Shown: piece after piece, positions 1 to 64,000 of the stretch | Layout of the letters: every line of letters starts with the position of its first letter | Numbering within the stretch: the first letter of the stretch is position 1 | Source: an uncultured Veillonellaceae bacterium | Lineage (GTDB): Bacteria > Bacillota > Negativicutes > Veillonellales > Veillonellaceae | Direction of reading: 5' to 3' | Length of the DNA stretch: 64,000 nucleotides | Assembly (NCBI GenBank): GCA_945867815.1 | Contig: CAMBIX010000004.1 | Location: 1 to 64,000, forward strand | Notes under the pieces: generated by a model | Told to the model about the DNA's origin: nothing | The model's input: the letters and a program-made list of their open reading frames with translations, nothing else | Database searches by the model: none | Position numbers and translations under genes: made by a program

Positions 1-578
<578 letters not shown>

Positions 579-763
579 ATGGAGCTTTTGCTAGCTCGTT
601 TATTCGTTGTTGCTGATTATTATCAGCGGAATTTTGGTTGGTTCTTGTTACAGAACCCGCACTCTGGCTATGTTTATTTCGTCAGAAATAATTACCATAC
701 ATTGTTCAGTTTTCAAAGATCTGCGTCTAGAAGAAGTGGTTACTTCGTCTAGCGACTTTTAGA

Positions 764-792
764 AGTTTACCAGTTAATGACTTGTTTGTCAA
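764..792 (-). promoter_or_regulatory. rrn promoter P2
   Basis: On the minus strand, -35 TTGACA (787-792) and -10 TAAACT (764-769) are separated by exactly 17 bp. It lies about 185 bp upstream of the 16S 5' end and downstream of P1. Between it and 16S is a leader with the CTTTGAAAACTGAACA-like sequence (about 705-720) common in Firmicute rRNA leaders, and a hairpin around 725-755. Confidence 0.8.
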
Positions 793-877
793 GAACTTTT
801 TTCTAAAAGATTTGACTATCAAACCGCTCACTTACTGAATAATCTCATCAGCAACAGGAGCACCTGACAGCTTAGTT

Positions 878-906
878 ATAATACCACGCTGACAAGGTCA
901 TGTCAA
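878..906 (-). promoter_or_regulatory. rrn promoter P1
   Basis: On the minus strand, -35 TTGACA (901-906) and -10 TATTAT (878-883) have a perfect 17-bp spacer. Together with P2 this is the usual tandem promoter arrangement of rRNA operons. The stretch 907-1091 holds nothing else recognisable apart from AT-rich sequence. Confidence 0.82.
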
Positions 907-1091
907 CAAGATATTTTAACTTTTCCCTAAATTACTTTTCATGTACCTTCACTTATAAATAGAATCCACATATAAGCATAAATTTGTCATATATAATCCT
1001 CGTAAGCCTACACAAAAAATAACAAAAGCACATCACCCTTCAAATGAGCGATGTGCTAAGTATAGATTTTTTCTTCAATGAATGCAAGACC

Positions 1092-2018
1092 TTATTTATA
1101 TTCCTTTTCAAAATATATATACGTTTTACGCAAGCCATCCAGCAAAGCCGTTGCCGAACTATAGTGCAAATCTCTTTGCGCCCGATCCGTACTCAATCGC
1201 GAATGCATAATATCTCCTGTACGCGATGGCTTTTTATCTACTTGCAAGTCCTTACCATGAATCAACGACAAATCAGCAACCAACTGATTAACCGACGTTC
1301 CGCATCCAGTAGACACATTATAAACACCACATATATCCTCTTGTTCCAACCCTTTTATATTAGCATCGACTACATCATCTACATAAACAAAGTCCCGCGT
1401 TTGTTTACCACTACCAAATATATATAACATTTGACCCTTCATAATCCGTTTAAGAAAAATACTAATAACGCCACCTTCACCGCTATCACCTTGCCGTGGT
1501 CCATACACATTGGCATAACGATAGCAAATATAAGATAAGCCAAAATTTTCCTTATACAGGCGAAGGTACGATTCAGTCGTTAATTTAGTCAGTCCATAAA
1601 AGGAAGAAGGAACCCCCTGCATGCTTTCATCTAAAGGCAAAGTCGCTAAGTCACCATACACAGCAGCCGAAGAGGGCATAAGAATTTTCTTCACCTTAGT
1701 CTGTAGGCAAGCATTCAATACATTAATAAGCCCCATTAAATTAACATCACAATCAAAAGCAGGGTCTTTCATTGAAGCATCCACCATCGTTTGTGCCGCT
1801 TCATGAAAGACATAATCAGGTTGAAAGGCCTTCATTACATCCAATAACTTAGGTGAACGAATATCCAATTCGATAAAGTCTGCTTTTTCATTAACAAACT
1901 TACGGCTGCCCGTTGATAAGTTATCAATTACCTGTACGGCATGCCCTTCTGTTATCAACCGATCAACCAAATGAGACCCAATAAATCCAGCGCCTCCTGT
2001 TACACAAATGCGTGCCAT
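1092..2018 (-). CDS. NAD-dependent nucleotide-sugar epimerase/dehydratase (extended SDR)
   Basis: About 308 aa. The N-terminal Rossmann motif TGGAGFIGSHL (residues about 7-17) and the catalytic Tyr-x3-Lys (YGLTK, about residues 141-145), preceded by PSSAAVYG, mark an extended short-chain dehydrogenase of the UDP-glucose 4-epimerase/GalE type. Such enzymes interconvert nucleotide sugars for LPS or other surface glycans. The longer reading frame from 2027 puts the AGAAGGG ribosome site directly against the ATG; the start at 2018 (MARICVTGG) gives a 9-nt gap, so I choose it. No polysaccharide genes are adjacent, so the substrate cannot be assigned. Family confidence is high; GalE activity itself is an inference. 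Confidence 0.85.
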   Translation of the reverse strand: MARICVTGGAGFIGSHLVDRLITEGHAVQVIDNLSTGSRKFVNEKADFIELDIRSPKLLDVMKAFQPDYVFHEAAQTMVDASMKDPAFDCDVNLMGLINVLNACLQTKVKKILMPSSAAVYGDLATLPLDESMQGVPSSFYGLTKLTTESYLRLYKENFGLSYICYRYANVYGPRQGDSGEGGVISIFLKRIMKGQMLYIFGSGKQTRDFVYVDDVVDANIKGLEQEDICGVYNVSTGCGTSVNQLVADLSLIHGKDLQVDKKPSRTGDIMHSRLSTDRAQRDLHYSSATALLDGLRKTYIYFEKEYK

Positions 2019-2114
2019 CTTCAACATCCCTTCTACTGCCTAGCATCAATAGCTAATCATCTAATAACCGGCTAACACTTACCGACTCATCGATTAGCTA
2101 GTTACCTGCTCAAA

Positions 2115-2143
2115 TTGCACTCATAACGTACGATATATATAAC
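2115..2143 (+). promoter_or_regulatory. promoter of the corrinoid adenosyltransferase gene
   Basis: -35 TTGCAC (2115-2120), 17-bp spacer, -10 TATAAC (2138-2143). It lies about 80 bp before the start codon at 2222, upstream of the pair of AACTATAGTT palindromes. Confidence 0.55.
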
Positions 2144-2173
2144 CCATTATAGCAGAATGCTGCAAAAAAGAAT

Positions 2174-2200
2174 AAACTATAGTTAAATAAAACTATAGTT
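2174..2200 (+). promoter_or_regulatory. two identical palindromic boxes, operator candidate
   Basis: The 11-mer AAACTATAGTT occurs at 2174-2184 and 2190-2200, 16 bp apart, between the promoter and the ribosome site (AAAGGAG). Each contains the perfect 10-bp palindrome AACTATAGTT, and a partial third (ACTATA) follows. Position in the 5' UTR suggests a repressor site or paired hairpins. No known regulator is recognised. Confidence 0.4.
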
Positions 2201-2221
2201 TACTATAAAGGAGACCTAACT

Positions 2222-2800
2222 ATGAAAGGATATATTCAAATCTACACTGGTCAAGGAAAAGGGAAAACAACCGCCGCCATCGGCCTAGCCATTCGTGCTG
2301 CTGGTGCTGGTAAACGCGTGCTTTTTTTGCAATTCATGAAATCAAATGTATATCACGAGCAACCTATACTCACTTCGATTCCTAACATCACCTTGCAAAC
2401 CGTAGGTAAACCCTTTTTTATTATCCCTGAAGGACTAAAAGATAAGAAAGAATTAGAAACGTGGGGCAATGACGTAGTCACTTTCCCAAAAGGCCATCCC
2501 CCTGTAAGTTATATCCATCTAATTGAAAAAGGACTCAACTTAGCCAAATCCGCTATTAGCTCTGACAACTACGACGTCATCATTTTAGATGAATTTTGCG
2601 TCGCCCTCCTCTTTAATCTCATCACCCGTGAACAGGCAGAAGAACTACTTAGCCTTAAATCACCAAGTCTTGAACTTGTTTTTACAGGCCGAGGCGCTCC
2701 TGATTGGCTAATCGATAAAGCCGACCTAGTCACCAACATGCAGGAAATAAAACACTATTATACTAAAGGCGTGCTAGCTCGCGATGGCATTGAACGTTAA
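2222..2800 (+). CDS. cobO: ATP:corrinoid adenosyltransferase (CobA/CobO/BtuR family)
   Basis: 192 aa, the normal length. A P-loop TGQGKGKTTAAIG sits at residues 9-21, ILDEFCVALLFN (about 122-133) is the family's Walker B-like segment, and FTGRGAPDWL (about 158-167) and the ending KGVLARDGIER are typical of the family. It transfers the adenosyl group of ATP to the cobalt of cob(I)alamin or cobinamide, giving adenosylcobalamin. This fits an anaerobe using B12-dependent mutases. It is a single gene with its own promoter and tandem palindromes upstream, not part of a cob cluster here. No cobalamin riboswitch is visible upstream. Confidence 0.93.
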   Translation: MKGYIQIYTGQGKGKTTAAIGLAIRAAGAGKRVLFLQFMKSNVYHEQPILTSIPNITLQTVGKPFFIIPEGLKDKKELETWGNDVVTFPKGHPPVSYIHLIEKGLNLAKSAISSDNYDVIILDEFCVALLFNLITREQAEELLSLKSPSLELVFTGRGAPDWLIDKADLVTNMQEIKHYYTKGVLARDGIER

Positions 2801-2945
2801 TCACCACTCATTTTGGCCCATCTCATTAATCATCTATTAGCTCTATCTATATAAAAACAAAAATATTACTTATATAGCCTTCCCTAAACCCGCTAAATAT
2901 GTTACAATAAAAGGTGTATATATAAATAAGGGAAGGAGCCATTTT

Positions 2946-4427
2946 ATGCATTCACAATTGTCAATCATCATTGCCTTTGCTGTCTATTTAGGCTTAATGA
3001 TGTATATCGGTATGTACTATTACCGTCGTTCAAAAAAACTCAGCGACTATATTCTAGGAGGCCGACAGCTAGGCCCCTGGATTACATCCATGAGTGCTGA
3101 AGCCTCTGATATGAGTGGTTGGATGCTTATGGGACTGCCTGGTTTCGCCTATACGACAGGTATCTCCGCCATTTGGATTGCCATTGGCCTAGCTGGAGGC
3201 ACTTATTTAAATTGGGCTTTCGTATCCAAACGTTTGCGCAACCATACGGAAGTGGCTAACGATAGTCTAACCATTCCAGATTACTTTAAAAATCGCTTTC
3301 ACGACACCAGTAAAATTCTGCCTATTATATCAGCCATTTTTATCGTTATTTTCTTCTTGATTTATACAGCGTCTGGTTTCGTCGCTGGCGGTAAGTTATT
3401 TACAACTATATTTGGTCTTGACTACACCACCTCCCTACTTATTACGGCTGGCGTTGTTGTCTTTTACACCTTTCTCGGCGGCTTCCTTGCTGTGAGTTGG
3501 ACCGATTTCATCCAAGGCATGATGATGTTCTTCGCCATCCTAGTTGTTCCCGTAACAGCCGTAGCCCTCATGCACGGTCCTTTCGATACAGCCAGTCTCA
3601 TTGCTCACGAGTTTCCGTCTGGCTTAACCCTCTTTGGAGCCTACCCTACAGTAAGCGCCTTAGTTATTGCGACGATTTCCTCGTTAGCTTGGGGTCTAGG
3701 CTATTTCGGTCAGCCACACATTTTGGTTCGTTTTATGGCCATCTCTGATGCGAAAGAATTAAAAAAAGCCACCCATATTGCTATGACTTGGGTTATTATC
3801 TCCCTGTCTGCTGCTGTGTCTGTTGGACTCGTCGGTCATGTCTTCTTATCCAAAACCCTACTAGGCCCAGAATCAGAAACAGTCTTTCTAGTTATGACAG
3901 AACAAATCTTCCCGACCTTCGTTGCCGGCCTTATTTGCTCGGCTGTTTTGGCAGCTATTATGAGTACAGCCTCTGCCCAGCTCCTAGTTACAGCCTCTTC
4001 TGTATCGCAAGACTTATACCGTAACCTAGTTCATAAAAAAGCCACTGATAAAGAACTTATCTTCGTCAGTCGAGCTATTGTCTTATTAGTCGCTCTTGGA
4101 TCTATCATTATCGCCCTTAACCCAGATAGCTATATCTTGCGCATGGTAGCCTATGCTTGGGCTGGTTTTGGTGCTGCCTTTGGTCCAGCCATTCTTATTT
4201 CTCTTTTCTGGCGTCGTATGACCCGTTACGGTTGTATAGCAGGTATTATTGTCGGTGGTTTAACCGTCCTGATTTGGAAACAGTTTGCTTGGTTTGGTCT
4301 CTATGAAATTGTTCCTGCCTTCCTTTTCTCCTGCCTAGCTATCCTTATCGTTAGTCTCTTAGATAAAAAGCCAGACAGTCTCATTACTAATGATTTTGAT
4401 AAAGCGCAAAAACTTCACATTCTATAA
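2946..4427 (+). CDS. putP: sodium/proline symporter (SSS family)
   Basis: 493 aa, the usual PutP length. It is strongly hydrophobic with about 12-13 membrane segments. Motifs near the N-terminus (YILGGRQLGPWITSMSAEASD, about residues 36-56, and SGWMLMGLPG just after) match the Na+-binding and substrate region of solute:sodium symporters, as does the later AAIMSTASAQLLVTAS (about 336-351). It imports L-proline with Na+. Ribosome site AAGGAG precedes the ATG. It is monocistronic: three hairpins follow. Proline specificity is assigned from overall resemblance to PutP; other amino-acid substrates are possible. Confidence 0.88.
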   Translation: MHSQLSIIIAFAVYLGLMMYIGMYYYRRSKKLSDYILGGRQLGPWITSMSAEASDMSGWMLMGLPGFAYTTGISAIWIAIGLAGGTYLNWAFVSKRLRNHTEVANDSLTIPDYFKNRFHDTSKILPIISAIFIVIFFLIYTASGFVAGGKLFTTIFGLDYTTSLLITAGVVVFYTFLGGFLAVSWTDFIQGMMMFFAILVVPVTAVALMHGPFDTASLIAHEFPSGLTLFGAYPTVSALVIATISSLAWGLGYFGQPHILVRFMAISDAKELKKATHIAMTWVIISLSAAVSVGLVGHVFLSKTLLGPESETVFLVMTEQIFPTFVAGLICSAVLAAIMSTASAQLLVTASSVSQDLYRNLVHKKATDKELIFVSRAIVLLVALGSIIIALNPDSYILRMVAYAWAGFGAAFGPAILISLFWRRMTRYGCIAGIIVGGLTVLIWKQFAWFGLYEIVPAFLFSCLAILIVSLLDKKPDSLITNDFDKAQKLHIL

Positions 4428-4489
4428 AAAATAGTGCTCATTCCTTTATAAATTTCATTAGTATAATAATAAACTTCTCCTTCCTAATA

Positions 4490-4528
4490 TAGGCTGATAG
4501 GACGAAACATATTGGTCCTATCAGCCTA
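4490..4528 (+). terminator. hairpin downstream of putP
   Basis: A 14-bp perfect stem (4490-4503 with 4515-4528) and an 11-nt loop, lacking a U-run. It is the first of three hairpins stacked between putP and the 55-aa gene. Confidence 0.5.
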
Positions 4529-4552
4529 TCCTATATATACCTCATATAAAAT

Positions 4553-4577
4553 AAGAAGCTATAGCCTATAGCTTCTT
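4553..4577 (+). terminator. hairpin downstream of putP
   Basis: A perfect 12-bp stem AAGAAGCTATAG / CTATAGCTTCTT with a single unpaired base between the arms, followed by TTAAATTT. It is a possible second terminator for putP. Confidence 0.5.
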
Positions 4578-4590
4578 TAAATTTGAAAAA

Positions 4591-4642
4591 GAAATATGAA
4601 AAAGGTCAGACGGACTTTTCCGTCTGACCTTTTTCATATTTC
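4591..4642. terminator. bidirectional terminator between putP and the 55-aa gene
   Basis: A perfect 24-bp inverted repeat (4591-4614 and 4619-4642) around a 4-nt loop. The GC-rich centre GGTCAGACGGA is flanked by A and T runs, so it can terminate both converging genes. Confidence 0.9.
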
Positions 4643-4646
4643 TAAA

Positions 4647-4814
4647 TCACTTAACTAATAATGATTCTTCTGTACGTCTCCGAATCACATCGACAATGGA
4701 TTTTACTTCTTTAAATTCTTCATCTGTTAAGCGAAACGTTCGACCTTTACGTTCTAATTGAGATTTCTTACGCCCTGCACCAGCTCGCCGTCCACCCCAA
4801 TTATTATTATTCAT
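4647..4814 (-). CDS. small basic protein with WGGRRAGAGRK motif, 55 aa
   Basis: A short gene starting at ATG 4814 with a strong ribosome site (AGAGAGGAG) six bases upstream and ending at TGA 4647, immediately before the bidirectional terminator. The protein begins MNNNNWGGRRAGAGRK and continues with a charged, probably helical part ending ESLLVK. The WGGRRAGAGRK start recurs in small phage- or plasmid-associated proteins and may bind DNA, but no function is established. A TATAAT-like -10 lies upstream (4861-4866, minus strand). It could be a solitary antitoxin-like or regulatory protein. Existence is well supported; function is unknown. Confidence 0.75.
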   Translation of the reverse strand: MNNNNWGGRRAGAGRKKSQLERKGRTFRLTDEEFKEVKSIVDVIRRRTEESLLVK

Positions 4815-5149
4815 TTGTTAACTCCTCTCTTTATTATAGATTTATATATCACTTATTTGATTATAGTATATCACAAAAAGGTAAAATATCCTATACCCCT
4901 AGCATAGTTATTAGATATAATGCTTTTATACCTTGGCTCACCCCCCCCCGAATACTATACCCTCTATGTGTATTTTAGTATATGTAACTAATAAGATTAA
5001 TTATTTTAAATCATTTTTTGCGATGAGTCTTTTTTCGTTCTCTCAACTAGTTATCAAGAATAACATCATCTATCAAGCGTCATTATAACTAGCACATCAG
5101 TCAAAACTTTTATTCAAATACCTAATTTATTAAATTAAATAAAGATTAA
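4815..5149. other. intergenic region with a C9 tract
   Basis: 335 bp, AT-rich. It holds the upstream region of the 55-aa gene and an uninterrupted run of nine C at 4941-4949, striking in such AT-rich DNA. Nothing else recognisable. Confidence 0.6.
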
Positions 5150-7036
5150 TTATTCCTTGCGTTCAGCTAATTCCATCCACCGTTCCATAGCTCGATCTAA
5201 TTCATCAGCCGTCTTGGTCCTATCCTTAATCGTTTCTTCCATTTGGCTATAATCAGCTGCTACTTGGTTAAGCATGGCATCATAAGCCTTCATAAGACTT
5301 TCTAATTCGCTAATTTTTTCTTCCAAATTCTTATACTCTTCTTCTTCGGCTAGGGTTAGTGTTTTCTTTTCTTTTCCTTTGTCCAGGCTTCTTCGTTCTT
5401 CTTGTTGACTAGTATCCTTAGCTGACCTTTCCTTACTTTTTGTTTTCTCTAAAGATGGCCCGTCCAAGGTCTCCTTATACTCACTATAGGCACCATGCAC
5501 AATTTTCACTTGCCCTTGTCCTTCAAAGACAAAAAGCTTATCCACAACGCGATCCAAAAAATACCGATCATGACAAACAGTGATAACTACACCACCAAAA
5601 CTATCTAAGAAATCTTCTAAGACTTCCAAGGTAGGAATATCTAAATCATTCGTCGGTTCATCCAGCAAAAGCACATTAGGCGCCCCCATCAAAAGACGCA
5701 GCAAATATAAGCGTCGCCGTTCCCCACCAGATAATTTAGACAATAAAACACCTTGCCGCTCCCGTGGGAAAAGAAAACGTTCCAGCATTTGTCCAGCACT
5801 AGCCGTTGTTCCGTCACCTAAAGGCAAATAAGGATGATCTTCTTTAATATAATCAAGTACCCGCATAGATGGATCCACTGACGGTACTTCTTGCGTAAAA
5901 TGAGCAATCTTAACCGTCTCTCCACAGCCAACCGAACCACCCGTTGGACTTAATTTACCATCTAAAAGCTTCAAAAAAGTAGACTTTCCTATTCCATTAG
6001 GTCCGACAATACCAATCCGGTCATGCCGACATACATGATAAGTAAAATGAGAAATAATTGGTTTTTCCTTATCATAGGCAAAAGATAAATCTTCTATATC
6101 AAAAATCATCTTACCTAAGCGACTTTTCAAGGCAATGGGATCTAACGTATTAACCTTAGCCAGCTTTTCCTGTTTTTGTAAGGCCTCAAAGCGCTGCAAA
6201 CGCGCCTTTTGCTTGGTTGACCGTGCTTGCGCCCCTCGCCGCACCCAAACAAGTTCTCGCTTTAAAAACTGCCGCCGTTTTTCTTCCATGCTGGCCTGTC
6301 GTTCTTCACGGTCTGCTTTTAGACTTAAAAAATCTTCATACGTACCTGAGTAGGTATAAAAATGCTTACGATCTAATTCTAAGATGCCATTACAGACCGC
6401 ATTTAAGAAATATCTATCATGAGTACTAACTAATAAGCCTCCCTTTCGATTTTGTAGGTAGCTTTCTAACCATGCAATGCCTGATTCGTCTAGGTGATTA
6501 GTCGGTTCATCTAACAAGAGTAAATCACAAGGATAGAGTAAGGCTTGCCCCAAAGCAATCCGTCGTTTTTGCCCACCCGATAATTGACCAGCTAATTGAT
6601 TTACATTCTGAAAACCTAATTCATCTAGTATTATCTTGGCCTCTTGTTCAACCTGCCAGCCCCCTTCTGTATCCATTCGATTCAATAGGTTCATATATCT
6701 ATCTGACGTAGTATCCCGACGCCCTTCTGCTTCAAAAGACCGAACCAACTTTAACAAGGGATGCTCACCTAACAATATATTTTCTAACAGTGTCGCGTCC
6801 GCCTCAATAAAAGGCTGCTGTGACATATAGTAAACAGAGGCTTTACCATTACGCTCAATTATCCCTTTATCAGGAATATCTTGGCCAGCTAATAAACGCA
6901 AAAAAGTAGACTTTCCCGTCCCATTAACACCAATTAAGCCTAAACGACTATCTGACGTAATGGATACATTAACACCAGTAAATAACACTCTTGTCCCATA
7001 AGATTTTTCCACATCCCGCATGGTCACTATATTCAT
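5150..7036 (-). CDS. ABC-F family ATPase (Uup/YdiF-like)
   Basis: 628 aa with two ABC ATPase domains and no membrane segments, the ABC-F layout. Domain 1 has Walker A GVNGTGKS (about residues 36-43) and signature LSGGQKRR with LLLDEPTNHLD. Domain 2 has GPNGIGKS (about 345-352), signature LSGGERRR and LLLDEPTNDLD. A charged linker lies between the domains. The C-terminal 100 residues are a K/E-rich predicted coiled coil, as in Uup. ABC-F proteins bind the ribosome E site and affect translation; Uup also acts on branched DNA. Ribosome site GAGGAGA, ATG 7036. A single gene, with no antibiotic-resistance context. Confidence 0.9.
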   Translation of the reverse strand: MNIVTMRDVEKSYGTRVLFTGVNVSITSDSRLGLIGVNGTGKSTFLRLLAGQDIPDKGIIERNGKASVYYMSQQPFIEADATLLENILLGEHPLLKLVRSFEAEGRRDTTSDRYMNLLNRMDTEGGWQVEQEAKIILDELGFQNVNQLAGQLSGGQKRRIALGQALLYPCDLLLLDEPTNHLDESGIAWLESYLQNRKGGLLVSTHDRYFLNAVCNGILELDRKHFYTYSGTYEDFLSLKADREERQASMEEKRRQFLKRELVWVRRGAQARSTKQKARLQRFEALQKQEKLAKVNTLDPIALKSRLGKMIFDIEDLSFAYDKEKPIISHFTYHVCRHDRIGIVGPNGIGKSTFLKLLDGKLSPTGGSVGCGETVKIAHFTQEVPSVDPSMRVLDYIKEDHPYLPLGDGTTASAGQMLERFLFPRERQGVLLSKLSGGERRRLYLLRLLMGAPNVLLLDEPTNDLDIPTLEVLEDFLDSFGGVVITVCHDRYFLDRVVDKLFVFEGQGQVKIVHGAYSEYKETLDGPSLEKTKSKERSAKDTSQQEERRSLDKGKEKKTLTLAEEEEYKNLEEKISELESLMKAYDAMLNQVAADYSQMEETIKDRTKTADELDRAMERWMELAERKE

Positions 7037-7389
7037 AAAATCTCCTCAATATATGGCAGGCAAAACCTAACGTATTAAGTCTTACCAAGCTAACTATATA
7101 ACGACTATAGCCTATCCGTTTACTCGCTAATTAACAGCTAATAGAAAAGTCCCTTAATCTATGGACTTCCAAGGCCTTATAAAGGATAGACCCTACTAAC
7201 TATTTATAATAGCATACTCAAGCACCCTAGACGATAGCCCCTTATATTTAGCCTGTACACGAGGATTAGATACTACTTTACCATAAATCAACTACGTCCC
7301 CTATGTGATCCATAACAAGTATTTGACATTCCCTCCCGTCTAACGTACAATGCAAGTAATTACAATTTGTAGTATATAAGGAGGCTGTT
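7037..7389. other. divergent intergenic region with one promoter
   Basis: 353 bp between the divergent ABC-F gene and the small acidic gene. Apart from the promoter at 7323-7351 I see no gene or repeat. Confidence 0.6.
7323..7351 (+). promoter_or_regulatory. promoter of the 107-aa acidic protein gene
   Basis: Consensus -35 TTGACA (7323-7328), 17-bp spacer and -10 TACAAT (7346-7351), about 38 bp before the start codon. Confidence 0.75.
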
Positions 7390-7713
7390 ATGGACGGCGA
7401 CGCGGTAGAATCTTATTTTGAGCCCCTGGGTTTCGAATGGGCCCACATTGATGATGAAGAAACTCTTTGCTATAGCTTTGATGATCAAGGTCTATATGCA
7501 ACGGTAACAGATGATATGGGACGTATTCCCGAATCTTTAGATACGCCTATTATTTTTACTGTCTACGACGACAATGATTCCTTTCAATGGAGTGTTACTT
7601 TAGATAAGGCAGACGATTTAGGCGATGTCTTTGCCCGCTCAGAAAATACAGATGAACTACTAGCTACCTTGCAAGATATCCGGCAAGAACATATTGAACA
7701 CTTTAATTCTTAA
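7390..7713 (+). CDS. small acidic protein of unknown function, 107 aa
   Basis: 107 aa, very acidic (many D and E), no signal peptide or membrane segment. It alternates short predicted strands (ETLCYSFDDQGLYATVTDD, FTVYDDNDSFQWSVTL) with a C-terminal helix, suggesting a small alpha/beta cytosolic domain. A consensus promoter, an AAGGAGG ribosome site and a terminator overlapping the convergent gene's end support it as a real, independently transcribed gene. I do not recognise the family with certainty. Confidence 0.75.
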   Translation: MDGDAVESYFEPLGFEWAHIDDEETLCYSFDDQGLYATVTDDMGRIPESLDTPIIFTVYDDNDSFQWSVTLDKADDLGDVFARSENTDELLATLQDIRQEHIEHFNS

Positions 7714-7724
7714 TACATAGGTAT

Positions 7725-7767
7725 AAAAAAATGTCGTAAGATTTAATTATCTTACGACATTTTTTTT
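7725..7767. terminator. bidirectional terminator
   Basis: Stem ATGTCGTAAGAT (7731-7742) with ATCTTACGACAT (7749-7760), flanked by A6 and T8. It serves the acidic-protein gene on the plus strand and the glycosyltransferase gene on the minus strand, whose stop codon (7752-7754) lies inside the stem. Confidence 0.9.
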
Positions 7768-8873
7768 GTTAAGAAAGTCTCTATAGCCTGAATCACATTA
7801 GCCGCACCATTAACCTGCCACTCTTTCTCCCTTCGCGACATACCTATAAGCTTCTTCTCATCAGCTAATAAGGCGGTAACTACATCTTCTAGGTTGTGAA
7901 TATCCCTAGCCCAGCGACCATAGCCAGCCTCTTCCATAAAAGCTGCATTAGCCTCTTCTTGCCCAGGGATAGCATCAAATAGGACCATAGGCAGACCAAC
8001 CGTTATAGCCTCCATACAGGTTAAAGCCCCTGGTTTCGTCACGAGAAGGGCAGCCTCCTGCATAAGCTGTGGGATTTCTGTACTATACCCATATACGACC
8101 ATCGGCGTGTGTAACTTTTGTTTTAAAGCCACTAACATATTATACAAAGAGGCATTATGTCCACTAATAACAATAAGTTCATCAATTTGCTTGACCTTAT
8201 CTAAGCGCTCCAATATGGTCTCATAGGAACCTAAGCCTAAACCGCCACCCATTAATAATACTTTTACCGGTCGACTTAAACTGTAATTCTCTTTCTTAGC
8301 GGTAAAGAAAACAGATTTTACAGGAATTCCTGTAACCACAATCTTATCCCTAGGAATCCCAGTCCTATGCAAAGGAGCTACCATATGGTCAGCTCCCACG
8401 CAGTATAAGTCAATTTCCTTATAACGCCACAAGGAATGAACCGTAAAGTCTGTAATCATAGCAACCAAAGGGACAGATATGAGTTTTTGCCGTTTTAAGA
8501 TACTAGCTGCCCCACAAGGAAAGGGATGGGTCATGACCACAATATCAGGATTTTCTTGGCGAATTAAGCGTAACATACGGTTTTTCATAGCCCAAGATAT
8601 GCCTGTCTGTAAAACGCTACCCTTTCTATCCTTTTGCGTAAAGCGGTAAAACATATCATAGAGCATAGGAAATACATCAATAACCTTAATATAGGTTTCT
8701 TTCATAATCTTATCAATGGACAAACTGTCCTGCTCGATAAAATCAACATGACGAATCTCTGCATCTGGATATTTCCGACGCCAATATTCTTCAATCGCCA
8801 AAGCTGCCTGTGTATGCCCAGTTCCAATAGAAACAGACACCAATAAAATCCGGCGTGGCTTTACCAAATTCAT
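7752..8873 (-). CDS. glycosyltransferase, MGDG synthase/UgtP-like
   Basis: 373 aa. The N-terminal SVSIGTGHTQAALAI (residues about 12-26) is the acceptor-domain signature of MGDG synthase and diacylglycerol glucosyltransferase (GT28-like). The C-terminal half has KPGALTCMEAITVGLPMVL (about 281-299), the nucleotide-sugar-binding segment. It likely transfers a sugar from UDP-sugar to a membrane lipid at the cytoplasmic face. The longer frame from 8897 is rejected: GAAAGGAG lies inside it, 7 nt before the ATG at 8873 (MNLVKP). Substrate is inferred from the family only; processivity cannot be told. Confidence 0.85.
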   Translation of the reverse strand: MNLVKPRRILLVSVSIGTGHTQAALAIEEYWRRKYPDAEIRHVDFIEQDSLSIDKIMKETYIKVIDVFPMLYDMFYRFTQKDRKGSVLQTGISWAMKNRMLRLIRQENPDIVVMTHPFPCGAASILKRQKLISVPLVAMITDFTVHSLWRYKEIDLYCVGADHMVAPLHRTGIPRDKIVVTGIPVKSVFFTAKKENYSLSRPVKVLLMGGGLGLGSYETILERLDKVKQIDELIVISGHNASLYNMLVALKQKLHTPMVVYGYSTEIPQLMQEAALLVTKPGALTCMEAITVGLPMVLFDAIPGQEEANAAFMEEAGYGRWARDIHNLEDVVTALLADEKKLIGMSRREKEWQVNGAANVIQAIETFLTKKMS

Positions 8874-8932
8874 AGACTCGCTCCTTTCTGTGCACATCTT
8901 TTACTAGTATAGCACATTCCTACCCTACCTAA

Positions 8933-8960
8933 AAGAAAAAGACCTCCGAAGAGGTCTCTT
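8933..8960 (-). terminator. terminator of the HU gene
   Basis: On the minus strand AGACCTC-TTCG-GAGGTCT is followed by a U-rich run. The 7-bp stem has a UUCG tetraloop and sits 15 bp after the HU stop codon. Confidence 0.88.
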
Positions 8961-8975
8961 ACAAGGTAAGCTATC

Positions 8976-9254
8976 TTATTTGTTGTTTACCAAATCTTTT
9001 AACTGTTTACCAGCTTTGAAAGCAGGCGATTTGGAAGCAGCAATTTTAATTGTCTGACCATTTTGTGGGTTGCGGCCTTCACGAGCAGAACGTTCACGTA
9101 CTTCGAAAGTACCAAAACCAATTACCTGTACTTTTTCACCTTTAGCTAATTCAGATGCTACTGTATCAAAAACGGCTTTAACTGCTTTTTCAGCATCTTT
9201 TTTAGTTAACTCAGCTTGTTGAGCTACACTTGCGATTAATTCTGTTTTATTCAT
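8976..9254 (-). CDS. hup: DNA-binding protein HU
   Basis: 92 aa, the standard HU length. It starts [13 protein letters not shown], carries the DNA-binding arm [18 protein letters not shown] (about residues 47-64) and ends [13 protein letters not shown]. It is a histone-like dimer that bends and compacts DNA. It has its own promoter (9362-9390), a roughly 100-nt 5' leader, a GGGAGG ribosome site and a terminator: an independent, probably abundant transcript. Confidence 0.97.
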
Positions 9255-9361
9255 GACAGAACCTCCCTTAATACATGTTTACTGCATTTCATGTATGTCG
9301 GTAAAACCCACAATACACTAAATGACTTACTTCTAATACGCGTCACGCGTTATCTTCGACT

Positions 9362-9390
9362 ATTCTATACCATAAAAAGAGATTAATCAA
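9362..9390 (-). promoter_or_regulatory. promoter of hup
   Basis: -35 TTGATT (9385-9390), 17-bp spacer, -10 TAGAAT (9362-9367) on the minus strand. Confidence 0.6.
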
Positions 9391-9469
9391 GGAATTTAGC
9401 GAATTTATAGGCTATAAAGCCCCTTTTTTCGCAATTTTCACCCTATTTTCATACATCTTGCCCCTTAAC

Positions 9470-9503
9470 CTAAGACCAAGCTAGCCTATGCAAAGGTTAA
9501 GGC
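9470..9503 (-). terminator. possible terminator after the flippase gene
   Basis: Arms CCTTAACCT and AGGTTAAGG flank a 22-nt internal part just downstream of the flippase stop. It lacks a clear U-run, so this is tentative. Confidence 0.4.
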
Positions 9504-9528
9504 CTATTAATAAAATCGTAAAAAATCC

Positions 9529-11091
9529 TTACCGAAATCGCTTACCGATAATAGGAAAAGCCTGTAAATCGCTCTTTGTCATAGCCCGTGTAACAAATAA
9601 GGCAATAACATAAATAACTACTGCCCCGATAATGGCTACCATAGTGGCTAAGGTGTTGCCCACTGTACCGACTACAAAATAAAATAAAACAGTAACAGCT
9701 CCGCCCATAGCCAAAGCGGAAAAAGCAATTTTAGCTAATTCGCCCCAACGAATAGTATACCCTACATAGCGATACACAAAATAAACATTTAAGATGGCCG
9801 CTATACCAAAGTCAACATTAGTAGCCCAAGCTGCTCCATTAACGCCTAAGGATGGAATAATAGTCAAATACCAATTCAAGATAATCTTTATACCTAAACC
9901 AATCGCTAGATTAATCATAGGAATAGACGTGCGTCCCAGCCCCTGCAAGACCCCTGTTGTGACCTGTTGTATACCTAAAAGGAAGACACTCAGACTCATA
10001 ACAGCTATAGGGGCCCCTGCATTCGGTGTAGCGTATAGCAGTAAGGAAACAGGCGTAGCTAACACACATAATCCAACAAAGGCTGGTATGGTAATCACAT
10101 TAGCAATCTTCATGGCTGTATTGGTACGATTCCGAATCCGCTGGATATCTTTCATCGTAAAAGCTTCTGATACAGCTGGCACCAAACTAGCCGCTAAAGA
10201 CGTAGTCAAAATAACAGGCAAATTAACTAACGACGTTGCCATACCTGTTAAATAACCAAATGAAGCTGTTGCTTGACTAATACTATAGCCAGACTCTACC
10301 AAGCGATGAGGCACAATTAATAAATCAACGCCTGTTACAATGGGCATCATAATATTGGCGATTGATACAGGAATTGCTAGAATAAATAACCGTTTTAATA
10401 TAGAGGCATATCCTTCTAAAGCAATAAGTGTATTTTGTGCTGCTAATAAATCTCGTCTAAGCCGACCTTGACGTACGTAAAAAACTAATAAAACACATAA
10501 GCCCACAAAGGCCGCTGGAAAGGTAGCTAAGGTAGCCCCAGCCGCTCCATAACCTAACCCCTTCGGTAAGAGCCAAATCGCTAGGCCAACCATGGCCATA
10601 ATACGTATGATTTGCTCACAAATCTGGGATACCCCTGTAGGCATCATGTTCTGAAACCCCTGAAAATATCCTCGAAAACAGCTAAGCAAGGTGACCACCA
10701 AAATGGCTGGCGACAAAGCCTCCAAGGCATAATAAGCCCGCTCATCAACAACAATACCCCAACGAATTAGATAAGAGGAGAGTAAGTATAAAATACCGCT
10801 AAAAATAACCCCTAGAGCCGCTAGAGTAACTAAGGAGGAATGCAGTACCCGCTTAGCCCCTTTCATATCCTGATTGGCTAATTTTTCAGCAATCATAATA
10901 GAAATAGCAATCGGAAGTCCTGCCGTAGCTAACCCTACAACAATTTGATAGACAGGATAGGCCATCTGATAAATACCAATCCCCTCGCCCCCTAGGATGC
11001 GAGCTAAGAGTACCTTACCAATAGCACCACAGCACTTAACAATGATACCAGCAAGGGTCAGGATCATAGCTCCTTTTAAAAATCGATTCAT
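9529..11091 (-). CDS. polysaccharide/lipid-carrier flippase (SpoVB/MurJ-like, MOP superfamily)
   Basis: 520 aa with about 14 hydrophobic segments. It starts MNRFLKGAMILTLAGIIVK and has GGEGIGIYQMAYPVY (about residues 35-49), typical of the SpoVB/YtgP branch of the MOP flippases, which move undecaprenyl-linked sugars across the inner membrane. It begins 2 bp after the mfd stop, so it is translationally coupled to mfd. The mfd-spoVB order is common in Firmicutes. It could serve as the lipid II flippase or export another precursor; the sequence alone does not decide. Confidence 0.88.
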   Translation of the reverse strand: MNRFLKGAMILTLAGIIVKCCGAIGKVLLARILGGEGIGIYQMAYPVYQIVVGLATAGLPIAISIMIAEKLANQDMKGAKRVLHSSLVTLAALGVIFSGILYLLSSYLIRWGIVVDERAYYALEALSPAILVVTLLSCFRGYFQGFQNMMPTGVSQICEQIIRIMAMVGLAIWLLPKGLGYGAAGATLATFPAAFVGLCVLLVFYVRQGRLRRDLLAAQNTLIALEGYASILKRLFILAIPVSIANIMMPIVTGVDLLIVPHRLVESGYSISQATASFGYLTGMATSLVNLPVILTTSLAASLVPAVSEAFTMKDIQRIRNRTNTAMKIANVITIPAFVGLCVLATPVSLLLYATPNAGAPIAVMSLSVFLLGIQQVTTGVLQGLGRTSIPMINLAIGLGIKIILNWYLTIIPSLGVNGAAWATNVDFGIAAILNVYFVYRYVGYTIRWGELAKIAFSALAMGGAVTVLFYFVVGTVGNTLATMVAIIGAVVIYVIALFVTRAMTKSDLQAFPIIGKRFR

Positions 11092-11093
11092 AT

Positions 11094-14000
11094 CTAAGCT
11101 CCTTCCTTGGGGGATCTCTTTTCTAATAGACTTAATAGATTTTGAATAATCAAAATACGGCTGCCTTCTAGGCCCTTTGTCTGATAAGTCAAACTTGTCG
11201 GCTTCGTCGGCAACACTTTAAGCCGTTTCCAGTCAGCTTCCTTAATAGCCGACATATCCCAGCCTTCCATACGACTGTCATCCTGCCAATGAATGCTAAC
11301 CCTATCATTACGCCATACAAGACTCTTAATTCCCAATAACCGAGCCCGTTCCTTAATGGCAGCGATAGCCAATAAATCATTAACCGGCTTAGTCGGTGTA
11401 CCAAAACGATCCACCAATTCATCGGTAATTTCATCAACTTCCGCTTGCGACTTACACCGCAACAACTGTTGGTAAACACTAATTTTCTGCGCATTATCCG
11501 CGATATAGGCTTCATCAATAAAGGCATCCACCTCTATATCAATAAGCGGATCTGGCAAGGTTGGCTCAGCTACTTTTTCATTTTTAGCCTTAGCAATGGC
11601 CTCTTCCAGCATAGTACAATACATGGCAAACCCAACGGAGGCAATATTCCCATGCTGCTGAGAACCAAGTAAATTCCCTGCGCCACGAATTTCTAAGTCT
11701 CGCATGGCCAATTTAAAGCCCGCTCCCAACTCAGTAAATTCTTCAATCGCTTTCAGTCGCTTTTCCGCCGCTTCATTAAGCATCTTATCCCGCCGATACA
11801 TAAAGTAAGCATAAGCACGACGGCGAGAACGGCCTACACGACCCCGCATCTGATATAACTGAGACAGACCCAAGTGATCAGCATCATATACAATAATAGT
11901 ATTTACATTCGGTATATCTAATCCGGTTTCAATAATACTTGTGCAAAGAAGTACATCATATTGACCTTCATAAAAATCCTGCATAACCGATTCCATTTCA
12001 TGACCAGCCATCTGCCCATGCGCAATACCTAATCGCAAATCTGGCATGGCCGCCAACAATAAATCAGCCATATGAGAAATAGAAGCTACTCGATTATAAA
12101 CAAAGTAGACTTGACCGCCCCGCTGTAGTTCCCTCTGTATAGCTTCTACAACCACACGCATATCATACTCCAGCACATAGGTCTGTACGGGCAAACGTTC
12201 TTCTGGCGGTGTATTGATTACACTCATTTCCCTAACACCGACTAGAGACATATGCAAGGTTCGAGGTATCGGCGTAGCACTCAAAGTTAACACATCAATA
12301 TTATTGGCCCAACTCTTCCATTTTTCCTTTTGGGCCACACCAAAACGTTGTTCTTCATCGACAACCAACATGCCGAGATTCTTAAATTTCAAACTCTTAT
12401 TAAGAATCGAATGGGTTCCAATCAAAACATCAATATCTCCATTAGCAACAGCTTTTTTTATTTCTTTCTTTTCCCTAGCGCTACGAAAACGATTAATAAC
12501 CCCTACATGCACACCAAAGGGTTCAAATCGTTCAGAGAAAGTCTGCGCGTGCTGCTGGGATAAGACCGTCGTAGGAACTAAAACAGCCACCTGTTTACCA
12601 CTTAAAACAGCCTTAAAAATAGCTCGCATAGCTACTTCTGTTTTACCAAAACCGACATCCCCACACAAGAGGCGATCCATCGGATAGGGCTTTTCCATGG
12701 ACTCTTTAATCTCTGCCGTTGCCTTTAATTGATCTTCTGTTTCCTCATAAGGGAAGGCATCTTCAAATTCTTTCTGCCAAGGTTGGTCAGGAAGGAAGGC
12801 AAAGCCTTGTACTATTTCACGTTTTGCATACAAGACAACCAATTTCTCTGCTAGGTCATCAATAGATCTTTGAGCCTTGGCTTTCACCTTGCGCCATTCA
12901 GAACCGCCCATCTTATGAATGCGCGGTACATCCCCTTCATTGCCAATATATTTTTGCAATTGGTCTAAGTTTTCAGCTGGTAAAAACAACCGATCCGAAC
13001 CAGCATAAGCAATTTCTATATAGTCTCGATGAACTCCTTCCGTTTCAATCGTCTTTAAGCCTATATATTTACCAATCCCATGAATAGAGTGAACAACATA
13101 ATCGCCTGGCTCTAAATCGGTAAAATACCGAATTTCCTGCCCTTTTGGAGCCTTCTTGCGTAATTTCTTTTTCTGCTGCCCGTAAATATTACCTTCCGTA
13201 ACAAAAACGACACCACCATAAGGAAACTCAAAACCTTCCGTTAAAAGCCCTGCCACTAGGCTAATACCTGAACCAGCTTCTTCAATAGAAGCAACTTCCT
13301 CATAGGTAATAGCCGCTTCTTGTAAGGCACGACCTATACCTTCCCGCCGTTGCTGATTGGCAACAACAAGTATAATCTGCCTGTCTAAGCTCTGCCAATG
13401 CTTAACTTCATCAATAAATAAAGGCATCTGCCGTTCAAACGAAGACATGCCCTTGCCCTGTAGACCAATCACATGAGCCGCTTCCGTCGTCTTTAAGCCA
13501 CTAAAGGCGCTAATACGCTGCTGTAAAAAGGTAAAAGATACATTCGTTGTCCTAGGTAAAAGCGTCCGTATATACTCATTCCAAGGCATAACATACTTTG
13601 TATGCGTCGGATCTTCCTTACAATACTGCTGTAACTTTTCTTCTATACGATTCGGCTCATCCCATAAGACAAGACCACCATCCATGTAGGACAATAATGA
13701 CGAATCGTCCTGGCCCTCTGAATCCTCGCTAATAATAAAGGGATACACACTACACGAATCAACATCCTTAATGGATCGTTGTGTATCAAGAGCAAATTGC
13801 CGCATCGTATCAATAGTATCACCAAAAAATTCAACACGTATGGGTTCTTCTTCATTGCTCGTATAAATATCTAAAATATCCCCACGAACGCTAAACTGGC
13901 CTCGTTGTTCCACTTGTGAAACCCGTTCATAGCCCATAACCACTAACTCTTCCAATAAGGAATCTCGTTCAAAGTCCTGCTCTTTTTCTAGCACTAGGCT

Positions 14001-14417
14001 TTTTCCTGTAATGCGCTCAGGAGCCGGTAACCGTTGGGCTGCTTCTTCTGGTAAGGCAATCACAAGGACTGGTTTCTTACGAGCTAAGTCCGTTAGCACC
14101 TGCATTCGTTGAGCTTGTAATTCCATAGTCTTAGCCGATGCATTCACCTTGTTAGTATCAGCCATAGGAAACGGCAACACCGTAATCTCAGGTAACAAAA
14201 AAGAAAGGTCCCGTTCCCATTGTTCCTTATGTTCCTTATCATGCACTAAGAGTAAGGTAGGTCGCTGTCCATTCTTCCGCATGGATCGGCTATAAACGAA
14301 AGCCTTTTGCGACCCTACCAAACCATAAATCTGAGCTCGTCGATTATCCTCAGAAAAAGCTGTTAAGGCCTCAATATAAAGGGGATTTTCTCCTAAACGG
14401 GTATCCACTTCACTCAT
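11094..14417 (-). CDS. mfd: transcription-repair coupling factor
   Basis: 1107 aa, slightly shorter than typical Mfd (about 1150-1180). A UvrB-homology region occupies the N-terminal third (e.g. QFSVRGDILDIY). The RNA-polymerase-interaction domain follows with GDYVVHSIHGIGKYIGL (about 445-461). The helicase core has Walker A GDVGFGKTEVA (about 586-596), DEEQRFG (about 685-691) and SATPIPRTLHMS. The TRG motif region and C-terminal TRCF domain complete it. Mfd removes stalled RNA polymerase at DNA lesions and recruits UvrA. The ribosome site GGAG is 10 nt upstream. Cotranscribed with the flippase gene. Confidence 0.97.
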   Translation of the reverse strand: MSEVDTRLGENPLYIEALTAFSEDNRRAQIYGLVGSQKAFVYSRSMRKNGQRPTLLLVHDKEHKEQWERDLSFLLPEITVLPFPMADTNKVNASAKTMELQAQRMQVLTDLARKKPVLVIALPEEAAQRLPAPERITGKSLVLEKEQDFERDSLLEELVVMGYERVSQVEQRGQFSVRGDILDIYTSNEEEPIRVEFFGDTIDTMRQFALDTQRSIKDVDSCSVYPFIISEDSEGQDDSSLLSYMDGGLVLWDEPNRIEEKLQQYCKEDPTHTKYVMPWNEYIRTLLPRTTNVSFTFLQQRISAFSGLKTTEAAHVIGLQGKGMSSFERQMPLFIDEVKHWQSLDRQIILVVANQQRREGIGRALQEAAITYEEVASIEEAGSGISLVAGLLTEGFEFPYGGVVFVTEGNIYGQQKKKLRKKAPKGQEIRYFTDLEPGDYVVHSIHGIGKYIGLKTIETEGVHRDYIEIAYAGSDRLFLPAENLDQLQKYIGNEGDVPRIHKMGGSEWRKVKAKAQRSIDDLAEKLVVLYAKREIVQGFAFLPDQPWQKEFEDAFPYEETEDQLKATAEIKESMEKPYPMDRLLCGDVGFGKTEVAMRAIFKAVLSGKQVAVLVPTTVLSQQHAQTFSERFEPFGVHVGVINRFRSAREKKEIKKAVANGDIDVLIGTHSILNKSLKFKNLGMLVVDEEQRFGVAQKEKWKSWANNIDVLTLSATPIPRTLHMSLVGVREMSVINTPPEERLPVQTYVLEYDMRVVVEAIQRELQRGGQVYFVYNRVASISHMADLLLAAMPDLRLGIAHGQMAGHEMESVMQDFYEGQYDVLLCTSIIETGLDIPNVNTIIVYDADHLGLSQLYQMRGRVGRSRRRAYAYFMYRRDKMLNEAAEKRLKAIEEFTELGAGFKLAMRDLEIRGAGNLLGSQQHGNIASVGFAMYCTMLEEAIAKAKNEKVAEPTLPDPLIDIEVDAFIDEAYIADNAQKISVYQQLLRCKSQAEVDEITDELVDRFGTPTKPVNDLLAIAAIKERARLLGIKSLVWRNDRVSIHWQDDSRMEGWDMSAIKEADWKRLKVLPTKPTSLTYQTKGLEGSRILIIQNLLSLLEKRSPKEGA

Positions 14418-14507
14418 GACTACTAAACTCCTATCCTTAATTAAGACATATAGGGTACATTCATCTCCATATAACTATACATCTAATTATACTATGTAAG
14501 TACGCCA

Positions 14508-14541
14508 AAAACGGGCTTTAGCATAGCCAAAGCCCTTTTTA
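14508..14541. terminator. hairpin between nifJ and mfd
   Basis: GGGCTTT (14513-14519) pairs with AAAGCCC (14529-14535), flanked by A-rich and T5 runs. It could act on either strand, as a second terminator for nifJ. Confidence 0.6.
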
Positions 14542-14572
14542 TATCTTTTTTCATTATATACTATTTACCTTA

Positions 14573-14608
14573 CAAAAAAAAGCACTCTCATCTCTGAGAG
14601 TGCTTTTC
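14573..14608 (-). terminator. terminator of nifJ
   Basis: AGCACTCTCA / TGAGAGTGCT 10-bp stem with a 4-nt loop, followed by a U-run on the minus strand, about 35 bp after the nifJ stop. Confidence 0.92.
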
Positions 14609-14642
14609 CTATTCGTATTAAATCAATTATAGTCTAATACAA

Positions 14643-17600
14643 TTATTTTACTTCGTTGTAGCCAGTCTGCAAACGAACATAGCTATTACGACGATCAACA
14701 GCATCCTGTTCTGTTTTAGCGTATAATTCTTCAGCAATTTCTGGATCTACTTTCTTCAAGGAAGCATAACGTACTTCACGAAGTAAGAAATCACGGAAGC
14801 TGATATGAGGATCTTTTTCCGTTCCTTTTTCACCTTTCATATCTGGTTCCTTAGAATCCAAGGAGAATGGGTTCTTACCTTCTTTAGCCAACTGAGGATT
14901 GAAACGATACAAATCCCAGTAACCGCACTGAACAGCTTCTTTTTCAACCTGTTGTGCATGACCCATACCACCTTTGATGCCATGGTTGATGCAAGGGCAG
15001 TAGCAGATAACTACAGAAGGTCCTGGATAAGCTTCAGCTTCAGTTAAAGCTTTCATTAACTGGTTCTTATCAGCGCCCATGCAAACCTGTGCTACATATA
15101 CATAGCCATAGGACATAGCCATCATGCCAAGATCTTTCTTCTTCGTACGTTTACCAGAAGCAGCGAACTGAGCAACAGCAGCTTCATGAGTAGCCTTAGA
15201 GGACTGCCCGCCTGTGTTGGAGTAAACTTCTGTATCCAATACTAAGATGTTAATATCTTCACCAGATGCTAATACATGGTCAACACCGCCGAAGCCGATA
15301 TCGTAAGCCCAGCCGTCACCACCGATAATCCAGTTGGAGCGTTTTACTAGATATTCTTTCATAGCTAGTAAATCTTTAGCAGCTTCTGTCTGACCTTCTT
15401 TTTCAAGTAAAGCAACCAAAGCATTAGCACGGTCACGAGAACCAGCGCCCTGATTCATGTGAGCTTTCCAATCTTCCAAAGCAGCTTTCAAGGCAGGTGT
15501 TGCCGATTTAGCAGCTTCATCAGCACGTTTTCCTAAACGTTCACGAATCTTCTTAACGCCGACTAACATACCGAAACCATATTCAGCAGCGTCTTCGAAC
15601 AAGGAGTTAGCCCATGCTGGACCATGACCTTCTTGGTCTGTTGTATATGGAGAAGCTGGCATGGATGCACCATAAATGGAGGAACAGCCAGTCGCATTAC
15701 CAATCATCATACGATCGCCGAACAACTGAGTAATCAAACGAACATAAGGTGTTTCACCGCAACCTGCGCAAGCGCCGGAGAATTCAAACAATGGCGTGTT
15801 GAACTGGCTGCCTTTTACAGTAGCTGCCGACATAGGGTTTTCTTTCTTAGGCAATTCTACGCTGTAATCCCAAGCATCAGCTAAGTGTAATTCTTTGTCG
15901 ATTGGAGTCATAACAATAGCTTTACCCTTAGGAGCTGGACAAATAGCTACGCAGTTACCGCAACCCATGCAGTCTAATGGAGATACAGCGATGCGGAATT
16001 GAAGGTCTTTAGCGCCCATTGCTGGGATTGTTTCAAAGCCTTCTGGTGCTTTCTTAACTTCTTCTTCTGTTGCCAATACTGGGCGAATCGTAGCGTGAGG
16101 GCAAACGAAAGAACACTGATTACACTGGATACAATTTTCTTTAATCCAATGTGGAACGAATAAAGCAGCACCACGTTTTTCATATTTAGCTGTACCTGCT
16201 TCTAACGTACCATCTTCATAGCCTTTGAAAGTGGATACAGGTAAATCATAACCAGCCTGTGCATTAACTGGCTGACAGATTTCTTTAACATAGTCAGGTA
16301 CATTCTTAGCATGATGATATTCTTTGTCATCTTTAGCGTCAGCCCAAGAAGCAGGAACATCAATCTTAACTAGAGCCTGAGCGCCCTGATCAATAGCTGC
16401 TTTGTTCATATCTACGACATTCTGACCTTTTTTGCCATATGTCTTTTCTACGGAATCTTTTAAGTATTCCAAAGCTTTATCAACAGGAATAATTTCTGTC
16501 AATTTGAAGAAAGCTGCTTGGCAAACCATATTAATACGGCCGCCCAAACCGATTTCACGAGCAATCTTAGCTGCATTCAAAATATAGAAGTTCAAATGTT
16601 TCTGCGCAATCGTACGACGAAGTTTAGCAGGTAATTTTTCTTCTAATTCTTCTGGAGCCCAAGTACAGTTCAATAAGAAAGTACCACCATCTGGAATACC
16701 ACGAAGTAAGTCATATTCATATACATAAGACTGACGATGGCAAGCGATGAACTGAGGAGCTGCCAATAAGTAAGGTTTGTTAATTGGTGTCTTACCAAAA
16801 CGCAAGTGAGACATCGTTACGCCGCCAGATTTCTTGGAGTCATAATCGAAGTAAGCTTGTGCATACATATCTGTATGGTCACCAATGATTTTGATAGCAG
16901 ATTTGTTAGCACCAACAGTACCATCAGAACCGAAGCCCCAGAATTTGCAACCTGTTAAGCCTTCAGTCTGAATGTCTACGCCTTTAGCGCGTTCCAAAGA
17001 CAAATGCGTTACATCATCATTAATACCCAATGTGAAGAAACGTTTAGGTTCAGCTGCTTTCATGTTATCGTATACAGCAACGATATCTGCAGGAAGAACG
17101 TCCTTAGAGCTCAAACCATAACGGCCGGAGAATACTTTAGCATTTACATCGCCTTGTACAAGAGCTGCCTGTACGTCTAAGAATAAAGGTTCAGCCAAAG
17201 CACCTGGTTCTTTTGTACGGTCAAGTACAGCAACGCGTTCAACAGTCTTAGGCATAGCGCTTAAGAAACGATCCGTTGCGAATGGACGGAACAAGTGAAC
17301 ATTGATAAAACCAACCTTGCGGCCTTTTTTCGTTAAATATTCAACTGTTTCTTCCAATACTTGTGCACTGGAACCCATAGTTACGATAACGTCAGTAGCG
17401 TCTGGTGCACCATAGTAGTTGAATAACTGATAGTTACGGCCAGTCAATTTGTTGATTTCAGACATGTAATGTTCAACAGCGTCTGGTACAGCCAAGTAGA
17501 ATGGGTTAGCTGCTTCACGATGCTGGAAGTGAATGTCTGGGTTTTCTGCCGTACCACGAGTTACCGGATGATCTGGATTTAAAGCACGTTTACGGAATTC

Positions 17601-18203
17601 TTCCAATGCCTTCTGATCGATTAATGGTTTTAATTCATCATAATCAAGTACTTCAATTTTCTGAATTTCATGAGAAGTACGGAAACCATCAAAGAAGTTG
17701 ATGAAAGGTACGCGTGTCTTAATTGCTGTCAAATGAGCAACTGGAGACAAGTCCATAACTTCCTGTACAGAAGATTCAGCCAACATAGCGCAACCTGTTG
17801 CACGAGCGGCCATAACGTCCTGATGGTCACCAAAGATTGCTAATGCATGTGCAGCAATAGCACGAGCAGCTACATGGAATACGCCTGGTAATAATTCGCC
17901 TGCTACTTTGTACAAGTTAGGAATCATCAACAATAAGCCCTGAGAAGAGGAGAATGTTGTTGTTAAAGCACCAGCTTGTAGGGAACCATGAACAGCACCA
18001 GCTGCACCGGCTTCAGACTGCATTTCAACAACCTGTACCGTATCACCGAACATATTCTTACGACCAGCTGCCGCCCAGTCATCAACGTGTTCCGGCATTG
18101 GGGATGACGGAGTGATAGGATAGATGGCTGCTACTTCAGTAAAGCCATACGCGATATGCGCAGCTGCTTCGTTGCCGTCCATTGTTTTCATTTTACGACC
18201 CAT
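14643..18203 (-). CDS. nifJ: pyruvate:ferredoxin (flavodoxin) oxidoreductase, single-chain
   Basis: 1186 aa, the expected length of the homodimeric enzyme. Domain I starts MDGNEAAAHIAYGFTEVAAIYPITPSSPM. Two [4Fe-4S] motifs CIQCNQCSFVCP (about 690) and CMGCGNCVAICP (about 745) bind clusters; CAGCGE (about 812) and the late CYCPC (about 1064) bind the third. GDGWAYDIGFGG (about 961-972) is the TPP/Mg motif. It converts pyruvate and CoA to acetyl-CoA and CO2, reducing ferredoxin or flavodoxin: the central catabolic step in lactate-fermenting Negativicutes. Ribosome site AAGGAGG. The divergent LysR gene suggests specific regulation. Confidence 0.97.
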   Translation of the reverse strand: MGRKMKTMDGNEAAAHIAYGFTEVAAIYPITPSSPMPEHVDDWAAAGRKNMFGDTVQVVEMQSEAGAAGAVHGSLQAGALTTTFSSSQGLLLMIPNLYKVAGELLPGVFHVAARAIAAHALAIFGDHQDVMAARATGCAMLAESSVQEVMDLSPVAHLTAIKTRVPFINFFDGFRTSHEIQKIEVLDYDELKPLIDQKALEEFRKRALNPDHPVTRGTAENPDIHFQHREAANPFYLAVPDAVEHYMSEINKLTGRNYQLFNYYGAPDATDVIVTMGSSAQVLEETVEYLTKKGRKVGFINVHLFRPFATDRFLSAMPKTVERVAVLDRTKEPGALAEPLFLDVQAALVQGDVNAKVFSGRYGLSSKDVLPADIVAVYDNMKAAEPKRFFTLGINDDVTHLSLERAKGVDIQTEGLTGCKFWGFGSDGTVGANKSAIKIIGDHTDMYAQAYFDYDSKKSGGVTMSHLRFGKTPINKPYLLAAPQFIACHRQSYVYEYDLLRGIPDGGTFLLNCTWAPEELEEKLPAKLRRTIAQKHLNFYILNAAKIAREIGLGGRINMVCQAAFFKLTEIIPVDKALEYLKDSVEKTYGKKGQNVVDMNKAAIDQGAQALVKIDVPASWADAKDDKEYHHAKNVPDYVKEICQPVNAQAGYDLPVSTFKGYEDGTLEAGTAKYEKRGAALFVPHWIKENCIQCNQCSFVCPHATIRPVLATEEEVKKAPEGFETIPAMGAKDLQFRIAVSPLDCMGCGNCVAICPAPKGKAIVMTPIDKELHLADAWDYSVELPKKENPMSAATVKGSQFNTPLFEFSGACAGCGETPYVRLITQLFGDRMMIGNATGCSSIYGASMPASPYTTDQEGHGPAWANSLFEDAAEYGFGMLVGVKKIRERLGKRADEAAKSATPALKAALEDWKAHMNQGAGSRDRANALVALLEKEGQTEAAKDLLAMKEYLVKRSNWIIGGDGWAYDIGFGGVDHVLASGEDINILVLDTEVYSNTGGQSSKATHEAAVAQFAASGKRTKKKDLGMMAMSYGYVYVAQVCMGADKNQLMKALTEAEAYPGPSVVICYCPCINHGIKGGMGHAQQVEKEAVQCGYWDLYRFNPQLAKEGKNPFSLDSKEPDMKGEKGTEKDPHISFRDFLLREVRYASLKKVDPEIAEELYAKTEQDAVDRRNSYVRLQTGYNEVK

Positions 18204-18326
18204 GTTTTATAGCCTCCTTAAGCTTATAAAGAAAATAAACACTTGCATAACCATTGCTCATTCAGGATACGCTAACCCCACACGCTTCTTAGCGCATACC
18301 TACACAGCATAGTAGACGTGAAAACA

Positions 18327-18359
18327 TGGTGATATTATCCAATCTATCTAATATCACCA
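18327..18359. promoter_or_regulatory. inverted repeat upstream of nifJ
   Basis: Perfect 11-bp arms TGGTGATATTA and TAATATCACCA are separated by 11 bp. It sits just downstream of the putative nifJ promoter, so it could be an operator or a 5'-UTR hairpin. Confidence 0.5.
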
Positions 18360-18372
18360 ATAATAAATCAAC

Positions 18373-18400
18373 ATTCTATCTAATCTTGCGTATCTTGCAA
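18373..18400 (-). promoter_or_regulatory. candidate nifJ promoter
   Basis: -35 TTGCAA (18395-18400), 16-bp spacer, -10 TAGAAT (18373-18378) on the minus strand, giving a 5' UTR of about 160 nt. Confidence 0.45.
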
Positions 18401-18428
18401 AAATGTAATAATATAACTGTATTAAGAC

Positions 18429-18467
18429 ATTTCTGCAATTCGAGGATGCGTTTTGCATTCCAGAAAT
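18429..18467. promoter_or_regulatory. inverted repeat in the nifJ/LysR divergent region
   Basis: Arms ATTTCTG (18429-18435) and CAGAAAT (18461-18467) enclose further partly symmetric TGCAA/TTGCA sequence. Location between a LysR gene and its likely target makes it a candidate LysR site; this is an inference from position. Confidence 0.4.
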
Positions 18468-18593
18468 AACAAATTGATTCAGCTTGCTGGTTTCATTATA
18501 CATTTACTAAAGAATTAAGGCAACTAATAAGCCGGATTAACGAATTGCAAAAAACGATATTATTGCTTTACATTTTGTAATAAGAGGTGTCCT

Positions 18594-19532
18594 ATGGATT
18601 TTCATCATCTTCGCTATTTTGTCGAAGTCGCCGACCAAAAAAGTTTCAGCAAAGCGGCTCGTAACCTTCATATTTCCCAATCAGCGATTAGCCGCACCAT
18701 CAAGGCGCTAGAAGAAGAACTAGGCGTTGTTCTCTTCATGCGTAATGCTAAATCTGTTGAATTAACAGATGGTGGTACTATTTTCTTATCCCACGCTAAA
18801 CGCGTTGTTTTTATGTTTGAACATTTAAAAACAGACTTTGAAAACGAATTCCGCCTAGACCAAGGCTCTATCCTAATCGGCCTACCACCTATTACTGATG
18901 CACCCATTTTTGCTCAACTATTAGGGGAATTCAAAAAAGCCTATCCACAAATCGAACTTGAACTCTACGAACACGGCTCTAAAAAAGTCGAAATCAGCGT
19001 TCAAGAAGGCCTTATTGATATTGGCATCATCTGTACAAAACCAAATCCAAAAGAATTTGAATCTTTTTATCTAACAAGTGATCCCATCGCCGTTATCCTA
19101 CCAAAAGACTCTCCACTCGCTAAAGAACGAGAAATCACCCTCTCTCAATTAGCCGAAGAATCCTTCGTTCTTCACAAAGACGACTTCAACTTACATGACG
19201 AAATCGTTAAATCCTGCAAATACGCTGGCTTCCAACCACATATCGTCTTTGAAACCAGTCAACGTGATTTAATGTTACAAACAGTAGCCGCTCATTTGGC
19301 TATTGCCCTCTTACCAAGCCGTCTATGCCCAACCAAGGGCGATAATACCCGCATTGGCTCTAGTGTCGTAGTTCGCCCTCTTGTTAATCCGCAAATCACC
19401 CATACCTTATATGTTATATGGAAAAAGGGACACTATCTATCCCATGCGTCCCGTCTATGGCTAGATTTCGTAACCAATCGCTTACCTTTACCAGGTATTA
19501 ACGATCCCCTATTAAATTCTGCCAATAAATAA
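18594..19532 (+). CDS. LysR-family transcriptional regulator, divergent to nifJ
   Basis: 312 aa. The N-terminal winged helix-turn-helix is canonical (FVEVADQKSFSKAARNLHIS, residues about 9-28, then QSAISRTIKALEEELG), followed by the effector-binding type 2 periplasmic-binding fold (about 90-300). Ribosome site AGAGGTG. Its divergent position and the inverted repeats in the shared 390-bp region suggest control of nifJ and of its own gene, the usual LysR arrangement. The inducer is unknown; a central-carbon metabolite would fit. Confidence 0.92.
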   Translation: MDFHHLRYFVEVADQKSFSKAARNLHISQSAISRTIKALEEELGVVLFMRNAKSVELTDGGTIFLSHAKRVVFMFEHLKTDFENEFRLDQGSILIGLPPITDAPIFAQLLGEFKKAYPQIELELYEHGSKKVEISVQEGLIDIGIICTKPNPKEFESFYLTSDPIAVILPKDSPLAKEREITLSQLAEESFVLHKDDFNLHDEIVKSCKYAGFQPHIVFETSQRDLMLQTVAAHLAIALLPSRLCPTKGDNTRIGSSVVVRPLVNPQITHTLYVIWKKGHYLSHASRLWLDFVTNRLPLPGINDPLLNSANK

Positions 19533-19541
19533 AGAGATTAA

Positions 19542-19579
19542 ATAAGACTAAACAGACCAGATAAGACTAAACAGACCAA
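19542..19579 (+). repeat. 19-bp tandem duplication before a terminator
   Basis: ATAAGACTAAACAGACCAG at 19542-19560 is repeated at 19561-19579 with one change in the last base. The second copy supplies the start of the terminator stem. Probably a slipped duplication. Confidence 0.85.
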
Positions 19580-19611
19580 TGAAACCTTTGGTTTCATTGG
19601 TCTGTTTTTAT
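19569..19611 (+). terminator. terminator of the LysR gene
   Basis: ACAGACCAATGAAACC pairs perfectly with GGTTTCATTGGTCTGT across a 4-nt loop, followed by TTTTTA. A 16-bp stem, strong. Confidence 0.92.
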
Positions 19612-19732
19612 ACTCTCTACCTCTCACTTATTCAATTTATAAACAAAGCTTCCCTCAGTCTACCTTTGCCCTTATAATGAGCATATAATATACTTATCGA
19701 CTTCTATTCGTTTCAAAAATAAGACTAATCAC

Positions 19733-20323
19733 ATGAAAAAAAATTATTTATCACCACTATATCAAACTATTCTTACCTACTGGGTTCACCTTGTAAAACC
19801 TAAGACTAAAAAATTAATCCTATGGCTTGCCACCCTACCTAAACACTTATACCATACGCCCTTGAGCGTTTACCAAGAAAAAGGCCTACATTTATTGAAA
19901 TATATAAGAGCACACGGCAAAACCCTTCTCGTTTGTCTAGCTTTTTTATTGGCCGGTCTATGCATCTATAACCAGCAAGTAGCTATTAATGAATTACAAG
20001 ACCAATTAGAAAGCCAAAATGACGTATATAATCCAGACAGCTTTGACTACCGCATCACTAACTTAGAGCACATTAGTAATGCCCATGCAAAACGCCTAAA
20101 AACAATCGAAAAAACAGACTTCATCTATAATCGTCAAATCAATCAGCTCACCTGGCGGGTTATGCAGCTGGAATGGCTGCATCCTAATCTCAAGGTAAAT
20201 ACAGCACCACCCAAGGCCACCCCTCTACCTAAATTCGATAGCAATCCCTATCATGTGCCTAATCCCGTTCTACCTAATCATTCCATTTACCTTCCAGGCT
20301 CTAATAGCAGCTACACTATATGA
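19733..20323 (+). CDS. membrane-anchored coiled-coil protein of unknown function
   Basis: 196 aa. A basic N-terminal part (about 60 residues, rich in K, Y and H) precedes one membrane segment (TLLVCLAFLLAGLCIY, about 64-79). A predicted coiled coil follows (about 80-145, heptads such as INELQDQLES and QINQLTWRVMQLEWL), then a proline-rich tail. Topology is probably cytoplasmic N-terminus with exported coiled coil. No clear ribosome site precedes the ATG, so the start is uncertain. It converges on the aminotransferase gene with no terminator between. I recognise no family; a role in envelope organisation is a guess. Confidence 0.6.
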   Translation: MKKNYLSPLYQTILTYWVHLVKPKTKKLILWLATLPKHLYHTPLSVYQEKGLHLLKYIRAHGKTLLVCLAFLLAGLCIYNQQVAINELQDQLESQNDVYNPDSFDYRITNLEHISNAHAKRLKTIEKTDFIYNRQINQLTWRVMQLEWLHPNLKVNTAPPKATPLPKFDSNPYHVPNPVLPNHSIYLPGSNSSYTI

Positions 20324-20352
20324 GAGGGACTACATAAGGTCATACATATTAA

Positions 20353-21534
20353 CTACATGCGCTTTTGCACAAAGCGATTAATCCGTACCAAGGCCTCAGA
20401 AATCTTATCAATAGCCGTCGCATAAGAACAACGTATATGCCCTTCCCCAGAAGCACCAAAGGCATTACCTGGCACTAAGGCTACATGCTCTTCCTCTAAT
20501 AATTGTTCTGCAAACTCTTCTGACGTTAATCCTGTAGGACTAATATCAGGGAAAATATAAAAGGCTCCTTTAGGTTCAAAACAAGGCAGTCCCATTTTTA
20601 CAAACCCATTATAAATCAACTTACGACGTCGGTTATATTCTTTTACCATAGCCTTCATCGAATCCTCTGCATTACGCAAAGCCTCTGTTGCTGCCATCTG
20701 CGCCATAATGGACGCACACAGCATAGTATATTGGTGAATCTTAGTCATGGCCGCAATCAAAGTTGGATTACCACACACATAACCAACACGCCAGCCTGTC
20801 ATAGCATACGCCTTAGAGAAACCATCCATAACCAAGGTACGTTCCTTCATACCTGGTAAGCTAGCAAAGCAAATCGGCCCCTGCTCTGTATAAGTAAGTG
20901 CACTATATATCTCATCTGAAATAACAATTAAATCATGCTTTTCTGCAAACTTAGCAATAGCCAATAAGTCATCACGACTCATAATGGCACCCGTCGGATT
21001 ATTAGGATAGCCAATGACTAAAATCTTAGTCTTATCCGTTACATAGGGTTCCAATTCATCAGGTGTAATCCGAAATTCATTTTCAATCTTAGCTGGCACC
21101 GTAATAGGTACGCCCCTAGCCAAACGCGCCGTTGCTTGATAGGACACATAGCAAGGCTCTGGAATTAATACCTCATCACCAGGTGCTAACAAGGCCCGCA
21201 TAGCTAAATCCAAAGCCTCACTTACCCCAACAGTAACTAATACATCTGTTTCCCAATCATAAGTCACATCATATTGCCGCTTATATTTGTTAACAATCTC
21301 CTTGCGAAGCTCTGGAAGCCCTCGATTAGCCGTATAAGATGTATAACCCTTCTCTAAACCATACACACAACTTTCACGAATATTCCAAGGTGTTACAAAA
21401 TCCGGTTCCCCTACACCTAAAGAAATAACATCCTCCATTTTAGAGGCAATATCAAAAAACCGACGAATACTCGATGGTTGAATCGAATTCACTGCTGGTG
21501 ATAAACGACGTTTCCAATCCAATTGTTCCTTCAT
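20353..21534 (-). CDS. class I/II PLP-dependent aminotransferase (YugH/PatA-like)
   Basis: 393 aa. Fold-type I aminotransferase: substrate segment SLGVGEPDF (about residues 37-45), GYPNNPTGA (about 174-182), the SDEIYSAL segment with Asp and Tyr for PLP (about 205-212), and the Schiff-base lysine in SKAYAMTGWR (about 239-248). It probably transaminates aspartate, alanine or an aromatic amino acid with 2-oxoglutarate. Its ATG overlaps the stop of the Lrp-type gene by one base (TAATG). This regulator-aminotransferase pair resembles yugG-yugH of Bacillus, named from memory. The T-box leader upstream would link expression to uncharged tRNA. Confidence 0.9.
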   Translation of the reverse strand: MKEQLDWKRRLSPAVNSIQPSSIRRFFDIASKMEDVISLGVGEPDFVTPWNIRESCVYGLEKGYTSYTANRGLPELRKEIVNKYKRQYDVTYDWETDVLVTVGVSEALDLAMRALLAPGDEVLIPEPCYVSYQATARLARGVPITVPAKIENEFRITPDELEPYVTDKTKILVIGYPNNPTGAIMSRDDLLAIAKFAEKHDLIVISDEIYSALTYTEQGPICFASLPGMKERTLVMDGFSKAYAMTGWRVGYVCGNPTLIAAMTKIHQYTMLCASIMAQMAATEALRNAEDSMKAMVKEYNRRRKLIYNGFVKMGLPCFEPKGAFYIFPDISPTGLTSEEFAEQLLEEEHVALVPGNAFGASGEGHIRCSYATAIDKISEALVRINRFVQKRM

Positions 21535-22025
21535 TAAGGCGTCACCACCAATCTATGATCTTCTTCTTTACCGGTAATCACAACGCCATCCTTTTTATAT
21601 GGTTTTAGCATAAAATGGCTGCTCGTTGCCGTAACCCCTTCAATCGTAGATAAACGAGTAGCTACAAAATTAGCGATTTCCTTTAAAGAACGTCCTTCTA
21701 CAACAAGCATTAAATCGAAACTACCACTCATTAAATAAACAGACTTCACTTCATCAAACTTATAAATCCGCTCAGCTACCGCATCAAAACCAACTTCTCG
21801 CTGCGGTGCTAAATTAATCTCAATCAAAGCCGTAACCCGTGTATCACCTAACTTTTCCCAGTTAATTAGCGTCTGATATTCTAAAATCGTACCATCATTA
21901 ACAAGCTCCTTCATAAGCTTCTTAACTTCATCTTCCGTACAACTCAACATAGCCGCTATATCACTAACTGGCCGCCGCGCATCATGCTCTAATATATCAA
22001 CTAACTCACGCTTTATATCCATCAT
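21534..22025 (-). CDS. Lrp/AsnC-family regulator (YugG-like)
   Basis: About 163 aa. An N-terminal helix-turn-helix (PVSDIAAMLSCTEDEVKKLMKELV) is followed by an RAM/AsnC ligand-binding domain (about 65-145: TRVTALIEINLAP, VYLMSGSFDLMLVVEG). The in-frame ATGs at 22025 and 22022 both follow AAAGAGG at 5-8 nt; the further ATG at 22052 precedes the ribosome site and is rejected. It likely senses an amino acid and regulates the coupled aminotransferase. It is unusual in having a T-box and a long structured repeat upstream. Confidence 0.88.
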   Translation of the reverse strand: MMDIKRELVDILEHDARRPVSDIAAMLSCTEDEVKKLMKELVNDGTILEYQTLINWEKLGDTRVTALIEINLAPQREVGFDAVAERIYKFDEVKSVYLMSGSFDLMLVVEGRSLKEIANFVATRLSTIEGVTATSSHFMLKPYKKDGVVITGKEEDHRLVVTP

Positions 22026-22136
22026 GTCAACCTCTTTCTTTATACTAACCAAACCATACTAACCTAAACAAAAATGAACCACGGGGCTATTTCTCGCCCC
22101 TTGCTTATGAGGCATCCACTTCTAACATTATCCATA

Positions 22137-22322
22137 GGCATGCGTGTGAGACTCCTCTTGGCTCCATGTCACGAAGCACCTAATGTCTCTTACGAGCGAC
22201 TTGCGAAGCGTAGCGAAGAACGGAGTCTCGGAAGACCATTAGGTGCTTCCATACCCCGAGCCACCCCAAACGCATGCCCACAACAAAAATAAAAAAGAGC
22301 CTCATCCGCAAGGACGAGACTC
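22137..22322 (-). repeat. terminator-linked hairpin repeat, copy 1
   Basis: On the minus strand this starts with the T-box terminator stem (22297-22322), then a spacer (TTTGTTGTGG), then a long hairpin. Outer arms 22137-22145 / 22270-22278 are 9 bp, middle GGCTC/GAGCC 5 bp (22160-22164 / 22258-22262), inner 22173-22185 / 22237-22249 13 bp. Copy 2 at 22689-22843 has the same order of blocks. The conserved parts are the terminator and the blocks GCTCCATGTCACGAAGC and CTTCCATAC (plus strand); the stem bases differ but still pair. Confidence 0.8.
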
Positions 22323-22516
22323 TAATAACCCGTGGTACCACCTTTATTTAGATTTATAACAAATCCAACTCAACACCTTAACGCGGCTAACGGCTATCCT
22401 TTCAGTAGCAGCTCCTGACTAGCCTTCCCCATCATCTTTGCAGTGACTCGCACCAACCGTCACCTCTCTTAGCAAATCCGATGCGTACTCAATCATTCTT
22501 CGCTTTTATCTATTGT
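22290..22516 (-). ncRNA. T-box riboswitch leader
   Basis: On the minus strand the antiterminator AAAGGTGGTACCACG (about 22331-22345) is flanked by complementary CTAAATAA and TTATTAG. It is followed by a terminator stem (22297-22322) and U-run. Upstream are the Stem I features AGAGAGGTGACGGTTGGT and a GGTGCGAGTCACT hairpin arm. The UGGU bulge predicts pairing with a tRNA whose discriminator base is A. I could not fix the specifier codon with confidence. Readthrough should reach the Lrp/aminotransferase pair about 265 nt further on. Confidence 0.92.
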
Positions 22517-22522
22517 GATGTA

Positions 22523-22551
22523 ATCATAGCACACCCAGTGTTCACTGACAA
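22523..22551 (-). promoter_or_regulatory. promoter of the T-box transcript
   Basis: -35 TTGTCA (22546-22551), 17-bp spacer, -10 TATGAT (22523-22528) on the minus strand, just before the T-box 5' end. Confidence 0.8.
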
Positions 22552-22555
22552 GAGA

Positions 22556-22584
22556 GTAAGGTATGCATATAACGCATACCTTAC
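22556..22584 (-). terminator. hairpin after the XRE remnant
   Basis: GTAAGGTATGC pairs with GCATACCTTAC across a short loop, directly at the stop of the XRE fragment and just before the T-box promoter. It lacks a good U-run. Confidence 0.5.
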
Positions 22585-22697
22585 TAAATAAATTTAATTT
22601 GTAATTCTTTTCCTAATCCACGAGCAATCTTATGTACGGTCGCAATTGATGGCAAAGCCTTTCCCTTCTCAACGTGCAAGTCTCTTCTTAGCTCCAT
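22584..22697 (-). pseudogene. 3' remnant of an XRE/HigA-type antitoxin gene
   Basis: Reading from an ATG at 22697, 37 codons end at TAG 22584. The protein has VEKGKALPSIATVHKIARGL followed by GKELQIKFI. This matches the last third of XRE-family antitoxins (an ..E.GK..PS..TL.KIA.ALGK.LEI.F ending). The DNA-recognition helices are missing; the upstream sequence is replaced by repeat copy 2, in which the first codons lie. No ribosome site is seen. I call it a remnant, not a functional gene. Confidence 0.7.
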
Positions 22698-22843
22698 GTC
22701 ACGAAGCGCCTACGGTTTCTTTTAGGTGACTTACGACGTACGGAATCCTAAAAGATGCGTAGACGCTTCCATACTCAGCCCATATACGAGCACACATCCA
22801 CAACAAACCTAGCAAAAGAGCCTCATCCGCAAGGACGAGGCTC
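22689..22843 (-). repeat. terminator-linked hairpin repeat, copy 2
   Basis: On the minus strand: terminator stem (22818-22843), spacer TTTGTTGTGGATG, hairpin arms 22703-22714 / 22758-22769 (12 pairs, one G-U), and an inner stem CTTTTAGG / CCTAAAAG (22719-22726 / 22747-22754). It aligns with copy 1 over both flanks while the paired bases differ. The terminator part follows the pyrD stop by about 18 bp. Confidence 0.8.
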
Positions 22844-22846
22844 TAA
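22812..22846 (-). terminator. terminator of the pyr operon
   Basis: Minus strand GAGCCTCGTCC-TTGC-GGATGAGGCTC followed by UUUU. Its stem is nearly identical (one base) to the T-box terminator 500 bp away. Confidence 0.9.
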
Positions 22847-22860
22847 TTTAAACTTGTACA

Positions 22861-23853
22861 TTAGACTTGTAATGTATCCGTTATATCACTTACATGCTCA
22901 ATCTTCTCTTTTTCACAATATTCATGCATCTCTTCAGCAATACGCCCAATAGCTCTTGGATCAACAACCGTCGCTGTCCCCACAGAAACAATATCAGCCC
23001 CAGCCATCATGAACTCAACTGCATCCGTCCCTGTCATGATACCGCCCATACCGATTATTGGCACATCCACAGCTCGTGCCACTTGATGCACCATACGTAG
23101 GGCAACCGGCTTAATCGCCGGTCCAGATAAACCACCATATAAATTCCCCAAAATAGGCCGCTTTGTTCGTATATCAATAGCCATTCCTAACAAGGTATTA
23201 ATTAAACTCAGCGCATCTGCCCCAGCATCAACCACAGCCTTAGCTATTTCTACAATATTTGTCACATTAGGAGACAATTTCATAATCACTGGCAAAGTAG
23301 TTCGTTTCCGCACTTCAGCAGCTACCTGCGCCGCCACCTTTGCATCTACGCCAAAGGCTAACCCTTCATTTTTGACATTAGGGCAACTAATATTAACTTC
23401 TATAGCTGCTATGCCTGGTACGGAAAGCGTTTCTGCCATATAACCAAATTCATCAACTGTACCTGCTGACACATTAGCAAACAAGGGCACATCATAAGAA
23501 GCTAAGGTAGGTAATACAGTCTCTACAAAGGCTTCCGCTCCTGGATTTTCAAGGCCTATGCAATTAAGCATACCTGATGGTGTTTCGGCCACTCGTGTAC
23601 CTGCATTACCTGGCCGTCCCTTAGGCGTTAAACCTTTAATTGAGATAGCTCCTACCTCATGACTTAAATCTAGGTAATCAGCATATTCAGGACCATTCCC
23701 AAAGGTTCCCGATGCAGCGACTATAGGATTCTTCATGGGAATTCCACAAAAAGTAACCCCTAAGTCCTTATAAGCACGCTTTGTATTATTCTTATCCTTA
23801 GGTGACACTTCATACCCATGTACATAGCCAGGTCCTATTTTATAGTCAGCCAT
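22861..23853 (-). CDS. pyrD: dihydroorotate dehydrogenase B, catalytic subunit
   Basis: 330 aa, about 20 longer than usual at the N-terminus (MADYKIGPGYVHGYEVSPKD) before the normal start VTFCGIPMKNPIVAASGTFG. FMN-barrel motifs include the active-site cysteine in EVNISCPNVKNEG (about residues 171-183) and GMGGIMTGTDAVEFMMAGA (phosphate-binding). With PyrK it oxidises dihydroorotate to orotate and passes electrons to NAD+. It is the last gene of the operon and its ATG overlaps the pyrK stop. Class 1B is clear from the pyrK neighbour and the Cys base. Confidence 0.96.
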   Translation of the reverse strand: MADYKIGPGYVHGYEVSPKDKNNTKRAYKDLGVTFCGIPMKNPIVAASGTFGNGPEYADYLDLSHEVGAISIKGLTPKGRPGNAGTRVAETPSGMLNCIGLENPGAEAFVETVLPTLASYDVPLFANVSAGTVDEFGYMAETLSVPGIAAIEVNISCPNVKNEGLAFGVDAKVAAQVAAEVRKRTTLPVIMKLSPNVTNIVEIAKAVVDAGADALSLINTLLGMAIDIRTKRPILGNLYGGLSGPAIKPVALRMVHQVARAVDVPIIGMGGIMTGTDAVEFMMAGADIVSVGTATVVDPRAIGRIAEEMHEYCEKEKIEHVSDITDTLQV

Positions 23854-24620
23854 TAAAAACCAACCTCCTCGCTATCAAACACAGGTCCATCCATACACAC
23901 CTTATAACGACGCCCATCTTGGCCATCAACCGCACAGCCTAAGCAACCACCTGTACCGCAGCCCATACGGTTTTCTAAAGACACTTGACAAGATAAGCCT
24001 AGCTCATGAGCTACTTGCGCAACACCTTTCATCATCGGCGTAGGCCCGCAAACAAGGATACTATCAAATTTCGTATTGGCACACAAACTAGGCAGCACAG
24101 CCGTCGGAAATCCTTTCGTACCCAAGCTGCCATCATCCGTGGTTATATGTACATCTACCTTGTCTTGCTTAAATAAATCCGCCCAAAATGCCTCTTCTTT
24201 ATTACGAAAACCTAATAAGACCGTAGCTTTTGTTCCTTCTGGTAAATGATTAGAGGCACAGACCATAGGGGCAATGCCTACGCCACCACCAACTAACAAA
24301 ACACGTTTAGGAATCGTAAATCCATTACCTAAGGGTCCCAAGCAATCAATGGTATCATCAACACTTAGCTGTGTCATAAGCTCTGTCCCCTTGCCAACAA
24401 CACGATACAAGAGCGTAATGGTCCCCTCTTGCGCATTAAAGCCAGCATAGCTAATAGGCCGCCGTAAAAGCGGCATAGTGCCCATAGCAACACGAACATC
24501 ACAAAATTGACCTACTTTAGCTTCTTTGGCCTGTTTAGGTGCATAAACAACCATACACCACACATCTGAGCCGATTTGTTCATTTTCAACCACTCGACCC
24601 AACTCTACATATCCACTCAT
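23853..24620 (-). CDS. pyrK: dihydroorotate dehydrogenase electron-transfer subunit
   Basis: 255 aa. FAD-binding domain (LRRPISYAGF, about residues 53-62), NAD-binding GGGVGIAPM (about 111-119), and a C-terminal [2Fe-2S] motif CGTGGCLGCAV followed by a fourth Cys in YKVCMDGP (about 220-245). It couples PyrD's FMN to NAD+. It lies 24 bp after carB and overlaps pyrD by one base. Confidence 0.96.
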   Translation of the reverse strand: MSGYVELGRVVENEQIGSDVWCMVVYAPKQAKEAKVGQFCDVRVAMGTMPLLRRPISYAGFNAQEGTITLLYRVVGKGTELMTQLSVDDTIDCLGPLGNGFTIPKRVLLVGGGVGIAPMVCASNHLPEGTKATVLLGFRNKEEAFWADLFKQDKVDVHITTDDGSLGTKGFPTAVLPSLCANTKFDSILVCGPTPMMKGVAQVAHELGLSCQVSLENRMGCGTGGCLGCAVDGQDGRRYKVCMDGPVFDSEEVGF

Positions 24621-24644
24621 AGGCTCTCCTATAACACGTAGTAT

Positions 24645-27600
24645 TTATTCTTTATTAAAATCCTGCATAGCTTCTACACTTACATTATTTTCTTCCTGAG
24701 CCCGACTAGCCACAACCCGTAATACTTCACGAGCTGTATCTAAAGAAGTCAAACAAGGTACACCCATTTCAACCGCTAACCGTCGCAATTGAAAGCCATC
24801 TCGTTCCGGCCGTTTACCATAGGTTAAAGTATTAAGCATTAAGTCCACGTTGCCCTGCCGTACATGGTCAGCACAGTTATCCTTACCTTCATGAATCTTA
24901 TTAACGATAGTGCAATCGATACCATGGTCTTTAAAATACTTACCTGTACCACCAGTCGCCTGAATATGATAGCCTAGGTCAATAAAACCTTTAGCTAACT
25001 GACTAGCCTCTTCCTTATCACGGTCAGCCACAGTAATCAAAATTTGTCCCTTTTCAGGAATCCGCATATTAGCCCCATTTACAGCCTTAAAAAGGGCATC
25101 TGCATAGGTATGACCTATGCCCATAACTTCACCAGTGGACTTCATTTCTGGTCCTAAGGCAATTTCAACAAGCCCCATCTTAGAGAAGGAGAATACCGGT
25201 GCTTTAACTGCTACATAAGGTCGTTGTAGTGCTAGACCTAATGGCAGGCCTAAATCTTTAAGACTAGCACCTAAAGAAATTCGTGTTGCCATTTCAATCA
25301 TATTAATACCCGTTACCTTACTGATAAATGGCACCGTCCGACTCGACCGCGGGTTAACTTCAATTACATTTAACTCTCCATTAGCCACGATATATTGAAT
25401 GTTTACAATACCTTTAACATGAAGACCACAAGCAATCCGTTTCGTATAATCTACAATCTGTTCCTGAATATCCTTGGACAAGTGTTGTGGTGGATATACA
25501 GCCATAGAATCACCAGAATGGACGCCAGCCCGTTCAATTTGTTCCATAATACCTGGAATACACACATCACCACCATCAGAGATAGCATCAACTTCAACTT
25601 CCATGCCTACCATATAACGGTCAATAAGTACTGGATGATCCTTAGAAGCTACAACAGCTTCCTTCATGTAAGTATCTAATTCCTTGTCATTATAAACAAT
25701 TTCCATAGCGCGACCACCTAATACATAAGAAGGCCGTACAATCAGTGGATAATTCAATTTTTTAGCCGCTGCAATAGCTTCTTCATGACTAGTTACTAGG
25801 GCCCCCACAGGACGAGGAATACCTAATTTAGCTAATAGCTCGTCAAAGCGTTCCCTATCCTCTGCCATGTCAATGCTGTCAACAGACGTACCTAAAATCT
25901 TAACACCGCGCTGAGCTAACGGACCAGCCAAATTAATAGCGGTCTGTCCACCAAATTGAGCAATAACCCCTACTGGATTTTCTTTACGAACTACTTCCAT
26001 AACATCATCAACGGTTAAGGGTTCAAAATAAAGGCTATCTGAAGTATCAAAGTCAGTGCTGACCGTTTCCGGATTATTATTAATAATAATGGACTTCATC
26101 CCCGCCTTACGAAGCGCCCAAGAGGAATGCACCGAGCAATAGTCAAATTCAACACCCTGGCCAATACGGATAGGCCCTGAACCTAAGACAATAACACTCT
26201 TATCACCTAGTGGTTTTACTTCGTCTTCCTTAGCATAGGCACTATAGTAATATGGTGTATGTGCTTCAAATTCAGCAGCACACGTATCTACATATTTAAA
26301 AGTTGGCATCAAGCCCTGTGCTTTACGCGCTTTTTCCACCTCTTCTGGCGTCGTTTTCGCATAGCGGGCAATAACCGTATCTGGGAAACTATACCGTTTA
26401 GCCCGTCGTAATACATCCGCATCTAGCCCTTTTTCAGCTAAGTCTCGTTCCACCATAACAATATTCTTAATTTTATTGATAAAGAACAAATCAATCTTAG
26501 TAATATAGTGGATTTTTTCCACACTGATACCTGCCCGCAAGGCCTGTGCCACTACATAGATACGTTCGTCATCAATTAATTGCAAACGTTCCAATAGTTG
26601 TTCTGGCGTTTCATGTTCAATCTTTTTAAGGGCTATATGATCAAGACCAATTTCCAAAGACCGAATAGCCTTTAACAGAGAACCCTCTAAGGTCCTATCA
26701 ATGGCCATAACTTCGCCTGTCGCCTTCATCTGGGTTCCTAGGGTACGGTCAGCTAAATTGAATTTCTCAAAAGGCCAACGAGGGAATTTCGTCACTACAT
26801 AGTCAAGTGATGGTTCAAAACAAGCCTTAGTCTCCCCTGTTACCGCATTGGTTATCTGATCAAGGGTCATACCTGTAGCAACCTTAGCTGCCACCTTAGC
26901 TATCGGATAGCCTGTCGCTTTAGAAGCTAGGGCCGATGACCGTGACACACGAGGGTTAACTTCAATAACATAATACTGATTACTATTTGGATCTAAAGCA
27001 TATTGTACATTACAACCGCCTTCAATTTCCAAATAACGAATAATATTAACAGAGGCCGTCCGAAGCATTTGGTACTGAATATCGTTTAAGGTCTGTGATG
27101 GAGCTACAACGATAGAATCCCCTGTATGAACGCCGACTGGATCAATGTTTTCCATATTGCAGACAATAATGCAGTTATCTGCACTATCCCGCATGACTTC
27201 ATATTCTATTTCCTTCCAACCAGCAACAGACCGTTCAACTAAAATCTGATGAATGGGACTTAATTTGATGCCCCGCAAGGCAATCATGTACATTTCTTCT
27301 TCATTATGGGCAATGCCGCCGCCGGTACCACCTAAGGTGTAGGCTGGACGAATGATGATTGGATAACCAATGGATCCCGCAAATTCAACGGCCTTATCTA
27401 CATCGCTAAAAATATCACTTTCCGGCACCGGCTGTCCAATCCGTTTCATAGCTTCCTTGAAAAGTTCCCGGTCTTCCGCCTGCTTAATGGCTTCTAAGGA
27501 AGTGCCCAACAATTTCACATTATACTTATCAAGAACACCTTGGTTGGAAAGTTCAACCGCCATATTAAGACCTACCTGGCCACCCAAGGTCGCTAATAGG

Positions 27601-27848
27601 CCGTAAGGTCGTTCTTTACGAATAACTTCCGTTATAAATTCTACACTAATCGGTTCTATATACACGCGGTCAGCAATATCTTCGTCAGTCATAATCGTCG
27701 CTGGATTCGAATTAACTAGGACAACTTCATAACCTTCTTCTCGTAAAGACCGGCAAGCCTGTGTCCCTGCATAGTCAAACTCAGCCGCCTGTCCAATGAT
27801 AATCGGACCTGACCCAATGACTAAAATTTTCTTTCCCTTTGTTTCCAT
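24645..27848 (-). CDS. carB: carbamoyl-phosphate synthase large subunit
   Basis: 1067 aa, full length. There are two duplicated ATP-grasp halves: the first starts [20 protein letters not shown], the second with [20 protein letters not shown] around residue 552. Both have the GGTGGG/GGRAM-type loops. A C-terminal MGS-like allosteric domain (about 930-1060: [19 protein letters not shown]) binds UMP/IMP-type effectors. It makes carbamoyl phosphate from bicarbonate, ATP and ammonia supplied by CarA. Its ATG abuts the carA stop. Location in the pyr operon suggests primary service to pyrimidine synthesis. Confidence 0.97.
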
Positions 27849-28918
27849 TAGCAGCCCTTTCTCATCATATCCTTAAATTCATCAAATAAATACAAATTAT
27901 CTGTTGGCCCTGGTGATGCTTCTGGATGATACTGAATTGACATCACCGGCAAGGTCTTATGATGCATACCTTCAACCGTACCATCATTCACACTACGGTG
28001 AGTAACTTCCATATCCGTATGAGCCAAAGACGCTTCATCCACGGCATAGCCATGATTCTGTGATGTAATATAAACACGACCTGTACGCAAATCCTTTACT
28101 GGATGATTTGACCCACGATGACCAAAACGTAATTTAAAGGTGTCACCGCCCATGGCCAAAGCCAATAACTGGTGGCCCATACAAATACCAAAAATAGGTT
28201 TCTTGCCAATTAACTTCTTAATTTCTTCTTGAGCAAACGGTACATCCTTAGGGTCTCCTGGTCCATTAGACAAGAAAATCCCATCAGGCTTAGCCGCTAA
28301 AACTGTTTCTGCCTTCGTATCAGCTGGGAAGATAGTCAGACGACAACCGGCTGCTTGTAAGGACCGCAAAATATTTTCTTTTACCCCGAAGTCATATACC
28401 GCTACATGGAAGTCGGCACTTTCATCTCCGCGAAAGCCTTCCCACTTAGTCGTCACGTTCATAATCTGATTGCGTGGCAATGGCTGGTCTAATAAATTCT
28501 TAATGGTTTCCTCTGGTGTATCTAGTGGACAAATAATGCCCTTCATAACCCCATGGTCACGAATGGTTCGTGTCACAGCTCGTGTATCTACATCATAAAG
28601 GCAAGGAATACCAAAGGTACGCATATATTCTTCAAAAGTACCTTCATTTTGCCAATTGCTCGGAAAGGTACATAACTCCCCAACAATCATCCCCCGTGCA
28701 TACGGCTTAGAAGCTTGCGCAATTTCTTTATATACACCATAGTTACCAATTAAAGGGTAAGTTAAGGTAATAATCTGATCCGCATAAGATGGGTCCGTCA
28801 GTATTTCCTGATAGCCGGTCATACCTGTATTAAAGACAACTTCACCTAATACAGGTGCACCACCTAAATAGAGTCCTTCAAATACAGAACCATCCGCTAA
28901 AACTAATTTTCCCTTCAC
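27848..28918 (-). CDS. carA: carbamoyl-phosphate synthase small (glutaminase) subunit
   Basis: 356 aa. An N-terminal CPSase_sm domain ([33 protein letters not shown]) is followed by a class I glutamine amidotransferase with nucleophile Cys in [12 protein letters not shown] (about residues 243-254) and the His/Glu pair in YHPEASPGP (about 332-340). It hydrolyses glutamine for CarB. It overlaps the pyrC stop by 4 bp and is coupled to carB. Confidence 0.97.
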
Positions 28919-30207
28919 GCTGTCACCACGCCTTCTTTCATTACAATTTCACCATCAACAACCGTTAATTTAGCTTTGCCTGTCAAAGTCAAACCATCAA
29001 AGGGACTAGTTTTACCCTTTGTGTAAAATTTATTCCTATCAACTATCCAGCTTTCATCCGTACTAAAGACGGTAATATCTGCTGGTTTACCTACTTCTAA
29101 AACACCCGCATCAGTTAGGCCTAATAAACGTGCTGGGTTAGTACTCATCCGTTCTACAATTTGATCAATCGTAAGTACGCCCGGCTTATATACATTCGTA
29201 AGCACCGCACCTAAGGATGTTTCCAGACCACTAAACCCATTCGGTGCACAACAGAATTCTACGTCTTTTTCTTCAAAAGCATGGGGTGCATGGTCTGTTA
29301 TAATGGCATCAATCGTACCATCTTTTAAGCCTTCTAAAAGAGCCTGCCTATGGTCTTCTGACCGAATCGGTGGAGCCATCTTAAAGGCTGGATTATATTC
29401 ACGCAAGCATTCATCAGTAAAAGATAAGTGCTGCGCTGTTACTTCACAAGTAACAGGCAAGCCTTTTGCCTTAGCCCGTCGCACTTCTTCAACAGCATGT
29501 TTCGTACTAACATGAGCTACATGAAGATGAGCACCTGTCATTTCCGCTAATAAGATATCTCTGTCAACCGCCATATCTTCTGCTACAGCGGGGCGTCCAA
29601 TCACACCTAATTCATAAGACACAAGTCCTTCATGCATATGTCCTTCCTTACAAAGAGAGGTTTCTTCTGCATGGTCAATAACCATTTTATTAAACATGGA
29701 CGCATATTCCATAGCTCGCCGCATAAAAGCCGCATTCTGCACATAATGTCCATCATCAGAGAAGGCTACTATACCGGCCTGAGCCATGTCGCCCATTTCA
29801 GATAGTTCTTTACCTTCTAGCCCCTTACTAATGGCGCCAATAAATTCAACTTTAACGACACCTGTAAGTTCCGCCTGCTTTTTTAAGCCTCGTACAAGAG
29901 CCGCATTATCTACAACAGGTGTCGTATTAGCCATTGTTGCTACTCGCGTAAATCCGCCAGCGGCCGCTGCCTGTGTACCACTATGAAAATCTTCCTTAGA
30001 TTCCTGACCGGGTTCTCGCAAGTGGGTATGCATATCAATAAGGCCTGGCGCTACGATAAGCCCTGTCGCATCATACACATCAGCCCCATCAGCAGCTAAG
30101 TGCTGACCGATAGCCTTAATTAAACCATTTTCTACTAGTATATCCGCTACTTCATGTTGTCCCTTAGCTGGATTAACAATCGTTCCTCCCTTAATCAGCA
30201 AGCTCAC
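28915..30207 (-). CDS. pyrC: dihydroorotase
   Basis: About 430 aa, class I dihydroorotase. Metal ligands are in MHTHLREPGQ (about residues 58-67); TDHAPH (about 300-305) is the other signature, and the FSDDG segment precedes a metal His. It cyclises carbamoyl-aspartate to dihydroorotate. An ATG at 30222 is in frame, but it is part of the ATGGAGGTGA ribosome site itself. The GTG at 30207 lies 8 nt after GGAGG and gives MSLLIKGGTIVNP, so I choose it. It overlaps pyrB by 17 bp. Confidence 0.95.
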   Translation of the reverse strand: MSLLIKGGTIVNPAKGQHEVADILVENGLIKAIGQHLAADGADVYDATGLIVAPGLIDMHTHLREPGQESKEDFHSGTQAAAAGGFTRVATMANTTPVVDNAALVRGLKKQAELTGVVKVEFIGAISKGLEGKELSEMGDMAQAGIVAFSDDGHYVQNAAFMRRAMEYASMFNKMVIDHAEETSLCKEGHMHEGLVSYELGVIGRPAVAEDMAVDRDILLAEMTGAHLHVAHVSTKHAVEEVRRAKAKGLPVTCEVTAQHLSFTDECLREYNPAFKMAPPIRSEDHRQALLEGLKDGTIDAIITDHAPHAFEEKDVEFCCAPNGFSGLETSLGAVLTNVYKPGVLTIDQIVERMSTNPARLLGLTDAGVLEVGKPADITVFSTDESWIVDRNKFYTKGKTSPFDGLTLTGKAKLTVVDGEIVMKEGVVTA

Positions 30208-31144
30208 TGCCGTCACCTCCATGAATCGTTAAATATAAAACAGCCATACGAACAGACACGCCATTACGTACCTGTTCCTGAATCATTGATTCATCACTAT
30301 AAGCCACATCCGGCGCAATTTCTAGGCCTCGATTCATAGGGCCTGGATGAAGAATCATAACATCCTTCTTAGCTGCTTTTAAAACCTCTTTATTAATACC
30401 AAAGATTCGTGCATATTCACGATTGGTTGGATATAAGGCGGAATGAATTCGTTCTAGCTGAATACGAAGAACATTAACTACATCCGCCCCTTCTAAGGCT
30501 TCTCTTATATCATGATGTACGGTTACACCCATTTTTTCTAACTCTGGATATACCAGCGTCCGCGGCCCTACTAAATGGATATCTGCCCCCATCTTAGTCA
30601 TACCGTAAATATCAGAACGTGCCACCCGGCTATGCATAATATCCCCAGCAATAACTACCTTTAAGCCTTCCAAACTGCCCTTACGTTCTAAAATAGAATA
30701 CATATCAAGCAAAGCCTGTGTTGGATGTTCATGAGCTCCATCACCAGCATTAACTATAATAGGCTTAACGCATTTTGTTGCATACAAAGGAGCGCCTTCT
30801 GCTTTATGGCGCATAACAATAGCATCGGTCCCCATATAAGATACGGTCAATAACGTATCTCGAAAGCTTTCCCCTTTCACCATGGAGCTGCCACTCGGCG
30901 TAATATTAATTACATCCGCCCCTAAGTATTTACCAGCTAGTTCAAAGGAACTACGCGTCCGTGTACTCGGTTCCATAAATAAATTAACAATCGATTTGCC
31001 TTTTAGATAAGGTATTTTTTTATCATCAGATAAGACAACCTTCTTCATCTTTTTAGCAACGCGTAATATGAGTTCAATTTCCTCTTTGGACACATGCTCT
31101 AAGCCAAGCAAGCTGCGTCCCTTCAAATTAACTGTTCCCATCAT
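30191..31144 (-). CDS. pyrB: aspartate carbamoyltransferase catalytic subunit
   Basis: 317 aa. The carbamoyl-phosphate loop STRTRSSFE (about residues 59-67), HPTQALLD (about 140-147) and HPGPMNRGLEI (about 267-277) are all present. It forms carbamoyl-aspartate, the committed step. It is the first gene of the operon. No pyrI regulatory subunit is adjacent, as in Gram-positive types, consistent with leader control instead. Ribosome site AAGGAGG. Confidence 0.97.
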   Translation of the reverse strand: MMGTVNLKGRSLLGLEHVSKEEIELILRVAKKMKKVVLSDDKKIPYLKGKSIVNLFMEPSTRTRSSFELAGKYLGADVINITPSGSSMVKGESFRDTLLTVSYMGTDAIVMRHKAEGAPLYATKCVKPIIVNAGDGAHEHPTQALLDMYSILERKGSLEGLKVVIAGDIMHSRVARSDIYGMTKMGADIHLVGPRTLVYPELEKMGVTVHHDIREALEGADVVNVLRIQLERIHSALYPTNREYARIFGINKEVLKAAKKDVMILHPGPMNRGLEIAPDVAYSDESMIQEQVRNGVSVRMAVLYLTIHGGDGSELAD

Positions 31145-31171
31145 GACCTCCTTCTATGGACTAGGTGGTAT

Positions 31172-31205
31172 AAAAAAAAGACCCTTGCCGATGAGGCAAA
31201 GGTCT
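31172..31205 (-). terminator. attenuator terminator before pyrB
   Basis: On the minus strand AGACCTTTGCC pairs with GGCAAGGGTCT (31195-31205 / 31179-31189) and is followed by eight U, only 28 bp before the pyrB start. A strong terminator here means the operon is expressed only on readthrough. Confidence 0.9.
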
Positions 31206-31598
31206 AAGTAGACATGTTCATTACAAGCGATTTAGTTGTTTATTACAATAAGCCTAAACACGATGCATAATCATCTGACTTACTATAATAATCACAATCT
31301 ATCACTGTATCTATATATAATCGTCTATAGGTAAAACTGCCATTCATCATCAGCTTGTGGCATAACCATAGGACTAATTAAAACCTATCTTGTTAATTTA
31401 ATAAATGCTATAAGTCACTAACTTATGTCTTACCGCTCTACTCTTTTACCTATAAACTGTACCTACACATAGATACTAAATATATCGCTGTATTTTATTA
31501 TGCACATACTCGATGTGCCGTCTCCCTTACTAGCCTCTCGGGACTAACTTAAAAGGTATATAATTGGAATCTCCGGCTCACTGACCGTTCTACGATTC
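31206..31598 (-). ncRNA. pyr operon leader RNA
   Basis: About 390 nt between the transcription start (about 31598) and the attenuator terminator. It contains the PyrR-loop consensus (31532-31545) and a small hairpin GCACAT/ATGTGC just after it (31501-31517). The remaining roughly 300 nt are AT-rich with no ORF or motif I recognise. The leader is much longer than the usual PyrR attenuator. Confidence 0.6.
31532..31545 (-). promoter_or_regulatory. PyrR-binding loop
   Basis: The minus-strand RNA reads AGUCCCGAGAGGCU, an exact fit to the PyrR-binding consensus ARUCCNGNGAGGYU. In Firmicutes, PyrR with UMP stabilises this anti-antiterminator and causes termination. No pyrR gene is in the window. 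Confidence 0.88.
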
Positions 31599-31605
31599 TT
31601 TGTCT

Positions 31606-31634
31606 ATTCTACTCTATTTATACGTCCTCGTCAA
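31606..31634 (-). promoter_or_regulatory. promoter of the pyr operon
   Basis: -35 TTGACG (31629-31634), 17-bp spacer, -10 TAGAAT (31606-31611) on the minus strand, 460 bp upstream of pyrB. The stretch 31640-31865 beyond it is very AT-rich and holds nothing recognisable. Confidence 0.78.
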
Positions 31635-31868
31635 CAAGCACAAGTACTCACCATTTATAAATATACAATCTTATAAACATCAAATATCATCATGCTTACA
31701 TACACTTTATATAATATAGAGAGAATTGTCAATATATATATTTATGCACAATACCATATTATTTATACCATATAGATTTCTTTATTTTTATAAATGCCTC
31801 CTAGTCATAAGCAATCGCTAGTTTCTTATCACTTCCTATTTACTAGCTATATCCGCAAATTATACCTA

Positions 31869-31923
31869 TGTAGACAAAACAAGACCTGAAAAGTCTTTTA
31901 TCAGATGTCTTGTTTGCCTACAC
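31869..31923 (-). terminator. terminator of the flavodoxin gene
   Basis: On the minus strand a long stem with TGTAG...AACAAGAC...TCTG pairing with CAG...GTCTTGTT...CTACA, and a UUUUG run within the 3' arm. It lies about 15 bp after the flavodoxin stop. Confidence 0.75.
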
Positions 31924-31938
31924 AATCACCCATTTCCC

Positions 31939-32475
31939 TTAGAATTGCTCAGTATCCCTAGTTTCTAATTTACCCCGTACCGCCAGCATAAAAGCCTTAG
32001 CATTTGCCAAATCATTCGCATCCGGATGTGTCGCTGCCATCTGATGACGAGCATCTCTTTCAGCACTTTGCCCATGAGCATGGCCCTTAGGAAAAATTTT
32101 ATACATCATTTCAATAACTGCTGGGTCTACCTTGCCTTGACAATGAAATTCGCCCACTGGCTCCTGCCCCTTAGGCAATAAAGCCCTAGCCGCCGCCATC
32201 GTCTTCAAAGCATGGGGCATTTGTGGTGGTACACCTAAGGTAGCAAATAAAACAACCGTATCATTTTGCAGCCGGCTTAAATACTTTTGTGCTTCATTAT
32301 TAGCCGTCCCCTTATCCGCCCAAAAGCCCATACATACACAATCATAATTAGATAAATCGGCTGGTGCCTCTTTCATCGGAAGGCAGAGCGTACCTTCTGG
32401 CAAAACCTCTGTCATAGCCTGCGCTATTTTTTTAGTATTTCCTGTACGTGACGAATATAAAACGATGTATTTCAT
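31939..32475 (-). CDS. flavodoxin family protein
   Basis: 178 aa. The FMN phosphate loop SSRTGNTKKIA (residues about 8-18) and an aromatic-rich GFWADKG loop (about 50-56) fit a flavodoxin-like fold. The C-terminal region (MYKIFPKGHAHGQSAERDARHQ) is an extra helical part not found in short electron-carrier flavodoxins. It may act as a small redox partner or a flavodoxin domain for a specific reductase, and could accept electrons from PFOR; this is inference. Single gene with its own terminator. Confidence 0.82.
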   Translation of the reverse strand: MKYIVLYSSRTGNTKKIAQAMTEVLPEGTLCLPMKEAPADLSNYDCVCMGFWADKGTANNEAQKYLSRLQNDTVVLFATLGVPPQMPHALKTMAAARALLPKGQEPVGEFHCQGKVDPAVIEMMYKIFPKGHAHGQSAERDARHQMAATHPDANDLANAKAFMLAVRGKLETRDTEQF

Positions 32476-32540
32476 AAGTCTATCTCCTAATCTATTTTCT
32501 ACCTATATCTATCTCTGCTCCTACCTTATCCTAAAAAAAA

Positions 32541-32579
32541 CCGTCTGTTCGTGATAGCTATCACGAACAGACGGCTAAA
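32541..32579 (-). terminator. terminator with a 34-bp perfect palindrome
   Basis: 32541-32574 is a perfect palindrome (half-site CCGTCTGTTCGTGATAG, 17 bp) with no unpaired loop, followed on the minus strand by eight U. It terminates the secreted-protein gene. Confidence 0.93.
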
Positions 32580-32590
32580 AAGGCTAACCC

Positions 32591-34390
32591 CTATTCACCT
32601 TCTTTAGTCACTGGTATTTCCTGACTAAATGGAGTATTAGCTTGCGAAGCTTGACTCGTTGACGGACTAGCTGTTGTACTTACCGTCGTACTAGTGCTAG
32701 TCGTAACCTGCTTATTATCAGACTTATTTTCTTTTTTCTGACTTTCTTTCTTTTGTTTTCCTTCCGTTTTAGCTGTGCTTACAGACGTAGCCTTCGCTGT
32801 CGGAACACTTATAGTAATCCCCAGCCCCTGCGCAGGAGAAGCTGTTGAAGCACTTGGTAAGGCAATATCAACTGTCCCCGGCTGATTTTGTGCCACTGTC
32901 GGCACCATACCTGGTGCTACGGCTGCCGCAGCCTGTGACCAAGCCGCTGATTGCGCCTGTAATTTTTTCAAGGCTTCGGCCGACTCTTGACTTAAGGCAT
33001 GATTTTCTGCCTGTACCGCACTAGTACTATGACTCGTTGATGTTTCCGATGTGGCCGTCACTGGTAACTGCGTCTTTGGTGCTGCTACAGTACTCGTCGC
33101 CAGCTTAGCTGCCTGTGCTGGATAGAACAAGAACTTAATTGGCAAATTAGACGCCCCTGCTGGCATAAAGGAAATAACCAAATCATGTCCTGCCTGATAG
33201 GTTCCTAGATACTGTGTATCATAAATCGTACCATCACCAAGACTTTCATTACCATTATTAGGCACATTATAAATCGTATTAGTCAAACCATCAGATAACA
33301 TAAAGGAACCTGCATAAGATCCACCTTGCGGATTAAAAAATACATCGTACTTATCCGTACCTTCTGTATGCATAACCACTTGATAAGACACGCCATAATT
33401 ACCCTTATCTGTCAAATTTTGATTAGACAATTCGTCACGGCCCATCAAGAACGGGTCTTCTCGGTCATTACCAAGCTCAATAAAGGCGCCCCCATCAGCG
33501 GGGTCATAAGTCTGCGTTACCTGCAATTGCCGACGAGCCCCGAAATAAGTACCCCGCAAGGCCACATCATCCATAGATAAAGGCGTAGCAATCTGCGCAT
33601 AAGTCATAGGATCTGCATTCTTAGGCATCATTAATACCTTAATGCCTACTGGTTCATTACTATAGAAATCAATTAAACCAGAAAAAAGTTCGTCTTGTTG
33701 CACATCAACTGTATTAAGCGCCTTAAAAATCGTTGTTTGTGCTCCTGGTGCCAGTGTTAAAGCGTAACCACCAATCCCTGGCAATTGAGGTGTTGCGACT
33801 TGACTCGTTGCCTTTTTATTTTTATCTTTTTTCTTATCTGTCTGTACAGGTGTCGCATCGGTATACCCTATCACACCTGGCGTAACATTTGTCTGTGCTG
33901 GTACCCATGTGTCAGGCAACTGATATCCCGCAGCTTGAAAAGAACGTGCTTCTTGTACAGGCCGGCGCCATGGCGTTGTTGACGTAGCTGGCATTTCTAA
34001 TTCCTTACGAGACAATTGGCTGCCCACAGCAAAGTAATCGGTACTTGGCGTCGCCATAATTTCTCGTTGAATCTGTACCGTCGCTGGCCCTTTACCTGTA
34101 TTTTGCATCACAACAGCAATTTTTTGGTCAGTACCTGTATTATTTACATGATAAAAATAAACACGGCCCTGCCCCTGTATGGTACCTGATGCTAGTATTC
34201 CACTCTGTGTTACATACTCTGGGCTATCAGAGAAGAGCAAGGTATCCTTTTCGCCCGTTTCTACTGCTGGCATAGCCGAAAAATTCTGCGTCTGCCAATT
34301 AACAGTCGGCGCAGCCCAGGCCATACTTGTCATCCATACAGAAAGCGCTGCCCCTAAGAGAGCCTTGCGCCATAGTTTTCTTTGTCTCAC
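32591..34390 (-). CDS. secreted protein with a long low-complexity tail, unknown function
   Basis: 599 aa, GTG start at 34390 with AAGAAGG six bases upstream. A signal peptide is clear (basic start RQRKLWRKALLG, hydrophobic core, cleavage after MAWA). Residues about 30-420 look globular and beta-rich, with segments such as GRVYFYHVNNTGTDQKIAV. The C-terminal 170 residues are rich in S, T, A, Q and K, with SKKENKSDNKQVTTSTST-like runs. No anchor motif, SLH domain or membrane segment is seen. It is probably periplasmic or surface exposed. It follows whiA by 88 bp on the same strand. I do not recognise the family. Confidence 0.75.
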   Translation of the reverse strand: MRQRKLWRKALLGAALSVWMTSMAWAAPTVNWQTQNFSAMPAVETGEKDTLLFSDSPEYVTQSGILASGTIQGQGRVYFYHVNNTGTDQKIAVVMQNTGKGPATVQIQREIMATPSTDYFAVGSQLSRKELEMPATSTTPWRRPVQEARSFQAAGYQLPDTWVPAQTNVTPGVIGYTDATPVQTDKKKDKNKKATSQVATPQLPGIGGYALTLAPGAQTTIFKALNTVDVQQDELFSGLIDFYSNEPVGIKVLMMPKNADPMTYAQIATPLSMDDVALRGTYFGARRQLQVTQTYDPADGGAFIELGNDREDPFLMGRDELSNQNLTDKGNYGVSYQVVMHTEGTDKYDVFFNPQGGSYAGSFMLSDGLTNTIYNVPNNGNESLGDGTIYDTQYLGTYQAGHDLVISFMPAGASNLPIKFLFYPAQAAKLATSTVAAPKTQLPVTATSETSTSHSTSAVQAENHALSQESAEALKKLQAQSAAWSQAAAAVAPGMVPTVAQNQPGTVDIALPSASTASPAQGLGITISVPTAKATSVSTAKTEGKQKKESQKKENKSDNKQVTTSTSTTVSTTASPSTSQASQANTPFSQEIPVTKEGE

Positions 34391-34478
34391 GTTATACCTT
34401 CTTTAAATATACTTATCTATCTAACACTATTTATATCCTGTTTTCTGTCAACATACTGGACAAGAAACAACTTATATA

Positions 34479-35423
34479 TTATACCACGTCTAACCCATCT
34501 GGTTCAAAAGAAAGGGCTAATTTCTCTAATTTACGAAAGCGATGAGCCAGCCCCGACTTAGTAATGCCCATATCTAAGTGCTCCACTAATTCCTGCATCG
34601 TCGCATCTGGGTAACGCTGCCTTATCTGAGCCGCTTCCTGTAATTTAGGCGTCAATTGACTCAATGGCTGGTGGCGAGCAATAATCCGTACACATTCCAA
34701 CTGCCTAACCGCTGCATTAACAGCCTTCTGAAGATTGGCGGTCTCGCAATTAACTTGTCGATTAATGCGGTTACGAACGCCTTTCACAATACGGACATTC
34801 TCAAAATCCATTACAGCTGAGCCGGCCCCCATAACCTGCAGGCAATTCGTTACCGCATCGCCTTCTTTTAAATAAACTACATAATGTTCCTTGCGTTCTG
34901 TTAATCCCGCCTTACTGTGAAAACTTTTTAACACCGCTAGTATTTGCTCAGCAAAGGACCGCTGGCTTGTCATAAATTCCAAATGATAGTCACTTTCTGG
35001 TCGATTAACAGAGCCTCCACCTAAAAAAGCACCGCGCAAAAAAGCGCGGCCTTCTTCCATCTTTTTTGTTAATCCCAGCCAAGGTTCTGCATCTAAGGGC
35101 CATAGTCGGAGCACCTCTAAGACCTCCTTTGTCTCCTTAGAAGACTGCAAACTAACCGTATAGGTATTCTTCTTACGCAGGCGCAGGCCCTTACGGACCG
35201 ATGTAGCCATAACTAGCGAAGGAAACTGCTGCCTTAATAAAAACAGAGCCCTCCTTGCTACCGCATTATTAGTCGTTACTAAATTAAGACCAACTCGATC
35301 TTTCATGCCAAGCACAAGAGAAGCAGCACCTCGTAAAATAGCAGACAACTCAATTTGTGCCACTCGATCTGTCGCCACCTCATATTGACATAATTCATTT
35401 TTTACATCTTCTGCAAAAGACAC
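34479..35423 (-). CDS. whiA: DNA-binding protein WhiA
   Basis: 314 aa, the usual length. It joins a LAGLIDADG-like N-terminal domain (GAFLGGGSVNRPESDYHLEF, about residues 130-149) to a C-terminal helix-turn-helix (MQELVEHLDMGITKSGLAHRFRKLEKLA). In Bacillus, WhiA affects chromosome segregation and division; in actinobacteria it controls sporulation septation. The GTG start at 35423 is supported by GAGG 7 nt upstream. Third gene of the rapZ-yvcK-whiA cluster conserved across Firmicutes. Confidence 0.95.
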   Translation of the reverse strand: MSFAEDVKNELCQYEVATDRVAQIELSAILRGAASLVLGMKDRVGLNLVTTNNAVARRALFLLRQQFPSLVMATSVRKGLRLRKKNTYTVSLQSSKETKEVLEVLRLWPLDAEPWLGLTKKMEEGRAFLRGAFLGGGSVNRPESDYHLEFMTSQRSFAEQILAVLKSFHSKAGLTERKEHYVVYLKEGDAVTNCLQVMGAGSAVMDFENVRIVKGVRNRINRQVNCETANLQKAVNAAVRQLECVRIIARHQPLSQLTPKLQEAAQIRQRYPDATMQELVEHLDMGITKSGLAHRFRKLEKLALSFEPDGLDVV

Positions 35424-35435
35424 CTGACTACCTCA

Positions 35436-36785
35436 TTAATGATCCTTACGATTTAAATAATACTCCAAAATATGGGGCTCAATATCCGTCTGTAGGGCAT
35501 AAATCATATCCATAACCACCTTGCCTAGTCGTTGTGGATTGTGAGCCGCCTTACCTGACTCATCAGCTACCATAGCCCGTACTGTACGAACCCCCATCTG
35601 CGTTAATCGCTCCGTATCCACAAAAACAGGTTCCGCGCTCGCCTTACGATAAGCTTCCACCGTTTCTTCAGATAAAGAACTGTCATTTACCAGTATCATA
35701 TTAACTAGGCCCTCTCCTGCATGGTCAATAATAGCCTGTACATGGTCAGCTGCCGTATAGCCATCCGTTTCCCCTGGCTGCGTCATTACATTACAAATAT
35801 AAAGCTTCATAGCCTTACTAGCCTTAATATGCTCAGCAATTTTATCGACTAATAGATTGGGCATAATACTCGTGTATAGACTGCCTGGACCTAAGATAAT
35901 CGCATCCGCTTCATCTATTGCCTGTAAAGCCCTTCCCTCTGCCTTAGGCGCCTTAGGTTCGGTAAATACCCGCTTAATCTTTTTACCAGACTCTGGAATA
36001 TGACTTTCCCCCATAATACGGCTACCATCTTCCATTTCAGCACCTAGTTTTACCTTTTCTGTCGATGAAGGAATCACACGACCGCGCACCTTCAAAATCT
36101 TACTAGCTGCTTCCAAGGCCTTCTCTACATCCTGATCAAGTATCTGCGTTAACGCCGTCAAAAACAAATTACCAAAACTATGGCCTGCTAGATTGCCTGT
36201 ACCACTAAAACGATACTGAAACAGCTCTTCCATAAGACCTTCCTTTTCAGCTAAGGCTACCAAGCAATTTCTAAGATCTCCAGGGGCAATAATATCATAG
36301 TCTTCTCTCAAGCGACCAGACGATCCACCATCGTCGGCTACAGTGACAATAGCCGTCAAATTAGCTGTCCGATTTTTTAAACCGCGTAACAAGGTAGATA
36401 AGCCTGTACCACCACCAATAACAACCACTTTAGGACCCTGGCCTAGCCGCATATTTTGAAAAATATAATCGCCTAATTGTCCTTCGCCCTGCGGTAAAAT
36501 GGCTGTAATAATGGTTTTAATAACCTTCTTAGCCCCCCAGAGCATGCAAATAGCTCCTAGAAATATAACTATCAAACCGATAGAGGCAATCATCGTGTAA
36601 TTATAAGAACCTGTTTGTTCATAAATGAACTCTAAAAATTCATCTTCCAAAAAAGCCAGCCACTGATAATTCATCATCAAAGCAGCGCCAGCCACTAACA
36701 AGATAACGCCTATAGCGAACAGGAAGAGCCACCGTTTAATACGAAGTCCCGGCGCAAACCACCGAAACCATTTCATTCTCCACAT
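35436..36785 (-). CDS. yvcK: YvcK/GlmR, UDP-sugar-binding metabolic regulator
   Basis: 449 aa. Two N-terminal membrane segments (WLFLFAIGVILLVAGAALMM, about 19-38, and a second at about 65-85) precede the CofD/YvcK fold, which opens with VVVIGGGTGLSTLLRGLKN (about 120-138). DDGGSSGRLR (about 151-160) is the conserved substrate segment and LGPGSLYTSIMPNLL follows near 296. In Bacillus, GlmR binds UDP-GlcNAc and stimulates GlmS. The N-terminal membrane anchor is an extra over the Bacillus protein. Between rapZ and whiA, with 15- and 12-bp gaps. Confidence 0.93.
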   Translation of the reverse strand: MWRMKWFRWFAPGLRIKRWLFLFAIGVILLVAGAALMMNYQWLAFLEDEFLEFIYEQTGSYNYTMIASIGLIVIFLGAICMLWGAKKVIKTIITAILPQGEGQLGDYIFQNMRLGQGPKVVVIGGGTGLSTLLRGLKNRTANLTAIVTVADDGGSSGRLREDYDIIAPGDLRNCLVALAEKEGLMEELFQYRFSGTGNLAGHSFGNLFLTALTQILDQDVEKALEAASKILKVRGRVIPSSTEKVKLGAEMEDGSRIMGESHIPESGKKIKRVFTEPKAPKAEGRALQAIDEADAIILGPGSLYTSIMPNLLVDKIAEHIKASKAMKLYICNVMTQPGETDGYTAADHVQAIIDHAGEGLVNMILVNDSSLSEETVEAYRKASAEPVFVDTERLTQMGVRTVRAMVADESGKAAHNPQRLGKVVMDMIYALQTDIEPHILEYYLNRKDH

Positions 36786-36799
36786 ATACTCACCTGTTC

Positions 36800-37822
36800 C
36801 TACGCTTTCGTCTTACCATTCACAGTAACTTGTACCTCTTTTTGTTGCTTGTCTCCTACTGCAAGCTCGTCTTCAACCGTTGTTTTATCTGATTTGTCAG
36901 AAGATGAAGCAGCTAAAACCTGCCCCTTTCGCGGGTCGCAGTCCTCTTCAACTGTATTTTTCATCATATCTCGATGTTCAATAGATACCGTTAATCCCTG
37001 CTCTTGTAAATGCTTATACAAGGCTTCGGCCATGGCTACGCTCCTATGCATACCGCCCGTACAACCTACAGCTACTACAAATTGACTTTTCCCTTCCTTT
37101 TCATAATTAGGAATTAAAAAGTCTATAGTCGAAAAATAATGCTTTTCAAACTCTGCCGTCAAAGGGAAGGAATGAATATAATCATTGACTACCTTTACCC
37201 GACCTGTTTTATGCCGATACTCTGGAATATAGTAAGGATTAGGCAAAAAGCGCACATCCCATATCATATCTGCATCAAGAGGCAGTCCATATTTAAAACC
37301 AAAACTAACAACTGTAATAGATAATCCCTGCCGGCGTTCTACTTCCAAGAACTTAGTCTTAAGATAGGACTTAAGACCAGCTGTCTTCATATCCGTCGTA
37401 TCAATAATATAATCGGCTTGGCTACGAATGGATTCTAGTAAATCACGTTCTTTTGCAATGCCTGTTGTAATGCGACCATTAGGTGCCAAAGGATGGCTGC
37501 GGCGCGACTCCTTATAGCGACGAATCAAGGTCTCATCTGAGGCATCCATAAAGATAACTTCATAAGGCACCTGCATATCTTCTAACTGGCGCAAGGCCCC
37601 TGACAAGGCATCAAAAAACTCTCCACCTCGAATATCTACCACCAAGGCTACATGGCTAACTCGTTCACCGCCCTGTCGACACAATTCACTAAACTTAGGA
37701 ATTAGAACGGGTGGCAGGTTATCAACGCAAAAATACCCCATATCCTCTAAGGCCTGCATAACCTGCGTCTTACCTGCCCCAGACATACCTGTTACAATTA
37801 ACAACCGAAATGCCGTATCCAT
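36800..37822 (-). CDS. rapZ: RapZ/YvcJ nucleotide-binding protein
   Basis: About 340 aa. Walker A TGMSGAGKTQ (about residues 11-20), the family's VDNLPP and HPL...RRSHPL segments, and C-terminal VGCTGGMHRSVAMAEAL (about 257-273) are present. An additional charged tail of about 55 residues follows and is not part of the core. In E. coli RapZ senses glucosamine-6-phosphate and guides RNase E; in Gram-positives it binds GTP. The frame from 37840 starts inside the ribosome site (AAGGAG), so the ATG at 37822 is used. First of the rapZ-yvcK-whiA trio. Confidence 0.93.
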   Translation of the reverse strand: MDTAFRLLIVTGMSGAGKTQVMQALEDMGYFCVDNLPPVLIPKFSELCRQGGERVSHVALVVDIRGGEFFDALSGALRQLEDMQVPYEVIFMDASDETLIRRYKESRRSHPLAPNGRITTGIAKERDLLESIRSQADYIIDTTDMKTAGLKSYLKTKFLEVERRQGLSITVVSFGFKYGLPLDADMIWDVRFLPNPYYIPEYRHKTGRVKVVNDYIHSFPLTAEFEKHYFSTIDFLIPNYEKEGKSQFVVAVGCTGGMHRSVAMAEALYKHLQEQGLTVSIEHRDMMKNTVEEDCDPRKGQVLAASSSDKSDKTTVEDELAVGDKQQKEVQVTVNGKTKA

Positions 37823-37861
37823 ACCTGCTCCTTTTTTCACTCGTTATATTAAATAGGGTCT

Positions 37862-38671
37862 TTATAAAATATGTTTTTCCAGCCAATGGGCTACACCATC
37901 ATCTTGATTCGAACGACACACATCATCAGCTGCCTCTTTAGCACCTTCTTCTGCATTAGCGACAGCTAGGCTATAACCGGCTGCCTCTAGCATAGATATA
38001 TCGTTATCTGAATTGCCAAAAGCCACCACTTGATTAGCCGCCAATCCTCGTTCTTTTAGTAAGGTCCTTAGACAGCCCCCTTTAGACACGCCAGGCGCAA
38101 TAATTTCTAAAAACGTAGGTTTACTCCGTACGAGCTCGACCCGGCTACCTACAATCTCTTGTAGATTAGACTTAATACCTGCCATACGCGAGGCATCGAG
38201 ACTAATAAGAAGAAGTTTATTTGGTGCTTTTCCTAGATTGTATAATTCCTCGCCTATAACAAGAGCCTTAGCCCCTGTTCCTTCTTCATACATGCGTGAT
38301 TCTGCTGTTGGTTTATCTATAAGCAGTTGATCATCTACATAAGCCTGCACATACCAATCATGCTCCTTGCAAGTGCGCAAAACCTTGTTAGCAGCTTCTA
38401 AAGGCACTAAGGTCTCTGCTATAATCTGCCCCGAAGCCACGCGCTGTACAACCCCTCCAGAAAATAGCATCATAGGGCTATCCCCTAATCCTAGTGTCCT
38501 TGCTACAGGTGCCGCTGTTTGGTACATGCGTCCTGTAGCAATTAATATCTCTATACCTTTAGCTCTTACTTGACTCATAACCTGCTTGGTATAATCCGAT
38601 ACGGTATTATCATCCCTTAACAAGGTATCATCTAAATCAATAGCAATGAGTCGAATATCTTTTTTATTCAT
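37862..38671 (-). CDS. Cof-type HAD-IIB phosphatase
   Basis: About 269 aa. HAD motif I DLDDTLLRDD (about residues 12-21), motif II ATGRMYQ (about 42-48), motif III Lys in SKGGCLRTLL (about 193-202) and motif IV FGNSDNDISML (about 215-225) with the C2B cap between. A cytosolic sugar-phosphate or cofactor phosphatase. The frame could extend three codons upstream through a TTG, but the ATG at 38671 is preferred. It is 40 bp upstream of rapZ and likely in the same transcript. Confidence 0.92.
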   Translation of the reverse strand: MNKKDIRLIAIDLDDTLLRDDNTVSDYTKQVMSQVRAKGIEILIATGRMYQTAAPVARTLGLGDSPMMLFSGGVVQRVASGQIIAETLVPLEAANKVLRTCKEHDWYVQAYVDDQLLIDKPTAESRMYEEGTGAKALVIGEELYNLGKAPNKLLLISLDASRMAGIKSNLQEIVGSRVELVRSKPTFLEIIAPGVSKGGCLRTLLKERGLAANQVVAFGNSDNDISMLEAAGYSLAVANAEEGAKEAADDVCRSNQDDGVAHWLEKHIL

Positions 38672-38725
38672 CAGCCACAACAGCCTTTCATTAATTACAA
38701 GATTAACTTTGCGCTGCCTACGCCA

Positions 38726-39445
38726 TTACAAACGACTTACCACATCCACTACATCACGATTTTTATTCATCATATTCGTATCCTGCTGCATAGCTTCTAT
38801 AGTCATCCATTTATACTTTACGCCGCCAATTATAAATGTATCTGCTTGTAAACGCTTAGGCATATCTTGTATTTGACATTGATAAAATTTATGGTCATAT
38901 CGCTTCTGCACCTTATCTTTTTCTGAAAACTTACGTTGAATAATCTCTTCTTTCAAAGAAAGAGTAAGGTGATTAATTGGTACCTCTAAGGCATTAGCTA
39001 ATACCTTTTTCAAGTATTCCTGATTGTCTGCTTCTGTTAACTTTGTAGGAAAACTAGGAAACAAATAACAGGCCCAGTCAACATCATATCGTAACAAATA
39101 ACGATGAGGATAGGTCATAAAGGTATCTTGAATGTTAATAATAGAAAATGGATGTGTTATCTCATTTAAATCTTCTATATCTCTTAATAGCAACTCACTA
39201 GAATAAGCCGCTCTTTTTGCCTGTACCATTTTCCATCTTCCATACCCAACCAGCGCAAGTCCCATACATCTCACTACGGCTGTTACCAAATCTGTATTAA
39301 GTCCCATGACACCGCCATAAGTGCCAAATCCTAAACCTATACCACTTATGACATTTACTAGTGCCTGATTGCTATCAATTCCAATATAGGACTTCTTACG
39401 CAATAATAAATTTTCTAACTTAACCGAGTCTAATAATATATTCAT
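38726..39445 (-). CDS. two-TM membrane protein with a possible NUDIX-like C-terminal domain
   Basis: 239 aa. After about 25 residues come two hydrophobic helices (about 28-48 and 52-69, rich in Gly), then a long cytosolic part. The C-terminus (FIIGGVKYKWMTIEAMQQD then NMMNKNRDVVDVV) and the central LTLSLKEEIIQRKFSEKDK resemble the SMODS-associated NUDIX domain found in some CBASS membrane effectors. This is motif recall, not a search. No cyclase, Cap2/Cap3 or other defence gene is adjacent, so if correct it is an orphan. Ribosome site AGGTAGG. 'Membrane protein of unknown function' is the safe call. Confidence 0.6.
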   Translation of the reverse strand: MNILLDSVKLENLLLRKKSYIGIDSNQALVNVISGIGLGFGTYGGVMGLNTDLVTAVVRCMGLALVGYGRWKMVQAKRAAYSSELLLRDIEDLNEITHPFSIINIQDTFMTYPHRYLLRYDVDWACYLFPSFPTKLTEADNQEYLKKVLANALEVPINHLTLSLKEEIIQRKFSEKDKVQKRYDHKFYQCQIQDMPKRLQADTFIIGGVKYKWMTIEAMQQDTNMMNKNRDVVDVVSRL

Positions 39446-39579
39446 ATTACCTACCTTTCATAGAAAAAGCAACCAAAATATATAAGCATACGCCTTCATC
39501 ATCTGCTATCTATACATTTTCTATAAAAAATAAGTAAGTCCTCGCCTTCTTTCTAATAGGAAGAATAGTATGCGAAACG

Positions 39580-39612
39580 AAAAAAAGAGAGACTCTTTCG
39601 AGTCTCTCTTAT
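39580..39612 (-). terminator. terminator of ompM
   Basis: AAGAGAGACTC-GAAA-GAGTCTCTCTT followed by a U-run on the minus strand; an 11-bp stem with a GAAA loop, about 25 bp after the ompM stop. Confidence 0.94.
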
Positions 39613-39635
39613 AAGTATTCGTCACTAATCTAAGA

Positions 39636-41165
39636 TTAGAACAATACGTTAACTTCGCCCAAGAAGTAATCGGAACGATTTGTATTTTCATTTGTACCAG
39701 CAAGAGCTACATCCTTATCAGCATATTTGCTGTCGAAGGCGTAAACAGCTTTTAAGCCTACGTTCTTCATTAATGCATACTGAGCTGTAGCTACCCAACC
39801 TTTGTAGTTAGCACCGTATGGTTGATCCCAAGTCGTATCAGCGATGAAGGCATTCTTATCTTGTTTGAAGTATTGCATCATCAAGTTGTAAGTGCCCTGT
39901 TTGGAGATATCGTAGTTGCCATAACCAGCACCAGCTACCCAAGCCTGGGAATCAGCCAAGTTGGATTTCGTCCATTCACCACCAACGAACCAACGGTTGA
40001 AGTTCCATTTTGTATTGAAACCATAAAGGTCTTTCAATTCAGCATGATTTAAACCATCACCAGATTTATAACCTTCAAATTCACTGAAGTTCGTAGTACC
40101 ATCATTTACTAAGTAATTACCCATAGCCTTACCATTTTTATTGATTTTGCCATAGAAACCACCTAAATTACCATGGTTACCTAACTTGCCATCTAACTGC
40201 AATACAGTCATAGACATGTTATCAGCTTCAGATGTGTTTTCCCAGTTCTTAGCATGATTATAAGTATAATCTTTATCTAATTCTACTTCATGCTCATTCC
40301 CATTTGTATCAGTAATTGTATAAGTACCTTTTTTGAAGTTCATGCCATCCCAAGTATTATGAGTAGCACCACTAGTCAAGTAACCATAAGCAGCACTGAA
40401 GTTTACACGATCATTACCAATGTTAGCTTTAGCACCATCGAAAGCACCATCATGAATTAAACCAGCACCAATTGTTTCAGTGAAGCGACCAACTGTTGCA
40501 TTCACATTCTTACCGAAGTTATGCGTTACATATACGCGATCGATATGTGCATTCTTATTGGAATCGCCATCATTATCACTGCTAGTATCACCAAATTCAC
40601 GGTTACCAGAGCTTAAGCGAATAACAGCTTCTGTATTCTTATTAACATTTGCATTAAACTGGATACGACCACGGAAATCGAACATATTAGCTTTGCCATT
40701 CGAAGTTACGCTACCATTGCCATCTCCGAATGGCAGAGCAGTATTACCATCGAATTGACGATTTGAAGATTTAGTAAAGCTCTGTACACGCATACGAGCA
40801 TCGCCAGTTACTTTAACGTTACCAACGCGATCTTCCAAGTTGGATACGCGAACGCCCAAGTTGTTCAATTCGCTGGAGTATTCATTAGCCAAACGGTTAA
40901 TCAAAGCCTGCTGTTCAGCATTGATACGACCTTGGTAAGCCATAGCTTTTGCAGTCATCTGAGCTACTTCAAAACGAGTGATGTCTTTCTGACCCTGGAA
41001 AGTACCATTTGGGTAACCATTGATGATGCCATCAGCGGCTAATTGTTCTACAGCCTGGTAAGCCCAGTCGTTAGGAGTTACATCGGAGAAAGGATTTGCT
41101 GCGAATGCAGTAGTTGCACCAAATACAGCAGTTGCTGCTAATACAGTTGCTAACTGTTTCTTCAT
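39636..41165 (-). CDS. ompM: OmpM-type SLH-domain outer-membrane porin
   Basis: 509 aa. A signal peptide MKKQLATVLAATAVFGATTAFA is followed by one SLH domain (about residues 25-75: NPFSDVTPNDWAYQAVEQLA ... NGYPNGTFQGQ), a short coiled-coil linker (RINAEQQALINRLANEYSSE, about 80-100) and a beta-barrel of alternating strands ending in Phe (EVNVLF). In Negativicutes OmpM trimers form pores and tether the outer membrane to polyamine-modified peptidoglycan through the SLH domain. A strong promoter and 155-nt leader suggest high expression. Gene family is certain; the paralogue number cannot be told. Confidence 0.96.
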   Translation of the reverse strand: MKKQLATVLAATAVFGATTAFAANPFSDVTPNDWAYQAVEQLAADGIINGYPNGTFQGQKDITRFEVAQMTAKAMAYQGRINAEQQALINRLANEYSSELNNLGVRVSNLEDRVGNVKVTGDARMRVQSFTKSSNRQFDGNTALPFGDGNGSVTSNGKANMFDFRGRIQFNANVNKNTEAVIRLSSGNREFGDTSSDNDGDSNKNAHIDRVYVTHNFGKNVNATVGRFTETIGAGLIHDGAFDGAKANIGNDRVNFSAAYGYLTSGATHNTWDGMNFKKGTYTITDTNGNEHEVELDKDYTYNHAKNWENTSEADNMSMTVLQLDGKLGNHGNLGGFYGKINKNGKAMGNYLVNDGTTNFSEFEGYKSGDGLNHAELKDLYGFNTKWNFNRWFVGGEWTKSNLADSQAWVAGAGYGNYDISKQGTYNLMMQYFKQDKNAFIADTTWDQPYGANYKGWVATAQYALMKNVGLKAVYAFDSKYADKDVALAGTNENTNRSDYFLGEVNVLF

Positions 41166-41325
41166 AAATTTCTACCTCTTTCTGTTAGAAACCAAAATGT
41201 GACTCAACCCGAAGGCATCCCATTTGATTCTTGTCAGAGGGTTCACACTGGAGTGTCCACGTTTCCTCACAATCTACTACCTCGTCCCGTCTTCATTTGT
41301 TCTGTCCTCATCGGAATCTACAAGT

Positions 41326-41354
41326 ATGATACCACGGGTCAAAATAAATTTCAA
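41326..41354 (-). promoter_or_regulatory. promoter of ompM
   Basis: -35 TTGAAA (41349-41354), 17-bp spacer, -10 TATCAT (41326-41331) on the minus strand, giving a 5' UTR of about 155 nt with a small ACACT/AGTGT hairpin near 41245-41260. Confidence 0.7.
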
Positions 41355-41602
41355 AGGTTTTTAATGAATGATAATGAAATTCAATTTCTTGTATTTTTAT
41401 AATTTGGCCTCTAGTAAGTCGATTTAATCCCTTACATATGGGGGCTCTATCTATATTGATTTTTATAGATTTACTTTTATGTTTTACACGCAATGCATAA
41501 AATATTTTATGCGTTTTCTTCCTCTTTTATGATTTTTTTTACTCCTTTTTATAAGATTTTAACTTATTTTCATATTTTATTTCAAAAGAAGAAATAGAGG
41601 TG
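41355..41602. other. AT-rich upstream region of ompM
   Basis: About 250 bp, strongly AT-rich with many T and A runs. It could include an UP-element-like region for ompM. No ORF or repeat is recognised. Confidence 0.5.
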
Positions 41603-41650
41603 ATAAAAAGAAAAAGAGGACGGGTGCAACCGTCCTCTTTTTCTTTTTAT
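41603..41650. terminator. bidirectional terminator-like palindrome
   Basis: A perfect 21-bp inverted repeat (41603-41623 / 41630-41650) with a 6-nt loop; core AGAGGACGG. It lies 175 bp downstream of the DUF3298 gene, before the ompM upstream region. Confidence 0.88.
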
Positions 41651-41824
41651 CTTTTTACTTCTTATACTATTAGATTATTCGAGCTAAATGGCTCTATGTG
41701 TAATTAAATTATAGCTTCATCCTACTTTTTCGTCAATATATTTCTGTTATACCAATAAGACATATATAGACCCTCATTATGCTAATTTTGTTCCCATCAA
41801 TTCTTTTTTATCCCATAGCTAACT

Positions 41825-42496
41825 CTATTTATTCAATCGGTTAAAGTAATCGATAGCCTGTGGCGTTAACTGAATCTTAACCGCTCCATCAGAGAAAGGT
41901 CCTAGCTGGTAAGGCTGATAAATTAAATAAATATAACCGCCACCAGTTAGAAAATAGCTGCCACTAATATAGGGCACGCTATTCCATGTATTATTTAAAT
42001 ACACTTCCTTACTAAGGCTGCCATTAAACATTTTTAATAAGCCTGATTGTAACCCTGTAGTCAACTGCTTTTCATTTTGAATATGCACAAAATTAGATAA
42101 AGGTAGGCGTTTACCTGTCTTCACATCATAAACAAGCCCATATTGATCATAAGAGCCGTGAGCCGCTCCATAATTATAGTAATAATTAGTTAATATAATC
42201 GATAGATAATTTGACCCATTGTATTTAATGTTATAACTTTCACTTACCTGGTAAACTTTCTGATTATAGTAGGCATCCTTAGCGGCCTGCACATAAGAGG
42301 CTATATCACTATTAATGGCCTGCTGCGCCTGTGGATTAGACACATAAACCAAAGGATAACTGAGCTTCATGTTTACATCTGACTGTTGGCCCTGTTGTAT
42401 ATAAGCGCCACCAGCCGCCCCGACTAAGGAAGTAGATAAGCCTAGCACGGCAGCTAATACACATACCTTAGACCAATATTTTTTTATCTTCATCAT
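41825..42496 (-). CDS. exported DUF3298/DUF4163-type protein (RsiV-like fold)
   Basis: 223 aa. Signal peptide (MKIKKYWSKVCVLAAVLGLSTSLVGAAG), then a DUF4163-like part (VNMKLSYPLVYVSNPQAQQAI) and a C-terminal DUF3298 domain with AAHGSYDQYGLVYDVKTG (about residues 110-127) and YQLGPFSDGAVKIQL (about 196-210). The fold is shared with the anti-sigma factor RsiV and with exported proteins that may bind cell-wall polymers or lysozyme. No membrane helix remains after cleavage, so it is likely periplasmic. Ribosome site AAAGGAGG; either of two adjacent ATGs could start it. Role unknown. Confidence 0.82.
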   Translation of the reverse strand: MMKIKKYWSKVCVLAAVLGLSTSLVGAAGGAYIQQGQQSDVNMKLSYPLVYVSNPQAQQAINSDIASYVQAAKDAYYNQKVYQVSESYNIKYNGSNYLSIILTNYYYNYGAAHGSYDQYGLVYDVKTGKRLPLSNFVHIQNEKQLTTGLQSGLLKMFNGSLSKEVYLNNTWNSVPYISGSYFLTGGGYIYLIYQPYQLGPFSDGAVKIQLTPQAIDYFNRLNK

Positions 42497-42610
42497 ACTA
42501 AACCTCCTTTAAGGATGTGAATATTCTCTTGCCATACGCTTTAATACTTTAGGCAAGGATTCTAACTATCCATCAAATGACTCAACTCAACCAAATCATA
42601 TACAATCTCT

Positions 42611-43414
42611 CTAACTTTCTAAAAAGCCTTCCATATAACGAACGGCCCGCAGGTCAATACCACCTAAACCTTCCAGGGGATGAAGCATATGTAAAAGAAC
42701 CTTATGTCTCTTCACAAAATCCATCATTGCCTTCCAACGAGTCGTCCCACCAGGTACTTGGCAATAGCCTTTCCTAGCCTCATCCATAAGCCAATCTAGG
42801 TTCATTTCTTCTCGAAAATAGCTATGTACAAAAATTAATAAATCCAAAATATAAGGCTTAATACGACTCGTATAGGGCGCCATCTCCCAATCAATAAAAG
42901 CAACCTGCCCCTCTTCTCTATCAAAAACAATATCTCTCAGAGCAGGCCGCCCATGATAAAAACCGTACTCATGCAGGGTACTTAAGCCTTGGCCGGCTAG
43001 ATAAAAGCCATTTCTAAGCGTTGCTTGAGCAATCGTACTATGAGGCTGCAAAGTTTCTTTTAAGCACTCTTGCAAGTTCTTACCTACGGCGGGCATAACA
43101 AAATAAGCGTCTGTCCCCCGTATTAAGGGTGGTGCCAAATTCAATTGTTGTGATACAGCATACAAATGAACAAATTCTCTATAGTAGGATAAGTCAGCCT
43201 GCTTACGCCAAAAGGTCTTACGGCTATTGGCTAAGTGACGTTTTACATAATAGGTCTGTCCTTCATAAATAAAAGAAAAAACACGCTTTTTCTCTTTAGC
43301 CAAGGCCTTATCTATAGCCTCTTGGAAGTCCCTATTATATATACTATTATATGTTTTACCTTTAATCTCCTTTTGAAGGCCTCTAGCAGTCAAGCGATTC
43401 ATCTCTTTTCTCAT
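42611..43414 (-). CDS. Kdo/LPS-kinase-like small protein kinase fold
   Basis: 267 aa. Kinase-like features: YYVKRHL with a candidate ATP-binding Lys (about residue 58), catalytic-loop HGRPALRDIVFD (about 154-165; HGxxxxxD form) and metal-binding FIDWE (about 173-177). This pattern is that of the Kdo kinase/InaA/WaaP group that phosphorylates LPS core sugars, fitting an LPS-making Negativicute. Spacing between motifs is compact, as in that family. No LPS glycosyltransferases are adjacent. RIO-type or aminoglycoside-phosphotransferase-like kinases are alternatives. Confidence 0.75.
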   Translation of the reverse strand: MRKEMNRLTARGLQKEIKGKTYNSIYNRDFQEAIDKALAKEKKRVFSFIYEGQTYYVKRHLANSRKTFWRKQADLSYYREFVHLYAVSQQLNLAPPLIRGTDAYFVMPAVGKNLQECLKETLQPHSTIAQATLRNGFYLAGQGLSTLHEYGFYHGRPALRDIVFDREEGQVAFIDWEMAPYTSRIKPYILDLLIFVHSYFREEMNLDWLMDEARKGYCQVPGGTTRWKAMMDFVKRHKVLLHMLHPLEGLGGIDLRAVRYMEGFLES

Positions 43415-43670
43415 CTTTTTTACCTACTACTCATTAAACTAATCCTTTTTCTTATAAAACAAGACTTACAAAGAAATCTTTTATATTACTCAAAAAACAG
43501 GCTTAGTCCTTACTCATAACTAAAGCCTCTCGTTAATTACTAGCACTTCTAATCAATCAATAGCACGTATCAATAATTGTTAAAATATCTCAGCGCCTCT
43601 ATTACCTTCTCACCAATTACAATCGACTACACGCAAATTGTCTTAACCTATAAACTAACAAAGAAAGATG
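43415..43670. other. intergenic region
   Basis: The upstream region of the kinase-like gene, AT-rich, with no motif or gene I can support. The purD terminator follows at 43675. Confidence 0.5.
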
Positions 43671-43674
43671 AAGA

Positions 43675-43713
43675 TAAAAGGAAAGAGGACGGATAACTTA
43701 CCGTCCTCTTTAT
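43675..43713 (-). terminator. terminator of the purH-purD transcript
   Basis: AAAGAGGACGG (43682-43692) pairs with CCGTCCTCTTT (43701-43711), followed on the minus strand by U-rich sequence. The stem shares AAGAGGACGG with the terminator-like palindrome at 41603-41650. Confidence 0.88.
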
Positions 43714-43797
43714 AGCAGTAGAAGTCTTACCTTCATCCTAATCGTATTATTAGTGTACCCATCAGAGCCCATAAAGTCAAGGTCACATAATTTTTAT

Positions 43798-45075
43798 TTA
43801 TAGCTTATGCTTAAAGGCCTTTTGCCCAATATCCTTGCGATACTGCTGGCCGTCAAAATGAATCTTGTCCACACAAGCATAAGCCTTGTCTAGGGCTGTT
43901 TGCAAATCATCTGCTACCGCCGTTACCCCTAATACACGGCCGCCGTTGGTTACATAATGACCATCCACTTTTTTAGTGCCAGAATGGAATAAATACACTT
44001 GGTCTAATCCTTGCACATCCTCTAGGCCATTAATTACATCCCCCTTATGAGAAGAGGCAGGATAGCCCTTAGAAGCTAACATAACACAGACCGCACTCTT
44101 ATCTGACCAAGTAACCGCTTGTGCCTTTAACTGGCCCCTTGCGCAATCCATCATAACCTGCCCTAAATCCCCCGTAAAGAGAGGCAAAACGACCTGCGTT
44201 TCTGGATCACCAAAACGCGCATTAAACTCAACAACTTTTGGCCCTTCCTTAGTAATCATAAGACCTGCATAGAGACAGCCTACATAAGGGTGCCCTTCCT
44301 TAGCCATAGCATCGACTACCGGCTGAAGAATGGTCTTTATAGCTACTTGACGAAAGTCATCGGTTAATACAGGTGCTGGTGCATAAGTACCCATACCGCC
44401 TGTATTAGGTCCCTTATCTCCATCAAAGATACGTTTATGATCTTGCGATGCAATCATAGGCACGACGGTCTTGCCATCAACAAAGGCCAAGAGAGACGCT
44501 TCTTCCCCCTCCATAAACTCTTCAATGACAACCAAATGGCCGGCCTGACCAAAGGCATTGCCAGACAACATATCTTCAATCGCTATCTCTGCTTCTTGTC
44601 GCGTCTGAGCCACTACAACACCCTTGCCGGCTGCCAGGCCATCCGCCTTAATTACAACAGGTAATCCTAGGGACTGAGCAAAAGTTTTAGCTGGTTCTAC
44701 TTCAGAAAAGGAGGCATACTTAGCTGTCGGTATATTATACTTCATCATTAAGTTCTTAGCAAAAACCTTGGAACCTTCTAATTGAGCCGCCGCCTTAGAA
44801 GGACCAAAGACAGCAAAGCCAGCTGCCCTAAGACGGTCAGCTAACCCATCTACGAGAGGTGCTTCCGGTCCAACCACAACAAGGTCAACAACTTGAGCCT
44901 TTAAATAAGCGATTAGAGCCTCTGTATCCTTCCAGTTGATGTTCTTACAAGTAGCCACATCTTCCATAGCCTGACTACCTGGTATGGCATACACCTTATC
45001 GACACTATCACTAAAGGATAGGCACCAAGCCAGCGTATGTTCTCGGCCACCACCACCAATTACGCACACATTCAT
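43798..45075 (-). CDS. purD: phosphoribosylamine-glycine ligase
   Basis: 425 aa, full length. It starts MNVCVIGGGGREHTLAWCLS, has the ATP-grasp segment GLPVVIKADGLAAGKGVVVA (about residues 134-153) and DHKRIFDGDKGPNTGGMG (about 215-232), and the metal/ATP segment VVEFNARFGDPETQVVLP (about 277-294). It makes GAR from phosphoribosylamine, glycine and ATP, step 2 of purine synthesis. Last gene of this block, 12 bp after purH. Confidence 0.97.
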   Translation of the reverse strand: MNVCVIGGGGREHTLAWCLSFSDSVDKVYAIPGSQAMEDVATCKNINWKDTEALIAYLKAQVVDLVVVGPEAPLVDGLADRLRAAGFAVFGPSKAAAQLEGSKVFAKNLMMKYNIPTAKYASFSEVEPAKTFAQSLGLPVVIKADGLAAGKGVVVAQTRQEAEIAIEDMLSGNAFGQAGHLVVIEEFMEGEEASLLAFVDGKTVVPMIASQDHKRIFDGDKGPNTGGMGTYAPAPVLTDDFRQVAIKTILQPVVDAMAKEGHPYVGCLYAGLMITKEGPKVVEFNARFGDPETQVVLPLFTGDLGQVMMDCARGQLKAQAVTWSDKSAVCVMLASKGYPASSHKGDVINGLEDVQGLDQVYLFHSGTKKVDGHYVTNGGRVLGVTAVADDLQTALDKAYACVDKIHFDGQQYRKDIGQKAFKHKL

Positions 45076-45087
45076 AGGAAACTCCTT

Positions 45088-46617
45088 TTAATGTTTAAAA
45101 TGACGAATGCCTGTAAATACCATAGGAATACCAGCCGCATCAGCTGCATCAATAGATTCCTGATCCCGAATGGATCCACCAGGCTGAATAATAGCACCAA
45201 TACCATGTTTAGCGGCTTCAGCTACGGTATCACCAAAGGGGAAGAACGCATCGGATGCCAACACGGCGCCTTGTGCCTTATCACCGGCTTCCTCTAAGGC
45301 AATTTTAGCTGAACCGACACGGTTCATCTGGCCCGCACCAACACCTAAGGTTTGATCCTTCGATGTAACTAAAATGGCGTTAGATTTTACATGTTTGACT
45401 AGTTTCCAAGCAAATTGTAAGGCGTCCCATTGGTCTTTCGTCGGCTGAGTCTTAGTGACTACCTTATAATCAGCTACCTCTTCTTGTAAGTCATCTTCTG
45501 TTTGTACAAGTAAGCCACCAGATACCTTTTTCACTACTAATTGACCAGCCACAGGCTGCTTTAAGGTAATAAGACGAATATTCTTCTTGCCTTCCAAGAT
45601 AGATAAGGCTTCATCGGTAAACGCTGGCGCCATAATGACTTCTAGGAAAATCTGACTCATTTCCTTTGCCGTTGCCGCATCAACTGGACGATTTAGAGCG
45701 ACAATGCCACCAAAAGCCGATACAGAATCAGCCTCATAGGCTTTTACATAAGCTTCATGCAAGTCCTTACCTACAGCTGCCCCACAAGGATTGGTATGTT
45801 TAATGATGCAGGCTGCAGGCTGAGTAAATTCCCATACCATATTCCAAGCTGCTTCCATGTCTACAATATTGTTATAGGATAATTCTTTGCCATGTAATTG
45901 CTTCAAGGCACCCATGCCTTCATTTTTACCAATTTCCTTATAAAAAGCGGCCTGCTGATGAGGATTTTCCCCATAGCGTAAATCACTTACCTTTTCATAA
46001 GCCTGTAAATACGTCGGAGGGAATGGTGTCGTATCAATTTGCTGGCTTAAATAATTAGCAATGGCTGTATCATAAGCCGCTGTATGGGCAAAGGCTTCCC
46101 GTGCTAGTTCAAAACGATAGGCCTGACCTAAATCACCCTCTTTAGTTAGCTTATCTATAACTTCGGCATAGCGTTTGGGATTTACCACAATACCTACATA
46201 GGCATTATTCTTAGCGGCAGACCGTACCATCGTAGGTCCCCCAATATCTATATTCTCAATCGCTTCTGCTAGTCTTACATCTGGCTTAGCAATGGTTTGA
46301 CGGAAGGGATATAGGTTAACAACAACTAGATCAATCGGTTGAATCCCATACTCTTTCATAGCTGCTTGATGGTCTTCCTTGTCACGAATGGCCAAAATAC
46401 CACCATGAACCATAGGATGCAAGGTCTTTACACGACCATCCATCATTTCAGGGAACTTCGTCAATTCTTCTACCTTGTGCACATCCACTTGGGCTTCTTC
46501 CAAGGTACGAAAGGTGCCGCCTGTGGAATAAATGGTAACCCCTAATTCCCGTAGGGCCTTAGCAAATTCTACAATCCCCGTTTTATCCGATACACTGAGT
46601 AATGCATTTTTTATCAT
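45088..46617 (-). CDS. purH: bifunctional AICAR transformylase/IMP cyclohydrolase
   Basis: 509 aa. The N-terminal MGS-like IMP cyclohydrolase domain (ALLSVSDKTGIVEFAKAL, IYSTGGTFRTLEEA, DGRVKTLHP) is followed by the AICAR transformylase domain (about residues 200-509) with the KHTNPCGAAVG loop (about 264-274) and FFPFGDTV. It performs the last two steps to IMP using 10-formyl-THF. The preceding gap of 374 bp to purN holds a pair of direct repeats and may carry its own promoter. Confidence 0.97.
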   Translation of the reverse strand: MIKNALLSVSDKTGIVEFAKALRELGVTIYSTGGTFRTLEEAQVDVHKVEELTKFPEMMDGRVKTLHPMVHGGILAIRDKEDHQAAMKEYGIQPIDLVVVNLYPFRQTIAKPDVRLAEAIENIDIGGPTMVRSAAKNNAYVGIVVNPKRYAEVIDKLTKEGDLGQAYRFELAREAFAHTAAYDTAIANYLSQQIDTTPFPPTYLQAYEKVSDLRYGENPHQQAAFYKEIGKNEGMGALKQLHGKELSYNNIVDMEAAWNMVWEFTQPAACIIKHTNPCGAAVGKDLHEAYVKAYEADSVSAFGGIVALNRPVDAATAKEMSQIFLEVIMAPAFTDEALSILEGKKNIRLITLKQPVAGQLVVKKVSGGLLVQTEDDLQEEVADYKVVTKTQPTKDQWDALQFAWKLVKHVKSNAILVTSKDQTLGVGAGQMNRVGSAKIALEEAGDKAQGAVLASDAFFPFGDTVAEAAKHGIGAIIQPGGSIRDQESIDAADAAGIPMVFTGIRHFKH

Positions 46618-46991
46618 TTTCTGCTCCTATATAATATATACTATTATATACACTTAATTATAAGTCATATAGCCCTATAATCGTCTCTGCCACTATTGAC
46701 TACCAATCTGTCTACTAACTATTTCATTTTATCCATAAGCCTTCATCTTAGCTGTCTCTTTTACCAGAGTAGACATAGCAATCCACCATTCTCATGTAGA
46801 GTATATTAAATACCCCTATTCACTCTTGTAGCTGGGCATAACACAGATTATCTTTATCAAACAAAAATAGAAATGAGATTTATGAATTGGCAAACTTATA
46901 GCTAGGCATAACGCAGATTATCTTTATCAGCTTCTTATAAAATTGTAATCTAATATCTATAAGCAACTCAAAGATTTACCTGTACAATATG
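46618..46991. other. purN-purH intergenic region
   Basis: 374 bp, unusually long inside an otherwise tight pur cluster. It holds the 31-bp direct repeats (listed separately) and an AT-rich stretch before purH. No ORF with a convincing ribosome site. Confidence 0.6.
46829..46929 (-). repeat. 31-bp direct repeats, 70 bp apart, upstream of purH
   Basis: Copies at 46829-46859 and 46899-46929 differ at only two positions. The minus-strand core is TGATAAAGATAATCTG followed by YGTTATGCC. Conservation of long, spaced repeats between two operon genes suggests regulator sites or a local duplication of about 70 bp. Confidence 0.8.
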
Positions 46992-47600
46992 TTATTCATC
47001 AATACTAACAATATGCCCATTAACATGTAGTTTATTATCACAATATAAGGCCAGTGCCTTCTTATAAGTAGCATGCTCTTTAGGCAAAATACGTTCTGCC
47101 AAGCTATCCTCTGTATCATCAGCATAAACAGGCACAGCCGTTTGCATAATAATAGGTCCCGAATCCATACCTGTATCTACGAAATGAACAGTACAGCCAC
47201 TCACTTTAACGCCGGCTTCTACAGCCTGCCGTTGGGCATGAAGGCCTGTAAAAGAAGGTAGTAAAGCTGGATGAATGTTCAAAATACGACCTTCATAGGC
47301 ACTAATAAAGGTTTTACCTAACAAACGCATATAACCTGCTAAAACAATGGTGTCCGGCATATAAGGCTTCAAGGCATCCAGCATAGCTTCTTCAAAGGCC
47401 TCTTTCGTCTTATAATCACTTCGTTCTACTAATAGGGTCGGTATCTTCCACTGCTGGGCTTTTTCTAAGACTAAGGCACCAGCTTGGTCACTTAAGATAA
47501 CCACCGGTGTACCATGAATCTCACCAGCACGCATAGCCATAACCAAGGCTTCCGCATTGGAACCTCGTCCACTAGCAAAGATAGCAATTCGTTTAATCAT
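46992..47600 (-). CDS. purN: phosphoribosylglycinamide formyltransferase
   Basis: About 202 aa. It starts MIKRIAIFASGRGSNAEAL; the active-site Asn/His region LNIHPALLPSF (about residues 104-114) and the Asp in VDTGMDSGPII (about 138-148) are present. It formylates GAR with 10-formyl-THF. A GTG three codons upstream is too close to the ribosome site GGAGGGA, so the ATG at 47600 is used. It overlaps the purM end by 8 bp (ATGATTAA), indicating coupling. Confidence 0.95.
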   Translation of the reverse strand: MIKRIAIFASGRGSNAEALVMAMRAGEIHGTPVVILSDQAGALVLEKAQQWKIPTLLVERSDYKTKEAFEEAMLDALKPYMPDTIVLAGYMRLLGKTFISAYEGRILNIHPALLPSFTGLHAQRQAVEAGVKVSGCTVHFVDTGMDSGPIIMQTAVPVYADDTEDSLAERILPKEHATYKKALALYCDNKLHVNGHIVSIDE

Positions 47601-48657
47601 GAAAGTCACGTCCCTCCATAATCACTGGCTTATCTGTCCGTTCAATGATGACGCCAATTTCATGTACTCGTTCACCCCGTGCCTGCAAGTCAGCAATAAG
47701 AGCGTCCTTATCTTCTGGGGACACAACCATAATCATACCTATGCCCATATTAAAGGTGCGATACATTTCCTTCGTATCGACACCACCCCATTCTTGCAAT
47801 TTTTTAAAGACTGGCAGGACTGGCCAAGCATCTGCATTGACGCGAGCTGCTAAACTATTCGGCAGAATCCTTGGAATATTTTCATAAAAACCGCCACCTG
47901 TTACATGCACCATGCCTTTAATCCAGCCCTTATCTAATAGAGGCACTATAGCCTTTGGATACAGGCGAGTTGGCGTCAAGAGCTCTTCCCCTAGGCTTTT
48001 ACCAAACTCTGGCACTTGGTCATGTAAATCCATATGCTTATGGTCAAATACAATTTTACGAACCAAGGAAAAGCCATTCGAATGAAGACCAGAAGAGGGC
48101 AAACCTAAGAGAATATCGCCTGACTTAATCGAAGCCCCCGTAATTACCTTCGGCTTATCTACAAGACCTACAGCAAAACCCGCCACATCATAGTCACCGT
48201 CTCCATAAAAGCCAGCCATTTCAGCTGTTTCCCCACCTAAAAGGGCACAGCCAGATTCTTCACAGGCACGAGCTACACCACCTACAATAGTAGCCACTTG
48301 CTCCGGATTTAGCTTTCCTACAGCAATGTAATCTAAGAAAAATAGAGGTAAAGCGCCTTGTACGAGGATATCATTCACACTCATAGCTACACAGTCTTGG
48401 CCAATGGTGTCATGCTTGTCCATCATAATAGCGAGGCGTAATTTAGTCCCTACCCCATCGGTACCAGAGACTAAAAGCGGTTCCTCCATGGAAAACTTAG
48501 CCAAGGAATAAAGACCACCAAAACCACCTAAATCACCAACGACGCCATCGGTATACGTACCTTTAACCGCATCTTTCATTAATTCAACGGCCTTATTACC
48601 TGCATCGATATCGACACCGGCCTCTCTATAAGTTAATCCCTTTTCATTCGAGTGCAT
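47593..48657 (-). CDS. purM: phosphoribosylformylglycinamidine cyclo-ligase
   Basis: 354 aa. The AIRS fold signature is complete: LVSGTDGVGTKLRLA (about residues 63-77), GLPSSGLHSNGFSLVRK (about 176-192) and MVHVTGGGFYENIPR (about 237-251). It closes FGAM to AIR with ATP. It overlaps purF by 14 bp and purN by 8 bp. Confidence 0.97.
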   Translation of the reverse strand: MHSNEKGLTYREAGVDIDAGNKAVELMKDAVKGTYTDGVVGDLGGFGGLYSLAKFSMEEPLLVSGTDGVGTKLRLAIMMDKHDTIGQDCVAMSVNDILVQGALPLFFLDYIAVGKLNPEQVATIVGGVARACEESGCALLGGETAEMAGFYGDGDYDVAGFAVGLVDKPKVITGASIKSGDILLGLPSSGLHSNGFSLVRKIVFDHKHMDLHDQVPEFGKSLGEELLTPTRLYPKAIVPLLDKGWIKGMVHVTGGGFYENIPRILPNSLAARVNADAWPVLPVFKKLQEWGGVDTKEMYRTFNMGIGMIMVVSPEDKDALIADLQARGERVHEIGVIIERTDKPVIMEGRDFHD

Positions 48658-50065
48658 ATTTATTTCCTCCGTCTACTTCCTTAGGTACGTCCACTGCGTA
48701 TTGACCATCAAAGCAGGCAAAACACATATGAGCACAATCTATCTGCGAGATAGCTCGGCATAAACCATCCTTACTTAAATAATGCAACTTATCCGCCTTA
48801 ATATACTGGCGAACCTCTTCTTCTGTATGGGTCGCTGCAATGAGCTCCTTACGCACAGATGTATCGATACCATAGTAGCAAGGATATTCAATAGCTGGGG
48901 AGCTAACACACATGTAAATTTCCTTAGCACCTGCTTCTTTTAACATGCGCACAATAATACCACTCGTCGTGCCTCTTACAATGGAATCATCAATAAGAAC
49001 AATACGCTTGCCCTTAATGACCGATGGTACCGGATTTAATTTCATGCGAACAGCCAGTTCCCGTTGTTTTTGATCTGGTTTGATAAAGGTCCGCCCCATA
49101 TAGCGATTCTTAATGAGGCCTTCCCCATAAGGAATGCCTGATTCCTTAGCATAACCTAGTGCCGCCGTCGTCCCCGAGTCTGGCACGGACATAACAAGGT
49201 CTGCTTCATATTGCGTTTCCCTAGCTAGTTCTCGCCCCATATTAAGGCGTGCTTGATAGACACTTTGCTTATCAATAACACTATCGCTACGGGCAAAATA
49301 TATATATTCAAAGACGCAAGACGCTTGTTTAGGCAAATCCTTTTCATCAACAATCATACGACTATGAACACCTGTATCATCAATGATAACCATTTCACCA
49401 GGATTAATATCTCGAACAAACTCAGCCTTAATGGCATCTAAGGCACAGCTTTCTGATGACAAGGCATAGCCATGCTCTGTTTTACCTAGACAAAGCGGGC
49501 GAAAGCCATTAGGATCGCGGACACCTATAAGTTTATCTGTCGTATTGATTACCAAGGAATAAGCCCCTTCAATTTCCCTTGTGGCATCAATAATTCGTTC
49601 TTCCACCTGACTTTTACGAGAACGAGCAATTAGATTAACAATAACTTCTGAATCCATGGTTGTTTGAAAGACAGAGCCTGCCTCTTCCAATCGAGTTCGT
49701 GCCCCTAGAGCATTGGTTAAATTCCCATTATGAGCTACGGCAATATCACCGCCTTGAAAGTGAATAACCAAAGGTTGGATATTCTTAGGATTATTGGACC
49801 CCGTCGTCGAATACCGTACGTGTCCCGTTGCAATAAAGCCTTTCTTTTCTGGCAGCTTCTTAATGGCTTCTGTTAAAAGGCCCATACCTTTAACTACATC
49901 AATGCCTTCTTCATCAGCAAGGGCAATCCCTGCACTTTCTTGGCCACGGTGCTGTAAGGCAAATAACCCCCAATACGTATAATGCCCTACATTGAGTGTT
50001 CGGTCATAGACACCAAAAACACCACATTCTTCATGCAATGTATCAAATAGGCAATCGTCACACAT
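48644..50065 (-). CDS. purF: amidophosphoribosyltransferase
   Basis: 473 aa of the Bacillus type. A short propeptide MCDDCLFDTLHEE precedes the catalytic Cys (CGVFGVYD). The PRPP loop IVLIDDSIVRGTTS (about residues 344-357) and C-terminal cysteines (CRAISQIDCAHMCFACFDG, about 440-458) that with an earlier Cys bind [4Fe-4S] are present. It commits PRPP to purine synthesis. The cluster can make the enzyme oxygen-sensitive, consistent with an anaerobe. Ninety-five bp separate it from purE. Confidence 0.97.
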   Translation of the reverse strand: MCDDCLFDTLHEECGVFGVYDRTLNVGHYTYWGLFALQHRGQESAGIALADEEGIDVVKGMGLLTEAIKKLPEKKGFIATGHVRYSTTGSNNPKNIQPLVIHFQGGDIAVAHNGNLTNALGARTRLEEAGSVFQTTMDSEVIVNLIARSRKSQVEERIIDATREIEGAYSLVINTTDKLIGVRDPNGFRPLCLGKTEHGYALSSESCALDAIKAEFVRDINPGEMVIIDDTGVHSRMIVDEKDLPKQASCVFEYIYFARSDSVIDKQSVYQARLNMGRELARETQYEADLVMSVPDSGTTAALGYAKESGIPYGEGLIKNRYMGRTFIKPDQKQRELAVRMKLNPVPSVIKGKRIVLIDDSIVRGTTSGIIVRMLKEAGAKEIYMCVSSPAIEYPCYYGIDTSVRKELIAATHTEEEVRQYIKADKLHYLSKDGLCRAISQIDCAHMCFACFDGQYAVDVPKEVDGGNKYALE

Positions 50066-50160
50066 ACGCCTGTATCTCCTATATTTAATATGATATTTCC
50101 TCTAAGTATAACCTTAGCTTATATTTTTACGAATAAATAGGATTACCCTAATTTATACAA

Positions 50161-50652
50161 TTATTGATTTAATTCTTCCTGTAACTTCTTATTCTTAGCT
50201 AGTACCTTATCAGCTTGTTCCTTACGAAAAGCCTTATATTTCTTAGCTAAGTCTGCATCTTTTATTGCTGCCATTTGAACAGCTAATAAAGCGGCATTTT
50301 TAGCTCCATCAATAGCCATCGTTGCTACTGGCATACCGGATGGCATCTGTACAATAGCCAGTAAGGCATCTATCCCCTTTAAAGCCGTTGCGTTTAATGG
50401 TACGCCTATAACTGGCAAGGTCGTATACGAAGCAATAACACCTGGCAAGTGAGCAGCGGCTCCTGCCCCAGAAATAAAAGCTACCGCCCCTTCTGCTTCT
50501 AAGCGTGCTACAAAGTCGTGCACAGCCTGTGGTGTACGATGGGCTGAAGCAATAACCATTTCATACTCTACGCCAAATTCTTTTAATTGATCTGCGGCTT
50601 TACGCATAACTGGCAAATCAGAATCACTACCCATTACAATGCCAACTTTCAT
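50161..50652 (-). CDS. purE: N5-carboxyaminoimidazole ribonucleotide mutase
   Basis: 163 aa. MGSDSDLPVM (residues about 8-17), ASAHRTP (about 40-46) and IDALLAIVQMPSG (about 104-116) identify PurE. The last motif favours class I, which works with PurK, though no purK is in the window. It is the first gene of the purE-F-M-N cluster, behind a structured leader ending in a terminator. A charged, lysine-rich C-terminal helix follows the core. Confidence 0.94.
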   Translation of the reverse strand: MKVGIVMGSDSDLPVMRKAADQLKEFGVEYEMVIASAHRTPQAVHDFVARLEAEGAVAFISGAGAAAHLPGVIASYTTLPVIGVPLNATALKGIDALLAIVQMPSGMPVATMAIDGAKNAALLAVQMAAIKDADLAKKYKAFRKEQADKVLAKNKKLQEELNQ

Positions 50653-50667
50653 ATGTTCCTCCAGAAA

Positions 50668-50784
50668 ACAAAAAAAAGCTCAGTATACACTGAGCTTACC
50701 TATGCTGAGACATGAAGACGCACTCTCACAGTCATCGTCGTAATCTCTACTTGCTGTACCATAGTGCGTCCCCCTCTCTTATCT
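50668..50784 (-). ncRNA. structured leader of the purE operon with attenuator, class unknown
   Basis: From the transcription start (about 50784) the minus-strand RNA forms a stem GACGCACU / AGUGCGUC (50763-50770 with 50717-50724) around about 38 nt. It is followed by AGCAUAGGUAAG and a strong terminator AAGCUCAGU-GUAU-ACUGAGCUU plus U-run (50670-50697), 18 bp before the purE start. It does not fit the purine, PRPP/ppGpp, ZTP or THF riboswitch consensus that I know. Confidence 0.7.
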
Positions 50785-50790
50785 ACTTGT

Positions 50791-50819
50791 ATTGTATCAA
50801 AGGGTTACTTGTAAGTCAA
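50791..50819 (-). promoter_or_regulatory. promoter of the purE operon
   Basis: -35 TTGACT (50814-50819), 17-bp spacer, -10 TACAAT (50791-50796) on the minus strand. Confidence 0.8.
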
Positions 50820-50890
50820 TTATATTAATAGGTAATTATTAATTAAGCAAACTTAATACTACTTGCTAGGAACCTCATCGTTAAATAGAA

Positions 50891-51029
50891 AAATCTGAGT
50901 TTTTGTCTCGTAGCGAGCCTTACGTAGCGCCGCAAAACTATGACTAACTGAGGCATAAGCAAGAAAATGGCACAATCCCACATATGGCGCGCAGTATCAG
51001 CTCGCGAGAGACATGAACTCAGATTCTTT
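50891..51029. repeat. long imperfect inverted repeat after the YbjN-like gene
   Basis: Nested arms: AATCTGAGTT (50892-50901) with AACTCAGATT (51016-51025); GTCTCGTAGCGAGC (50905-50918) with GCTCGCGAGAGAC (51000-51012); GCGCC (50927-50931) with GGCGC (50986-50990). It ends in T5 on the plus strand and U-rich on the minus. The block GAGCCTTACG is shared with the repeat after purL. Confidence 0.75.
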
Positions 51030-51036
51030 TTGCTTA

Positions 51037-51564
51037 TTAATGAGGTTTGAGCGTATCCGTTACGGCAATCACCCGTTCTTCTGCTTCTTGCTCTTCATGA
51101 TTATGTTCTTGTCCAAAAGGATCTGGTAATTGTTCAATACCCAATACTTGCCGCAAATCAGCCACCACACCTGGAATATAATGTACAATTTGATTCATCA
51201 ACGCATATAAAAGCTGTGGTTCAAAATGAGTGGGGCCACAAATATACACGCAATCCAAATATAAACTATTGTCATCCGTATCTACATAATATTTAAAGCT
51301 TTTATAGTTATTATTTTCACGATTCATAAAATCATACACTTTGTCTTGATTATCTGCATTAACTACCCCATTCCCCATGGCAACACGGACAATGCTAAAG
51401 GCTGTATCATCAAGCATAACAAAAATAGGCATGTCCCCTATTTCCGTTTGCACATAGGAGCGATAAACAACGGTATGTTCTTCATCTTCCATAGGTTTAG
51501 AGTCAAAACAATAGATTTCTTCACTTTTCAAAAAGGTATCAAATTCCTTACTTTTCGTATTCAT
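51037..51564 (-). CDS. YbjN-like protein of unknown function
   Basis: 175 aa, acidic, cytosolic, no signal. The alternating strands YVQTEIGDMPIFVMLDDTAF and FKYYVDTDDNSLYLDCVYIC with a final helix (PQLLYALMNQIVHYIPGVV) resemble the YbjN/type III secretion chaperone-like fold. The last 30 residues are a low-complexity acidic tail (EHNHEEQEAEER). Ribosome site AGGTGA. It is followed by a long inverted repeat rather than a simple terminator. Function unknown. Confidence 0.7.
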   Translation of the reverse strand: MNTKSKEFDTFLKSEEIYCFDSKPMEDEEHTVVYRSYVQTEIGDMPIFVMLDDTAFSIVRVAMGNGVVNADNQDKVYDFMNRENNNYKSFKYYVDTDDNSLYLDCVYICGPTHFEPQLLYALMNQIVHYIPGVVADLRQVLGIEQLPDPFGQEHNHEEQEAEERVIAVTDTLKPH

Positions 51565-51594
51565 TGTATCACCTATAAATTCTTAATTATAACA

Positions 51595-51634
51595 AAAATG
51601 CCTTCCTATATTTTACCACATAGGAAGGCATTTT
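51595..51634. terminator. terminator-like hairpin between the MFS and YbjN-like genes
   Basis: AAAATGCCTTCCTAT pairs perfectly with ATAGGAAGGCATTTT (15 bp) across a 10-nt loop. On the minus strand it ends in U4 and would terminate the xpt-MFS transcript. Confidence 0.9.
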
Positions 51635-51688
51635 CTTATATATATACTTGTATTTTTACTAGCTACTACAGAGCTAATAAGTAAAATT

Positions 51689-52888
51689 CTATTTTTCCTT
51701 TAATCCTTCTGGTTCCCTAATAAAGAAGCTAGCAATCAAAGCCAACAAGCTAATTGGCACCAAGGTGTACAGAGCCATCTGTATACCATAGGCATCACCA
51801 AGACCGCCTATGGCTGGTACTACGAGACCGCCCAAGGTAACCCCCACACCTAAGGTAATTCCAGAGGAAAAGCCAATATTTTTAGCTAAGTAAGCCTGTC
51901 CTAACACAACAATAGGACCATAGGGGGCAAAAACACCAATGGCTACTGGTATCATCATGGCATAGGCTATCCATGGAAGTGCCGCTCCTGTAAAGATTAT
52001 CAAGGTTGGTAAGAGAAGGATATAAGACCAACGAATGACTTTGACAAAACCTAGTGAGTCGGAGAACTTACCACCATAGAATGTTAAAATAGCTCCAATG
52101 CCATAAAATATGGTCAAAGCCATATTGGCTTCTTGATGCCCACTATGCAAGACATGAATCCAAAAAATAGGAATAAAAGTATTTAAGGCGATAAAGTTAA
52201 TGGATCGACCAGCAATGATAAAAAACAATTTACCAAAGCTCTTCCAATCATTAGTACCTGTAGTAGGTGAATGACTGTCTAACTGACTGCCATCCTGCCC
52301 CTTAGGCAAAGCCTTGGCTGTCTGCAACTGCTCTTTCTTAGTCTGAACCAGCCAATAATAGGCCAGACTACCGGCCAATCCAATAGGAATATACAAGAGT
52401 AAGAAATGAATGCCCCATACATAGGCGCCCCCTACTAACAAGGGACCTAGGGCAAAGCCTACGTTTCCGCCGACAGCAAACTTTGCCATTTCTTTACCGA
52501 TATTTTTCATCCAATAGCGATTAACCAACATAGCTCCTTCTGGATGAAAGAGAGCTGACCCTATCCCTGCCGTTAAGCTTAACAAAAGCAACAGTGGAAA
52601 GGACTGCGCATAGGTCATAGCCGCTATGGAGCACACAGCAATCATCATACCTAAGGGAATAAATATAGGCAGGCGCACCCTATCAGCTAGATAACCAAAA
52701 ATAGGTTGTATAACAGAAGCCACCGTCGTATTAACAAACATAATGAGCCCAACTTGATAATAGTTGAGCCCAAATTGTGTAATAAACAAAGGAAGCAAGG
52801 CTGCAATCGAGCCTTGCGCTGTGTCTGTAATACAGTGACAGGTTCCTGGAATATAAGATTGTATTTTATCGATTCTTGCTTTATTCAT
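51689..52888 (-). CDS. MFS exporter, FSR (fosmidomycin resistance)-like
   Basis: About 399 aa, 12 predicted membrane segments. GYLADRVRLPIFIPLG (about residues 65-80) is the loop 2-3 MFS motif, and the SALFHPEGAMLVNRY segment (about 112-126) is characteristic of the FSR group. The start ATG at 52888 overlaps the xpt stop (ATGAATAA), so translation is coupled; the frame up to 52924 is not needed. Coupling to xpt suggests transport of a purine-related compound, but that is inference; FSR-type proteins export drugs such as fosmidomycin. Confidence 0.82.
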   Translation of the reverse strand: MNKARIDKIQSYIPGTCHCITDTAQGSIAALLPLFITQFGLNYYQVGLIMFVNTTVASVIQPIFGYLADRVRLPIFIPLGMMIAVCSIAAMTYAQSFPLLLLLSLTAGIGSALFHPEGAMLVNRYWMKNIGKEMAKFAVGGNVGFALGPLLVGGAYVWGIHFLLLYIPIGLAGSLAYYWLVQTKKEQLQTAKALPKGQDGSQLDSHSPTTGTNDWKSFGKLFFIIAGRSINFIALNTFIPIFWIHVLHSGHQEANMALTIFYGIGAILTFYGGKFSDSLGFVKVIRWSYILLLPTLIIFTGAALPWIAYAMMIPVAIGVFAPYGPIVVLGQAYLAKNIGFSSGITLGVGVTLGGLVVPAIGGLGDAYGIQMALYTLVPISLLALIASFFIREPEGLKEK

Positions 52889-53456
52889 TAATATACACAC
52901 ACTTATTATCTTCAAACTTTTCAATTCTAACTAAGGACTGTACATCATAGCCAGCATCTTCCAAACGGCCTCGACCAGGCTGGAAAGACTTTTCAATAAC
53001 AATACCAATAGCTTCTACCGTCTCACCTGCTTGTTCCACTAAATGAGCTAAGCCCATGGCTGCCTCTCCGCTAGCAAGAAAGTCATCAACTAAGAGCACA
53101 TGTTCCCCTTCCGGTAAGAAGCGTTTAGAAATACTAATCTCATAATTTTCTTCCTTAGTATACGAATAAATTTCCTCATGATAGACTTCTTCATTCATAA
53201 GCAGAGATTTCTTCTTGCGAGCAAAGACTAAGGGCACATTCAAAAAGTAAGCAATAGGCAAGGCTACCGCAATGCCTGATGCTTCGATAGTAACGACACG
53301 GTCAATTTTCTTACCCTTAACACGACTAGCAAATTCTTTGCCCATTTCCATAAATAGGTCTGCATCAATTTGCTGGTTTAAGAAGCTATCTACCTTCAAA
53401 ATTCGATTATCTATAACAGATCCTTCTCGGTCAATTCTATCCTTTAATAACTGCAT
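52881..53456 (-). CDS. xpt: xanthine phosphoribosyltransferase
   Basis: 191 aa, normal length. It starts MQLLKDRIDREGSVIDNRIL; the PRPP loop is VLLVDDFLASGEAA (about residues 122-135) and an early VTIEASGIAVALPIA (about 58-72) shapes the base site. It salvages xanthine with PRPP to XMP. Ribosome site GGAGA. No purine riboswitch is seen in the 110 bp upstream; the preceding gene is a LysR regulator on the same strand. Confidence 0.94.
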   Translation of the reverse strand: MQLLKDRIDREGSVIDNRILKVDSFLNQQIDADLFMEMGKEFASRVKGKKIDRVVTIEASGIAVALPIAYFLNVPLVFARKKKSLLMNEEVYHEEIYSYTKEENYEISISKRFLPEGEHVLLVDDFLASGEAAMGLAHLVEQAGETVEAIGIVIEKSFQPGRGRLEDAGYDVQSLVRIEKFEDNKCVYINE

Positions 53457-53565
53457 GCTCTATCTCCTTTTTCATCTTTTTCTTACTCATAGGAGCTCTA
53501 GGGCCCAATGGTTATAAGTAAACCATCTGACAACCCCTACCTAAAAGTTCCGCCACTATTCAGCT

Positions 53566-54447
53566 CTATTTATGCAATAGATCCATAAATTTAGAGGCGC
53601 CGCTGGATACTGGACTCATCCGAGACCGCACTTGCACGATTTTACGGTCTGGAATCATAATATCGGTATCAATTTTTACTAAAGACCCATCAGCTAGTCC
53701 TTCTTTTGCTAACTGTTCTGGCACCATAGCGATACCCATGTCGATTTTAACCAAGTCTAATAAAACATCTAAATTTGTTAATTCAAAGGCTGGTTTTTTC
53801 ACCGCATGTTCAGTAATGGTATCGAAGAAATTACGACTAGCCGCCCCAGATGCCAACAAAATCAAAGGTTCTTGCAAAAGTTTTTGCATGGTAAAAGGCC
53901 CCGCTTCTTTGTAACGAGGACCACCAACGAAAATATCCTTCACACGCACAAGGTCACGCACTTCTAAATGTTGATCTTGGTCTAGTTCATCATAATAATT
54001 CACAATAGCCAGCTGGGCTTCCCCTTCTTCAACGAGGCGGACACATTCTGGTGATGCTGCATTGGTAATGCGCAGACCCACTTCATGTTCTTCCTGTTGC
54101 CACTGTTTTAAAACAGGCAATAAATAGTGCCGGCACATAGTATCCGGTGTTGCTAAAATAAGGCTTTCTTGTTCGTGATTAACACGCTCTTGTAATTGTA
54201 TAACGCCATTATCCAAAATAGCAAATGCTTGTGCCACCGTATCAAATAATTCCTTGCCTTCTTCTGTGAAAGCCACCGATTTAGTTGTTCGTTTAAACAA
54301 GGTCATGTGCAGTTCTTTTTCTAACTGCTTAATACTCTGACTAATAGCCGATTGGGAAACACCGATATCCTTAGCTGCCTTAGAAAATGATAATCTCAGC
54401 CCCACGCCATAGAAAGTCCTATATAACTCTGTTGATACTCCGTTCAT
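53566..54447 (-). CDS. LysR-family transcriptional regulator
   Basis: 293 aa. The helix-turn-helix is LSFSKAAKDIGVSQSAISQS (about residues 19-38), followed by IKQLEKELHMTLFKR, with the LysR effector domain from about 90. It is divergent to purL (547-bp gap) and upstream of xpt on the same strand, so it may control purine genes. Effector unknown. Ribosome site AGGAGAGG. Confidence 0.9.
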   Translation of the reverse strand: MNGVSTELYRTFYGVGLRLSFSKAAKDIGVSQSAISQSIKQLEKELHMTLFKRTTKSVAFTEEGKELFDTVAQAFAILDNGVIQLQERVNHEQESLILATPDTMCRHYLLPVLKQWQQEEHEVGLRITNAASPECVRLVEEGEAQLAIVNYYDELDQDQHLEVRDLVRVKDIFVGGPRYKEAGPFTMQKLLQEPLILLASGAASRNFFDTITEHAVKKPAFELTNLDVLLDLVKIDMGIAMVPEQLAKEGLADGSLVKIDTDIMIPDRKIVQVRSRMSPVSSGASKFMDLLHK

Positions 54448-54881
54448 TTCTATCCTCTCCTACTCTAGCCTACACAAAGAATTTACACCTCAGCCTATAA
54501 TATAAATAAACCCTTCTTTTTGCTCTTCTAGTACTATTTCATCTTACTGAATTCATTAATAAAATAAAAAAATTTCATTAATTAGATAAGTAAAAAGGCC
54601 CTTACCCATCTACACAAATAAAAGGCTTTTATCAAACATAACAAACAAGTAACGGCCTCTATTTACTATAAAGGTCTGCCTATCAAGAGCCTAATATAAG
54701 GCTCTTCTAGCAAAAATACTTTTATCTACAAAGGTAAAGTAATATATATTAATACCTTTATAATGACTAAATAGAAACTTATCCCCTTCTAATAGGTAAA
54801 TAACAAACATTATCTTAGAGCTTATACACATACAAGTCTCTTTAATAATCGTTACTTACTTATATTCTTTATAAGATTATC
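54448..54881. other. LysR/purL divergent intergenic region
   Basis: Very AT-rich. It holds an 8-bp hairpin AAGAGCCT / AGGCTCTT (54685-54706). No ORF with a ribosome site. Candidate LysR sites cannot be pinned down. Confidence 0.5.
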
Positions 54882-54910
54882 TTTACTAATAAGTCTAAAC
54901 CGTTTATACT
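54882..54910 (+). promoter_or_regulatory. candidate promoter of purL
   Basis: -35 TTTACT (54882-54887), 17-bp spacer, -10 TATACT (54905-54910), giving a 5' UTR of about 78 nt with GAGTT/AACTC complementarity before the ribosome site AGGAGGGG. Confidence 0.55.
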
Positions 54911-54994
54911 GAAAGTGTCAAGAATTTATTAGAAGTACTACTTACATTCTTATGAGTTATTATTTTAACTCAGTATAACCAGTAGGAGGGGCCT

Positions 54995-57900
54995 ATGTCA
55001 ATTCGTCGTCTATTTGTTACCAAACGAGCTACCTTTGCACAGGAAGCCAACCGCGTGTTACAGACCATTCAAAAAGAACTTTCTATTCCTGCCACATCCG
55101 TAACGATTTATGAACGCTACGATATAGACGGCCTTACCGATGATCAATTCGAGACCGCTAAAGAATTAATCTTCTCTGAACCTCCTATAGACATCGTATC
55201 TAATAACATAAGTATCCCTGAAGGCGCCCTTGTTGTCAGCCGCGAATCCATTCCTGGCCAATATGACCAGCGGTCTGACTCAGCTGAACAATGCCTAGCT
55301 ATGTTAACCTTGCAAAGCGGAGCCAAAGTGCGTACGGCTCGTATCTACGTTATTACTGGCACTATCTCTGAAAAAGAAGCCGACCGTATCCGCAAATTTT
55401 ATATTAATCCAGTCGACTCTCGTCAAGCTTCGCTAGCCATGCCTAGCACTTTAGACCTAACTATACAACCTGCGGCGCCCGTTCCTATTATTGACGGCTT
55501 CACAAACTATACAGAATCAGAATTAAATGATTTTATTCAAAAACTAGGTCTAGCCATGACCTTAGCTGATTTAAAACTCATTCAGACTTATTTTAAGGAC
55601 CAAGAAAAACGAAATCCTACCATGACTGAAATCCGTGTTTTAGACACCTATTGGTCTGACCACTGCCGCCACACAACCTTTATGACGGAATTAACGGATA
55701 TCACCATCGATGACGACAAACGCACCCAACCGATTAAGCAGTCCTTAGCCGATTATATGGCTGGGCGGACTCAAATCTACCAATCCCACCAAAAAGCACG
55801 CACCCTTATGGATATGGCTACCCTTGCTGTTAAGGAATTACGTGCTCAAGGAGGCTTACAAGAAATCGACGAATCTGATGAAATTAATGCCTGCACCATT
55901 GTTGTCCCTGTCGATGTAGATGGAAAAAAGGAAGAATGGCTTCTTCTCTTTAAAAATGAAACCCATAATCACCCAACAGAAATCGAACCATACGGTGGTG
56001 CCGCTACCTGCCTAGGTGGCTGTATCCGCGATCCATTAAGTGGTCGTGCCTACGTCTACCAAGCTATGCGCGTGACGGGAGCCGCTAATCCCTTAACGCC
56101 TATTGAAGACACCTTACAAGGCAAATTACCACAACGTCAAATTACAACAGGCGCTGCCAAAGGCTATAGCTCTTATGGCAACCAAATTGGTCTAGCTACA
56201 GGCGAAGTCCATGAATATTATCATCCTGGTTATGTAGCTAAACGTATGGAAATCGGTGCCGTTATTGGGGCTGCCCCTCGTAAAAATGTACGCCGTGAAG
56301 AGCCAAAGCCTGGCGATATTGTTGTTCTTTTAGGTGGTAAAACAGGCCGTGACGGCTGTGGTGGTGCCACTGGTTCCTCTAAGGAACACACACTAGAATC
56401 TCTAGAAACCTGTGGTGCTGAAGTACAAAAAGGGAATCCTCTAACTGAACGAAAGATTCAGCGTCTCTTCCGCCGTCCCGAAGTAACCACCCTTATCAAA
56501 CGTTGTAACGACTTTGGTGCTGGTGGCGTCTCCGTTGCTATTGGTGAATTAACAGATGGTCTAGATATTAACTTAGATAGGGTTCCTAAAAAATACGAAG
56601 GCCTAGACGGCACCGAATTAGCCATATCTGAATCGCAAGAACGCATGGCCTGCGTTATCGCAGCTTCCCATTGGCCTCTCTTTGCTTCCTATTGCGATGA
56701 AGAAAATCTAGAAGCAACAATTGTCGCTGATGTAACAGATACCAATCGTCTAGTTATGCATTGGCAAGGAACCACTATCGTTGATATTAGTCGGACTTTT
56801 TTGAATACAAATGGGGCCACGCAAAAACAGACTGCCCATATTACAGCACCACAAGGAGCCTTCTTTGACCAGGCCTTAACCGATGATACACAAGATATAA
56901 ATAAACGCTTCATCAAAACCGTAAAAAATTTAGCGGTTACCTCACAACAGGGGCTAGCCGAATGTTTTGACAGCACCATTGGCGCCGGCACCGTCCTCAT
57001 GCCATTTAGTGGGCGCTACCAAAAAACACCCGTTCAGGGCATGGTAGCCAAACTCCCGGTCCTATCTGGCAAGACAAAAACAGTCAGCATTATGACTCAT
57101 GGCTTCCATCCTTACCTATCAGCTTGGAGTCCCTTCCACGGTGCCCAATATGCTATAGCCCTATCCATTGCTAAACTTGTTGCTCTTGGTGGCGACCGCA
57201 CAAAGGCTTACTTAACCATGCAAGAATACTTTGAACGGCTCCATCAAAATTCTCTATCTTGGGGTAAACCAGCAGCAGCTCTGCTCGGTGCTTATACAGC
57301 TCAAAAAGCCTTAGGTATAGGTGCCATTGGCGGTAAAGACTCCATGTCTGGTACCTTTATGGATAAAACGGTGCCACCAACACTGGTCTCTTTTGCCGTA
57401 ACAACCGAAGACATTGATACTATCGTATCGCCAGATCTTAAAGAAGCCGGTCACCAGCTTCTACTCTTCACTGTGCCCCAAAAGACTGATGACACCATTA
57501 ACTGGGCCGTCTTTAAGTCTCACTGTGACACGATCCATAAAGAAATGCTAGCTAAGCGTGTATATGCTTCGTATGTCCTTGAAAATGGCGGCCTAGCCGA
57601 AGCCTTAGTAAAAATGGCCTTAGGCAACCAAATAGGCGTCCATGTAAATGATGCTATAGATACGAATGATTTATTCTCTGACCTAAGTGCTTCTATCTTA
57701 TTAGAAGTCGATGGAGATACAGCTAAAAAATTATTAACTACTGAATATATTTCACTTATAGGTACTACAACAGATAAAGCTACAATTCAAGTAAAAGATA
57801 CTATCCTATCCCTAGCTGATTTACAGGCAGCTTATGAATCAACCTTAGCACCTATCTTCCCTCTACATGCACCATCTCAAGAAGGGGAAGCCGTTGCCTA

Positions 57901-58744
57901 TATCCATAATATTCACAAAAAGGCTCACGCCCCTATCCACATGGCCAAGCCTAAAGTGGTTATTCCTGTATTTCCTGGCACCAACTGCGAATATGACTCA
58001 GCCCGTGCCTTTAGTGATGTCGGTGGTGACCCACAAATCGTCATCATCCGCAACCAGACTATTGAACAACTCAACGATTCTATCCGCGCTATGAAACAAG
58101 CAGTAGACTCAGCGCAGATTCTCTTCTTCCCAGGCGGTTTTAGTGCTGGTGACGAACCGGATGGCTCTGGTAAATTTATGGCTACCCTTTTCCGTAATCC
58201 TTATTTAAAGGAAAGTCTAGAAAATCTTCTTTACCAACGTGACGGACTCGCTCTTGGCATCTGTAATGGTTTCCAAGCTCTTATTAAATTAGGCCTTTTA
58301 CCTAACGGGCATGTAGAACCATTAACAAAAAACAGCCCTACTTTGACCCACAACACGATTGGCCGCCATCTATCTGGTATGGTACGGACTAAGATTATAT
58401 CTACTAAGTCCCCTTGGATGAGTGCTGTTCAGGCTGGCAACATTTATACCGTTGCTATTTCCCATGGTGAAGGCCGGTTTATTGCATCACCTGAACAGGT
58501 CGTTCAATTCAATAAAAACGGACAAATTGCCACCCAATATGTTGATGAAAATGGCGTAGCAACCTATGATGCACGCTACAACCCTAACCAATCTGTCGCC
58601 GCTATTGAAGGTCTATTCAGCCCTGATGGTCGTGTCTTTGGTAAGATGGCTCATATTGAACGAGCTGGTTATGGTATTAGTAAAAATGTACCTGGTAAAA
58701 AGGTTATGCCTGTATTTGAATCGGGTGTGAAGTATTTTCAGTAA
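54995..58744 (+). CDS. purL: phosphoribosylformylglycinamidine synthase, long single-chain form
   Basis: 1249 aa. This is the large PurL that fuses synthetase and glutaminase, not the PurS/PurQ/PurL complex of Bacillus. An N-terminal PurS-like part is followed by two AIRS-like halves (HCRHTTFMTEL, FKNETHNHPTEIEPYGGAAT) and the C-terminal class I amidotransferase (from about residue 985: VIPVFPGTNCEYDSA). It has nucleophile Cys in LGICNGFQALI (about 1086-1096) and HGEGRF later. It converts FGAR to FGAM with glutamine and ATP. It is transcribed alone, opposite to the other pur genes. Ribosome site AGGAGGGG. Confidence 0.96.
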   Translation: MSIRRLFVTKRATFAQEANRVLQTIQKELSIPATSVTIYERYDIDGLTDDQFETAKELIFSEPPIDIVSNNISIPEGALVVSRESIPGQYDQRSDSAEQCLAMLTLQSGAKVRTARIYVITGTISEKEADRIRKFYINPVDSRQASLAMPSTLDLTIQPAAPVPIIDGFTNYTESELNDFIQKLGLAMTLADLKLIQTYFKDQEKRNPTMTEIRVLDTYWSDHCRHTTFMTELTDITIDDDKRTQPIKQSLADYMAGRTQIYQSHQKARTLMDMATLAVKELRAQGGLQEIDESDEINACTIVVPVDVDGKKEEWLLLFKNETHNHPTEIEPYGGAATCLGGCIRDPLSGRAYVYQAMRVTGAANPLTPIEDTLQGKLPQRQITTGAAKGYSSYGNQIGLATGEVHEYYHPGYVAKRMEIGAVIGAAPRKNVRREEPKPGDIVVLLGGKTGRDGCGGATGSSKEHTLESLETCGAEVQKGNPLTERKIQRLFRRPEVTTLIKRCNDFGAGGVSVAIGELTDGLDINLDRVPKKYEGLDGTELAISESQERMACVIAASHWPLFASYCDEENLEATIVADVTDTNRLVMHWQGTTIVDISRTFLNTNGATQKQTAHITAPQGAFFDQALTDDTQDINKRFIKTVKNLAVTSQQGLAECFDSTIGAGTVLMPFSGRYQKTPVQGMVAKLPVLSGKTKTVSIMTHGFHPYLSAWSPFHGAQYAIALSIAKLVALGGDRTKAYLTMQEYFERLHQNSLSWGKPAAALLGAYTAQKALGIGAIGGKDSMSGTFMDKTVPPTLVSFAVTTEDIDTIVSPDLKEAGHQLLLFTVPQKTDDTINWAVFKSHCDTIHKEMLAKRVYASYVLENGGLAEALVKMALGNQIGVHVNDAIDTNDLFSDLSASILLEVDGDTAKKLLTTEYISLIGTTTDKATIQVKDTILSLADLQAAYESTLAPIFPLHAPSQEGEAVAYIHNIHKKAHAPIHMAKPKVVIPVFPGTNCEYDSARAFSDVGGDPQIVIIRNQTIEQLNDSIRAMKQAVDSAQILFFPGGFSAGDEPDGSGKFMATLFRNPYLKESLENLLYQRDGLALGICNGFQALIKLGLLPNGHVEPLTKNSPTLTHNTIGRHLSGMVRTKIISTKSPWMSAVQAGNIYTVAISHGEGRFIASPEQVVQFNKNGQIATQYVDENGVATYDARYNPNQSVAAIEGLFSPDGRVFGKMAHIERAGYGISKNVPGKKVMPVFESGVKYFQ

Positions 58745-58749
58745 GACAG

Positions 58750-58957
58750 AAAGTGTATACTCCTTCGGATATACTCCTTCGGAGCTAGTACTATCGTAAG
58801 GCTCCTTGCGAGAGTATACACTTTCCTCCAATATAGGTTGGCTAATTTATTGTATTTAAGGCCAAAAGATACCTAATCCTCATGAGCTGACACTATTTTA
58901 AGGCTTTCTGCGGAAGTAGGACCTTTCTTACAATGTAGGGTTAGCCATCTTGTGCCT
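58750..58957. repeat. inverted and duplicated repeats after purL
   Basis: A hairpin with 13-bp arms AAAGTGTATACTC (58750-58762) and GAGTATACACTTT (58812-58824), an inner GGAGC/GCTCC pair, and a 14-bp tandem duplication (TATACTCCTTCGGA at 58756-58769 and 58770-58783). A diverged second copy of its 3' half and flank follows about 104 bp later (58883-58957; blocks GAGCTGACACTAT, TAAGGCT, CAATGTAGGGTT). The hairpin sits at the purL end and may terminate it, but has no long U-run. Confidence 0.75.
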
Positions 58958-59060
58958 GTTTGAGTCTTTAGCCTATTTAGTTCAACGACTTACATCTATT
59001 CTTTATTTTACTCATAACAAAATATGCATAGTATATATGTATTTTTTATAGGTAATTAGC

Positions 59061-59089
59061 TTGCACGCAATCGATAAAACAAGTATGAT
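59061..59089 (+). promoter_or_regulatory. promoter of the flavo-diiron gene
   Basis: -35 TTGCAC (59061-59066), 17-bp spacer, -10 TATGAT (59084-59089). Confidence 0.7.
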
Positions 59090-59148
59090 ATGTAGAGAGT
59101 TTACAAATTACCTATTATAAAAGGCTTTATTAGAAGGAGAGACTTTGT

Positions 59149-60396
59149 ATGCACTGCGAACAAAAAATAACGGATTCTATTTATTGGATTGGTGGAAATG
59201 ATTTTCAAACGGAACGATTTGAAAACTTATTTCCTTTACCAAATGGTGTTTCTTATAACTCTTATTTTATTGACGATGACAAAACCTGCGTTTTAGATGG
59301 CGCTGATGCGATTATCCGTGAATCTTTTCTTGAAAATGTAGACTATTTGTTACATGGTCGTGACTTAGACTACATCATTATTAATCACATGGAACCAGAC
59401 CATGCAGCAACTATTATTGATCTTGTTAAGAAATATCCAAAGGTAAAGCTCATTGGCAATAAGACGACCTTCCGTCTATTTGAACAGTTCTTCGGTCTTA
59501 TCCTAGCTGATAATTATCAGGAAGTCGCTAATGGTGACACCCTGTCTCTAGGCAAGCATACTCTGCACTCTTACACTATGCCTATGGTCCATTGGCCAGA
59601 AGTAACGGCTACCTTTGAAGAAAGCTCTGGCATTCTATTCTCTGCCGACGCTTTTGGTACTTTTGGCACTATCAATGGTAACATCTTCGCTGACCAAACA
59701 GACTTTGTTCACGTATACGAAGATGAAGCACGTCGTTACTACACAAATATTGTTGGTAAATACGGCCTACAAGTACAAAATGCTATTAAAAAAGTTCTTC
59801 CTTTAGGCATCAAGATGATTGCCCCTCTTCATGGTCCTATTTGGCGCACCCCAGATAGCATTCATTACTTATTAGAAAAATACATGCATTGGAGCACTTA
59901 CTCTGCAGAAAAGAAGGGCGTCGTTATTGCCTTTGGTTCCATGTATGGTCACACAGCCGAAATGGCACAACAGCTAAGTAAGTTATTGTCCCAAAAGGGT
60001 ATTACCGACATTAAGATTTATGATGTATCTAAAACAAATGCCTCTTATATTATCGCTGACGCTTGGAAATACTCTAACCTAGTCTGCCTAGCGCCTACTT
60101 ACAATTTGTCCTTATATTTGACAATGGAAAGCTTTATTCACGAATTGAAAGCCTTGAATTTCCATAATCATAATGTATCTATTATAGGCTGCCATTCCTG
60201 GGCTTCAGCTGCTGCTAAACGTATGACTGATTTATTTACAAACGAATTTAAGAATATGACTATCGTTGGCACTCCATTGGATATTAAGAGTGCCCTACAT
60301 GAAGCACAGTATCCTCAGTTCCAAGAATTAGCCGATGCCATCGTAGATTCCGTTAATAAGACTGAAATTCAAAATTTTTCCATGAATGAAAAATAA
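59149..60396 (+). CDS. A-type flavo-diiron protein (FprA family)
   Basis: 415 aa. The N-terminal metallo-beta-lactamase-like domain has the iron ligands of flavo-diiron proteins (H80-x-E82-x-D84-H85 in NHMEPDHAA, then VHWPE, SADAFG and a later APLHGP). The C-terminal flavodoxin domain starts about residue 259 with the FMN loop GSMYGHTAEMA. It reduces O2 to water or NO to N2O, protecting anaerobes. Electrons probably come from rubredoxin or ferredoxin-dependent partners not in the window. Ribosome site AAGGAGA; own promoter. Confidence 0.95.
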   Translation: MHCEQKITDSIYWIGGNDFQTERFENLFPLPNGVSYNSYFIDDDKTCVLDGADAIIRESFLENVDYLLHGRDLDYIIINHMEPDHAATIIDLVKKYPKVKLIGNKTTFRLFEQFFGLILADNYQEVANGDTLSLGKHTLHSYTMPMVHWPEVTATFEESSGILFSADAFGTFGTINGNIFADQTDFVHVYEDEARRYYTNIVGKYGLQVQNAIKKVLPLGIKMIAPLHGPIWRTPDSIHYLLEKYMHWSTYSAEKKGVVIAFGSMYGHTAEMAQQLSKLLSQKGITDIKIYDVSKTNASYIIADAWKYSNLVCLAPTYNLSLYLTMESFIHELKALNFHNHNVSIIGCHSWASAAAKRMTDLFTNEFKNMTIVGTPLDIKSALHEAQYPQFQELADAIVDSVNKTEIQNFSMNEK

Positions 60397-60437
60397 GTCA
60401 CTCTCCTCTATTTTTTTACAAGAGCATAAATTTTATC

Positions 60438-60467
60438 TTGACAAGAGACAGGGATATTCGATATACT
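60438..60467 (+). promoter_or_regulatory. promoter of the tRNA-Ser gene
   Basis: -35 TTGACA (60438-60443), 18-bp spacer, -10 TATACT (60462-60467), 30 bp before the mature tRNA 5' end. Confidence 0.78.
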
Positions 60468-60497
60468 ATTCAAGTACCGCATGTACAAGACACATAT

Positions 60498-60588
60498 GGA
60501 GAGGTGTCCGAGCGGCTTAAGGAGCATGATTGGAAATCATGTGTGCGGTTATTCCGTACCCAGGGTTCAAATCCCTGTCTCTCCGCCA
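60498..60588 (+). tRNA. tRNA-Ser (GGA)
   Basis: A class II tRNA of 91 nt with encoded CCA (60586-60588). The acceptor stem GGAGAGG pairs with TCTCTCC. The anticodon stem CATGA/TCATG carries anticodon GGA (60532-60534). A long variable arm (GTGCGGTTATTCCGTAC) is typical of tRNA-Ser, and the T arm is CAGGGTTCAAATCCCTG. The 3' end TCCGCCA is also the first part of the 31-bp inverted repeat. Confidence 0.97.
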
Positions 60589-60646
60589 ATAATAGAAAGA
60601 AGGCGCATTCGTATAACGAATGCGCCTTCTTTCTATTATTGGCGGA
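60582..60646 (+). repeat. perfect 31-bp inverted repeat that includes the tRNA 3' end
   Basis: Arms 60582-60612 and 60616-60646 are perfect reverse complements with a 3-nt loop. The 5' arm begins with TCCGCCA, the last seven bases of tRNA-Ser. The 3' arm ends TTGGCGGA, the first bases of the next unit. It may act as the tRNA terminator although it has no long U-run. Confidence 0.92.
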
Positions 60647-60756
60647 CTTTCATATTAATAACTTTCGTTATTAATATGAAAGCAGGGTAAGTGATGCAGT
60701 GCCTTTTTGCGTCGTTTCACTCCTTAAAAGGCTACTGCCCTACTTATCTCCGCCAA
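60639..60756 (+). repeat. tRNA-end palindromic unit 1
   Basis: TTGGCGGA (60639-60646) pairs with TCCGCCAA (60749-60756). Inside are a perfect 15-bp hairpin (60648-60662 / 60667-60681) and a second arm made of TAAGT/ACTTA, GCAGT/ACTGC and GCCTTTT/AAAAGGC. It ends TATCTCCGCCAAT, like the tRNA end TCTCTCCGCCAAT. Unit 2 has the same layout. Confidence 0.85.
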
Positions 60757-60797
60757 TTCTATCCTATTACTCTAACTACATTCCTTTTTTTATTTAC

Positions 60798-60912
60798 TTG
60801 GCGGATTTTTAAAAGAGCTATGTATATCTCTTTTAAAAACAAGGTAGGCGATGTATTGTTTTACTGCGTCACTTCACTCCTAGTGAAACTAATACCCTGC
60901 CTATCTCCGCCA
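60798..60912 (+). repeat. tRNA-end palindromic unit 2
   Basis: TTGGCGGA (60798-60805) to TCCGCCA (60906-60912). A 12-bp hairpin (60806-60817 / 60828-60839) and a second arm with TAGGC/GCCTA, GTATT/AATAC and TTCACT/AGTGAA. Relative to unit 1 the stems differ in sequence yet still pair, while loop-side blocks (GCGTC..TTCACTCCT) are conserved. It ends one base before the esterase stop codon. Confidence 0.85.
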
Positions 60913-62226
60913 TTACAATTTTTTTATAGTAAGCATGCCTGGAATGTATTTATTATCAACAGTCCCTGTCTTTACAAAGTGTCCCCAAATAGCACGCATA
61001 GGCAGGCCTTTTTTATATAATTCTGACTTGGTTAAGCCCATAATTGGTCGTTCTTCTTCATATCCGTCCGCACCAAATAAAGGAATAATATCCATAGCAT
61101 GGCAAGCACCAAAAAAGGAATGATTTTCCGTCCAAGAAAAGCTATATAAATAGACCTTGCCACCAGCCTGTCGGTACTGTCTAGCAAACTCCTCTATTGG
61201 CTGATTAAAAATAGCCCGACTATATTTACGTATAAAAATTTCAATAAACCATCGCGTCAAAAAGCAACTATCCAAAGCCACTAACTTCTTATTCATACCT
61301 AAATAAACAGCCACCTCACGGGTATTACTACCAATGAGTAATTCATGCTTTTTTGCCACATTTTGTAACTTTTTACCAATTTCCTCTTCTTTAACTAAAG
61401 GATAAACCCCAAAATGAGGGGCAAATACCATATACTTAGGCAAGCCTTTTTCTGTTACATGCTCCAATATAGACCGTTGGGCTTCTTTTAAGTCTTCTAC
61501 AGACGCATCTAAAGGTATAGTATTTAACTCATCTAATACCTTTTGTTCCATATCCGCTCTACCAAACATAGTCCCAATTGGCGCACTTTGCATAATAGCT
61601 CGCTTATACAAATCATCTGTACCTTGCGATAAGATAAGACTTCGCACCGCATCAGCGCCAGCTGACTGTCCAAAAATAGTCACATTCTCTGGATTGCCTC
61701 CAAAAGCAGCTATATTACGCTGTACCCATTTTAAACTTTCAATTATATCCAAGAGGCCATTATTGGCATAAGCGCCTTCTCTATCTTTTACAAAGCCCCA
61801 GATACCCAAACGATAATTAACACCAATGACAATCACTTGATTTTCTCGAGCTAAGGGCTTCCTATCGTAGCTCTTACTATCACAACCACCATTCTTATAG
61901 GCGCCACCATGAAACCATACCATAACAGGTAAGGGGCTATCCGTATTCCCCTTAGGCACTGTAATAGACAAGTACTGACAACTTTCCTCCTGCGGTAGTT
62001 GATCATAATCTATCCCTGATAAATACGACTCGGAATCAGATGACAACTGTTCTGCATAAATGGCTGGTTTATCACAACTATGTACGCCTTCGGTATAACT
62101 ATACGGCTTAGGTCTAGCAAATCGCTCCGACTGAGCATAACGAATACCAAGTATTTCATAACAAGAATCGTCCTCTATGCCAGAAAATGTCCCATCTGGA
62201 CATGTCCATAGCTTCTCACTTCTCAT
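60913..62226 (-). CDS. type B carboxylesterase/lipase
   Basis: 437 aa, somewhat shorter than the usual 480-550. The oxyanion segment WFHGGAYKNGG (about residues 104-114) and the nucleophile elbow TIFGQSAGADAVRS (about 184-197) are clear. The catalytic His region is probably FFGACHAMDIIPLFG (about 372-386). It has no signal peptide, so it is cytosolic. Type B esterases (pNB esterase family) hydrolyse short esters; the substrate is unknown. Ribosome-site candidate GGGTGAG. Its stop codon touches unit 2 of the tRNA-associated repeats. Confidence 0.9.
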   Translation of the reverse strand: MRSEKLWTCPDGTFSGIEDDSCYEILGIRYAQSERFARPKPYSYTEGVHSCDKPAIYAEQLSSDSESYLSGIDYDQLPQEESCQYLSITVPKGNTDSPLPVMVWFHGGAYKNGGCDSKSYDRKPLARENQVIVIGVNYRLGIWGFVKDREGAYANNGLLDIIESLKWVQRNIAAFGGNPENVTIFGQSAGADAVRSLILSQGTDDLYKRAIMQSAPIGTMFGRADMEQKVLDELNTIPLDASVEDLKEAQRSILEHVTEKGLPKYMVFAPHFGVYPLVKEEEIGKKLQNVAKKHELLIGSNTREVAVYLGMNKKLVALDSCFLTRWFIEIFIRKYSRAIFNQPIEEFARQYRQAGGKVYLYSFSWTENHSFFGACHAMDIIPLFGADGYEEERPIMGLTKSELYKKGLPMRAIWGHFVKTGTVDNKYIPGMLTIKKL

Positions 62227-62644
62227 CTCTACTCACCCTACCTATTGATTGTTAATTACACTATTCATTAGGAATCAAATATTCTTATAACTAGCAGTTA
62301 TATAATAGGCAATAGTCCTATATAGCAAAAGCACAGTGTATCACTAACACCGTGCTTCTTATTCACATGATTCTGTTGTTATTATATCAAATAGAAAAAG
62401 GTCTAACTAGTGCAAAGAAGAATACAAGTCATAAATTAATCAATTCTTTAACTTTTCGCAGATTAAAGTATCAATTTCTCATTACCGTCAACACTGATAA
62501 ATAATAGTTTTTCTCACTTCTAGCACTCCCCGTATTCTATCCTTTTACTAACTTTCTTTCTATTTTCTGACCACAAGTAACACAACCATTTTCCAAACAA
62601 AATAGTTAACTACTAGATTTAATCTACCTATTTTTCTATTCATC
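62227..62644. other. intergenic region between the esterase and the DUF4143 remnant
   Basis: 418 bp, AT-rich. A hairpin GCACaGTG / CACcGTGC near 62333-62355 could terminate the DUF4143 transcript. Nothing else is recognised. Confidence 0.55.
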
Positions 62645-63734
62645 TTATCGCTCATATGCTAAATCAAACAAACGTCCCGCCTGATCGGCCATAAATAAAG
62701 GAATATTTAAAACGCCCTCATTAAAACATAAATTTGCCAAGGAAAAGCGCACACGCAATTTAGTCTTATCCGCAAATAAAGACGCATATTGCTTCAAACT
62801 CCTACTCTTTATATTCATATCAGCTTTTACTTCTATAGGAATAATTTCATTTTTCCACTGTACAACGAAATCCACTTCATAAGAAGGATTCAATCGTGCC
62901 CAATAAGAAGGAGCTATATCTAATCGAGGTACAAGCGATTGTAAAACAAAATTTTCTGTCAAAGCGCCTTTAAACTCACTAAATAAAGGATTACCTTCTC
63001 TAAATACTGTTGGATTTAATCTAGACAATCGCCGTAACAAACCTACATCAACTAGATACAACTTAAAAGCACTGAGGTCTTCATAAGCAAACAAAGGCAG
63101 ACCTGGTGCTTTTATGCGATACACCTTCGTAACCAAAGCCGCATTAACCAACCAATTTAATGCATCTTCATATTCTCTAGCCCTAGACCCTTCCTTAACT
63201 ACCTTATATAGAAACTTCTTATTTTCTCTCGCTAATTGCGATGGTAAAGACCGCCAAATTTTCACTGCCTGTAGCCATCAAGAATTCTTGAAAATTCATA
63301 GGGTATAAACTAAGAAAATCAACCTGTCCCACTGGAAAAGAACTAGGCTTAGCTAAGGCTACGCCTAACAGCGAGCCAGCACAAGCCACATGATAATTCG
63401 GTGCTGTCTCATGAAAATACTTCAAAGCATTTAATACTTCCGGACTATCTTGCACTTCGTCGAAAATAAGCAGTGTTTCTTTAGGTCGTATAACCTGTCC
63501 ACTAGCCATAGCTAAATTAGGTATAATTAGTTCTATATCCTTAGTTCTAACGAAAAAATCCCTATATTCTGGATTTTCATCAAAGTTAAAATAGGCCGTG
63601 TTCTGATAAGCTTGTCTTCCAAATTCTTTTAAAAGCCAAGTCTTTCCCACCTGACGAACCCCTTTTAAAATCAGAGGCTCACGATAAGGCGAGGCCTTCC
63701 AGTTATATAATTGCTGCATAGCTAGTCGTTTCAT
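62645..63734 (-). pseudogene. AAA_14/DUF4143 ATPase with internal deletion and frameshift
   Basis: Two overlapping frames make up one broken gene. The first (63734 to 63219, 171 aa) has the AAA part: Walker A GVRQVGKTWLLKEFG (about residues 24-38), Walker B LLIFDEVQDSPEV (about 88-100) and sensor ACAGSLLGVA, ending soon after QEFLMATGSENLA. The second (63265 to 62645) continues with KIWRSLPSQLARENKKF and the DUF4143 domain, with the nuclease-like PSYEVDFVVQWKNEIIPIEVK. In intact relatives about 130 residues separate these segments. That part is missing and the frame shifts at GAAAATTTGG, so it is almost surely inactive. Confidence 0.88.
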
Positions 63735-63771
63735 AGTTATTACTCCCTATAATCAGGCAAATCTATACGCA

Positions 63772-63822
63772 ATTATATATAATTATGTGAAAACAATCAC
63801 AAGATTATATATAATTATGTGA
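63772..63822. promoter_or_regulatory. CRP/FNR-type site inside a 19-bp direct repeat
   Basis: TGTGA-N6-TCACA at 63786-63801 fits the CRP/FNR-family consensus. ATTATATATAATTATGTGA occurs at 63772-63790 and 63804-63822, 32 bp apart. The second copy also makes a symmetric TCACA...TGTGA (63797-63822). It is 38 bp upstream of the DUF4143 remnant's start. Confidence 0.6.
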
Positions 63823-64000
63823 TTTTATATGCATTATTATATATTTTTTCTTTCCTTATCGCAATTAGTCCACTAACTTCCCAACCCTTTAACTATATCA
63901 GGGAAACTGTACTAACTAATCTCTACCTAACAACTAGTACTATATCGCCTACCTAACCTATCCGTACTAATAATCCCTAATACTGTAATACTGTATTATT
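63823..64000. other. right edge, nothing recognised
   Basis: AT-rich sequence with no ORF, repeat or motif that I can support. Confidence 0.5.

Follow-up and report, generated by a model that had tools for sequence, protein, structure and literature searches.

Class C group II introns and certain IS elements target hairpins, inserting beside or inside terminator hairpins with a bias of orientation, and the attC sites of integrons are imperfect hairpins in which the sequence varies while the fold is conserved. REP sequences are hairpins of 20-40 bp tagged GTAG or CGTC, which occur as short extragenic palindromes in many copies, often clustered, with subfamilies distinguished by alternative complementary stems (PMC3733652). 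Bacterial MITEs, among them QMITE2, Correia and Chunjie, are small, apparently non-autonomous, intergenic, hairpin-forming and limited to particular lineages (PMC10969869).

The hairpin repeat of ~95-100 bp described here, from the genome of an uncultured Veillonellaceae bacterium, has something in common with each of these. It is a short extragenic palindrome of many, often clustered copies with alternative complementary stems, like REPs, but is 95-100 rather than 20-40 bp long, lacks both the GTAG and the CGTC tag (its foot reads GTAY-GGAAGC), occurs in a genome without a RAYT (Y1) gene, and forms clusters that are head-to-tail in 24 of 24 cases, whereas REP dimers are mostly head-to-head or tail-to-tail. 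With MITEs it shares all the features just listed for them, and is likewise short and dispersed, with discrete ends and inverted repeats at its termini; it differs in its asymmetric feet and covarying stem, in that no parent insertion sequence was found for it among the minority of transposase families covered, and in that no target-site duplication was found, a feature that MITEs lose with age. Insertion beside or inside terminator hairpins and orientation bias recall the class C introns and IS elements, but the repeat is far too small and its genome has no reverse transcriptase. The imperfect, sequence-variable hairpins of constant fold recall attC sites, but no GTTRRRY-type boxes were seen and no cassettes lie between copies. 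We file it as a small palindromic repeat variant, REP/MITE-like in behaviour and unlike REPs in length, tag, RAYT gene and dimer orientation. Our preferred reading, to which we give a probability of roughly 0.6, is a lineage-specific, non-autonomous element of the REP/MITE kind, a hairpin with conserved feet, covarying stem and structured cap. No description of this repeat family was found in the literature.

A hairpin pair and its genome-wide family

An earlier note had described two hairpins on the minus strand of the window (the whole 64,000-nucleotide stretch analysed), each with a common terminator, a TTTGTTGTGG spacer and conserved feet. All of these parts are present, and the observation is confirmed, but the family is far larger than was noted. 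The features concerned are:

22158..22257, minus strand: element copy 2 (type A, long loop; CM R1 96.3 bits), stem GAAGCACCTAATG/CATTAGGTGCTTC, lying 3' of the T-box terminator and ~105 nt upstream of an Lrp/AsnC-like regulator
22688..22777, minus strand: element copy 1 (type A, short loop; CM R1 88.2 bits), stem GAAGCGTCTACG/CGTAGGCGCTTC, lying 83 nt past the pyrD stop
22137..22157, minus strand: 3' outer arm of copy 2, complementary in the fold to 22258-22283 (GGCATGCG/CGCATGCC)
22258..22283, minus strand: 5' outer arm of copy 2, from the fold and flank complementarity
22296..22326, minus strand: T-box intrinsic terminator GAGTCTCGTCCTTGCGGATGAGGCTC-T6, which differs little from the post-pyrD terminator when the two copies are aligned
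22813..22843, minus strand: intrinsic terminator 3' of pyrD (GAGCCTCGTCCTTGCGGATGAGGCTCTTTT)
22307..22509, minus strand: T-box leader (Rfam RF00230, 117 bits)

Both stems pair as had been claimed, copy 1 with an MFE of -42.3 kcal/mol (z -2.35) and copy 2, outer arms included, with -70.5 kcal/mol (z -5.42); in outer-arm flank complementarity copy 2 ranks strongest among 66 loci. The T-box leader precedes the Lrp/AsnC-like regulator and an aminotransferase (window 20353-22509, minus strand), the element copy separating the first gene from the T-box terminator. Between the two copies, at 22581-22690 on the minus strand, is an open stretch ending in HVEKGKALPSIATVHKIARGLGKELQIKFI and a stop, which resembles the C-terminus of an XRE-type antitoxin.

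A genome-wide search with a structural model, the check that the note had proposed, gave 98 copies at 68 loci, 44 of them single, 18 double and 6 triple. The covariance model (R1) was built from 45 copies (alignment A1) and returned 124 matches at E <= 1, some of which are antisense echoes of the palindrome; the count of 98 was reached after these echoes and weak fragments had been discarded. Dozens of matches were also obtained by BLAST and pattern searches, the reversed control pattern giving 1 match against 46 for the true pattern. Most copies are 90-104 nt long, conservation stops sharply at both ends, where the flanks are unrelated, and 95 of the 98 lie outside ORFs of >= 90 codons, the remaining three overlapping antisense ORFs of doubtful reality. 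The repeat is a discrete, dispersed and pairing-conserved unit at ~68 intergenic sites, nested copies included. No real copies were found in viral, plasmid and phage collections.

Stem covariation and its possible causes

Copies follow the pattern AGAGTAYGGAAGC-stem-cap-stem'-GCTTCGTGACATAGWGC; their feet (GTAYGGAAGC ... GCTTCGTGACATAGWGC) are conserved, while the inner part occurs in several types, which we named A-D from the copy alignment. Pairing is found in 92.6% of cells of the 13-bp outer stem, and double-sided changes there number 76 cells against 22.5 in shuffles, a value reached by none of 500 shuffles; the signal is lost when the arms are slid against each other. Stem mismatches comprise 30 G-T and 27 A-C cells, a near equality which argues that the pairing is not specific to one RNA strand. 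The G-U pair restricted to the minus strand, which the earlier note had offered as a clue, comes from one copy and finds no counterpart in these family-wide counts.

Template switching between the arms of the palindrome has to be taken seriously as another cause of the covariation, although we would place it somewhat short of an even chance. It would keep stems paired without selection, and fits mobility or none. Such switching is described as creating and maintaining hairpins through apparent compensatory change (PMC8794818), and it agrees with the lack of strand asymmetry among the mismatches and with terminators of a sister genus (g3), whose lower stems are wholly replaced between loci, yet remain complementary. 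It leaves unaccounted for, however, the dispersal of the repeat, its conserved feet and its conserved asymmetric cap.

On the other hand, the covariation could reflect selection on a functional RNA, the copies being 3'-UTR or intercistronic hairpins (mRNA stabilisers, or processing or protein-binding sites) that spread because they were useful. Consistent with this, of the 66 loci for which an upstream gene could be defined, 60 are on the strand of that gene, at a median of 37 nt past its stop codon, the stem covaries strongly, and the apical cap is kept on terminators of another genus. Selection on RNA should, however, favour G-U, whereas G-T and A-C are about equally frequent; the family is also absent from relatives, R1 giving no comparable match in 60 further genomes of the order, all of them from other genera; and Rfam gave nothing credible for the element at the E-value threshold, its gathering-score matches in the window being only the T-box, SSU rRNA and tRNA. 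We consider an RNA function distinctly unlikely as the explanation.

Placement, clusters and flanks

By local GC skew, 66 of the 68 loci have the leading-strand orientation. The leading-strand share of nearby genes is 87.5%, so that gene orientation explains the bias partly, with an excess at element loci of p = 0.015. Of the few discordant loci, about six agree with replication and oppose the gene, two show the opposite pattern, and the two directions cannot be cleanly separated at element loci.

The link to a terminator and spacer, drawn in the earlier note, stands for the window pair and fails for the family, since about 10 of the 68 loci have any terminator within 45 nt upstream. (The terminator scan itself predicted 11 of 68, with two predictions inside coding sequence and the real post-pyrD terminator missed.) The 3' flank logo lacks a T-run and has a conserved GTGACATAGAGC in its place; because no T-tract follows and so few loci come directly after a terminator, the element is not itself a terminator. 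The "mobile terminator" of the note thus finds no support, and as to its stable RNA, the mismatch counts given above speak against strand-specific selection on RNA. Its broader proposal of a dispersed, probably mobile element is supported by the many copies, their sharp ends, the clusters of unrelated copies and the nesting; the earlier interpretation as a whole is partly supported.

For only 8 of the 46 copies in clusters does the closest relative lie within that cluster, which argues that clusters arose mainly through independent arrivals sharing one orientation. Origin of the window pair by a single local duplication, which the note had named, with only two copies existing, as the case that would refute it, is very improbable. 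The two do have an alignable terminator, spacer and adjoining flanks, which look like a local duplication and may be one, the terminator sequence having no further occurrence in ~309 kb around all copies. For the element cores duplication is refuted, as these are 66% identical, come only 41st and 32nd when the 82 copies are ranked by similarity to the other, and have closer relatives elsewhere (91% and 82% identity), the nearest on other contigs (contig 1, at 91%, for the 22158 copy).

Complementarity between the flanks, when measured as duplex energy across 100 nt, gave a noisy signal, with a rank < 0.02 at 8 of 66 loci, and an ungapped test was therefore added. In this test, inverted complementarity of the immediate flanks exceeded shuffles (4.41 versus 4.01, sd 0.10), whereas direct repeats were at the shuffle level (4.39 versus 4.24, sd 0.14); hence no target duplication was found.

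Caps, terminators and probable mobility

Intrinsic terminators of a second family also occur in the genome; their stems are particular to each locus, but the cap, CCCTCGCGAGCTGGTACTATCGTAAGGCTCTTTAACGGG, is conserved (for example on its contigs, G000, at C1:428972, C11:24090 and C13:2618). Four element copies lie in the apical loop of such capped terminators (C7:90469, C7:97205, C10:56409 and C8:74542), and the copy at C15:174, by inspection, splits a type D element. The contig ends C15:1-320 (L216) and C16:1-190 (L217) have an element and flanks in common, the C15 end with an extra element within a type D element and the C16 end with a shortened type D element. Exact sites of the core of this terminator cap, GAGCTRRT-N-AAGGCTC, number 34 in this genome, whereas 299 further genomes from the class have 0-2 apiece.

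In the sister genus g3, terminators 3' of ligA, of glmM and elsewhere bear an invariant cap, TTGCTCCGTYCTWCGYAAAGTCGC, on stems that are complementary but differ entirely in sequence. This cap closely resembles that of the type A elements in the window, whose short form has GCTCCGTTCTTCGCAAGTCGC. When the element genome was searched with a model made from g3 terminators alone (R2), six sites reached E <= 0.012, and every one overlaps an element copy or a candidate that R1 had also detected; in a third genus R2 picked up weaker capped hairpins. From sequence and position, the element cap and the sister-genus terminator cap are probably homologous. Up to 11 model matches occur per g3 genome, and at loci L303, L307, L317 and L311 of that genus the terminators have A/T-tracts on both sides, stems that covary fully and an invariant cap, TTGCTCCGTYCTWCGYAAAGTCGCTGCA. 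At the centre of loci L334-L338, from genus g4, are terminators sharing only the internal-loop boxes TTGCTCC / AAAGTCGCTGCA, with stems variable both below and above them.

The reading of the repeat as a non-autonomous element is supported by its 98 copies at 68 loci, sharp boundaries, unrelated cluster members, same-strand clusters and nested copies, together with inverted flank complementarity above shuffles, stem covariation and the leading-strand orientation of 66 of 68 loci. Such a repeat would move between sites, most likely by way of single-stranded DNA folded as a hairpin, and its pairing could be kept either because the hairpin is the recognised form, or because arm-to-arm template switching mends mismatches, or both. 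Against it stand the lack of a target-site duplication, of a reverse transcriptase and of a Y1 (TnpA_REP) transposase, PF01797 having no match in this genome while being positive in 5 control genomes. Eight tyrosine recombinases are encoded, none linked to the repeat, and no match to the 3' foot was seen at the end of a larger element, the search covering a minority of transposase families.

A more specific form of mobility, which we regard as rather unlikely, would be a hairpin that seeks hairpins, spreading as folded single-stranded DNA into terminator loops and its own copies by means of an enzyme unlike the known REP transposases; its cap would be an old structured module, carried by terminators in several genera of the family, with completely exchangeable stems.

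The repeat provides about 100 natural variants of one hairpin within one genome, in which the sequence changes and the pairing stays. These permit RNA function, single-strand DNA mobility and template switching to be tested against each other as the cause of covariation, a question that bears on every RNA claim based on covariation. The cap that the element has in common with sister-genus terminators suggests that a terminator hairpin can be both a place where repeats land and a source from which repeat families arise.
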